Position numbers and translations under genes: made by a program. Of a DNA stretch of 37,972 bases, positions 1-37,972 are shown one piece after another. Source of the stretch: Elainella saxicola E1 (GTDB taxonomy: Bacteria; Cyanobacteriota; Cyanobacteriia; Elainellales; Elainellaceae); assembly GCA_002796835.1 (NCBI GenBank), contig LUGL01000008.1, positions 9,498 to 47,469 of the forward strand. Direction: 5' to 3'. Positions within the stretch are counted from its first letter, which is position 1. Each line of letters begins with the position of its first letter. Below the pieces are notes generated by a model. It ran no database searches, was not told the DNA's origin, and worked only from the letters and a program-made list of their open reading frames with translations.

Positions 1-2
1 TT

Positions 3-1664
3 TATGCCGGAGGGAAACTTTATCAGATTAGTGGCGGTGGTTACGCACCGGTGGGAGAAATCACGCGCAAAGGACAGCCCATTGATTTAGCGAAAATGCC
101 TGCCCTCTCTGAATGCCTGCAAGCAGGACTGTTATGCAATGACTCCCATATTGAGGAGCAGGAGGGCAACTGGATCGTGGTAGGTAGCCCCACCGAGGGC
201 GCATTAGTGACAGCGGCTTGTAAGGCAGGGCTAAACCCCGAATCTCTGACAGAAACCTTGCCGCGCAGAGCGACCCTACCGTTTGAATCCCAGTTTCAGT
301 ACATGGCAACCTTGCACGATCGCAGTTCCAAGCAGTTGATTTACGTCAAGGGTTCGATTGAGGCGATCCTTAAGCGGTGCCATCAAATGATTGATGCGGA
401 GGGAGAGACGACAGCCCTTGATGCAGCCACCATCGAACAAATGGTCGATCGCATGGCAAACCAGGGACTGAGAGTGCTGGCTTTCGCCCAAAAAATGCCT
501 ACTCGCTCCAAAGCCTCCCTTGACCATTCTGATATTGAGCAGAACCTGATCTTCGTCGGACTTCAGGGCATGATTGATCCACCTCGCCCAGAAGCGATTC
601 AAGCAATTCGCTCCTGCCAATCTGCCGGAATCCAGGTGAAGATGATCACGGGTGACCATGCTAAAACAGCCGCTGCGATCGCTCAACGCATGGGAATCAA
701 TCAGACAGATGATGCCCCTATCCTCACAGGATCGGATCTGGCAAAAATGAGCCTGTCAGAACTGGAAAACGTTGTTGAACAAAGCAATGTATTTGCCAGA
801 GTGGCCCCGGAACAAAAACTCCGCCTGGTCAAAGCCCTTCAGTCGAAAGGGGAAATTGTCGCCATGACCGGGGATGGCGTGAATGATGCACCCGCTCTGA
901 AACAGGCAGACATTGGGACCGCAATGGGAGTGACCGGAACCGAAGTCTCGAAAGAAGCCGCAGATATGATTTTGACGGATGACAACTTCGCCTCTATTGA
1001 ACGCGCAGTAGAAGAAGGACGCACTGTTTATAAGAATCTGTTGCGATCGATCGCCTTTATCCTGCCCGTTAATGGGGGTGAGTCGATGACGATTCTCATT
1101 GCGGTGCTTTTAGCCAGTCCCCTGCCTATTCTGCCGGTGCAAATTCTTTGGCTCAATATGGTGGGATCGATCGCGCTATCGGTGCCGCTAGCCTTTGAGC
1201 CGCCCTCTCCCGATGTGATGCAAAACCCACCTCGTCCAACCCATGAACCGCTCCTCTCTGGTCGTCTGATTACTCGCATTCTGGCCGTTTCCCTCTTGAA
1301 CTGGGTTGTGATTTTTGGCACCTTCGAGTGGGCCATTCGAACAACTGGGAACGAAGCTCTGGCCCGGACGATGGCCATTCAGGCATTGGTGGCAGCTGAA
1401 GCATTTTACCTCCTGAGCATCAGTCGATTTGTCCCAGCCATCATTGCCAAAATGCGCGGTAAAACAGAACCCTTTGGGTATGCCGTGCTATCTGGCCTCG
1501 GCGCAGCATTTCTCTTCCAACTGCTGTTTAGCCAGTGGAACGTGATGAATCAACTCTTTGACACAGCCGCATTGAATTTAAACCAGGCGCTCCTGTGTAT
1601 TGCGATCGGATTACCCATGATTGGGTTAGCTACACTGCTCAGGCGGTTCGCTCCCCTCAAGTAG
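3..1664 (+). CDS. P-type cation-transporting ATPase, C-terminal part (5' end outside window)
   Basis: ATP-driven cation pump of the plasma membrane, P2 type (PacL/Ca2+/Mg2+-ATPase relatives). The frame is open to the left edge, so the N-terminal transmembrane segments and the DKTGT phosphorylation site lie outside the window. Visible parts are a nucleotide-binding domain with a KGSIE motif near 345, an ITGDH motif near 645 and the hinge motif TGDGVNDAPALKQ from 867. After these come about six membrane segments (about 1045-1650). The fifth-helix-type segment keeps an N..E pair (VNGGES). The next helix reads LWLNMVGS where calcium pumps usually have an N..D pair; the aspartate is absent, so the transported ion is uncertain. 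The gene is followed by a small stress-type membrane protein. Family assignment is firm; substrate is not. Confidence 0.93.
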   Translation, partial: YAGGKLYQISGGGYAPVGEITRKGQPIDLAKMPALSECLQAGLLCNDSHIEEQEGNWIVVGSPTEGALVTAACKAGLNPESLTETLPRRATLPFESQFQYMATLHDRSSKQLIYVKGSIEAILKRCHQMIDAEGETTALDAATIEQMVDRMANQGLRVLAFAQKMPTRSKASLDHSDIEQNLIFVGLQGMIDPPRPEAIQAIRSCQSAGIQVKMITGDHAKTAAAIAQRMGINQTDDAPILTGSDLAKMSLSELENVVEQSNVFARVAPEQKLRLVKALQSKGEIVAMTGDGVNDAPALKQADIGTAMGVTGTEVSKEAADMILTDDNFASIERAVEEGRTVYKNLLRSIAFILPVNGGESMTILIAVLLASPLPILPVQILWLNMVGSIALSVPLAFEPPSPDVMQNPPRPTHEPLLSGRLITRILAVSLLNWVVIFGTFEWAIRTTGNEALARTMAIQALVAAEAFYLLSISRFVPAIIAKMRGKTEPFGYAVLSGLGAAFLFQLLFSQWNVMNQLFDTAALNLNQALLCIAIGLPMIGLATLLRRFAPLK

Positions 1665-1743
1665 TAGTTTCAAGAGAAACCGTTTTGGATACTCCCTTGA
1701 TATTGGAAGAACTACAGCTAAACCCTTATTGGTTGAATCAACC

Positions 1744-2286
1744 ATGAATACGAATAACCCTAAACAAGTAATTGGCGTTTTGCCACATCAGGAAAAAGTA
1801 GAACAAGCACTGCTGGAGCTACAGAGCATCAATTTCCCAATGCATCAAATCTCTGTAGTGCCCAGAAGTTCAGACCCATCCAAGAATTCAGTAGACAAAG
1901 CAAATCAGTTCCCTACCACTCGTATCGAGGGGGCAAAAGCAGGAGCCATACTAGGAAGTGTGGGAGTTGGATTAACGACACTCACCATTGGATTAGGAAT
2001 TTTATTCGTTCCTGGAGTGGGTCCAGTCCTCGCCCTCGAGAGCATCCTGACCGCACTTTTAGGCAGTAGTGTTGCCTCTGTTGCCAGTGGGTTATATGGT
2101 GCTTTTTGGGGCTGCATAGACCCTGAAAAACAAGTCTCTCTTTACAGAGAACAATTTAAACAGAAAGATTGCTTAGTCATCATCGAGGCAACTGAGAACC
2201 AAATTCCTTCTGTTGAACCCATTCTTCGTCGTTGCCACATTCAGTCGTGGCAGGTCTATGACCTCCCCAAAACTTTGAAGTCATGA
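1744..2286 (+). CDS. General-stress-type small membrane protein with glycine zipper
   Basis: A 180-residue protein resembling the general stress protein 17M/DUF1269-like group. The N-terminal third (VIGVLPHQEKVEQALLEL) looks like a small alpha/beta domain. The middle, about residues 62-125, is glycine- and alanine-rich and hydrophobic (GAKAGAILGSVGVG, then a VPGVGPVLA turn), as in glycine-zipper membrane segments. The C-terminus returns to a soluble alpha/beta strand pattern. I prefer the ATG at 1744 over an in-frame TTG at 1729; neither has a clear ribosome binding site. It follows the P-type ATPase by about 80 bases. The biochemical role is unknown, so the name is a family resemblance only. 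Confidence 0.7.
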   Translation: MNTNNPKQVIGVLPHQEKVEQALLELQSINFPMHQISVVPRSSDPSKNSVDKANQFPTTRIEGAKAGAILGSVGVGLTTLTIGLGILFVPGVGPVLALESILTALLGSSVASVASGLYGAFWGCIDPEKQVSLYREQFKQKDCLVIIEATENQIPSVEPILRRCHIQSWQVYDLPKTLKS

Positions 2287-2370
2287 AAGTGATTTTTACT
2301 AAGGATAGATGGATGCTGCGAGTTGAATTCGTTACCTTGAAGGAAGAATTCGCTACTCAAGCTGTTTAAC

Positions 2371-5079
2371 ATGGTTAGTGGGTTACTCGTGACCAAGTTG
2401 CATCTGCCGTCAACTCGCTCACCGTTGGTACAGCGAAACCGTCTGCTAGAGAAATTAAATCCAGGATTAAGTCGCAAGTTACTTTTGATTTCAGCAGCAG
2501 CAGGCTTTGGTAAAACGACCCTGCTCAGCGTCTGGGCAGAACAAACCAAAGTGCCCGTCAGTTGGCTTTCATTGGATCCGAGGGACAATGACCCAACGCG
2601 CTTTTGGACATATTTTGTGACTGCTCTACAGCAAAGCAAAAGAGAAATTGGAGAATCGACCCTGGCCATGTTGCGTTCTGCTGAGAATAGCAGCGCTTCA
2701 TTATCGCCCGATCGCCCTTCTTTTGAAGCATTTTTGACGCCGCTAATTAACGAATTTGCCCAACTGCAAACTCCTTTGATTCTGGTGTTGGATGACTATC
2801 ATGTCATCACTACGACTAGCATTCATAATGCACTGAATTTTGTCTTAGAGTATTTACCGAATCAAGTTCATTTAGCGATCGCTACTCGCATTCATCCACC
2901 GCTCTCGTTAGCAAAATTACGAGTTCGTGCTCAACTCACAGAATTAGGTGCTGATGATTTGCGTTTTACAGAGGAAGAAGTAGCGCTATTTCTACACCAA
3001 TCCCTATCAGAGCCATTAACGGAGTCCCAAATTTCAACGCTGCAAACTAAAACGGAAGGATGGGTTGCAGGCTTACAATTAGCAACCCTTTCCCTTCAAA
3101 GTACAGCCAATTCTGCCAGTTTAATTGACTCATTTAAGGGCAACCAGCCTCATATTCTGGATTATCTAGCTGAAGAAGTTTTAGAATATCAATCCCAGCC
3201 AATTCAAACCTTTCTTCTACGAACTTGTATTTTGGAGCAAATGTGTAGTTCCCTCTGTGAAGCAGTTGTGGGAGAAGAGACAATCAATGGAGCCGCAATA
3301 TTAGAACAATTGGAGCGACTCAATTTATTTTTGGTGCCGTTGGATCAGATCTGGTATCGCTACCACCATCTCTTTGCAGAGTCACTGCGCCATATTCTAC
3401 AACACACAGAACCCGATCGCATTTCGGCCTATCATCAACGTGCGGCCCAGTGGTATGAGCAGCAGGGCTTGATTGCAGAAGCAATTCAGCATGCGACATC
3501 AGCCCAATTGTTCGAGTATGCAGCACAGCTGATTGAACAAGAAATCCAGACTAGCGAAAATCCTCGCTTTGACGTTATCGTTCTACGACATGCCCTGGAT
3601 AAACTGCCTGCTCGGTTGATCGATTGTCGTCCTTGGCTATTGGTGGCAAAGGCTTGGGTTGGATTTACCTCTTCTCAATTCACCGAGGCAATCGACGCAA
3701 TTCAAATGCTTGAACAATATCTCAATGAGAATTCCTCGAAAACTGAAAATGCCGATCGACTTTGGGGATTGATCATCGCCCTGAAAGGAATGCAAGCCCG
3801 TCATCAAGGCAACACCGCAGCATCAATCGAGTATATGGAAGAAGCTTTGAAATTGCTGCCGCAAGATAATTCCTGGTTGCGATCGCTCATCTTGCTCAAC
3901 CTTGGCGTCACCTATTTTGTTGCGGACAATTACAACGCCGCAAAGCAGCTACTTCCCGAAGTGAGTCGCATAGGTCAGGCCAGAGGAACAGCAGATCCAG
4001 CGATCGCAGGGCTCTACTTACAAGCCCAATTCCTCGCCTTAAGGGGACAACTCAATAAAGCCACCTCCCTTTGTCAGCAAGGTTTAGAGTTAGCCACAGA
4101 ACGACATTGGTTAGCTACGTATGCGGGAGTATTGGTCGAGGTGGCGTTAGCAGATTTATTGCGAGAGCAAAATCAGTTAGACATAGCTGCTGCCCATCTC
4201 ATCCAAAGCATCGATCGCGCCATCCAGAACCGTCAACCTGGATTAATGATGGGCTACATCACCTTAGCGAGAGTGCGGCAGGCCCAGGGAGATTTTCAGG
4301 CAGCATGGTCAGCTATCCAAGCGGCTGAACGTTGCCAACCCTGGCTCTGGTCTACAATCCTCTCGGTTGAGGCTTGCAAGGCGAGATTATATTTGGCAGA
4401 GGGAAACCTGGAAGGGGCGATCGCTTGGGCAGAAAATAGGGGGTTGAGCATTGAGGATGAACTTCACTACAGTGTTACTGATCAATTTCCCAGAGCGTCT
4501 GAACTTGATTATCTAACTTATGCGAGAGTATTGCTGGCTCAGGGGCGATCGCAAGAGGCTTTGCAGTTGCTGACTCGACTACAGGAATTTGCTCACGCGG
4601 GTGGACGCACGATCCGAGTCATGGAAGCCTCGCTTTTACAAGCCTTAGTTTTGCTGGCTCAGGGAGATTTAGAGTGTTCGCTGGATGCCCTGAACCAGGC
4701 TTTGCAGATTCCTCATCAGGGTGATTACATTCGTCTGTTTCTGGATGAGGGAAAGCCAATGGCAGCGTTACTCCAAACGGCTGTATCAAAGAAGATTCAT
4801 CCCGATGAAGCTAAACGATTATTGAAAATTTTCAACTCAGTTCCAGAGAAACCAGGGATTACTCATCTCAGCGATGCCCTGATCGAACCGTTAAGCGATC
4901 GTGAACTGGAAGTATTGCAATATTTAGCAACCGGGATGTCGAATCAGGCGATCGCCGATCAACTATTTGTTAGCCTTGCTGCGATTAAATGGCACGCTCG
5001 CAATATCTACGGCAAGTTGGAGGTGAATAATCGCACGCAAGCAGTTGTAAGAGCCAGGGAACTGGGGGTTTTGGGATAA
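2371..5079 (+). CDS. MalT-like LuxR-family STAND transcriptional regulator
   Basis: A 902-residue signal-transduction ATPase and DNA-binding activator of the MalT/LAL type. The N-terminus has the characteristic LVTKLHLP start, a Walker A (AAAGFGKTT, residues about 43-51) and SWLSLDPRDNDPTRFW. A Walker B-like LILVLDDYH lies near residue 140. The middle (about 360-800) is a helical TPR-like sensor region with repeated ALxLL patterns. The last 65 residues form a LuxR-type helix-turn-helix (LSDRELEVLQYLATGMSNQAI). In MalT, inducer and ATP binding drive oligomerisation and promoter activation; the inducer here cannot be read. The start ATG at 2371 lacks a good ribosome binding site. The immediate right neighbour is a foreign-looking cassette, so the target may be elsewhere. 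Confidence 0.93.
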   Translation: MVSGLLVTKLHLPSTRSPLVQRNRLLEKLNPGLSRKLLLISAAAGFGKTTLLSVWAEQTKVPVSWLSLDPRDNDPTRFWTYFVTALQQSKREIGESTLAMLRSAENSSASLSPDRPSFEAFLTPLINEFAQLQTPLILVLDDYHVITTTSIHNALNFVLEYLPNQVHLAIATRIHPPLSLAKLRVRAQLTELGADDLRFTEEEVALFLHQSLSEPLTESQISTLQTKTEGWVAGLQLATLSLQSTANSASLIDSFKGNQPHILDYLAEEVLEYQSQPIQTFLLRTCILEQMCSSLCEAVVGEETINGAAILEQLERLNLFLVPLDQIWYRYHHLFAESLRHILQHTEPDRISAYHQRAAQWYEQQGLIAEAIQHATSAQLFEYAAQLIEQEIQTSENPRFDVIVLRHALDKLPARLIDCRPWLLVAKAWVGFTSSQFTEAIDAIQMLEQYLNENSSKTENADRLWGLIIALKGMQARHQGNTAASIEYMEEALKLLPQDNSWLRSLILLNLGVTYFVADNYNAAKQLLPEVSRIGQARGTADPAIAGLYLQAQFLALRGQLNKATSLCQQGLELATERHWLATYAGVLVEVALADLLREQNQLDIAAAHLIQSIDRAIQNRQPGLMMGYITLARVRQAQGDFQAAWSAIQAAERCQPWLWSTILSVEACKARLYLAEGNLEGAIAWAENRGLSIEDELHYSVTDQFPRASELDYLTYARVLLAQGRSQEALQLLTRLQEFAHAGGRTIRVMEASLLQALVLLAQGDLECSLDALNQALQIPHQGDYIRLFLDEGKPMAALLQTAVSKKIHPDEAKRLLKIFNSVPEKPGITHLSDALIEPLSDRELEVLQYLATGMSNQAIADQLFVSLAAIKWHARNIYGKLEVNNRTQAVVRARELGVLG

Positions 5080-5173
5080 ACTAGATGGAGGTATGTGCTT
5101 AGGTCGTGTTCTTGACACATCCTGGTTAACTACGCTAACTCTGTCACAGTCCTAACTGCCGCAGGTATTGAAG

Positions 5174-6421
5174 ATGTCTAATCGGCTTAAGTTTTTTAGA
5201 GAACAGATGGCTGCCTTCGAGGGAGCAGTAGATCCTCAGCGAGCACTTGAAAGTGGCTACTACGTACCTGAACCTCGAAAGTCAGTTTCAGAATTGATCT
5301 CGCGCCGTGTTGGACTTCGCCCATCTTCGACTCATTTATTGCTAGGTGGTATAGGCTCTGGTAAAACAACTCAGCTCCTGGTTACCCGCGATCTCATCAA
5401 CAAAGAGATAGAGGATGTTCACGCCTACTATATTGACGTGAGTTTGTATACAGACATTTCAGAAATTTCTGCTGGAGTCCTCACAGCGATTGCTGGGATA
5501 GTAATTTCTGATTTAATGAAGGATAGTGAAAAAGAGCTTGTGAAGAAAAATATTGCTCTGATTCAGAAACTTGCATACGGTTACTCAGAAAGGAAAGTGA
5601 TAGATCCACTCGCAGGCTTAACATCATCACCCAAACTTTTTGAACCTCGTGTAGTTCTTGAACGTCATGAAGGTATTCTTACTTCTAAGCCTGGTAATGA
5701 ACAAAGAAAACTGATAGAAGCTATTAATCAACTTGATAAAGTTGCTACATCAGAATATGGAGAAATCGTTCTTTTGTTAGATGGCTTAGATCGACTTGAC
5801 GATATGCAAATGTTTTCTCAAGTCGTTACTACTGATCTAAGAGATTTATCGTCTATAGGTATTGGAATCGTTCTAGTTGGTCCTCTGCGTGCTTTATATA
5901 GCGAGTGCCGTGATACCCTTGAGCAAGCAGTAAATTACTTTGATTATCAATCATGTTTTGATGTTGAAAATGATATAGATTCTCAAAAATTTTTTGAAAG
6001 TATTATAAGAACTCGTGCATCTGAAGGATTCATAGAAGAAGCTGCAATACAAAACTTAATTCGTTGCTCTGGTGGAGTTTTACGTGATCTAATTAATTTG
6101 ACACAAACCTCAATAGAGGAAGCATACCTAGCAGATGATGATACTTTGCAGCAGAAACATATTGAGACTTCAATTGCTTCACTTGGTAAGGCGAAAATTT
6201 TAGGACTTTTAGATCTGGAGGTTGAGATCCTTGTAAATATCCTCGAAGAGGATATTTTCCTTCCTAGAACAGATGAGGAAGTTAAACTTTTAGCGACAGG
6301 ACGTATTCTTGAGTACAGATACCCAGAAAAGCGTTACGCGGTTCATCCCGCAATTCTGCCAGTACTGAAATTAGTTCAGCCAAATCAAGACGTACAATAC
6401 GACTTTAACGATGAGTTCTAA
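5174..6421 (+). CDS. P-loop ATPase (AAA/STAND-like), first gene of a three-gene cassette
   Basis: A 415-residue cytoplasmic NTPase. Walker A is GGIGSGKT at residues 58-65 and Walker B is VLLLDGLDRLDD near residues 196-207, followed by a strand ending GIGIVLVGPLRALY that suits a sensor-1 position. The C-terminal 100 residues look helical or winged-helix-like (LEVEILVNILEED...YAVHPAILPVL), as in Orc/Cdc6-like and STAND ATPases. I chose the ATG at 5174 because AGG at 5163-5165 is suitably spaced; an in-frame TTG lies at 5168. A perfect TTGACA hexamer at 5112-5117 could be a -35 element, but no good -10 follows. The stop overlaps the next gene by 11 bases. The block is AT-rich and has no CGATCG site. 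No precise family is recognised. Confidence 0.8.
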   Translation: MSNRLKFFREQMAAFEGAVDPQRALESGYYVPEPRKSVSELISRRVGLRPSSTHLLLGGIGSGKTTQLLVTRDLINKEIEDVHAYYIDVSLYTDISEISAGVLTAIAGIVISDLMKDSEKELVKKNIALIQKLAYGYSERKVIDPLAGLTSSPKLFEPRVVLERHEGILTSKPGNEQRKLIEAINQLDKVATSEYGEIVLLLDGLDRLDDMQMFSQVVTTDLRDLSSIGIGIVLVGPLRALYSECRDTLEQAVNYFDYQSCFDVENDIDSQKFFESIIRTRASEGFIEEAAIQNLIRCSGGVLRDLINLTQTSIEEAYLADDDTLQQKHIETSIASLGKAKILGLLDLEVEILVNILEEDIFLPRTDEEVKLLATGRILEYRYPEKRYAVHPAILPVLKLVQPNQDVQYDFNDEF

Positions 6422-7010
6422 AATTAAATCTATTTCTCTCGATGAGTTATTGCAACGAGTAGGAGCGCAACCTTCCAGTAATGTATGGTTGGCTATTATC
6501 GTATCGTCGTTGGACGTTGATGATGTTGTCGATGAATTGCGAGAAATGCTCAATATCTTTATAGAATGTGATATAGGAGTTATTTCTGCGAGTGGTGGAG
6601 TGATTAGTTGTTTTGAGCAGATCAGCCATGCTCCGCAAGATTATTTGCTCCTCCGTGATTTTGAATCATGGCTCAAGGAGGATTGGCAAAAGTTTGATTC
6701 TTTCAGGAGCCGACTAGATCAAGAAAAGAGTGGAGGAATTTTAATACTGTCTTTAGAAGCTACTAAATCCTTGCTTAACCATGCACCCAATTTTGCAAGT
6801 TGGCTTGGTTCTAGAATATTCCGTCTTCTTCTAAATACGGAATTCTTATCTCTAGAGGAACGTCAGACAAGATTATTAGCACTCCGCATATGGTCAGGAA
6901 AATCTGATGCAGAGATCATTGCATTGGCAGAAGCGCACAATCTACCATCTGATCCTGAGTATGGAGAGTGGCTTATTCTTCTGGAACGGGAGGATTTAAT
7001 TGAGCGGTAG
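6411..7010 (+). CDS. Unrecognised protein, second gene of the ATPase cassette
   Basis: A 199-residue acidic soluble protein. It overlaps the ATPase gene by 11 bases and the following gene by 11 bases, so the three are almost certainly translated together. The segment from about residue 78 reads YLLLRDFESWLKEDWQKFD, then a hydrophobic strand GGILILSL, then LLNHAPNFASWLGSRIFRL. This order (charged helix, strand, NHAPNxxSW) recalls the region that follows the P-loop core in some STAND-type conflict NTPases, where an 'APD-F/W-S' motif is common, but no Walker A is present. It might be a partner that completes or senses the ATPase. That is inference from pattern only. Confidence 0.72.
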   Translation: MSSKIKSISLDELLQRVGAQPSSNVWLAIIVSSLDVDDVVDELREMLNIFIECDIGVISASGGVISCFEQISHAPQDYLLLRDFESWLKEDWQKFDSFRSRLDQEKSGGILILSLEATKSLLNHAPNFASWLGSRIFRLLLNTEFLSLEERQTRLLALRIWSGKSDAEIIALAEAHNLPSDPEYGEWLILLEREDLIER

Positions 7011-7554
7011 AAAAACGTGGGAGACAATATGTAATGACATTCAGCATCGCTCTATCAAATCAACTCCACTAACAGTTACAAAAGTGAGCGAACTTCGTAC
7101 GCAAATTTTTAAGTGTCTCAATAATGCTCGTGATGAGAGAGTTTTAAGAACCGAGCTTAAAGAAATTTATAAGCTTCTAAAACTTACTTCGGATAAAGGC
7201 AAGACTGCCATTTTTGGAGGAGAACGTAACTTTAAAAGAACTAGAGAGGTTCCTCATTTTGAGCGAACTGATGGATGTTGGTTTGATTTTTCAATTTTGA
7301 TAGATGAAACTCTAAAACCAGCAGAGATTATTGGATTTGATTTTGAAATTCGATTTCCAGAGGAAAGCCAAGTTAGGTTTCTGAGGTTTGATCTTAACTT
7401 GCCTGACCACAATAATGAAGAGCGTGGTATGCGATTTCATGTGCATCCAGGAAGCGATGACTTTATGATTCACAGCCCTCCCGTGTCGCCTTTGGAAATC
7501 TTACATCTGTTTTTATACGATTTACCTATTCCAGCAAAACCCCGCTCTTCTTAA
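7000..7554 (+). CDS. Unrecognised protein with HxHPGSDD/PLEIL C-terminus, third gene of the cassette
   Basis: A 184-residue protein starting with TTG at 7000. The start is supported by GGAGG at 6989-6993 six bases upstream and by the 11-base overlap with the preceding gene. The N-terminal 60 residues are helical and basic. The C-terminal half is beta-rich, with alternating aromatic and charged residues (FDFEIRFPE, VRFLRFDLNLPDH), and ends in a distinctive motif RFHVHPGSDDFMIHSPP plus SPLEILHLFLY. The HVH pair and the following acidic residues could be metal ligands or catalytic, as in small toxin-like nucleases, but I do not recognise the family. Given its position beside an ATPase it is the best effector candidate of the cassette. 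This is an inference. Confidence 0.72.
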   Translation: MSGRKTWETICNDIQHRSIKSTPLTVTKVSELRTQIFKCLNNARDERVLRTELKEIYKLLKLTSDKGKTAIFGGERNFKRTREVPHFERTDGCWFDFSILIDETLKPAEIIGFDFEIRFPEESQVRFLRFDLNLPDHNNEERGMRFHVHPGSDDFMIHSPPVSPLEILHLFLYDLPIPAKPRSS

Positions 7555-7560
7555 GGAGAT

Positions 7561-7576
7561 CTATCCTTTCGGATAG
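7561..7576. other. Short perfect hairpin after the ATPase cassette
   Basis: CTATCC-TTTC-GGATAG forms a perfect 6-bp stem with a 4-base loop, six bases after the stop of the third cassette gene. No T tract follows, so it is not a standard terminator. It may stabilise the 3' end of the cassette mRNA or mark the edge of the inserted block. Confidence 0.4.
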
Positions 7577-7653
7577 TGAAGTGTTGTCGCAATCGCGCCA
7601 GACTGGATAAACCGAATGAATAACGATATTGAGCAATCGAAGGGTAAGAAGCT

Positions 7654-8193
7654 GTGGAGATTATCACTAAACGATTTCTTCTCCGTGATTTTATTCAAGA
7701 GGATGAGCCTGCCTTTCTTGCTTATCATGCTGATCCTCGTTATGCCGAGTTCTGTTCGCCAGAAGAAGTGACACCTGTCTTTACACATCAACTGTTTCAA
7801 CGGTTCATGCAGTGGGCCACCGAAGAGCCGCGACGCAATTACCAGTTTGCGATCGTCGATCGCCGCAATCAGGAGTTAATTGGCTGTGGCGGATTGCGGT
7901 TGGAGAGTTATGCGGCTGAGCAGGCAGAACTTGGGATTGAGCTAGCACCGCAGTATTGGGGACGCTATGCTTATGCGATCGAAGTCGGGAAAGCTCTAAT
8001 TGATTTCGGGTTTCGCGATCTGGGACTGAAGGAAATTCTCGGTATTTCTGTAAGTGCTAACCTGAGGGTATCCCGGCTAGCAGAACGTTACGGATTCCAT
8101 GCTTCTGGTGTACGGCCTGGTCCTGACTGGATGCGTCTGCGAGGATGGAGTCAGATTGAGTGGCAGCTTACCAGAGAAGCGTGGCAGCACTGA
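7654..8193 (+). CDS. GNAT-family N-acetyltransferase (RimJ/RimL-like)
   Basis: A 179-residue acetyl-CoA-dependent acetyltransferase. It opens with the RimJ/RimL pattern ITKRFLLRDFIQEDEPAFL. The core strand ELGIELAPQYWGRYAYAIEVGKALIDFGF (residues about 90-118) holds the acetyl-CoA-binding turn (QYWGRYAYA). The following LGLKEILGISVSANLRVSRLAERYGF is the usual C-terminal part of this family. Start is GTG at 7654, preceded by an AGAAG-type sequence. It is the first gene after the ATPase cassette and returns to normal base composition, with CGATCG sites at 7848 and 7857. The acceptor substrate cannot be inferred. Confidence 0.88.
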   Translation: MEIITKRFLLRDFIQEDEPAFLAYHADPRYAEFCSPEEVTPVFTHQLFQRFMQWATEEPRRNYQFAIVDRRNQELIGCGGLRLESYAAEQAELGIELAPQYWGRYAYAIEVGKALIDFGFRDLGLKEILGISVSANLRVSRLAERYGFHASGVRPGPDWMRLRGWSQIEWQLTREAWQH

Positions 8194-8263
8194 TTTCCTT
8201 TGCCGAGATTCTGCTAATTGGGCTTTTTGGAAGAGCGATCAAAGCACTCTAAGGAGTTTTGCA

Positions 8264-9514
8264 ATGTCAGTCCACTTTAGTTCACCTCAACCTGAGTCAA
8301 CTTCCCAAACCCATGAAATAGTAGATGTCCAAGAAGTAGATTGCTGCATCGTTGGGGGTGGTCCGGCAGGTACAGTTCTGTCGTTACTTCTAGCCCGTCA
8401 GGGCATCAGGGTCATGCTTCTGGAAGCTCACCGAGACTTCGATCGTGATTTTCGGGGAGATACGCTACAACCCTCGGCAATGGAGATCATGGCGGAGATG
8501 GGGTTGGCGGATCGGCTCTTGGAACTACCTCATACGAAACTGCGGAGCATTACTGTGAGAGCCAGTGATGGCCGTGTCCTTTTCTCTCCGACCTTCGCTC
8601 ACCTTAAAACTCGGTTCCCTTACGTGACGGTCATGCCCCAGGTCCGCTTCCTTGACTTCATTGTGGCAGAAGCAAAGCAGTATCCGAATTTCCAATTGGT
8701 GTTAAGCGCAAATGTCCAGAAATTGGTTGAAGAAGATGGCATCGTTCGCGGAGTGAGATATCGAGGGCAGGGTGGTTGGCATGAAGTTCGGGCACAAGTA
8801 ACGATTGGGGCAGATGGTCGCCATTCACGACTACGAGAATTAGCAAGACTGAAGGCTGTGCCTACTTCAGCACCAATGGATGTTGTGTGGTTTCGTTTAC
8901 CGCACATTCCCGGAGACGGGGAAGGCTTAAACGGGCGGATTGGGCAGGGACGAATGGCTATCTTGCTCGATCGCGGAGAACAGTGGCAAATTGCCTATGT
9001 GATTCCGAAAGGTGGCTATCAACAGGTGCGGGCAGCAGGATTAGAAGTCCTCCGTCAAAATATTACGGAGATTCTGCCAGAGTTCAAAGAAAGAGTGCAG
9101 CAGTTACAAGATTGGCAGCAGGTCGCGTTTCTTTCGGTGGAGTCCAGTTTTGTTGATCGCTGGTATCGTCCAGGGCTGCTGCTGCTTGGCGATGCAGCAC
9201 ATGTCATGTCTCCTGTGGGTGGAGTAGGCATTAACTATGCGATTCAGGATGCGGTTGCGACGGCGAATTATCTCAGTCAACCCCTCAAACAAGGGCAGGT
9301 ACAGACCCGTCATCTGGCAACAGTGCAACGACAGCGGCAGCTACCGACTCAGTTTATTCAGTTTGTTCAATCCTCGGTTCAGCAAAACATCATCAAAAAT
9401 GCGCTCAATAGTCAGCCACCTCAATTCCCTGCATTCCTTAAACTCCCTCTCCTCCAAGACATTCCAGCGCGCGTGATTGGGTTTGGGCTTTTTCCTCCCC
9501 ATGTGCAGGTTTAA
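8264..9514 (+). CDS. FAD-dependent monooxygenase/oxidoreductase
   Basis: A 416-residue flavoprotein of the p-hydroxybenzoate hydroxylase/UbiH group. The N-terminal dinucleotide-binding motif is CCIVGGGPAGTVLSLLLARQ (about residues 27-46), followed by LEAH for ribose binding. A TIGADGRHSRLR motif (the DG motif) is in the middle. The second FAD motif LLLLGDAAHVMSPVGGVGIN is near residue 310. The start is the ATG at 8264, 7 bases after a strong AAGGAG (8251-8256); the frame is open further upstream, but that would overlap the GNAT gene. Eighteen bases separate it from the PfpI-like gene, so the two are probably cotranscribed. Substrate unknown. Confidence 0.92.
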   Translation: MSVHFSSPQPESTSQTHEIVDVQEVDCCIVGGGPAGTVLSLLLARQGIRVMLLEAHRDFDRDFRGDTLQPSAMEIMAEMGLADRLLELPHTKLRSITVRASDGRVLFSPTFAHLKTRFPYVTVMPQVRFLDFIVAEAKQYPNFQLVLSANVQKLVEEDGIVRGVRYRGQGGWHEVRAQVTIGADGRHSRLRELARLKAVPTSAPMDVVWFRLPHIPGDGEGLNGRIGQGRMAILLDRGEQWQIAYVIPKGGYQQVRAAGLEVLRQNITEILPEFKERVQQLQDWQQVAFLSVESSFVDRWYRPGLLLLGDAAHVMSPVGGVGINYAIQDAVATANYLSQPLKQGQVQTRHLATVQRQRQLPTQFIQFVQSSVQQNIIKNALNSQPPQFPAFLKLPLLQDIPARVIGFGLFPPHVQV

Positions 9515-9531
9515 AAATCAGGAGTTGCTTT

Positions 9532-10164
9532 ATGGAAAAACAAATTATTCATCTGTTTGTGTTCAATACGCTTGCCGATTGGGAAACGGGATATGCTGTC
9601 GCTGGCATCAATAATCCAGACATGCAAAGACAGCCTGGACGGTATCAGATTCAAACCGTTGGCCTAGATGCTGAACCTGTCACCACGATCGGCGGTATCA
9701 CGATCCTTCCTGATATCACCCTCGACGAATTGGAACCCGGTGCCATGCTAATTTTGCCGGGAGGTGAAGCTTGGAATAGGGGTGAAACCTCAAACTCAAA
9801 AATTTTGGAGTCTGCGAAAGCGATTTTAGCAGCGGATATTCCTGTTGCAGCGATTTGTGGTGCAACTGCAGGACTGGCTCGTGCTGGCATTGTAGATGAC
9901 ATTCCGCACACCAGCAATGCCCCAGAATATTTGCAAGCAACCAACTATCGAGGGGTAGCCCTGTATCAAAATCAGCCCGTTGTCACTTCTGGCAATGTGA
10001 TCACAGCCAGCTCCACTGCACCCCTTGAGTTTGCTTACCACATCTTCAAAAAGCTCGACCTCTACGAGCCTCCCATCTTAGAAGCCTGGTATGGACTGTT
10101 CAAAACGGGGGATGCTTCGTACTACTTTACTTTAGAACAACTCACAACTTCACTCATGGCCTAG
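9532..10164 (+). CDS. DJ-1/PfpI family protein (type 1 glutamine amidotransferase-like)
   Basis: A 210-residue cytoplasmic alpha/beta protein. The family landmarks are ILPGGEAWNRGE (near residue 80) and the nucleophile elbow VAAICGATAGLARAGI (near residue 105), which contains the reactive cysteine. Members act as small amidases, deglycases or stress proteins. ATG at 9532 follows a CAGGAG ribosome site. The gene sits between the FAD monooxygenase and a DUF3703 gene at short spacing, consistent with one transcription unit. No catalytic histidine directly follows the cysteine (CGA rather than CHG), so this belongs to the CG(A/P) subgroup rather than the classical protease-like subgroup. Confidence 0.9.
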   Translation: MEKQIIHLFVFNTLADWETGYAVAGINNPDMQRQPGRYQIQTVGLDAEPVTTIGGITILPDITLDELEPGAMLILPGGEAWNRGETSNSKILESAKAILAADIPVAAICGATAGLARAGIVDDIPHTSNAPEYLQATNYRGVALYQNQPVVTSGNVITASSTAPLEFAYHIFKKLDLYEPPILEAWYGLFKTGDASYYFTLEQLTTSLMA

Positions 10165-10186
10165 GAGAGAAATATTGGAGGAAATG

Positions 10187-10531
10187 ATGAAAACAGCTTT
10201 ACAAGAACATTTCAAGGCTGAACTTGAAAAAGCAAAAATAGCCATTGCAGTCCAGGATTTTGAAACCGCATGGATTGCGCTACAACGCGCTCATCTTCTG
10301 GGCCAACGGGATGCGATCGCCCACACCATCGCCCACTGGAATATGCTGAAACTTGCCTGGACGCAAAGAGATTTCCGAGAAGTTGTTGGTCAACTCATGC
10401 CAGTTCTTCTCGCACTTCCGCTCACACTTTTCTATGGACAAATGCGATCGCTGAGAGGTGGAAAAGTGAACGTGAATGATTCAGAAAGAATGTCTATTCC
10501 AGAAGATATTCAACAGATTCTTGATCAATAG
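10187..10531 (+). CDS. DUF3703 family protein
   Basis: A small soluble helical protein (114 residues) matching the DUF3703 pattern. Landmarks are AWIALQRAHLLGQRDAIAH, HWNMLKLAWTQRDFREVVGQ, a proline- and leucine-rich stretch and a C-terminal MSIPEDIQQIL. GGAGG at 10177-10181 lies 5 bases before the ATG at 10187; ATG 10184 and TTG 10175 are in frame but too close to or upstream of the ribosome site. No reaction is known for the family. It follows the PfpI-like gene by 22 bases. Confidence 0.83.
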   Translation: MKTALQEHFKAELEKAKIAIAVQDFETAWIALQRAHLLGQRDAIAHTIAHWNMLKLAWTQRDFREVVGQLMPVLLALPLTLFYGQMRSLRGGKVNVNDSERMSIPEDIQQILDQ

Positions 10532-10642
10532 CGTTGCATCACTAAGAACTCAAGAACTATCCTTTCAACTATCCGTTGGGTCAGGGATGAAATTGAATTT
10601 GAGGGCGATTGTAAACATACAGTTGCGTATCAATGAGGTTTC

Positions 10643-11437
10643 ATGATGGAATGGACGATCGGATGGTGGCAGATTTCTATTCAACGAGTTTATCCCACCC
10701 CTCAGCAACTCTCGCAAACCTATAATCGGGCCGCTTCTTGGTGGCATCAGCATTTGCGCCTTCTGGGCTATGGTTATGCTTATCGAGCACTGTGGCAATC
10801 GCTAAAAAACACAGGAATGCTATCTCTCTGGAAGAACAACTCCCATATTTGTGATTGTGGAATCGAGACGGCAGCACTCAGTCTGAGCCTGGTTCAAACC
10901 ATCCATTCAACCCTGCAAATTACGGGTGTCGATCTCTCATCTGAAATGCTGAACATGGCCCATCAAAAACTCAACGACGGAAGGGTGATTCATCATCTTT
11001 GTTGCAGTGATGTCAGCAAATTACCTTTTGGCGATCGCTCCTTTGATGGGGTCATCAGTGCTCATCTGCTGGAACACTTGCCTGACCCAAAACAGGGATT
11101 ACAGGAAATGGTGAGAATCCTTCGTCCCAATGCGCCGCTGATGCTGATCGTAACCCGCATTGGACTCCTCGGAACGCTAATCCAATGGCATTGGGGCAAC
11201 CGATGTTTTAGCCCAAAAGAACTTTCCGCACTCATGCAGGAAGTAGGATTAGTCAACCTGCAATTTATCCCATTTCCCGTTGGACTGGCTCGCTTCAGCA
11301 GTATGGCGTGCATTGGATTTCGGAGGGAAGACGATGATGCAAAACAAAATGAGGCTGCGCTACGGATTGCTGCTGCTCGGGACGTTGATTGTGTTGGTGT
11401 TCCAACTCAGGACAATTGCCGCTCAGCCAACGCTTGA
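10643..11437 (+). CDS. Class I SAM-dependent methyltransferase
   Basis: A 264-residue methyltransferase-like protein. The SAM fold is seen from ICDCGIETAALSLSL (a degenerate motif I, lacking the usual GxGxG), through GVDLSSEMLNMAHQKL (acidic ribose-binding loop), LPFGDRSFDGVISAHLLEHL and RILRPNAPLMLIVTR. GAGG at 10635-10638 precedes the ATG. The reading frame overruns the start of the next gene by 104 bases, and the last 33 or so residues are low-complexity and unlike a methyltransferase tail. The authentic end may therefore be lost to a frameshift near 11330, where the next gene starts. Substrate unknown; the membrane-enzyme neighbours hint at a lipid or small metabolite. Confidence 0.82.
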   Translation: MMEWTIGWWQISIQRVYPTPQQLSQTYNRAASWWHQHLRLLGYGYAYRALWQSLKNTGMLSLWKNNSHICDCGIETAALSLSLVQTIHSTLQITGVDLSSEMLNMAHQKLNDGRVIHHLCCSDVSKLPFGDRSFDGVISAHLLEHLPDPKQGLQEMVRILRPNAPLMLIVTRIGLLGTLIQWHWGNRCFSPKELSALMQEVGLVNLQFIPFPVGLARFSSMACIGFRREDDDAKQNEAALRIAAARDVDCVGVPTQDNCRSANA

Positions 11438-12815
11438 GATGAAAATCGATCGCTTTATTACTCACCAGATGACCGCTCAACATCTTCCTGGATTAGCTCT
11501 GGCAATTACCCATGACAATCAGATATTGCATGTTAAAGGCTATGGCAAAGCGAATACTCAGCAACCTATCACGCCACAAACTCAATTTCCGATCGCCTCG
11601 CTGAGTAAATCCTTTACGGCTGTGGCAGTGCTGCAATTGGTGGAAGCCGGAGAAATTGACCTGGGTACTCCAGTGCGAAAATACCTGCCAGACTTTACAC
11701 TGGCTGACACCAAAACCGCTGATCAGATCACGATCCGTCATTTGTTGAATCACACCAGTGGATTGTCTGACCTCGGTTTTTCTGAATCATTCCTACCCCA
11801 GCCCACTACAAATGCAGAACGGGTAAAAAGTCTGTACAAGGCCCATCCTGTTGCGGCTCCTGGAACTCAATTTCACTATTTCAATCCCAACTACGATGTC
11901 TTAGCGAGAGTCGTGGAAGTGATGAGTGATCAATCTTTTGACGAGTATTTGCGATCGCACCTTTTCATACCCCTCCAGATGTCTCAGACGTTCCATGCTA
12001 CGACAATGGCTGAAGCACAGCAACAAGCCAACCATATGGCAACGGGACATTTAATGGCGTTTGCAATTCCGTTTGCGGCTCAAGAACTATCAGGCTATTT
12101 GGGTGGCAATGCTGGCGTTATTTCCACAGCAGAGGATATGGCAAAGTATTTGATTCTGCATAGTAATGGGGGACAGGTTGAGGGCACACAACTGCTAACT
12201 CCAGGCAGCATCGCTCTCATGCAGACGCCACCAACGCAACTCAAGAGCCCTTATGCAATGGGATGGTTTGCTACAACAGAAAATGGCAGGCAAATTCTCC
12301 AACATAACGGTATCTTGTCCACGTTTTATACCGATGTTGCTGTGTTGCCGCATGAAAAATATGGCATTGCCCTGCTCTACAACATTAGTGCATCATCGCT
12401 GATTGCGTTTGCCTTGCCCCAAATCAAATCTGGATTAATTCAATTACTCACAGATGAGACGCTTCCTCTAGATGGTTTCAGCATTAATCTCTGGGGTATC
12501 AGTCTCGCCATTTTAGCAACTATTGGCGTCGCACTAGCAATTTATAGCCTGCTGCATTTTCCTCAATGGAAACGAAAAATCCACACGGCACCCGAATGGC
12601 AGATCCGATCGGGCATCGCATGGATGTTTTTTCCTACAGTCGTATTGCTTGCAATGCCCTGGCTGGTGGAAATGACGAGCGATCGCATCTTCAACTACCA
12701 GCAATTATTTCGGGCCATGCCGGATGTTATGCTTTGGCTGGGGTTATGTGCAGCACTTGGTTTCATCAACGGAACGATCCGTCTGATTGCTTGCGCCAAT
12801 AATAGGCAGTCATAA
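11334..12815 (+). CDS. Serine beta-lactamase-like hydrolase (class C/AmpC-EstB family) with C-terminal membrane segments
   Basis: A 493-residue secreted or membrane-anchored serine hydrolase. A signal-type hydrophobic helix occupies residues 10-30 (GLLLLGTLIVLVFQL). The catalytic SxxK is S89-L-S-K92, and the YxN-like motif is HYFNPNYDV (about residue 182). The HNG near residue 325 (LQHNGIL) stands in for KTG. Three C-terminal hydrophobic segments (about 385-475) would hold it in the membrane. I chose ATG 11334 because GGAGG at 11322-11326 lies 7 bases upstream. Relatives are penicillin-binding-protein-like peptidases or esterases; resistance should not be assumed. The 3' end of this gene is partly duplicated at 14075-14186. 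Confidence 0.9.
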   Translation: MMQNKMRLRYGLLLLGTLIVLVFQLRTIAAQPTLEMKIDRFITHQMTAQHLPGLALAITHDNQILHVKGYGKANTQQPITPQTQFPIASLSKSFTAVAVLQLVEAGEIDLGTPVRKYLPDFTLADTKTADQITIRHLLNHTSGLSDLGFSESFLPQPTTNAERVKSLYKAHPVAAPGTQFHYFNPNYDVLARVVEVMSDQSFDEYLRSHLFIPLQMSQTFHATTMAEAQQQANHMATGHLMAFAIPFAAQELSGYLGGNAGVISTAEDMAKYLILHSNGGQVEGTQLLTPGSIALMQTPPTQLKSPYAMGWFATTENGRQILQHNGILSTFYTDVAVLPHEKYGIALLYNISASSLIAFALPQIKSGLIQLLTDETLPLDGFSINLWGISLAILATIGVALAIYSLLHFPQWKRKIHTAPEWQIRSGIAWMFFPTVVLLAMPWLVEMTSDRIFNYQQLFRAMPDVMLWLGLCAALGFINGTIRLIACANNRQS

Positions 12816-12827
12816 GGAAAATGAAAG

Positions 12828-14072
12828 ATGAGCAAGCTTAACATGGCACGAAAATTTCCCAGGTTCCCGTTAAAAGCCTTGCCGCTTCAATTCATTAGCT
12901 TTGCCTGTGCCTATTTGCCCAGAAGAGTCGATCCCTTGATTGTTAAGGCTGCTGAGCAAATACTCTCAACGGCGGTGGGTCATCCAATTCAATTGACGCA
13001 AGTCGAGTTTATTTCTAAAAGAGGCAGGAGAAATTTATTACTACGATGTCATTGTTCCTCTGAGGCTGGTTTGCCTCCTAGCTTGATTATTAAAAAGGTG
13101 GAAGCAAATGCTTATAACCCAAACGATCCAACCTCGTGGGACACATTGCGGTTCTTCAGAGATTGGATCGGTGCCCAATTCTTAAGCACAATATCCGATC
13201 AGTACCCGCATAGCCCCCGCTTTTATGGTGGCGATCTGAGGTTAGGCTTCATTATTTTGGAGGATGTGCCGCATCAGGCCCGTTTAGTTGAATCTCTTCT
13301 AGGAGACGATCGCAATCAAGCAGAACAGGCACTGCTTCAGTATGCAGCTTGTTTAGGACAACTTCATACTGCCACGATCGGCAAGGCAGCAGAATTTGAG
13401 GAACTGTTTCAGACAATTGCTCCCCAGGTAAAACCGGCGAAAGAAACTGTGAACATTTACCAGCATCAATCGATCCTAGAGAAGTTAGGAATTCAGCCTG
13501 AGACTCATTGGCTGCATGACTTGAACGCGATCGAAGAAGCCATCAATCATCCAGGTGACTTTCTTGCTTATATCCATGCCGATGCTTGCCCCGATAATGT
13601 TTTAGATACCGGTGAAGGATTACGGCTGATTGATTTTGAAACGGGTCGGTTCGGTCATGCTCTGATGGATGCCGCTTATGGCAGAATGATGTTTCCTAGC
13701 TGTTGGTGTGCGAACCGATTGCCTCATCCTATCGTTCAACAAATGGAAGACACCTATCGGACGATTCTGAGCCAACGGTGTCTAGCCGCACAAGACGATC
13801 GCATCTTTGAATCTGCTCTAGTCAAAATATGCGGTTTTTGGCTTTTGAATACCCTGGTACGGCATCTTGAATCTGCTCTAAAAAAAGACTCAAACTGGGG
13901 AATTTCAACGACTCGTCAGCGAATTTTAGCTCGATTAGAAGTGTTCATTACAACAGCCCAGGCATTTCATCAACTTCCTGCTTTGTGCAGCACTGCTAGT
14001 CGGCTTTTAGATCTGTTGCAACAGCGTTGGAGAGGTACGCCTTCTCTCCCCGATTATCCAGCATTTAGATGA
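12828..14072 (+). CDS. Aminoglycoside phosphotransferase/choline kinase-like protein (APH family)
   Basis: A 414-residue protein kinase-like small-molecule phosphotransferase. The catalytic loop is IHADACPDN (H250, D252, N257) and the metal-binding motif is LRLIDFETG near residues 266-274. The N-lobe includes LIIKKVEANAY, with a probable ATP-contacting lysine. ATG 12828 has a GAAAG-type site just upstream. It begins 12 bases after the hydrolase gene. The gene lies between two copies of the hydrolase 3' end (12567-12815 and 14075-14186), suggesting it came in with, or split, a tandem duplication. The substrate could be a sugar, an alcohol or an antibiotic; none can be chosen. Confidence 0.87.
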   Translation: MSKLNMARKFPRFPLKALPLQFISFACAYLPRRVDPLIVKAAEQILSTAVGHPIQLTQVEFISKRGRRNLLLRCHCSSEAGLPPSLIIKKVEANAYNPNDPTSWDTLRFFRDWIGAQFLSTISDQYPHSPRFYGGDLRLGFIILEDVPHQARLVESLLGDDRNQAEQALLQYAACLGQLHTATIGKAAEFEELFQTIAPQVKPAKETVNIYQHQSILEKLGIQPETHWLHDLNAIEEAINHPGDFLAYIHADACPDNVLDTGEGLRLIDFETGRFGHALMDAAYGRMMFPSCWCANRLPHPIVQQMEDTYRTILSQRCLAAQDDRIFESALVKICGFWLLNTLVRHLESALKKDSNWGISTTRQRILARLEVFITTAQAFHQLPALCSTASRLLDLLQQRWRGTPSLPDYPAFR

Positions 14073-14074
14073 CT

Positions 14075-14186
14075 ATGGTGGAAACGAAAGATCCACGCGA
14101 CACCCAAATGGCAAATTCTATTGGATATCGCATGGATGTTTTTCCAGGAATACGTCTTATTGCTTGCGCCAATAATGGGCTGTCAT
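14075..14186 (+). pseudogene. Decayed duplicate of the 3' end of the upstream beta-lactamase-like gene
   Basis: From 14078 the + strand reads W-K-R-K-I-H-A-T-P-K-W-Q-I...I-A-W-M-F-F, matching WKRKIHTAPEWQI...IAWMFF encoded at 12567-12632 of the hydrolase gene. It then jumps to a match with the last bases of that gene. The jump falls exactly on ATTGCTTGC. This 9-mer occurs twice in the intact copy (12644-12652 and 12786-12794) and once here (14159-14167), so about 142 bases were lost by recombination between the short repeats. The remnant has no start and overlaps the 3' end of the minus-strand DUF1579 gene. Confidence 0.8.
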
Positions 14187-14672
14187 AAACTGCTGCCACT
14201 GCCCATCATCACTCAACATATGGGAGGTCAAGACTCGATGATTGTCGCTCTTGAACTCGATCACATCTTTGTACTTTCCTATTTTCTTCTCATCCGTCAT
14301 ATCAGGTCCATCGGAATTAAGCGTTAGCACAGTTTCGCCTTCATCCAATTCACCGTCGTATTGCCAAAGATACGTCATTATTGACCCAACCCAAGTGCCC
14401 ACATAACGCTGTTTCTGTGGATCGTAGCCAAGCGTCATCAGTGTTGTCGCAGGACCACAACCAGGCATCTCACCCTGCCCTTCCGCCAATGTCCAAAATC
14501 CACCCAGCGATCGCACAGTTTCAGTTCCCGTTGATTTTACGGGAGGTTGGTCTGGTCCCATCATTGCTTCAATCTCATAGGTCCATTCACCAACTAGTTT
14601 CTGGAGCCACTGATGTTCTTTTTGCGGTTGAGCAGGCATGGGGGAGGTTTGTTCGGTTTGAGTAGTTTCCAT
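14157..14672 (-). CDS. DUF1579 family protein
   Basis: A 171-residue soluble protein of the DUF1579 family. Landmarks are HQWLQKLVGEWTYE, ETVRSLGGFWTLAEGQGEM, TLGYDPQKQRYVGTWVGS and the C-terminal MTAHYWRKQ. The fold is likely a lipocalin- or calycin-like barrel, with unknown ligand. Start is ATG at 14672 with AGGAA upstream; the frame is open to 14780 but would overlap the upstream gene. It is the last gene of the minus-strand DGPF/VOC operon. Its 3' end overlaps the hydrolase remnant. The same terminal codons appear antisense at the very end of the intact hydrolase gene, showing an old convergent arrangement. Confidence 0.88.
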   Translation of the reverse strand: METTQTEQTSPMPAQPQKEHQWLQKLVGEWTYEIEAMMGPDQPPVKSTGTETVRSLGGFWTLAEGQGEMPGCGPATTLMTLGYDPQKQRYVGTWVGSIMTYLWQYDGELDEGETVLTLNSDGPDMTDEKKIGKYKDVIEFKSDNHRVLTSHMLSDDGQWQQFMTAHYWRKQ

Positions 14673-14733
14673 TGATTTATTTCCTGTGATGAATGATTGA
14701 GCATTACGATCATTGGCGAGAAGTGTGACCTCT

Positions 14734-15462
14734 CTATCCATACGTTGGCTTTTGTGGCCAACCAGATGGTGAATCTTCAAAGTCTTCCTGTCGTCCGTAG
14801 GGAGTCATATCCAGCAGGCTGTAGGCATCCGTGAGAGATTCAACGCCACGGGCGTAGGTCGAGTAGGTGTGGAACACATCGTCACCGAGACGAAAGAAAA
14901 CGCTGAGTCCATGGCTCTCACCCTGCACCACATTCGGTCCATGGCGTTCTTCTAACTCAGCTTTGTCTCGATAGTTGTATTCAATGGGCGCAATGTTTTC
15001 GTCTAGCGTGACATGGAAATCGTAGTTGAAATCACTGCTAAAGGAGGAATACCAGGGAACAGTCCATTCCTTCAGCTTTTTGTAGGCTTCCAGTTTGGGG
15101 AACGGGGCACGAGAAACCAGCACGAAGGTTGTGTCACGTTCATTCAACATTGATAGATCACTCAAGGCATTGACGTAGCCTGTGCAACCCTTACAGCCCT
15201 TCTCCCACTCTGGAGAAAACATGAAGTGGTAGATGATTAGCTGGGTTCGTCCCTCAAACAAATCAATGAGTTTCGCAGAACCATTTGATCCTTCAAAAGT
15301 GTATTTCTTTTCAAGTTTGACCATTGGTAGCTTGCGTCGTTCTGCATTAATACGATCGCGTTGCCTGGTCAACTCTTTCTCATGTTCCAGCAACATTTTA
15401 CGGGCCGCCAGCCATTCGTCTTTTCCAACGATTTTTGGATGGGCAATTGCATTCTGAATCAT
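14734..15462 (-). CDS. DUF899 family thioredoxin-like protein
   Basis: A 242-residue cytoplasmic protein of the DUF899 family. The N-terminal helix [20 protein letters not shown] and the [10 protein letters not shown] strand precede [18 protein letters not shown]. The motif [12 protein letters not shown] holds a CxxC pair where thioredoxins have their active site. A histidine-rich [16 protein letters not shown] region and WPQKPTYG complete the family pattern. A redox role is likely from the family fold but not shown. AGGAG lies upstream of ATG 15462. It is the fifth gene of the minus-strand operon under the ECF-type promoters. Confidence 0.9.
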
Positions 15463-15540
15463 GGTGCATATCTCCTAATTCAGTAGTGAAACAGCGGGTA
15501 GGACAATCAGCAAAACTGGAGGTAAAAGGCGGTAAGAGGC

Positions 15541-15951
15541 TTAAACAACCTGCTCACAATTGACCATCCAGGGCGTCCCGAACTGATCGATCAACATGCC
15601 AAAGCGAACAGACCAGAAGGTTGGAGCGATCGGCATTTTCACCTTGCCGTTTTCTGCCAGAGCGTGAAAAATTCGTTCGGCTTCGTCTGGTTTGGAAACG
15701 CTAATTTGCACATAGAAGCCTTGCGGGGTTTCAAAATATCCTGCTGGGCAGTCCGATCCCATTAAGAGTCGGTTGTCTAACTCAAGACAGGCATGCATGA
15801 TTTTGTCCTGCCACTCCGGTGAGACATTTTCTGCCGAAGGGGCTTCTTTGTGGGGCATCATCATGGTGATCTTGCCACCGAGACATTGTTCGTAGAATTT
15901 GAATGCAGCCTCACAGTTGCCGTTGAACATCAGGTAAGAATTGAGTTGCAT
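15541..15951 (-). CDS. VOC/PhnB-like (glyoxalase superfamily) protein
   Basis: A 136-residue protein with the PhnB-type start LNSYLMFNGNCEAAFKFYEQCLGGKI. The middle contains HACLELDNRLLMGSDCP and the end is FGMLIDQFGTPWMVN, the usual second-half metal-site strand of this group. Members are dimeric vicinal-oxygen-chelate proteins; the reaction is unassigned and many are annotated as 3-demethylubiquinone methyltransferase by similarity only. A strong AAAGGAGAAATCA site precedes ATG 15951. It is the fourth gene of the operon and is paired with the YCII protein upstream. Confidence 0.9.
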   Translation of the reverse strand: MQLNSYLMFNGNCEAAFKFYEQCLGGKITMMMPHKEAPSAENVSPEWQDKIMHACLELDNRLLMGSDCPAGYFETPQGFYVQISVSKPDEAERIFHALAENGKVKMPIAPTFWSVRFGMLIDQFGTPWMVNCEQVV

Positions 15952-16035
15952 TGATTTCTCCTTTAATCATCGATTCTGCATTCTGATGAAATGAACGTTT
16001 GCATGTGAACATCATTTGCACGGCAGCTGATGAAG

Positions 16036-16428
16036 TTACGCTTCCTGCTCCTTTAATTCAGTCATCAGAGCTTCAAACTCCTCTTCGCCAATGATGGGAC
16101 GGATCTCAATCTCGGAGTCTCCTGGCATTGGGTTGGGGCAGCGCTTCACCCAGGCGATCGCGTCTTCAATGGAGTTCACCTGCCACAGCCAATACCCTGC
16201 CACTAGTTCCTGCGCTGGCGTGAAGGGGCCCTTGATGACGGTACGATCCGTTCCTGAAAAGCGAACGCGCACCCCTTTTGAGCTAGGATGCAGCCCATCA
16301 CCGGCGAGCAAGATACCTGCCTTGACTAATTCTTCGTTGTACTGCCCCATTTCAGTCAAAAGCTGGGCGCTTGGCATGATTCCAGTTTCGGAGTCTTGAG
16401 TTGCTTTAACAAAGACCATGACTTTCAT
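16036..16428 (-). CDS. YCII-related (DGPF-type) protein
   Basis: A 130-residue small dimeric alpha/beta barrel-type protein. It starts MKVMVFVKATQDSE. The loop TVIKGPFTPAQELVAGYWL is the DGPF loop with lysine in place of aspartate. The C-terminal EDAIAWVKRCP...IEIRPI completes the fold. CAGGAG precedes ATG 16428. The family is found next to ECF42 sigma factors, but its chemistry is not established. The K-for-D change distinguishes it from the canonical copy at 17001-17357 and suggests the two paralogues have different roles. Confidence 0.87.
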   Translation of the reverse strand: MKVMVFVKATQDSETGIMPSAQLLTEMGQYNEELVKAGILLAGDGLHPSSKGVRVRFSGTDRTVIKGPFTPAQELVAGYWLWQVNSIEDAIAWVKRCPNPMPGDSEIEIRPIIGEEEFEALMTELKEQEA

Positions 16429-16488
16429 TGTGAAATCTCCTGTTGAGTCGTTTTGAGTTCGATTCCTAGAGGTTTGGTGTGCTGATCG

Positions 16489-16983
16489 CTAACTCGCAGC
16501 AACACGCTTGAGTTCATCAATCTCGATCTTTTTCATTTGCAGCATTGCAGCAGTAACGTTTTGAGCGGTTGCCGCATCAGGGTGATTGAGCAACTCAATC
16601 AAAATGCGCGGAATAATTTGCCACGAGACCCCGTATTGATCTTTGAGCCAGCCGCATTGCTGGGCAGTTTCATCTCCATCTGCAGACAGTTTTTGCCAGT
16701 AATCGTTCACTTCCTCCTGGGTATCGCAAAAGATCTGGAAGGAAATCGCCTCGTTAAATTTGAAGGTCGGACCTCCGTTCAGTGCTGTAAATGGCTGACC
16801 ATCGAGCTCAAAACTGACGGTCATGACCGTTCCGGCAGGTTTTCCATGAATTTCCTGTCCAACTTCTCCATATCGACTGATGTGGATGATCTTGGAGTTG
16901 CGAAAAACTGATGTATAAAACTGAGCGGCTGCTTCGGCTTGATCGTCAAACCATAAACAGGGAGTAATTTTGGGATTGTTCAT
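16489..16983 (-). CDS. VOC/PhnB-like (glyoxalase superfamily) protein
   Basis: A 164-residue PhnB-type protein. The opening is ITPCLWFDDQAEAAAQFYTSVF, then SFELDGQPFTALNGGP, then WLKDQYGVSWQIIPRIL, as in proteins labelled 3-demethylubiquinone-9 3-methyltransferase by old annotation. I placed the start at ATG 16983 with AAGGAG upstream, rather than at the longer open frame to 17004, which would run into the preceding gene. It is the second gene of the operon, 17 bases after the first. The function is unknown beyond the metal-binding fold. Confidence 0.88.
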   Translation of the reverse strand: MNNPKITPCLWFDDQAEAAAQFYTSVFRNSKIIHISRYGEVGQEIHGKPAGTVMTVSFELDGQPFTALNGGPTFKFNEAISFQIFCDTQEEVNDYWQKLSADGDETAQQCGWLKDQYGVSWQIIPRILIELLNHPDAATAQNVTAAMLQMKKIEIDELKRVAAS

Positions 16984-17000
16984 GAGGGTGCTCCTTGAGT

Positions 17001-17357
17001 TCAATGCGCTGGTAATCCCGCAATTTCTAGAACGGGACGAATTTCGACCGTGCCCACTCGGGCTCCTGGAATTCGGTTGGCGATCGCAATGGCTTCATCC
17101 AAATCCTGAGCATGAACCAGGTAGAACCCGCCCAATTGTTCACGAGTCTCAGCAAAGGGTCCATCCGTCACAAGCGATTTGCCCTCACGAACGCGGACAC
17201 TGGTTGCCGTTGCAACAGGATGGAGGGGAGCTGATGCCACAAATTGTCCTTTCGTATGGAGATCCTGGGCGACTTGAGCAGATTCCACGTAGCAATGCTC
17301 CCGCTCGGTATCGCTCATGGCGTTTTCGTCCATATAGATCAGCAGTAAGTATTTCAT
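17001..17357 (-). CDS. YCII-related DGPF protein, first gene of the ECF42-type operon
   Basis: A 118-residue YCII/DGPF protein. It starts MKYLLLIYMDENAMSD, has the signature VTDGPFAETREQLGGFYLV (about residues 63-81) and ends DEAIAIANRIPGARVGTVEIRP. The DGPF signature defines the partner proteins of ECF42 sigma factors. A very strong AAAGGAGG site precedes ATG 17357. The gene leads a minus-strand run (DGPF, VOC, YCII, VOC, DUF899, DUF1579) and lies directly below two promoters of ECF type. Its chemical role is not known. Confidence 0.92.
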   Translation of the reverse strand: MKYLLLIYMDENAMSDTEREHCYVESAQVAQDLHTKGQFVASAPLHPVATATSVRVREGKSLVTDGPFAETREQLGGFYLVHAQDLDEAIAIANRIPGARVGTVEIRPVLEIAGLPAH

Positions 17358-17380
17358 TCGGTTGCCTCCTTTGTTGTTAA

Positions 17381-17407
17381 GTCGAGTGGTGATTGCTCAG
17401 ATCGACA
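17381..17407 (-). promoter_or_regulatory. ECF-type promoter, proximal copy (TGTCGA-N17-CGAC)
   Basis: Reading the minus strand, TGTCGA (17407-17402), 17 bases, then CGAC (17384-17381). The -10-like element lies about 24 bases above ATG 17357. TGTCGA with a CGAC or CGTC -10 is what I recall as the preference of ECF42 sigma factors, and an ECF42-like sigma gene lies next door. The call rests on this and on an identical second copy. Confidence 0.7.
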
Positions 17408-17428
17408 TCTTGTTGAAAAATTTTATTT

Positions 17429-17447
17429 AGTACAATTGAACTGTACT
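17429..17447. promoter_or_regulatory. Inverted repeat AGTACA-N7-TGTACT between the two promoters
   Basis: A perfect 6-bp inverted repeat around ATTGAAC. Its left part, AGTACAATTGAACT, differs at one position from the consensus I recall for cyanobacterial LexA sites (RGTACNNNDGTWCB). It lies between the twin ECF promoters and upstream of the sigma gene, so it could be an operator for either side. The factor is not established. Confidence 0.35.
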
Positions 17448-17461
17448 GTCTTTGTCAGTCA

Positions 17462-17488
17462 GTCGAACGAGAACTCCTCAAATCGACA
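17462..17488 (-). promoter_or_regulatory. ECF-type promoter, distal copy (TGTCGA-N17-CGAC)
   Basis: Reading the minus strand, TGTCGA (17488-17483), exactly 17 bases, then CGAC (17465-17462). It is spaced 81 bases from the proximal copy. The upstream flanks also agree: CTCA[GA]ATCGACA[TC]CTTGT followed by an A run on the + strand. The pair therefore looks like a duplicated promoter. It overlaps the open frame upstream of the sigma gene, which argues for a sigma start at or after 17517. Confidence 0.68.
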
Positions 17489-17516
17489 CCTTGTCCAAAA
17501 AACTTTGTGCCGTTTT

Positions 17517-18791
17517 ATGACAGGTATGGCTTCAACTCCAAAATCCAATGTTGCTCAGGCGATCGCATCCGTCTATCGGACTGAATGGGGGCGCATTATC
17601 GCTATTCTGATTCGGCTGGTAGGAGATTTTGATCTGGCTGAAGAAGCCGCTCAGGAAGCGTTTGCAGCGGCAGTCAATCAGTGGCAAACTAGCGGTATCC
17701 CCGATCTTCCTCGCGCCTGGATTATCCGCACTGCTCGATATAAAGCGATCGATCGACTCCGCCGCCGAACACGACTCACCGAAAAGCTGGAATGGTACGC
17801 GGCATCTGGGTTAATTCCATCGAGCGAAGAGCCAACCTACGACAGTGATGAAATTGGAGACGATCGCCTGCGATTAATTTTCACCTGTTGCCACCCAGCA
17901 TTGGCGATCGAAACCCAGGTCGCGTTGACCCTCCGGATGCTGGGCGGATTGGAAACCGACGAAATTGCCCGCGCCTTTCTCGTGCCGACCGCAACGATGG
18001 CACAACGCCTGGTCCGAGCTAAACGCAAAATTCGCGATGCAGGCATTCCCTATAAAGTGCCAGAAACGACCGATCTCTCTCCTCGGATAGAGGCAGTGCT
18101 GGCGGTGATCTATCTCATCTTCAATGAAGGCTATGCGGCAACAAAAGGGGATTTGATGGCGCGGGCTGACCTCTGTACTGAAGCGATTCGACTAGGGCAA
18201 CTGCTGCGACAATTGCTGGCCCCCCAAACGCCCTCGGACGTTACGGCACTGGTGGCGCTCATGTTGTTACATGACTCGCGGCGAGATGCCCGTTTGGATG
18301 AAGCTGGCGATCTGATTTTGCTAGAAGATCAGGATCGCAGTCGTTGGAACCATCTACAAATCGCTGAAGCATTGCCTCTTGTGGAAGAAGCGTTGCGCGG
18401 CGGTACGGGAGTTTATGCCCTGCAAGCGGCGATCGCCGCTCTCCATTGTCAGGCCGCGCGGGCAGAAGAAACAGATTGGGCGCAAATTGTGCAACTCTAT
18501 GAGGTGTTGGAACGCTTGCACCCTTCACCCATTGTTTCTCTAAACCGAGTGGTGGCGATCGCGATGGCAAACAGTCCTCAAGCCGCATTTGGATTGATTG
18601 ATCGACTTGCTGCAGAACTGGACAGCTATCATCTATTTCATGCGACCCGTGCAGACTTATTACGGCGAGTCGGAGCATTCGAGGACGCAACCCAGAGCTA
18701 CAAACGAGCCCTAGAATTAGTTACAAATGACAGTGAGCGCCGCTTCCTGGAACGTCGGCTGTGCGAAGCGACTGTGCGAAGTTCAGCCTAA
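17517..18791 (+). CDS. ECF42-like RNA polymerase sigma factor (COG4941/DUF6596)
   Basis: A 424-residue long ECF sigma factor. Region 2 is YRTEWGRIIAILIRLVGDFDLAEEAAQEAF and then PRAWIIRTARYKAIDRLRRR (residues about 16-87). Region 4 is TQVALTLRMLGGLETDEIARAFLVPTATMAQRLVRAKRKIR. The long C-terminal extension (about residues 185-420) contains FNEGYAATKGDLMARADLCTEAIRL and TPR-like repeats (AFEDATQSYKRALELV). That layout and the divergent DGPF operon fit the ECF42 group, in which the extension is thought to control activity and no anti-sigma factor is encoded. Start is taken at ATG 17517; 17526 is an alternative, and the frame open to 17436 would cover a promoter. Confidence 0.88.
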   Translation: MTGMASTPKSNVAQAIASVYRTEWGRIIAILIRLVGDFDLAEEAAQEAFAAAVNQWQTSGIPDLPRAWIIRTARYKAIDRLRRRTRLTEKLEWYAASGLIPSSEEPTYDSDEIGDDRLRLIFTCCHPALAIETQVALTLRMLGGLETDEIARAFLVPTATMAQRLVRAKRKIRDAGIPYKVPETTDLSPRIEAVLAVIYLIFNEGYAATKGDLMARADLCTEAIRLGQLLRQLLAPQTPSDVTALVALMLLHDSRRDARLDEAGDLILLEDQDRSRWNHLQIAEALPLVEEALRGGTGVYALQAAIAALHCQAARAEETDWAQIVQLYEVLERLHPSPIVSLNRVVAIAMANSPQAAFGLIDRLAAELDSYHLFHATRADLLRRVGAFEDATQSYKRALELVTNDSERRFLERRLCEATVRSSA

Positions 18792-19207
18792 CGATGTTTG
18801 CCGCATCTCTCAATCTTGAAGATCCCAATTTTGTGACTTGCAAGCCGGAGGGATCGAATGCAGAACCTAAAGCCAAAATTGCCGATCGCACTCAGGTCCG
18901 TAACCTCCGTTCAGTCTCAGATCAGCCAACCGATCGGCTCCGTGTAACAGCATGGGCAACCAGGAAGGGTTGAACGCACTATGGTGCAGCAGTGTCATTG
19001 TTAGCGTGGCATCCAAGATTTGTTCGATCGGCACCTGATGTCCTTCTGGTCAGATAGTTAGCCGAATTGGACGAGGAACTCCAATTTTCCCTTTAACATA
19101 AATTATTTTACAGATTTGCAGAAAAGGCTGTATCTTTCCAAAAATGGACAAAAAGCGATTGATGTTCCTGCTTCCCGGCTTCGCTTTCACCAAGGAGCAA
19201 ATCATTT
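18792..19207. other. 416-base intergenic region, no gene recognised
   Basis: Short open frames here (for example + 18761-18973) have no recognisable family and look incidental. CGATCG sites are present, so the DNA is native in style. A ribosome site AAGGAG (19192-19197) near the right end serves the next gene. No terminator, repeat or RNA structure stood out by eye. Confidence 0.5.
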
Positions 19208-22200
19208 ATGGTTCCACGGAAAGATATAACATGTTTTGGGCCAGCAAATGCTCTTGCTCCTAAATTTCGCCTCCGCACTACGCTGATTGTCTCATTTGTT
19301 TTGCAGGTTCTTGCGATCGTTGGACTGGTTGGCTATCTCTACCTCCGCAATGAACAGAAAGCAATTGAGGAAATTGCGACTCAATCAGGGCAGAAGATTG
19401 CGGTTGGTGTTGAGCAGAATTTACGTAGCTACCTGGCAATTCCGCATTTGGTGAATCAAAATAATACAGTTGCGATCAACCTGGGACAACTAAATTTGCA
19501 AAACTTGCCGGGGTTAGAGCAATATTTTTGGCGGCAGTTGCAAGTGTTTGATACCCTCACGTTCGTTGGCATCGGGTTTGAAAACCGCAACATTTTGGGG
19601 GCTGGACTCAATGATGATGGGTCTTTCACTCTGGGGGTTGCAACTCAGGCAAACGGCTATGATTTTCGCACCTATGCGATCGATCAAACTGGCGATCGAC
19701 TGCAATTACTGCACTACCAATCGAACTTCGATCCGCGCACTCGTCCTTGGTATAAAGCCGCTGTAGCTGCTGGTAAACCAACGTGGAGTGAGATTTACCC
19801 GAATACAACCGGACTGAGTGCCTACCTAAGTGCATCAATGCCTTTTTACAACCAGCAAGGTGACTTGCAGGGAGTCCTGCTGACAAACATCAACCTCTCC
19901 AAGATTGGCAACTTCTTGCAGGGCTTAGAGATAGGCAAAACTGGACAAGTTTTTATCGTTGAGCGATCGGGTTCGTTAGTGGCAACTTCTACAGGTGAGA
20001 GCCCCTTTCACAGCGGATCAAAAGACTCTGGTGCAGAACGAGTAAAAGCAATTGAGAGTGACAATCTGCTGACTCAATCCACAATGCAATATTTAACTAA
20101 GAACTTTTCTGAGAAAAATAGAATTAATATTCAAATTTCAAAACTGCTAAAATTCGAGGTCAAAGGTCAGCAAAAATTCTTACAGGTGTCGCCCTTTCAA
20201 GATCAATTTGGGTTGGATTGGCTGATTATAGTGGTAATTCCCGAATCTGATTTCACGGGACAGATAGCCGCAAATACGCAGAACGCCATTCAGCTCACTC
20301 TGGTGGCTCTAGTTGTCGCGATTGCCCTTGGCGTTTTGATGGCTCAATGGATTAGCCGTCCAATTTTGCGAGTTTCACAAGCCGCTGAAGCAATTGCTAG
20401 AGGAAATCTTGACCAGCACATAGAGTCTAGCCGCATCACTGAACTTGCAACTCTAGCTAATTCCTTCAACAATATGGCGGGGCAGCTGCAGGCCTCTTTT
20501 TCTGCTTTGAGACAAAATGAAAGCCAAAATCGAGCAATTGTGGAAGCCCTGCCCGATCTACTTTTCCGCGCTAAAGCAGATGGGACTTATATTGATAATC
20601 CGATCGGTCAAAATCGTCTTAAAGCTTTATTTGGTGGCAATCGATCGTTGAAAGGAGTCAACATAGCGGACTCTCTGCCATCTCAACAGGCACAGCAGCG
20701 GATGCAGGCGATTCGGCAGGCCTTACAGATGGGTCAATTGCAGGTTTATGAACAGCAGCTTTCATTGAATGATCAAACGATTGCTGAAGAAGTAAGAATC
20801 GTAAAGGTCGCCGACGATGAAGTTCTGATCATGGTGCGTGATGTCACTGAGCGCAAGCAGCTAGAAGTTGCCTTGCAAGAGAGCGAAGCCCGCTTTCGGG
20901 GAGTCGTTGAACAAGCTAGCGTCGGGATTGCCTTAGTGACGTTAACCGGACAGTTTAGCCTGGTGAATCGACGGTTGTGCCAACTGTTTGGCCATTCGGA
21001 GGCAGAACTGTGTCAGTTAACGCATCTGGACGTGACCCATCCAGACGATCGAGCTGCCACTACTGCAGCAATTCGTCGTTTACTTGCAAGAGAAGTTTCA
21101 ACCTTTTCGCTTGATCAACGCTACATTCGCAAAGATGGGCAGATTCAATGGTGCAATCTAACGACTTCTTCAATTTATAACTCCCAAGGAGAGTTGCAAT
21201 ATCTGCTGGGGATTTGGGTAGATATATCAGAACGCAAACGCCAAAATGAAATCCTGGAAGCAATGGTGGAGGAACGTACCACTGAACTAGCAAAAGCCAA
21301 CGCTGCCCTCAGAGCATCAGAAGCCGAACTGCGGGGACTATTTGCCGCAATGGATGATGTGATCACGGTCTACAATCGCCAGGGGACTTGCCTGAAAGTT
21401 GCATCTACCAATCCTAGTTTGCTGATCATGTCGTCAGAAGAGATGGTTGGTCGAAGCATCTATGACATTGTGCCTAAAGATAAAGCAGATCTGCGGCTAC
21501 AGCTCATTCAACAAGTTCTAGAAACTCGTCAGACAACCTCCTTTGAATATAGTTTAAAAATTGCTGGAAACGCCTCATCGGATGAACAGGAAGTCTGGTT
21601 TGCAGCGAACCTGTCTCTCTTATCGGACGATACGGTAATTATGGTCGCACGGGATATCACAGAACGTAAGCAGGTTGAGGAAGCCTTGCAAGCCTCTGAA
21701 GCAGAGTTACGTGCCTTGTTTGCAGCCATGACAGACGTGGTAATTGTTAAGGATATCTACGGGCGCTATTGCAAAATTGCCCCGACTAACCCGTCAAACT
21801 TGCTGTCTTCTGCCTCCGATTTATTAAGTCTAACCGAGCATGATATCTTCCCAAAAGCGCAGGCAGATCGCTTCGTTGACCATATCCAACAGGTGTTGAG
21901 TACTCAGCAGATGATGAGTATTGACTACTGTTTAACGATTGAGAACCGAGAAGTTTGGTTTACTGCCAATGTTTCACCTCTAGCCGCAGATAAAGTAGTT
22001 TGGGTGGCACGCGATATCAGCGAGCGCAAGCGCATCGAAGACGCACGTAAACAAGCAGAAATCGCTCAGCAAGCGCAACTTCATCTTCTACAAGTGATTC
22101 TTGATTCAATGCCGTTTCCAATTTTCTACAAAGATAGTCGAGGTATCTATCTGGGGTGCAACCAGGCATTTCTCGATTATCGCGGCATGACGAGCGAGCA

Positions 22201-24385
22201 AATCGTTGGCAAGTCGGTTTATGAAACTGCACCAGCTCACCTGGCTGAAACCTATGCCGCCGCAGATCAAGCGCTATTGGACTCAGGAGGAACGCAAACC
22301 TACGAAACTCTTGTTGCTTATGCCGATGGGAGTCAGCACGATGTCATTTTCTATAAGGCTGTATTTTTGAATCAGCAGGGCGACATTAGCGGTTTGGTAG
22401 GCGCGATTCTTGATATTAGTGAACGCAAACGGGCAGAAGCCGAGCTGCAAGCTCAACAAGCGTTTCTACGACAAATCCTAGACGCAGTGCCTAGTTCAAT
22501 TTTTGTCAAAGATCGCGAAGGTCGCTTTTTAGTTGTGAACCGATCCGCAGCAGGGATCTATGGTGCAACGGTTGAAGAAATGTTGGGCAAGACCGATCTG
22601 GACTTCAATCGTGATCGTGAAGAAGTAGAACATTACCTAGCTGACAATCAAGAGGTGATGACCACCCAACAAACTAAAATTATCTCCAATCAAGCGATTC
22701 TTAACCGTCAGGGTGAATTGCATTGGTATCAAACTTCGATCAGTCCGTTTATCGACGCGAATGGTGAGGTAAAAGGTATCATCGGTGCATTAACAGATAT
22801 CACCGATCGCAAGCAGGCTGAGGAAGCTCTGCGGCAAAGCGAAGAACGCAATCGTGCAATTCTCCTCGCAATTCCAGATTTAATGACATTCGTGAGTGCT
22901 GAAGGAATTTACCTCGACTCGATCCGGAGCAATTCGCTAGTTGACCTTGTTCCAATGGACACGAATCCAGTTGGTAAACACTTCAATGAGCTGTTGCCAC
23001 CGGAAATAGCGACCAGACAAATTGAGGCAATCCAGCGGGCGCTATCCACCGGCGAAGTGCAAATGTATGAACAGCAGCTTGAGTTTGAAGGGCGACAGCA
23101 ATATGAGGAGTTGCGCGTTGTTCCTTGGGGCACGGATGCCGCGTTAATTATGATTCGCAATATTACCGATCGCAAACAGGCTGAAGAGGCCTTGCGTTTG
23201 AGTGAGCTAAAATATCGCAGCATTTTTGAGAATTCCCAGGTTGGCATCGGTCGTAGCCGACCAGAGGACGGCCTCATTCTGGATGCCAATCAACGATTGG
23301 TTGAAATTCTCGGCTTCAATTCCGCCGCAGATTTGATCGGTCAGCGATACACAACTGAATTCTACTGGAACTTCGACGATCGCCAGCGAATTTTAGCAGA
23401 GCTAGAACAGCAGGGAGAAGTACGTGATCTTGAACTGCCAGTCCGGCGTCAGGATAATTCTATGCTCTGGGGAATGTTCTCTCTCAAACAAAATTTAGAA
23501 GAATCTTGCTTTGAGTTTGTGATTACAGATATTAGCGATCGGAAGCAGGCAGAAGCGGCACTGCAAAACAGCTTAACTCAACTTGCTCTAGCGAATCAGG
23601 AGATCCAATTGCTCAATCAACGTCTGGAAAGCGAGAATCTCCGCTTAAGTGCCGAATTATCAGTGGTTCGTCAGCTTCAGCAAATGATTCTACCAAAAGA
23701 ACAAGAGCTTAGAGAAATCGCTGGGTTAGAAATCGCTGGATTTATGGAACCTGCCGATGAGGTTGGAGGCGACTACTACGATGTCATTCAACACGACGAT
23801 CGGGTCAAAATTGGCATCGGTGATGTGACAGGGCATGGTCTAGAGAGCGGTGTATTGATGATTATGGTCCAAACAGCGGTCCGCACTCTGCTTACCAATA
23901 ATGAAACAGATCCGCGTCGCTTCTTGAATACCGTTAATCGGGTGATTTATGACAACACTCAGCGGATGAATTCCAAGAAAAATCTATCGCTTGTTTTGTT
24001 AGACTATCAAGCTGGGCAAGTAAGGCTGAGCGGACAACATGAAGAGATATTAGTCGTTCGATCGAATGGTCAAGTCGAACGCATTGATACTACCGATCTC
24101 GGCTTCTTTTTAGGGCTGGTGCCCGATATTACTGAATTTATTGCTCAGTCTGAAGTCCAGTTACAGTCAGGTGACAGCCTTATTCTCTATACAGACGGTA
24201 TTGTCGAAGCTGAAAATGAAGCCAAGGAATACTATGGTTTGGAGCGATTGTGTCAAGTGGTTAGCGAGAACTGTAGACAATCTGCGATCGAGATTCGACA
24301 AGCCATTGTCGGGGATGTGCAAGCGCATATTGGGAAACAGAAAGTCTACGATGACATTACCTTGCTGGTGCTAAAGCAGAAGTAG
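19208..24385 (+). CDS. Multi-PAS sensor PP2C-type (SpoIIE/RsbU-like) serine phosphatase
   Basis: A 1725-residue membrane sensor expected to dephosphorylate a STAS protein. Order: transmembrane helix (about 24-46), extracytoplasmic Cache-type domain (about 47-350, with FDPRTRPWYKAA), second helix (about 355-380), HAMP (about 383-437). About eight PAS domains then begin near residues 440, 558, 703, 829, 960, 1085, 1210 and 1331, most separated by DRKQAEEAL-type linkers. A coiled coil (1455-1490) leads to the SpoIIE domain. Phosphatase metal motifs are visible as EVGGDYYDV, IGDVTGHG, LYTDGIVEAENE and YDDITLLVL. PAS 1 and 7 resemble each other, as do 3 and 4, pointing to internal duplication. ATG 19208 follows AAGGAG. 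The kinase-like and STAS genes follow. Confidence 0.93.
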   Translation: MVPRKDITCFGPANALAPKFRLRTTLIVSFVLQVLAIVGLVGYLYLRNEQKAIEEIATQSGQKIAVGVEQNLRSYLAIPHLVNQNNTVAINLGQLNLQNLPGLEQYFWRQLQVFDTLTFVGIGFENRNILGAGLNDDGSFTLGVATQANGYDFRTYAIDQTGDRLQLLHYQSNFDPRTRPWYKAAVAAGKPTWSEIYPNTTGLSAYLSASMPFYNQQGDLQGVLLTNINLSKIGNFLQGLEIGKTGQVFIVERSGSLVATSTGESPFHSGSKDSGAERVKAIESDNLLTQSTMQYLTKNFSEKNRINIQISKLLKFEVKGQQKFLQVSPFQDQFGLDWLIIVVIPESDFTGQIAANTQNAIQLTLVALVVAIALGVLMAQWISRPILRVSQAAEAIARGNLDQHIESSRITELATLANSFNNMAGQLQASFSALRQNESQNRAIVEALPDLLFRAKADGTYIDNPIGQNRLKALFGGNRSLKGVNIADSLPSQQAQQRMQAIRQALQMGQLQVYEQQLSLNDQTIAEEVRIVKVADDEVLIMVRDVTERKQLEVALQESEARFRGVVEQASVGIALVTLTGQFSLVNRRLCQLFGHSEAELCQLTHLDVTHPDDRAATTAAIRRLLAREVSTFSLDQRYIRKDGQIQWCNLTTSSIYNSQGELQYLLGIWVDISERKRQNEILEAMVEERTTELAKANAALRASEAELRGLFAAMDDVITVYNRQGTCLKVASTNPSLLIMSSEEMVGRSIYDIVPKDKADLRLQLIQQVLETRQTTSFEYSLKIAGNASSDEQEVWFAANLSLLSDDTVIMVARDITERKQVEEALQASEAELRALFAAMTDVVIVKDIYGRYCKIAPTNPSNLLSSASDLLSLTEHDIFPKAQADRFVDHIQQVLSTQQMMSIDYCLTIENREVWFTANVSPLAADKVVWVARDISERKRIEDARKQAEIAQQAQLHLLQVILDSMPFPIFYKDSRGIYLGCNQAFLDYRGMTSEQIVGKSVYETAPAHLAETYAAADQALLDSGGTQTYETLVAYADGSQHDVIFYKAVFLNQQGDISGLVGAILDISERKRAEAELQAQQAFLRQILDAVPSSIFVKDREGRFLVVNRSAAGIYGATVEEMLGKTDLDFNRDREEVEHYLADNQEVMTTQQTKIISNQAILNRQGELHWYQTSISPFIDANGEVKGIIGALTDITDRKQAEEALRQSEERNRAILLAIPDLMTFVSAEGIYLDSIRSNSLVDLVPMDTNPVGKHFNELLPPEIATRQIEAIQRALSTGEVQMYEQQLEFEGRQQYEELRVVPWGTDAALIMIRNITDRKQAEEALRLSELKYRSIFENSQVGIGRSRPEDGLILDANQRLVEILGFNSAADLIGQRYTTEFYWNFDDRQRILAELEQQGEVRDLELPVRRQDNSMLWGMFSLKQNLEESCFEFVITDISDRKQAEAALQNSLTQLALANQEIQLLNQRLESENLRLSAELSVVRQLQQMILPKEQELREIAGLEIAGFMEPADEVGGDYYDVIQHDDRVKIGIGDVTGHGLESGVLMIMVQTAVRTLLTNNETDPRRFLNTVNRVIYDNTQRMNSKKNLSLVLLDYQAGQVRLSGQHEEILVVRSNGQVERIDTTDLGFFLGLVPDITEFIAQSEVQLQSGDSLILYTDGIVEAENEAKEYYGLERLCQVVSENCRQSAIEIRQAIVGDVQAHIGKQKVYDDITLLVLKQK

Positions 24386-24761
24386 AACAAGTGAGATTAA
24401 GATATTTAAAGTTTTCTGCGCAAAAATAATCATTGAACTGTATCTATGTATTTATTTATACCAATAGAAATATTGAGCTTAAACCATGACACTTGTCACG
24501 ATCTGAATCGAATGTCAGGCTCAAACCATGACACTTGTCACGATCTGAATTGGATGCTTGTAATAATATGAGAGGTCTAAATATAATTAGAGGGTCATTA
24601 AGGAAGAGTAATTGCTACCGGAGTTTCTGACTATAATCACTAACCCAGCCAACTCAGCTAAACTCAGTCGATTTCCTATACTTTACCTTAAAGGCATTCA
24701 GCGCTGCCTGTAGAACACATTGCTAAACAAACGGTTAAAGCAAAAGTCATCGTCAACAACA
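24386..24761. promoter_or_regulatory. Intergenic region with tandem 38-bp regulatory repeats
   Basis: Upstream of the GHKL gene. It holds two near-identical 38-bp units at 24477-24514 and 24519-24556 (period 42), each containing the dyad TGACACTTGTCA. The rest is AT-rich. Below the repeats, TTGGAT/TAATAAT-like sequence (24550-24570) might be a promoter. No gene is seen. Confidence 0.6.
24477..24556. repeat. Tandem 38-bp direct repeat carrying TGACA-N2-TGTCA dyads
   Basis: Two units of 38 bases with 3 differences. The central dyads are at 24487-24498 and 24529-24540, so their centres are 42 bases or four helical turns apart, on the same DNA face. The same dyad type is found at 26103-26114 and 32061-32072. 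This spacing and repetition fit a dimeric regulator binding cooperatively. Confidence 0.75.
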
Positions 24762-25418
24762 ATGGTTAGTGATCCTTTCAAAACAACACCAGCTCGTGCC
24801 GTACAGCAAGCAGAAAGTTCCTGCTCAGAAATTACAGTTGGGCAGATATTTGGAGAATTTCTGGAGAATTTACCCGAAAGTCGGGAATATTTACTGCTTG
24901 TCTTCTCCCCTAGTTCTCTTCCATTAAAGAAGCGATGGCGCACCAATGGTTTATCCGCAGATTTTTTGGCAGATTATTTAGCAGTTTTCTTTCCTGGCGA
25001 TGAAGGCAATCCAGAGACAGTAGGCAAACAGGATCAAATTCAAGGTACTGTTAGCTATATTGCAAATGAACTTCTAGAGAATGCAATGAAGTTCAGCGAT
25101 GACGGCGCTCCAACCTCTATCCGAATTGAGCTACAGCTGTATCTCAGTAAATTAGTGTTTTTAGTAACAAATAGCATTAAGCCAAATACTATCCAAAGCT
25201 ATCAAGCGTTTATACAAGAGGTGCTCGCCTCTAATCCAAGTGAGATGTTGTTTCGTCGGCTAGAACAGCTTGCTCAAGATGACACTCTTAAATGCTCTGG
25301 ATTGGGTCTCGTAACCATCATGAATGATTATTCGGCTAGGCTGGGTTGGAAATTTGAAACGATTCCGGGAACTCCAGAAGTTACAATTGTTACGACAATG
25401 GTGCAAGTAAACGTTTGA
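24762..25418 (+). CDS. GHKL ATPase / anti-sigma kinase-like protein (slr1658/DUF6272, SiaB-like family)
   Basis: A 218-residue protein with an ATP-binding GHKL core. The N-box is IANELLENAMKFSDDGAPT (E, N and K in the usual places) and a G-box-like CSGLGLVTIMNDY lies near the C-terminus. This fits the cyanobacterial slr1658-type regulators and the SiaB/DUF6272 group, which act as serine kinases on STAS-like partners. It sits between a SpoIIE phosphatase and a STAS protein, the classic partner-switching trio. The start ATG 24762 has no ribosome site; TTG 24720 is in frame but equally poor. Direct repeats with dyads lie upstream, so regulated transcription is likely. Kinase activity is an inference. 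Confidence 0.84.
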   Translation: MVSDPFKTTPARAVQQAESSCSEITVGQIFGEFLENLPESREYLLLVFSPSSLPLKKRWRTNGLSADFLADYLAVFFPGDEGNPETVGKQDQIQGTVSYIANELLENAMKFSDDGAPTSIRIELQLYLSKLVFLVTNSIKPNTIQSYQAFIQEVLASNPSEMLFRRLEQLAQDDTLKCSGLGLVTIMNDYSARLGWKFETIPGTPEVTIVTTMVQVNV

Positions 25419-25458
25419 ACGAGCTGAATCCAGGGAATTACTAAGAGGGTTTGAGAGA

Positions 25459-25803
25459 ATGGAGCTTAAGACTGAAGATTATTGCGTCTGGTATGATACA
25501 GCAACTCAAACCCTGACCTGTCAAGGCACATTGAGATTAGCTGACCTGGAGGAGTACACCCCAATCTGGCAACTGCTGAATGAGGTAATCAGCCAGAAGC
25601 CAAATCTGCTGACGTTGGATTTACGGAGGCTAAAATACCTAAACAGTTCTGGATTCAATGTCTTGTCAAGATTTGTGCTGAAAGTTCGTCAAGAAGCCAC
25701 AATGCAGTTGCTCGTTCAGGCGTCTAAGCAAATTGCTTGGCAGGAAAAATCGCTAAAGAATTTGCAGCGGGTGATGCCCAGTCTACAGTTTGAAATAGAA
25801 TAA
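25459..25803 (+). CDS. STAS-domain protein (anti-sigma-factor antagonist-like, slr1659-type)
   Basis: A 114-residue STAS-fold protein. The strand-helix pattern LLTLDLRRLKYLNSSGFNVLSRFVLKV includes NSSG, where S63 or S64 occupies the position phosphorylated in SpoIIAA and RsbV. It follows the GHKL gene by 40 bases, the order usual for cyanobacterial slr1658/slr1659 pairs. The likely role is to be phosphorylated by the GHKL partner and dephosphorylated by the multi-PAS phosphatase, passing the signal to an unknown target. No sigma factor gene is adjacent, so the final target is open. Confidence 0.85.
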   Translation: MELKTEDYCVWYDTATQTLTCQGTLRLADLEEYTPIWQLLNEVISQKPNLLTLDLRRLKYLNSSGFNVLSRFVLKVRQEATMQLLVQASKQIAWQEKSLKNLQRVMPSLQFEIE

Positions 25804-26248
25804 CCCCTGTTGTATCCCTGATGCATTACGACTCAGAATATGTCCGCAAAACAGCCGATTCAGAGTTCTGATTCCCCTCACCCCCACGGCTGGCTTTTCT
25901 GGCACGGCTTCGTTTAAGTACACCTCACTGCATCGGGCATCTTGCCCGCGAGCGTTCCGCTTACACTCTATCTGAAAATTAATTCGATCGACATATTCAG
26001 CGATCGCTGCCTGTAGAACCGATCTGCCCTAGAGAGCCAGCTGTAGCCACAGGCGGCAATTGTTGTATAAAGCTGTATGAAACGGAGAAATTGCTTCTGC
26101 CATGACATCTGTCACGGTCAACAATATGCATCTGTCATGCTCAGATCGTGACACTTGCTAGATGTGAACTGCTCTCCAGTTCTCTTATCTTATTCTCATC
26201 AACAACATTCCATTGAATTTCAAACAATTTACTCGACGGAGATTAATC
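25804..26248. promoter_or_regulatory. 445-base intergenic region with hairpin and regulatory dyad
   Basis: No gene is recognised. The left half has a cyanobacterial dispersed-repeat look. It contains a hairpin CGGGCA-TCT-TGCCCG at 25934-25948, within the common cyanobacterial 'gggcatcttgccc' motif. The right half holds the dyad TGACATCTGTCA (26103-26114), a TGTCAT half site (26133-26138) and the 22-bp element at 26144-26165 ahead of the small gene at 26249. Confidence 0.6.
26103..26165. promoter_or_regulatory. Regulatory cluster: TGACA-N2-TGTCA dyad plus shared 22-bp element
   Basis: The dyad is at 26103-26114. Forty-six bases to the right of its start lies TGACACTTGCTA (26149-26160), within a 22-bp element (26144-26165) that matches 32079-32100 at 20 of 22 positions. 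The core is ATCGTGAYACTTGMTAGATG. It ends 83 bases before ATG 26249. Confidence 0.65.
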
Positions 26249-26629
26249 ATGACTGCATCCCTACAAGCTCTAAAATCACAGTCCTTGACCGCATCAAAGT
26301 CAATTGATAAAAGCCTGTTGTTTGCTCAAAACCGCCTGCTTGACTCCACTCTTCCTCATCAACTGAAAGTTGTTTCATACGTGCGGCTCTGCTGTTCTGC
26401 CATCCGAACCTATCACAGCTTTGAATCTAATCGGATGCCCACACTGAACCGTAAGACACCTTATCTAACCATGCTGAATACATTATCTGAATGTCAGTTA
26501 GAGTGGTGGAACAATTGCAGTATTAGTGATAGCGGTTATCTAGTTTCTGATGATTATAAATTGAACGCCCTGTTACAATCACTGAACAGCTTTGTGGCGC
26601 AGCATTTAGAAGTACAACAAGCTGCATAA
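26249..26629 (+). CDS. Orphan small protein, function unknown
   Basis: A 126-residue soluble protein. ATG 26249 is preceded by CGGAG at 26234-26238, which supports it over an in-frame TTG at 26213. The sequence is serine- and leucine-rich and mostly helical, with a small basic N-terminus and a central YVRLCCSAIRTYHSF stretch holding two adjacent cysteines. No family is recognised and no membrane segment or signal peptide is present. The upstream dyad and 22-bp element are shared with the HD gene at 32162, so it probably belongs to the same regulon. I cannot offer a function. Confidence 0.65.
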   Translation: MTASLQALKSQSLTASKSIDKSLLFAQNRLLDSTLPHQLKVVSYVRLCCSAIRTYHSFESNRMPTLNRKTPYLTMLNTLSECQLEWWNNCSISDSGYLVSDDYKLNALLQSLNSFVAQHLEVQQAA

Positions 26630-26727
26630 TCACACGCTCACATCATCCACTTTTCTTAAGGCTTCTGCTGATTTCATATTCTATTCTCATCGACTGCAAG
26701 CAGCCCGCTTCCATTAGTGCAAACACC

Positions 26728-28152
26728 ATGAACTCTTCCACTCGCTACAGCCCTCTAACTCGCACCTGTTGCTCCAAAATTCGATCGATTGCCCGCTTCT
26801 TCCAGTTCAACCAATTAGCAACCAACTACCGTACAGAAAGTCTGGCAGGGATCACCACGTTTATCACCTTAGCCTATACGTTAGTGGTTACACCCAGTAT
26901 TCTTTCTCATGCAATTTTCTTACAGCAGCCTGGCGATTTATTTGATGAACTCGTAGTGGGTACTGCGATCGTTTCAGCCCTATCCACTCTTTTAATGGGC
27001 CTGTGGACAAACCATCCCGTTGCCCTTGCTCCTGGAATGGGACTCAATTCACTCTTTGCTTTCTCGGTCGTATTAGATCTGAAGTTGGACTGGCGGCTGG
27101 CATTGATGGCGGCACTGTTGCAGGGGTTGTTGTTTATGGGGCTTTGCGTCAGCGGATGGCGCGATCGCCTAATCAATGCGATTCCCTTGTCTCTCAAACA
27201 TGCGATCGTGGCAGGCATCGGGTTATTCATGGCGTACATTGCGCTTTCTGGCAATCCTGCCTCTCCCAGCTTGGGCGCAGGCATCATCGTCGCCAGTGAC
27301 GCGACCAAAACGACGTTAGGTTCGTTGTCTAATCCAGTCACCTTACTCGCAGTATTTGGTTTGCTATTCACAGCAGTCTTAATGGTGCGGCAGGTAAAAG
27401 GCGGGATGCTTTGGGGGATTCTGGCAACCGCAGGGCTAGGATGGGGGTTTGGCATTGCTCCTGCTCCGCAAGGGCTCATTGCCATGCCACATTTTCCAGT
27501 TCATCTCTTTGGTCAAGCGCTGACTGGTTTTCAATATTTCACCCCCAGCCAGACCGGAAATCTGATTGCGGCCATGTTCATTCTGCTGTTTGTCACGCTG
27601 TTTGACAGCATCGGCGCATTGATGGGATTGGGGCAACAGGCAGGGATCCTGAATGCAAACGGAGAGTTGCCTCGCTCCAGTCAGTCATTGCTAGCAATAG
27701 GAGCTGGCACTACAATTGGATCGCTGTTGGGCATTTCTCCCGTAGCACCTTACTTAGAGTCTGCTGCTGGCATTTCAGAAGGTGGACGCAGCGGTTTCTC
27801 TTCGATCATCGTCAGCGTTCTGCTGTTAGCCTCCGTCTTGTTTTTGCCGCTGTTAGCAGCTGTACCTGCCTTTGCCACTGCTCCGGTTCTAGTGCTGGTG
27901 GGTGTTTTGATGGTGGGCGGCAGCGTTAAATCAATTAACTGGCATGACCATGCGGAAGCCATTCCAGCTTTTCTGATGATGGTGATGATGCCGTTAACTT
28001 TCTCGCTTGCAGACGGAATTGCGATCGGATTCATCACTTACCCGTTGCTGAAAGCTTTCCAAGGCAAGGCGCAGAAAATCGATCGGACGCTGCTCCTTCT
28101 AGCCTGCCTTTCAGCCCTATTTTTGGTGCTGATGACCGGGCAAAAAGGATAG
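26728..28152 (+). CDS. NCS2-family purine permease (AzgA/PbuG-like)
   Basis: A 474-residue inner-membrane permease for purine bases (adenine, guanine or hypoxanthine), probably proton-coupled. It carries the family start ESLAGITTFITLAYTLVVTPSIL, the motif HPVALAPGMGLNSLFAF and the middle LFVTLFDSIGALMGLGQQAG. Near the end is GTTIGSLLGISPVAPYLESAAGISEGGRSG, and at least ten hydrophobic helices are visible. ATG 26728 has no strong ribosome site. The first 30 residues (with TRTCCSKIRS) are outside the conserved region. It is convergent with the glutaminase remnant. A purine import role is well supported by family; which base is not. Confidence 0.93.
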   Translation: MNSSTRYSPLTRTCCSKIRSIARFFQFNQLATNYRTESLAGITTFITLAYTLVVTPSILSHAIFLQQPGDLFDELVVGTAIVSALSTLLMGLWTNHPVALAPGMGLNSLFAFSVVLDLKLDWRLALMAALLQGLLFMGLCVSGWRDRLINAIPLSLKHAIVAGIGLFMAYIALSGNPASPSLGAGIIVASDATKTTLGSLSNPVTLLAVFGLLFTAVLMVRQVKGGMLWGILATAGLGWGFGIAPAPQGLIAMPHFPVHLFGQALTGFQYFTPSQTGNLIAAMFILLFVTLFDSIGALMGLGQQAGILNANGELPRSSQSLLAIGAGTTIGSLLGISPVAPYLESAAGISEGGRSGFSSIIVSVLLLASVLFLPLLAAVPAFATAPVLVLVGVLMVGGSVKSINWHDHAEAIPAFLMMVMMPLTFSLADGIAIGFITYPLLKAFQGKAQKIDRTLLLLACLSALFLVLMTGQKG

Positions 28153-28196
28153 ATGAAATTTGCTAGAGAAATTCTTGGCAGCTTTACCAATCATTT

Positions 28197-28834
28197 TTAC
28201 CAATCATTAATGCGATTTCCTCCAGCAATCCATTCTTGCAAGTCTCGGTCTGATTTCGCCACATTAAACAAATGCAATCCAAAATCCTTCGACAAGTCTT
28301 CGCAGATTTTGATACCCCGCACGCTATTTCCTTTCGGATCAAGGGGGGGAGAGAAAGTACCAATCCCTAACTTCTTGGGAACTACGGCTAAAATGTCACC
28401 TCCTACTCCGCTCTTGGCAGGCATTCCTATCCGATAGGCCCATTCGCCTGATGCATCAAGTTATAAGGACAGTTCGTTGCTTCATCTAACATAATCGAGT
28501 TAAGTGCTTCGCCGGTTGGCTCTACGCTGACTTTGCTGTTCACATATTCACGCCATGATCCTCCAACGCCAAACCAAACACAAAGGCTTGAGAAATCGAT
28601 TGAATAGTGAATAGTTGGTCACAATCACCGACCTCAAATATCTGTCCTTCGGTTGTAACCACACACACCAAACCACTCTGGTTTTGCCAGCGCTAGTTCA
28701 GGAATATAATCGGCAACGGTGTCCTCATCCAGCGATCGATACTTCTCATACAAATCATTTAAATAATTACGAAAAGGGGACGCAACAGCCGTAATGGAAC
28801 TAGCAAGAGACTGTAGATCCCCTAAATTCGACAT
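28197..28834 (-). pseudogene. Glutaminase A pseudogene (frameshifts and internal deletion)
   Basis: Fragments of a glutaminase (L-glutamine to glutamate plus ammonia) are read in the right order but different frames. The N-terminus is [33 protein letters not shown] (ATG 28834). Then comes [17 protein letters not shown], then [26 protein letters not shown]. The C-terminus is GEWAYRIGMPAKSGVGGDILAVVP...GLHLF. A two-base loss in a GT run (near 28650) and a one-base loss near 28551 break the frame. About 130 codons between LDEATNCPYN and GEWAY are missing. The catalytic SxxK reads SISQ, so the lysine is gone too. It lies 5 bases behind the ParA-like gene. Confidence 0.88.
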
Positions 28835-28839
28835 AATGT

Positions 28840-29598
28840 TTACCCCTCGATAATTTGCTGTGCCACTCTGCGGAACTCCTGACTCACAGGATGTTCTGGA
28901 TATTTCACACAGAACACCCCCTCACTGGCAAGCTGCACAACGTCTTCTGACAATGGAAATATTCCGGCAACAGTTTCGCCGTATGTCTCCTCTACTTTTT
29001 GTTTGAGGGCTTCCAGGTTGAGTTTGCTATGAGCTTTATTAATTGCCAGCAGCATCTTACGAACTTTCAATTGCCGCGCAACATCCATTGTGACCGCCGT
29101 GCCCTGATAATCCTGCTTATCCGGACGTAAAATCACAATCAGGACATGAGAGATAGCGATCGATAAAAAGGTTTCTTTGGACAAGCCAGGATGGGTATCA
29201 ATAAACAAATAATCGAGTTGAAGCGCTTTCACAAGATTGCGAAACCCATCATTCATCAGCTTGACATCGTAGCCATCCTTCAAAATCTTGGCAATGTCAT
29301 CCGCTTTAACACTGGAGGGCACCAGAAAAAGCTTGCCCGCACCCTCTACGCCAACATTGGCGCTGACGTCATAAGCTACAGCTTCGATCGAGCTTTCACC
29401 CCACAAATAGTGATTCAAGGTTTTGCTGATGTGCTCTGGTTCCAAACAAAACAGGTTATGAATTCCTGGAGAGGGAACATCCGTATCTACCACCCCAACA
29501 CGATTACCCAATGCAGCGACTGTCGTTGCCAGGTTGGCAGTAAAGTTAGATTTACCTGTACCACCTCGATACGAGTGAACAGAAACAACTTTAGGCAT
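28840..29598 (-). CDS. ParA/MinD-like P-loop ATPase
   Basis: A 252-residue cytoplasmic ATPase of the deviant Walker A type. The motif RGGTGKSN is at residues 11-18, replacing the usual KGG start by RGG. VGVVDTDVPSPGIHNLF follows, and LDYLFIDTHPGLSKET is the Walker B/switch strand. The rest (VLIVILRPDKQDYQGTAV, MLLAINKAHS) is typical. I use ATG 29598; a TTG at 29610 is in frame and neither has a ribosome site. It leads the minus-strand pair with the broken glutaminase and is divergent from the CHASE4-PAS gene. No ParB or centromere-like repeats were seen nearby, so a plasmid-partition role is unlikely and a signalling or positioning role is possible. Confidence 0.87.
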   Translation of the reverse strand: MPKVVSVHSYRGGTGKSNFTANLATTVAALGNRVGVVDTDVPSPGIHNLFCLEPEHISKTLNHYLWGESSIEAVAYDVSANVGVEGAGKLFLVPSSVKADDIAKILKDGYDVKLMNDGFRNLVKALQLDYLFIDTHPGLSKETFLSIAISHVLIVILRPDKQDYQGTAVTMDVARQLKVRKMLLAINKAHSKLNLEALKQKVEETYGETVAGIFPLSEDVVQLASEGVFCVKYPEHPVSQEFRRVAQQIIEG

Positions 29599-29874
29599 TG
29601 TTGTACCCAAGACAAGGTCAGCTTTTATATGAATTAACAGATTTGCGTAACTATACTTGTAAAATTTATTATTTTTTTACTATTACAAACTCAAATAATT
29701 GAAGATACTATTATAAAAGCAATCCTAAATACAGAAAAATTGAACAGCATTGATTGGATGAACCAGTAATTTTTACTATGGAAGGTTTAAAGAGATTGCT
29801 CAACAGATGATAGAACAAACTATGCAACAGTACTGACAGGCACATTCTCTTTTTGCTCCTATCGAGGTAATCTC
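29599..29874. promoter_or_regulatory. AT-rich divergent promoter region
   Basis: 276 bases between divergent genes, strongly AT-rich (T runs near 29670-29682). It contains a perfect AGTAA-TTT-TTACT inverted repeat at 29765-29777. No gene or clear -35/-10 pair can be assigned. It is the only place for promoters of both the ParA-like and CHASE4 genes. Confidence 0.4.
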
Positions 29875-32043
29875 GTGAAACTGCAACAAAAAACGTTACT
29901 CATCATTGGCGCAACGCTAGCTGGAATGGTTGGGTTACTGTATGTTACTTCATCAACTATTCTCCTAAAGGCGATTGAAAAAGCCGAGCAACGAAACAAC
30001 CGTCAAACGGTGCAAAGCGTTTTGAATGTGTTAACTCAAACCGAAGAAGATTTTGATAACCGCCTCTCAGACTGGGCAGCATGGGATGATACCTATCAGT
30101 TCATTCAGAACAAAAACCAGAACTATATCGCTTCAAATTTAGTTCCAGGAACCTTGTCCAGCTTAAAATTGAATCTCATCTTATACGTAAATGCTGATAG
30201 CAAATTGGTGTATGGCACCGGCTTTGATCTCAATCGCCATCGCTATGTCCCCATTCCAGAGATTGTGAAACAACATCTGGTTCTGAGCGATCGCCTACTC
30301 AATCATCCAGATCAAAACAGCAGTTTAGGCGGAATCCTGATCGTACCGCAAGGGGCCATGCTGATTAGCTCGCGACCCATTTTACCCAGTGAGAAGAATG
30401 GACCCATTCGAGGCACGTTTATTGGCGGACGGTTGCTCAATGCTGATGAAATAGCACGCCTTTCAAGGATTACGCATTTGACCATTGATTTGCGCAGCGT
30501 GAATGATGCAAATCTACCGCCTAACTTTCAAATTGCACGATCGGCTTTATCAGAGCAGAATCCGTTCTTCTTTGAAAAACAAGGAACTCAGGCGATCGCA
30601 GGATATGTCCTGATCAAAGATATCTATCATCAACCAGCTCTGTTGCTGCGGGTGAAACTGCCCGAAGACCCCACCAACCAGAGAGAGCGCAGTTTGCTTT
30701 ATCTGATTGGCGCAGTGGTTCTGTCAGGCTTAATTTTTGGGGCAGTGACGCTGCTCCTGCTGCAACAGCTGGTGCTCTCTCGGGTAGCACGCCTGAGCCG
30801 TGAAGTCAGGCAGATCGAGGCAACAGGAAACTTTTCCCTGCGAGCGACCGTGTCTGGTCGTGACGAATTGCCCATGCTAGCCTGCGACATCAATGCCATG
30901 CTGGAATCATTAGAGCAATCGCAACGGGCGATCACTCAAAAGAATCAGGAGATGTCAGGATACATTCAACAAGTTGAGCAGGTTATAGAAGCGGCAGCGG
31001 CAGTTGAAAACAATACGTTTGAGTCAGTCCAGTTAAAAGACGTTGCCAACCGGAATGACAAATTAGGGCAGCTAGCACGAGTTTTTACCCGCATGGTGCA
31101 AACGGTGAAAGCCCGAGAAGATGCGTTGCGTCAAAGTGAGGAACGCTTTCGCAGTTTAGTATCTAATATTCCTGGTGCAATCTACCGCTGCCATCCTGAT
31201 GCCGACTCGTCCTTAGTATTTATCAGCACTGCGATTGAAAAAATTTCGGGTTGTCCCGCCTCAGAGTTCATGAATCATACCCACCCCTTGAGGAGCATCA
31301 TTCATCCCGACGATCGCGTTCTAATCGAGGTTGTGGTCAGCCATGCACTGATTATTCAAGAGCCCTTCATGCTGGAATATCGGGTGATGCATCAGGATGG
31401 GAGTATTCGCTGGGTTTATGAACAGGGACGAGGAGTTTTTGACGCAGAGGGGGAACCCGTTTACTTAGATGGCACTATTTTTGATGTCACCGATCGCAAG
31501 CAGGCAGAAGAGGCGCTGCGCATCGCAGAGGAAAACTATCGCAGCATTTTTGATCATGCTCTAGAAGGCATCTTCCAATCCAGCCCTGATGGACGGTTTA
31601 TTAACGTGAATTCAGCAATGGCAAGAATTTACGGCTATCAGTCGCCAGAAGAAATGCTAGCAAGCATCACTGATATTGGGGCACAAGTCTATGTCGAGCC
31701 CTCCCAGCGGGACCTGATTAAACGTTGCCTAGATCAGCAGGGGCAGATCAAAAATCTGGAATGCCAGATTTATCGTAAAGATGGCAGTATTATCTGGATC
31801 AAAGAAAATACTAGGGCTGTACGAGATTCTGAGAATGAAATTCTATACTATGAAGGATTAGTTGAGGACGTTACACAACGTAAATATTTAGAGGCTGAAC
31901 TGAAACGACAATTGAAAGAGCTACAAATTGAGATTGATCACCAGAAACGCCAGCAGGAAGTTGCTCTGATCACGAAAAGCGCATATTTTCAGGAACTGCA
32001 AGAAGAGATCTCCAGCGTTAATCTGGACGAGTTCTGGAGCTAA
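29875..32043 (+). CDS. CHASE4-HAMP-PAS-PAS signalling protein without output domain
   Basis: A 722-residue membrane sensor. Order: helix 1 (about 7-30), extracytoplasmic CHASE4 domain (about 45-265, with FDNRLSDWAAWDDTYQFI), helix 2 (about 275-300), HAMP (about 300-355), a connector coil, PAS 1 (from about 422), PAS 2 (from about 545), then a coiled coil ending ITKSAYFQELQEEISSVNLDEFWS. There is no histidine kinase, GGDEF, cyclase or phosphatase domain, and the protein ends normally before its own intergenic region, so it is not truncated by a frameshift that I can see. The C-terminal coil may dock a partner such as the HD protein encoded next. GTG 29875 follows GAGG. Confidence 0.88.
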   Translation: MKLQQKTLLIIGATLAGMVGLLYVTSSTILLKAIEKAEQRNNRQTVQSVLNVLTQTEEDFDNRLSDWAAWDDTYQFIQNKNQNYIASNLVPGTLSSLKLNLILYVNADSKLVYGTGFDLNRHRYVPIPEIVKQHLVLSDRLLNHPDQNSSLGGILIVPQGAMLISSRPILPSEKNGPIRGTFIGGRLLNADEIARLSRITHLTIDLRSVNDANLPPNFQIARSALSEQNPFFFEKQGTQAIAGYVLIKDIYHQPALLLRVKLPEDPTNQRERSLLYLIGAVVLSGLIFGAVTLLLLQQLVLSRVARLSREVRQIEATGNFSLRATVSGRDELPMLACDINAMLESLEQSQRAITQKNQEMSGYIQQVEQVIEAAAAVENNTFESVQLKDVANRNDKLGQLARVFTRMVQTVKAREDALRQSEERFRSLVSNIPGAIYRCHPDADSSLVFISTAIEKISGCPASEFMNHTHPLRSIIHPDDRVLIEVVVSHALIIQEPFMLEYRVMHQDGSIRWVYEQGRGVFDAEGEPVYLDGTIFDVTDRKQAEEALRIAEENYRSIFDHALEGIFQSSPDGRFINVNSAMARIYGYQSPEEMLASITDIGAQVYVEPSQRDLIKRCLDQQGQIKNLECQIYRKDGSIIWIKENTRAVRDSENEILYYEGLVEDVTQRKYLEAELKRQLKELQIEIDHQKRQQEVALITKSAYFQELQEEISSVNLDEFWS

Positions 32044-32060
32044 TCGATCGGTTGAAATCG

Positions 32061-32100
32061 TGACATTTGTCATGGTGCGATCGTGATACTTGATAGATGT
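32061..32100. promoter_or_regulatory. Regulatory cluster: TGACA-N2-TGTCA dyad plus shared 22-bp element
   Basis: The dyad TGACATTTGTCA is at 32061-32072. The 22-bp element at 32079-32100 matches 26144-26165 at 20 of 22 positions. It lies between the CHASE4 gene and the HD gene, 61 bases before ATG 32162, so the HD gene probably has its own regulated promoter. Confidence 0.65.
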
Positions 32101-32161
32101 AGAGCCTTGAGAGGTTTGGTATTGTAGAGCTATCAAAGTGATTCAGCCCCCATCCCATCCT

Positions 32162-34069
32162 ATGAAAACCTTGACAGATGGCTACAGCCCAATCAACCTC
32201 CCCAAAGCTTTTACCACTTATCTCGAACAGAACTATTACAGCAAGATTACGGAACTATCAACCCTAGAAGTGATTATCAACGATCCGGATTTTTTGAATG
32301 CGCCCTTAAAGCACGTTGCCCTTTTTTCCGATCACGGGATCTCGCATGGCCAAGACATTGCCAATAAAATTATTCGTGTTCTTCATCAAATCAATGGCCT
32401 GCTGATTCCTCAACGAGACGCAACTCGCCTAGAGTTCATGACCGGATATGGCGTAGTTCTGGCTTATCTGCATGACATTGGCTTGAAAAACTATACAGCC
32501 TTTGGCAGAGCTGTTCATCCTGAATTTGCAGCCCAACTCGTGTTCACCCAGGAGTTTGACTCTTTAATCGATCTGCTGTGGCAGCAGAATTCAGGCAGTA
32601 TCGCCTGGAATTTGCTCAATCTCTCAACGCGGGGACTATTGTCACAATCACCCCAAGTGGTGCTGCGGGAGCTACTGTCGCTGTCGCTGTGTCATAGCAA
32701 AAGCAAAGTGCCGATCGAGACGTTGAATAATTTGCCGAAACTACGGCAAACCATGCAAACTGCAATTGGCACGGAGCTCCATTACCTCTACTATTTGCAA
32801 CAAGTTACTGCTGCCGAAAAGCAGCTCAAACTAGCCGAAAAAACGCAGGGGTATGAAGGACTCAGGTGGTATGGTGTCATCAATCAAGCCAAGGCTGAGG
32901 TGCAGGCGTTTACTGCTGGCAAATCCCCAGAAGAGCTGTTGAATCAGGAAGTCCAGCGCTATTATCCAAATTTTGAAGATTCCTTTGCCTGGTTAACCTC
33001 TCCTCATCCAGAGGTGCAGGCGTTCACTCAGGATGTAATTGATGCACTGCGCGCCCTTCGCTGTGCCGATGCCTTTAGAGAGCGGGGCGCAACATTTAAA
33101 ACCTCTGCAGGCTACGAGGTATTTATCAATCGAGATAATGCTCATGCGGTTTATGCGCTGCGGAGTCGCGATCGCTCCAGTCTTTTCTGTTTGGAAGGCA
33201 AAGATGCGATTAGTGCTGGAGAAGCCAATATGACAGGGGCAGATTTGGATCGAGAGGGAAATCTGCGGGTCTCGTTCGCCTGCGGCTCTTTCTCCAATCC
33301 GGAAGCCCAACAGTGGGCAATCCACAGTGCAGCCGTGGTGATTAATGATATCCAAGCAGATGTAATCGAGAGCTTTCGTCGTTCGGATCTGCCACCAGAC
33401 TTACCGACCCCAAAGCGGCTAGAGCGTCAGATGAAGATTTTGGTTGAAGACACTGCTGATAACGTCAACTTTGCCGAACGAGTGTGCGAGGAGCTTTGCC
33501 ACCTTAATCCCACTTTATGCGATCGCATTCAGCCTGTTGTCTCACTTCAAGGAGCAAACCTGAATGAAGTAAAGCGGTATCTGAGTGGTGTACAGCCTGA
33601 CTGGAACCTAGATAAACAGCAAGCATTACTCGATCGCATTGCTAAAACAGGGCACAAAGTAGATGCGATCGATCCAGAGCAAGCTTTTGCTGAGGTGAGA
33701 TTGGTGCAAGTGGAAGTAGGCGAAGTGCTGATAGAGCAAGGATCTGCCTCTTGCTTTGTTTATATTCCTTTTGCTGAAGGGTTGCGCGTGCTCTGTCCAT
33801 CTTTTTCACAAGCTGTTCCACCTTGGATTCAAGTCGGTGATGTTGAAGTCATTCGGGCCTCAATTCGTCATCAGCGAGTCGTTGCAGAGCAGAATTTGTC
33901 ACTCCTCATGATCCCTCGAGAAGTTTATCTACGCTACTGGTATCACCCTTACACGGTGCAGGAGTTTACAGCATTTTGCACGAATCAAGCGATGCAGCAC
34001 GCTCTACAACCACGCAAATCCCTATCTCTGCTTGCCGATCAGATTCTACAGGAAACCACTTGGCGGTAG
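32162..34069 (+). CDS. HD-domain protein with C-terminal cyclic-nucleotide-binding-like domain
   Basis: A 635-residue cytoplasmic protein. The N-terminal domain has SDHGISHGQDIANK (residues 56-69) and LAYLHDIG (100-107), giving histidines and an HD pair at 104-105 as in metal-dependent phosphohydrolases. VHPEFAAQLVF supplies a further histidine. A long helical middle (about 150-500) includes DALRALRCADAFRERG. The C-terminus (about 515-630) has a CRP-like pattern, VEVGEVLIEQGSASCFVYIP...MIPREVYLRYWY. It could cleave or sense a nucleotide second messenger; this is inferred. An in-frame GTG lies at 32138. A dyad and 22-bp element precede it. It follows the output-less CHASE4 protein, a plausible partner. 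Confidence 0.78.
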   Translation: MKTLTDGYSPINLPKAFTTYLEQNYYSKITELSTLEVIINDPDFLNAPLKHVALFSDHGISHGQDIANKIIRVLHQINGLLIPQRDATRLEFMTGYGVVLAYLHDIGLKNYTAFGRAVHPEFAAQLVFTQEFDSLIDLLWQQNSGSIAWNLLNLSTRGLLSQSPQVVLRELLSLSLCHSKSKVPIETLNNLPKLRQTMQTAIGTELHYLYYLQQVTAAEKQLKLAEKTQGYEGLRWYGVINQAKAEVQAFTAGKSPEELLNQEVQRYYPNFEDSFAWLTSPHPEVQAFTQDVIDALRALRCADAFRERGATFKTSAGYEVFINRDNAHAVYALRSRDRSSLFCLEGKDAISAGEANMTGADLDREGNLRVSFACGSFSNPEAQQWAIHSAAVVINDIQADVIESFRRSDLPPDLPTPKRLERQMKILVEDTADNVNFAERVCEELCHLNPTLCDRIQPVVSLQGANLNEVKRYLSGVQPDWNLDKQQALLDRIAKTGHKVDAIDPEQAFAEVRLVQVEVGEVLIEQGSASCFVYIPFAEGLRVLCPSFSQAVPPWIQVGDVEVIRASIRHQRVVAEQNLSLLMIPREVYLRYWYHPYTVQEFTAFCTNQAMQHALQPRKSLSLLADQILQETTWR

Positions 34070-34072
34070 TCG

Positions 34073-34097
34073 CCCATGAAGGCCTGCAATTCATGGG
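34073..34097 (+). terminator. Hairpin after the HD gene
   Basis: A perfect 8-bp stem CCCATGAA/TTCATGGG with a 9-base loop, starting 3 bases after the stop codon. No T tract follows, so it may stabilise the 3' end rather than terminate on its own. Confidence 0.4.
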
Positions 34098-34229
34098 TTG
34101 AGGATTGAATCTACCCAGCAGGATGGGGAAGAGTATTTTCATCCCGATCATCATCTATCTTGACTATGTGTCTTGATTAGGGTAAAGAGAAAACTGAAAA
34201 CCTAAAGATAATTGCTAAAGAATCACGAT

Positions 34230-34262
34230 ACACGTATAACTAGCGTTATAGTGTCTTTTGTT
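34230..34262 (+). terminator. Possible terminator or operator hairpin ahead of the two-component genes
   Basis: ACAC-(G)-TATAAC-TAGC-GTTATA-GTGT gives a 10-bp stem with one bulged G, followed by CTTTTGTT. The stem is AT-rich, so termination would be weak; an operator for a dimeric protein is an alternative. Confidence 0.35.
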
Positions 34263-34411
34263 ACTCAAAACGTCTATATCTTGCTTCAACCATTGAAGTT
34301 AAAACAAACGATCGTTGCCCATAAAATAATTGAACTCATCAAACTTTTTGAGGAATCGTGACGGATGAGCATTAGGTTTGCACTTGATACTGAAGTAGAA
34401 TCAGCAGAGCC

Positions 34412-35284
34412 ATGACCGCAGAGAATGCCTCAATTCACCAACCTGGCTCGGATGCCGACAACATGCATCCCTCCATTGCGCATCTTCGTCAGCAAGTGCA
34501 ACAATTACAGCAGGAAAAAGCAGACTTGGAAATCTTGCTCTACGCCACGACTGAGCATGCTGCTGCGATTGAATCAGAATTGGAAAAAGCGGAGATGGAG
34601 CTACAGCGGGCGCTGGAACAAGAGCGGGCACTCAACCAGCGAATCGAAGAATTGGCAACCTTAGAAGAACGCAATCGCATTGCTCGCGACATTCATGACT
34701 CGCTTGGTCATCTCCTCGTTGGACTCAATGTGCAAATGGAAACCGCACTAGCATTGTGGAAAGACAATCCAGAGCGAGCCTACAAGTTTTTGGCAAAGGC
34801 AAAACAGCTCGGATCTGATGCCCTTCAAGCTACTCGTGAATCCGTTTCCGGTCTGCGCTCGGATCCACTGCAAGGTCGATCGCTGCAAGAAGCGATTGAA
34901 TGCCTAACTCAAGACTTTCATCATACTACTGGCATCCACCCAACTTGCCAAATTCACCTCTCCACCCTCCTTCCTCATCGAATTAATACGGTAGTCTACC
35001 GAATTGTGCAAGAAGGACTGACTAACATTTGTAAACATGCGCACCCGACTACCGTCACACTGCAGATTCAATGTACTGATACAAACCTGTTCCTCACATT
35101 GCAAGATGATGGACGTGGCTTTCAGCTCGATGCAAATCGCTCTGGTTTTGGATTGCAAGGGATGCAAGAGCGAATTATCGCATTGCAAGGCACTCTAGAC
35201 ATTACAAGTGAATTAGGCAAGGGTTGCTGTATTAGCGCCTCTCTGCCACTTGAATTGAAGGCTGTAAACCAAAAGTTTGATTAG
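34412..35284 (+). CDS. NarL/LiaS-type sensor histidine kinase, cytoplasmic
   Basis: A 290-residue soluble histidine kinase of the HisKA_3 family. Residues 20-85 are a coiled coil (HLRQQVQQLQQEKADLEILL). The phosphorylation helix is ERNRIARDIHDSLGHLLVGL with His95. The ATPase part has IVQEGLTNICKHAHPTTV (N-box) and LQDDGRGFQLD plus GFGLQGMQERI (G-boxes). No membrane helix or sensor domain is present, so the signal must come through the coiled coil or a partner. The response regulator gene follows after 51 bases, and together they form a standard two-component pair. Confidence 0.93.
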   Translation: MTAENASIHQPGSDADNMHPSIAHLRQQVQQLQQEKADLEILLYATTEHAAAIESELEKAEMELQRALEQERALNQRIEELATLEERNRIARDIHDSLGHLLVGLNVQMETALALWKDNPERAYKFLAKAKQLGSDALQATRESVSGLRSDPLQGRSLQEAIECLTQDFHHTTGIHPTCQIHLSTLLPHRINTVVYRIVQEGLTNICKHAHPTTVTLQIQCTDTNLFLTLQDDGRGFQLDANRSGFGLQGMQERIIALQGTLDITSELGKGCCISASLPLELKAVNQKFD

Positions 35285-35335
35285 AAATGAGGAAGGATGG
35301 GTCCACTGTTAATTTTATATTGAAAGTCGAGAATT

Positions 35336-36028
35336 ATGATTCGGATACTGCTAGTCGAAGATCAAGAAGTGGTGCGGGAAGGCATCAAGGTGCTGCTAGA
35401 AATCAAACCAGACTTTCAGGTGGTAGGGGAAGCAGGCAATGGAAAAGAGGCAATAGAACAAGTCGAAGCCTTGCGTGCTCAAGGGGCAATGCCTGATGTG
35501 ATTTTGATGGATATCCGCATGCCAGTTATGGATGGTGTGACAGCGACTCGATTGATTTGCCAAAAGTTTTCAGGCACTAAAATCTTGGTGTTTACCACCT
35601 TTGACGACGCCAAATATGTAGCGGAAGCATTGCAGATTGGTGCCAAAGGGTATTTATTGAAGGATACCCCCCTAGAGGAACTGGCAGAAGTGATTCGATT
35701 GATCGATCGCGGCTACACGCAGTTTAGTCCGGGTGTTTTAGAACGAATGATGGCTAGCGCACCTACCAATGAGTCTACTCATACAACAAACCCACCTCAG
35801 CCAGACCAACTACCGCCCGGATTCAGTGCCCTTAGCCCCAGAGAAAAGCAAGTGCTGCGCCTGATTGCCAATGGTGAAAACAGCCATGAAATTGCTCGAT
35901 TGCTCTGTCTCAGTGAGGGAACGGTAAGAAATCATATCTCTCACATTTTGACGCGGTTGAATGTGCGTGACCGAATTCAAGCCGCGATTATTGCAGCACC
36001 TTTCCTCTCCTGGTTAGAAACCGATTAG
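35336..36028 (+). CDS. NarL/FixJ-family response regulator
   Basis: A 230-residue two-domain regulator. The receiver domain has the acidic pair ED (residues 8-9), the phosphoacceptor D59 in VILMDIRMP, T in LVFTTFDD and the lysine of GYLLKDTP. A short linker (about 145-165) joins it to a LuxR helix-turn-helix, LSPREKQVLRLIANGENSHEIARLL, with SEGTVRNHISHILTRLNV as recognition helix. It pairs with the adjacent kinase. Target promoters are not evident. Confidence 0.94.
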   Translation: MIRILLVEDQEVVREGIKVLLEIKPDFQVVGEAGNGKEAIEQVEALRAQGAMPDVILMDIRMPVMDGVTATRLICQKFSGTKILVFTTFDDAKYVAEALQIGAKGYLLKDTPLEELAEVIRLIDRGYTQFSPGVLERMMASAPTNESTHTTNPPQPDQLPPGFSALSPREKQVLRLIANGENSHEIARLLCLSEGTVRNHISHILTRLNVRDRIQAAIIAAPFLSWLETD

Positions 36029-36057
36029 GATAATGAAAACCTTATTTGCGATAATAA

Positions 36058-36216
36058 CCTGGAATTTCCGAGGTGTGCCATCGAACTGAGGGATTGCTAT
36101 ACGTTGGAAAAGCCCAAGATATCAAGGAGCGCTTTAGAGGTAGGCACAAATCAATTACTTGGCCATGGCTCGCAGATTACGACCATCAGTTTTCTGATTG
36201 TAAGCCCCGATATTGA
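36058..36216 (+). pseudogene. GIY-YIG nuclease-like fragment
   Basis: One frame reads PGISEVCHRTEGLLYVGKAQ, then DIKERFRGRHKSITWPWLA, and stops at TGA 36214-36216. The LLYVGKAxDIKERFxxRH stretch is the second half of the GIY-YIG fold, and PGISEV stands where PGIYEV would be. There is no start codon; a stop (TAA) lies at 36055-36057. This is a remnant of a small nuclease gene, cut off on the right by the IS630-like remnant region. Confidence 0.65.
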
Positions 36217-36310
36217 GGCGTGACTTTTGTAGAAGCTCGCTAGTGTTCAGTCAATCAAAGGATGACGAGTAGATGGAGTAAGATTGAGTCCGTTCCTCAA
36301 AGGTGTTGGT

Positions 36311-36466
36311 ATGGTCAAAAAGTACATCGTTAGCTTAAGCGAAGTAGAACGGGAGTCTCTCGAACAACTGGTTAAGACCGGCAAACGAGCCGCCTACACA
36401 ATCAATCATGCTCGCATTCTCCTCAAAGCAGATCAAAATCAAGTGAACGGGAGTTGGCAGGTCCTC
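36311..36466 (+). pseudogene. IS630-type transposase N-terminal fragment
   Basis: From ATG 36311 the translation starts MVKKYIVSLSEVERESLEQL and continues to INHARILLKADQNQVNGSW, the N-terminal helix-turn-helix of IS630-family transposases. The match ends abruptly after about 51 residues. The frame stays open to 36628, but the remaining sequence resembles no transposase, so about 290 residues, including the DDE core, are missing. It marks an old insertion beside the cas genes. Confidence 0.75.
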
Positions 36467-36573
36467 TCGGATCGCGTCGAACTGACGATACAAAACAAGT
36501 TAGTCTGCCTGGAGAAAAAAAGCAATCACTCCGGCTACAAAGTGACAAAAATTAAACCCTTTTTTTCGTCGAT

Positions 36574-36611
36574 AAAGAAAATCCCCCTGCATCCAGTCAA
36601 GAGGCAGAGGG
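36574..36611 (-). terminator. Rho-independent-type terminator for the cas strand
   Basis: On the minus strand CCCTCTGC (36611-36604), a 13-base loop and GCAGGGGG (36590-36583) pair with one mismatch, followed by ATTTTCTTT (36582-36574). It lies 40 bases beyond the cas2 stop, a sensible place for the end of the old cas operon. Confidence 0.55.
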
Positions 36612-36651
36612 AAAAAGAGATGATCTAGGTTGTGGATTGCTTTAGGGCTTC

Positions 36652-36927
36652 TTAAATCATGTAAGCCTGGGGAGGAGGTTCAGGCGGAGCGCTGCCCAAA
36701 GTCAACGTTTTTGGTAAAGCATCCGCAGGAATCCAATAAAATCGCACATTATCCTCCTCCAGCTTTATTTTCTTTCGCACCTGGACCTGTAACCACTTCA
36801 TTTTCTCCAGCGATAAAAAACACTCAAATACCGAATATTGCACCCGTCACCCATGCCCCTCTAGAAATTGGGGCAACCGCAAGCGTCGCTTATCATCTGG
36901 AATATCGTAAACCACAACGACTAGCAT
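36652..36927 (-). pseudogene. cas2: CRISPR-associated Cas2 with one in-frame stop codon
   Basis: Starting at ATG 36927 on the minus strand, the protein reads MLVVVVYDIPDDKRRLRLPQ and continues FLEGHG, then TGA at 36849-36847, then RVQYSVFECFLSLEKMKWLQ through NVRFYWIPADALPKTL to the stop at 36652. Cas2 proteins of this group have an arginine pair there (EGHGRRVQYSVFE), so codon 27 is most simply CGA changed to TGA. Apart from that, all 91 positions are present and well conserved, so the damage is recent. A short downstream restart from a non-ATG codon would lack the nuclease-fold first strand. The gene starts two bases after the cas1 fragment. Confidence 0.92.
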
Positions 36928-36929
36928 GA

Positions 36930-37290
36930 CTAAACCGATCGCAAAAAAGGTTCATAGCGAGCTTCACCCTTCAGACAGCGCTTATACAGCTGCACCTGTA
37001 ACTGGATGACTCGTCGACAAGAAACGGGATCAGCGAGGCCAGGATAGCTCACCGCTTCTGAAATCCGATCCTCAAAATGTTTGAGAAACACCCGTCGCGC
37101 CGCTGACTCCAGATAAACACCCCCCTCGGCATTCGGAAACGTGAAATCTGTAGGTCGCAGCACCTTTTTATTAAGCAACCACATCACCAAACTATCGACA
37201 ATGGGCGATCGGAATTCCTCCATCAAATCAAACGCCAGATGCGGTTCCTTCCGGTCCGATCGGTGCAAATTGCCCAAATAGGGATTCAGT
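36930..37290 (-). pseudogene. cas1: Cas1 C-terminal fragment, 5' part replaced by a CRISPR repeat
   Basis: The minus strand encodes GLNPYLGNLHRSDRKEPHLA, then FDLMEEFRSPIVDSL, and continues to RRVFLKHFEDRIS and QLQVQLYKRCLKG, ending at 36930. This is the last third of Cas1 (about 118 of roughly 330 residues). It retains the LH and FDLMEE parts of the metal site but not the upstream glutamate. Upstream of GLNPYLG the frame runs straight into the CRISPR repeat and spacer with no ATG. The shared GGACTGAA at the junction (cas1 codons GGA CTG AAT and the repeat end GGACTGAAAC) suggests deletion by recombination between cas1 and a repeat. Confidence 0.9.
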
Positions 37291-37464
37291 CCCCTTACGG
37301 GGAAGAGGTTTGAAAGCTGCCAAGACGGTGCAACAGGTGCGATGGAAAGATTCAGTGTTTCAGTCCCCTTACGGGGAAGAGGTTTGAAAGTTGATGTTCA
37401 TAAGCTTGTTCAAGACGCGATCGCTGCTACGTTTCAGTCCCCTTGCGGGGAAGAGGTTTGAAAG
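37283..37464 (-). CRISPR. Relic CRISPR array: three 34-bp repeats, two 40-bp spacers
   Basis: Repeats at 37283-37316, 37357-37390 and 37431-37464 begin GTTTCAGTCCCC and end GGTTTGAAAG on the + strand. Repeat 1 differs at its second base (A for T) and repeat 3 at one base in the loop (TTGCGG for TTACGG). Spacers are 37317-37356 and 37391-37430. On the minus strand the repeat ends in GAAAC, the usual 3' end, so transcription probably ran right to left. That puts the leader on the right, where a transposon now sits. Spacer 1 ends in a partial repeat copy (GATTCAGT) before repeat 2. No effector cas genes are in the window. Confidence 0.93.
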
Positions 37465-37972
37465 GGGAGCGTGTCACCTTCTTGAGAGAAAAGAAGAAGT
37501 CGGTTCAAGTTCCTCATTGAGATAAGCACACCGTTGCGCCAACACGTTCGGCACATGTTCGGCTTTCCACCGACTTCCTACTATCTGGAGTCGTTGATCA
37601 ATTTGTTTGACTAAAGACTCCACTGCACCTGAACCAATCGAACAGAAATCTTCCGCAGCATAGTAATCATAATTTGGAATCCGATGTCGATGTTTGATCA
37701 GATAGTTGCCAAAACAGACCGCAGCTTCAGAGGTGCAATCTTCTAACTCAATCAGTGCACTCTGAACATCGCCTTTCCACAACAAGGTTTCGATGCCTTC
37801 TCGGTCTACTTCAGCAGCGGATAGATGGTACAAATTCTCTTTCAAGTGATACCAATCTAGAATCTCAAAACGTTGCGTCAAATTCGGTACCACTGCTTCA
37901 TGCAAGTTCCAGATCCCATCGTGCCCATCTCCAAGACAGACGACAACTGCTTCCATGGCACGAGCACTCACT
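37465..37972 (-). mobile_element. Insertion sequence, ISKra4-like, one end (runs off right edge)
   Basis: The element appears to begin with GGGAGCGTGTCACC at 37465, directly after the last base of CRISPR repeat 3. Its transposase gene ends a few bases inside. The other end, the matching terminal repeat and any target duplication lie outside the window. Confidence 0.65.
37474..37972 (-). CDS. ISKra4-family transposase, C-terminal part (5' end outside window)
   Basis: The last 165 residues of a transposase are seen, open to the right edge. Landmarks are VVCLGDGHDGIWNLHEAV (a catalytic aspartate strand), FEILDWYHLKENLYHL (D-W-H motif) and YYAAEDFCSIGSGAVESLVKQIDQRL, with the final glutamate in GSGAVES. 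This order of motifs fits ISKra4 transposases. The stop at 37474 is 10 bases inside the IS end. No frameshift is visible in the available part, so this copy may be intact, unlike the neighbouring cas genes. Confidence 0.83.
   Translation of the reverse strand, partial: VSARAMEAVVVCLGDGHDGIWNLHEAVVPNLTQRFEILDWYHLKENLYHLSAAEVDREGIETLLWKGDVQSALIELEDCTSEAAVCFGNYLIKHRHRIPNYDYYAAEDFCSIGSGAVESLVKQIDQRLQIVGSRWKAEHVPNVLAQRCAYLNEELEPTSSFLSRR

Follow-up and report, generated by a model that had tools for sequence, protein, structure and literature searches.

A duplicated gene end on either side of a kinase gene in Elainella saxicola E1, one copy of which probably survives as an RNA hairpin of the neighbouring DUF1579 gene

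How can a gene enter between two convergent genes that share their last nucleotides, and why does a shortened copy of one gene's end persist behind the newcomer? Both questions are raised by the window analysed here, a stretch of 37,972 nucleotides of the Elainella saxicola E1 genome (G000:C2:9498-47469, where G000 is this genome itself). From left to right it carries a serine hydrolase gene (+), an APH-type kinase gene (+) and a DUF1579 gene (-). The features to which we refer are the following.

11337..12815, + strand: serine hydrolase gene, 492 aa, stop codon included in the coordinates (Pfam PF00144, Beta-lactamase family, E=3e-70; the second ATG-type start of the reading frame is taken)
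12567..12815, + strand: copy A of the duplicated segment, from codon 411 to the stop of the intact hydrolase gene (direct repeats, junction alignment)
12579..12625, - strand: hairpin of copy A, antisense within the hydrolase gene (covariance model match G000:C2:22073-22124; fold)
12777..12815, - strand: fossil of the DUF1579 3' end at the hydrolase end (antisense MTAYYWRKQ; 90% identical to 14150-14188)
12816..12827, + strand: 12-nt leader from the hydrolase stop to the kinase start, near-identical in kinase-bearing relatives, G133 excepted
12828..14072, + strand: kinase gene, APH-type phosphotransferase, 414 aa (Pfam PF01636, E=9.9e-10)
14079..14188, + strand: the remnant, copy B of this segment, which retains 110 of its 249 nt (direct repeats, junction alignment)
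14080..14090, - strand: U-rich stretch 3' of the hairpin, CTTTCGTTTCC on the DUF1579 strand (sequence)
14091..14137, - strand: predicted hairpin on the DUF1579 strand (stem of 17 bp, loop of 13 nt), conserved in 7 remnants
14157..14672, - strand: DUF1579 gene, 171 aa, stop codon included, its last codons within copy B (Pfam PF07617, E=7e-68)

The scores of 39 bits for PF01636 (gathering cut-off 23.2) and 227.8 bits for PF07617 (gathering cut-off 25.2) place the kinase in the APH family and the third protein in DUF1579.

The duplicated segment and its relatives

Two direct repeats relate the hydrolase end to the stretch behind the kinase gene, namely 12567-12631 with 14079-14143 (85% over the first 65 nt) and 12777-12815 with 14150-14188 (90% over the final 39 nt). 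When the 3' end of the window's hydrolase was compared with copy B by BLASTN, E was 2e-15 and 2e-8; in the whole genome, a query over this 3' end returned its own place and copy B only (E up to 0.001). An earlier note on this DNA had described a copy of the hydrolase C-terminus behind the kinase, and this is borne out, with an extent of 14079-14188; the peptide MTAHYWRKQ at the DUF1579 end and its antisense counterpart MTAYYWRKQ at the hydrolase end, which it had also pointed out, are both present. Its description of the copy as decayed holds for the shortened middle, which leaves 110 of 249 nt, and not for the core at 14091-14136, which is conserved.

Relatives of the hydrolase are rare: at E<1e-60 they occur in 2 of 36 genomes of the family and 9 of 388 genomes of the class (own genome counted), while the kinase (E<1e-30) and DUF1579 (E<1e-40) are found in 10 and 73 of the 388 class genomes, respectively. 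At six loci the hydrolase is followed by the kinase or a piece of it: the window, Oscillatoriophycideae cyanobacterium NC_groundwater_1537 (G015), Pantanalinema sp. GBBB05 (G104, copy 1), Leptolyngbyaceae cyanobacterium C42_A2020_001 (G133), G212 and G303. The kinase is damaged in two of these, by an internal deletion in G212 and by loss of all except the first 123 residues in G303. The arrangement that the earlier note had proposed to look for, a hydrolase directly convergent with DUF1579 and no kinase, exists in Scytolyngbya sp. HA4215-MV1 (G050), in copy 2 of G104 and in Cyanobacteria bacterium FACHB-502 (G008), each with a 32-nt overlap; the hydrolase of G008 is truncated. Decayed hydrolase pieces convergent with DUF1579, again with no kinase, are found in G270, G028, G007, G183 and a second contig of G086. 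The similarity at 14075-14186, on which the proposed history turned, recurs behind the kinase gene in G015, G104 copy 1 and G212. G133 has lost the hydrolase tail, has a different kinase end and carries no remnant behind the kinase; its remnant adjoins DUF1579 on a separate contig. In G303, the hydrolase and the beginning of the kinase are found at 4.637 Mb, DUF1579 and the remnant at 3.048 Mb, so that this locus has been broken apart. The BLASTN comparison of loci covers the matches listed, among which the non-cyanobacterial loci L039, L040 and L042-L064 do not figure. Since some of the assemblies are derived from metagenomes, one might ask whether the repeat is an assembly artefact; we regard this as exceedingly improbable, as the same junctions are found in 4 separate assemblies whose hydrolases are ~80% identical to that of the window.

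How the remnant was shortened differs from the earlier proposal of a deletion exactly between two ATTGCTTGC repeats. With 249 nt in copy A and 110 nt in copy B the net loss is 139 nt, against a spacing of 142 nt between the two words (at 12644 and 12786). The remnant letters that precede ATTGCTTGC, GGAATACGTCTT, agree with those leading up to the second word in G008 (GGAACGATACGTCTT) and not with those leading up to the first; the first word itself is missing from all 5 other kinase-side copies as well as from the kinase-free G050, G104 copy 2 and G008, and is found in the decayed G028. Deletion ends also differ among remnants, falling in the junction alignment into the groups window + G133, G015 + G104 + G212, and G303. 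The deletion model is rejected, and the observation as a whole is partly confirmed.

Order of events and the kinase

The tails of the two proteins carry a polarity. Four outgroup hydrolases that do not lie beside DUF1579, from Nodosilinea (L036), Nostoc (L037), Symplocastrum (L038) and G298 (L071), end in LARSNRLDAVS, LARSNGSEY, LARSNGLEY and LARSNGLDAVS, and the antisense DUF1579 tail is absent from all four. Two hydrolases of the group studied here end in IACANNRQS (window) and IAYADNGRS (G050), the antisense of DUF1579 FMTAHYWRK, and all 12 listed DUF1579 proteins encoded without an adjoining hydrolase have a similar end, MTxxY then W/R/Q then R. Because the outgroup tails differ and stand-alone DUF1579 retains a similar end, the hydrolase tail was taken from the DUF1579 antisense. 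The window hydrolase keeps this tail though DUF1579 now lies 1.4 kb off, so the overlap came first; a state in which one segment joined both the hydrolase body and the DUF1579 body must have preceded the duplication. Comparison of sequences thus shows a first step in which the hydrolase lost its own tail and came to end within the antisense of the convergent DUF1579, the last 32 nt being shared. Comparison likewise shows the next two: the kinase gene with its 12-nt leader was set right behind the stop codon of the hydrolase, and the hydrolase end from codon 411 onward, stop included, was repeated beyond the stop codon of the kinase. With the shared end repeated, both neighbours retained a whole 3' end. 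The kinase-free relatives and the tail polarity therefore support the history put forward earlier, in which hydrolase and DUF1579 were convergent and overlapping and the kinase gene entered between duplicated junctions. What that account missed is that kinase-free loci are not automatically ancestral, as judged from the trees, in which G050 and G270 nest among kinase-bearing loci.

The kinase probably entered once. In the window, G015, G104 copy 1 and G212 one and the same hydrolase codon opens the remnant right behind the kinase stop, and the identity of this start in four loci makes a single insertion event probable; the 12-nt kinase leader is common to these four and G303, with small changes. 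In the hydrolase tree, the kinase-free G050 is sister to G104 copy 1 (93/95) and next to G212 (86/93), and the kinase-free G270 is sister to G133 (100/100). The G050 3' end is a mosaic, with kinase-side letters until GATCCGTCT and DUF1579-side letters beyond, so it looks like a locus whose kinase was lost secondarily, by excision through recombination between short repeats. G270 has lost the hydrolase end besides the kinase. The DUF1579 tree groups G050 with G015 (100/97), unlike the hydrolase tree, so that the flanks have been mixed by recombination. The possibility that all kinase-free loci are ancestral is rejected by constrained hydrolase trees: when the five kinase-bearing hydrolases of the window, G015, G104, G212 and G303 are made to form a single clade, p-AU is 6e-11, and the same clade plus G133, in a tree also holding G270 and G008, gives p-AU 2e-69. 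For G104 copy 2 and G008, which may never have had the kinase, placing both outside the rest gives p-AU 0.035, and placing G104 copy 2 alone outside, in a smaller tree, gives p-AU 0.37.

The kinase itself evolves under constraint (dN/dS 0.13-0.20, 15 pairs). Its sole solved relative by sequence at E up to 0.01 is the corramycin phosphotransferase ComG (PDB 8agy, E=1.7e-18). This relationship makes it likely that the kinase acts on a small molecule.

Some integrative elements rebuild the 3' end of the gene they target, and it is tempting to liken the kinase to a mobile cassette that integrated site-specifically into the hydrolase 3' end and restored it from a carried copy, as here too a gene 3' end flanks the insert as direct repeats on both sides. 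The locus differs from such elements, however, in that the insert is one gene with a 12-nt leader and no integrase or recombinase, and in that the repeat is long (about 249 nt). The kinase found no match in a PHROG search, and its plasmid relatives are at most 33% identical among 10 of 28 matches listed; its source was not found among the genomes and plasmid records searched. One relative of the kinase, in G140, has a DUF1579-DUF899 cluster at a distance of ~5 kb and genes for DJ-1 and methyltransferase at 3.5 kb. A protein search found no hydrolase end beside the kinases of G140, G142, G055 and G101, and BLASTN (E up to 1e-3) found one near them only at the G140 DUF1579 end. A faint hint of a wider association of kinase and remnant comes from G142, where 16 of 17 nt located 30 nt behind the kinase stop are those of the window remnant (there 32 nt behind the kinase stop); none of 200 shuffles scored as high, and this is one of 24 comparisons. 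If the match is real, it would be a weak lead that kinase and remnant were together before the G142 kinase branched off. Taken together, we hold a mobile cassette to be improbable. The segment may have been copied by a template switch, or by a single crossover with a circle carrying the hydrolase end and the kinase.

Conservation and folding of the remnant

The 46-nt core of the remnant (14091-14136) has a mean identity of 0.881 among 7 remnants (21 pairs, range 0.82-0.93), and the corresponding core in 6 intact kinase-side copies has one of 0.745 (15 pairs). The set of seven excludes G183, whose core is too diverged, and G028 and G007, in which the segment has been lost. DUF1579 synonymous differences among the window, G015, G212 and G303 amount to 0.42-0.51 (6 pairs), and at DUF1579 synonymous rates the chance of so few core differences, computed for 5 of the 21 pairs, is 2e-10 to 3e-7. 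Some remnant-bearing pairs are less diverged, among them G104-G133 and G015-G104 with kinase synonymous differences of 0.31 and 0.34, so that their core conservation is less telling. The conserved core is a short stretch.

These figures bear on the simplest alternative, that the remnant is a plain piece of pseudogene in which only the DUF1579 codons are kept and any further similarity is due to chance or recent gene conversion. Its middle part was indeed lost differently among remnants, and overlap with DUF1579 codons explains the conservation of the last part with no recourse to RNA. Yet the conserved core lies outside those codons, while the remaining parts of the remnant are variable, and each remnant is only 0.70-0.85 identical to the intact copy of its own genome (6 genomes), below the remnant-remnant mean, which speaks against gene conversion. 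The core is therefore constrained, apparently as an RNA hairpin.

On the minus strand, all 7 remnants fold into a stable stem of -23.1 to -37.2 kcal/mol (z -5.3 to -8.8), and G183 has a hairpin of its own (z -7.2). Folding is weaker in the 6 intact kinase-side copies, at -12.0 to -25.0 kcal/mol and with z -2.7 to -5.4; as they still form a hairpin, the contrast between remnant and intact copies is one of degree. Among the 119 pair cells of the remnants, 95.8% are standard on the DUF1579 strand, with at most 46.6% in slid versions, and 82.4% are standard on the kinase strand, because 17 G-U cells become A-C there. By a count of pairs, covariation in the 7 remnants is not in excess of chance (it was as high in 268 of 500 shuffles, and no pair changed on both sides), so that support for the hairpin comes from its stability and conservation. 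Nine coding copies have 93.5% standard pairs and 3 double-sided changes (9 of 500 shuffles as high), and the second G086 copy shows a change from C-G to U-A (hand-placed alignment row).

A simulation in which substitutions were randomized on G008 as the chosen start, with G086 (one gap) and G183 left out, gave probabilities of an equally strong hairpin of 0.030, 0.002, 0.004, 0.004, 0.006 and 0.062 for the remnants, 0.10-0.49 for all 6 intact kinase-side copies, 0.46 for G050 and 0.05 for G104 copy 2. Under this model, hairpin strength is held in most remnants and drifting in the intact copies, and its maintenance is a further point against a mere pseudogene piece, which we consider unlikely overall. 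The pattern fits a hydrolase copy that was relieved once a second copy existed, with G050 as a former kinase-side copy.

At the homologous place, the four outgroup hydrolases lack the hairpin (z +1.2 to +1.4 in 4 of 4). About 20 nt upstream of that place, an inverted repeat of unrelated sequence, CAATGGAG / CTCCATTG, occurs in Nodosilinea L036 (-22.8 kcal/mol). A covariance model built from 12 of the 16 hairpin sequences, searched with filters that lose weak matches, returned 27 matches in 10 of 388 genomes at E up to 0.01, and all but one of them, 26, fall within hydrolase 3' ends or next to DUF1579. The odd one is in G355 (E 0.005), where the surrounding 10-kb stretch has no match to eight proteins of the window cluster. 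An Rfam covariance search of 12500-14300 returned 0 matches up to E=1.

A candidate 3' signal of DUF1579

An intrinsic terminator is laid out as a hairpin with a U-rich tail behind the stop codon. The remnants resemble this layout, with a strong hairpin about 20-60 nt behind the DUF1579 stop codon in 7 remnants and with 6-8 T in the 12 nt after the stem on the DUF1579 strand in 7 of 8 remnant loci; the exception, G133, has 2 T. Pairing retained through G-U changes is a further likeness (compare PMC5381666). Unlike other intrinsic terminators, this one, as predicted from sequence, would have arisen within the coding sequence of a neighbour and then been duplicated away from it. A pattern scan for promoters and terminators, which admits loops of 3-8 nt, did not list the hairpin, with its loop of 13, among its 3 sites. 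As a function of the hairpin we infer termination of the DUF1579 transcript as first choice and stabilisation of its 3' end as second.

We thus consider it likely that the shared end was duplicated when the kinase entered and that the copy has been retained as a terminator or stabiliser of DUF1579. Before the insertion, the DUF1579 3' signal would have lain antisense inside the hydrolase gene. Afterwards, the second copy would have been retained because DUF1579 needs it, both for its last codons and for a hairpin with a U-rich stretch that would act as an intrinsic terminator or 3'-end stabiliser of its mRNA; nothing would have kept the stretch between codons and hairpin from shrinking, nor the hairpin of the intact hydrolase from drifting. 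What persists of the copy is thus probably, in the main, an RNA hairpin by which the neighbouring transcript is ended or protected.

This reading overlaps with, and does not exclude, a second, in which the hairpin is a stabiliser of the DUF1579 mRNA 3' end or a two-strand signal that also ends the kinase transcript. Cyanobacteria lack Rho, which favours the terminator reading, but in Synechococcus elongatus canonical intrinsic terminator features mark only 22% of transcription units, and many cyanobacterial ends are not canonical (PMC13289151). The plus strand of the 7 remnants folds as well (-12.3 to -29.2 kcal/mol), and the window has TGTTTTTCC after that fold. However, pairing is better on the minus strand, and at least 6 T follow the stem within 12 nt on that strand in 7 of the 8 remnant loci. 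We regard this second reading as possible, though doubtful. A far more speculative idea is that the copy descends from the DUF1579 transcript's own 3' end, reverse-transcribed or templated at a stalled polymerase, as only a few nt separate the start of the duplicated segment from the predicted transcript end. Such an origin seems to us improbable; were it true, 3'-end modules of last codons plus terminator might be units that let genes enter between overlapping convergent genes.

According to a review (PMC7154746), termination sites of neighbours are often inside adjacent coding sequence, and the old order proposed for our locus is of the same kind as the excludon and other overlapping convergent 3' transcripts discussed there, with the difference that here the overlap would have been resolved by duplication on gene entry. 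In the parts of the literature on which we drew, we recognised no precedent for a duplication-based insertion between overlapping convergent genes, nor for pseudogenes turned terminators or terminators inside an opposite gene. The locus offers a readable example of gene entry between end-sharing genes, in which the shared end was copied so that there is one per neighbour. It also suggests that what looks like a pseudogene can serve a neighbour as its 3' signal, and that a hairpin of terminator type can exist antisense within a protein-coding gene; both cases would escape gene-order studies and terminator predictors in which coding sequence is passed over.

The hairpin is not indispensable, given that it is eroded in G050, where hydrolase and DUF1579 overlap again (z -0.4 in the 3' region), and U-poor in G133. 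A survey of DUF1579 3' hairpins covered 28 of 33 loci (without G270, G033, L026, L111 and L113; 15 shuffles each). A strong hairpin (z below -2) was found in 7 of 15 loci with no hydrolase history and in 12 of 13 loci with one, the exception being G050; in G028, G007 and G183, three of these 12, it is a different hairpin or in a different place. In G028 and G007, where the segment has been lost, other strong palindromes begin ~48 and ~106 nt behind DUF1579, respectively.

A short match behind the kinase gene of G142

In genome G142 (L095) the kinase gene is on the minus strand, with its stop codon at 8111-8113. Some 30 nt past that codon, 16 of 17 nt are identical to the window's remnant, the shortened second copy of the hydrolase 3' end that lies behind the kinase gene. 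The distance from the kinase stop to this 17-nt match is the same in L095 and in the window. The match may be an old remnant or may have arisen by chance.

Inserts, palindromes and damage in relatives

In G028 and G007 (L085 and L086) the hydrolase end has decayed, and it holds long palindromes a short way behind DUF1579. A 27-nt insert is found in the hydrolase 3' end at a GATCGCATC site in FACHB-502 (G008, L087) and in the second G086 contig (L176), the version in the latter being slightly altered relative to that of G008. The outgroup hydrolase of Nodosilinea (L036, about 7563-7618) carries its own inverted repeat, CAATGGAG/CTCCATTG, close to the place of the hairpin, and no DUF1579 match was found in that locus.

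In G303 the cluster is in two parts on one contig, with the hydrolase and the start of the kinase at 4.637 Mb (L082) and DUF1579 with the remnant at 3.048 Mb (L118). The DUF1579 gene of the second Pantanalinema copy (L034:9388-9900) contains two in-frame stops.

A cluster without the hydrolase and the methyltransferase frame

In G140 (L096), a relative without the hydrolase, genes for the kinase, DJ-1, a methyltransferase, DUF899 and DUF1579 and a sigma-like gene all lie inside 15 kb, and a TnpB-like gene sits between members of this cluster, "sigma-like" and "TnpB-like" being names given by eye. In the window, a methyltransferase frame (10643-11437) enters the start of the hydrolase gene. Because its relative in G140 ends at residue 228, the last ~36 codons of this frame look like a read-on into hydrolase DNA.
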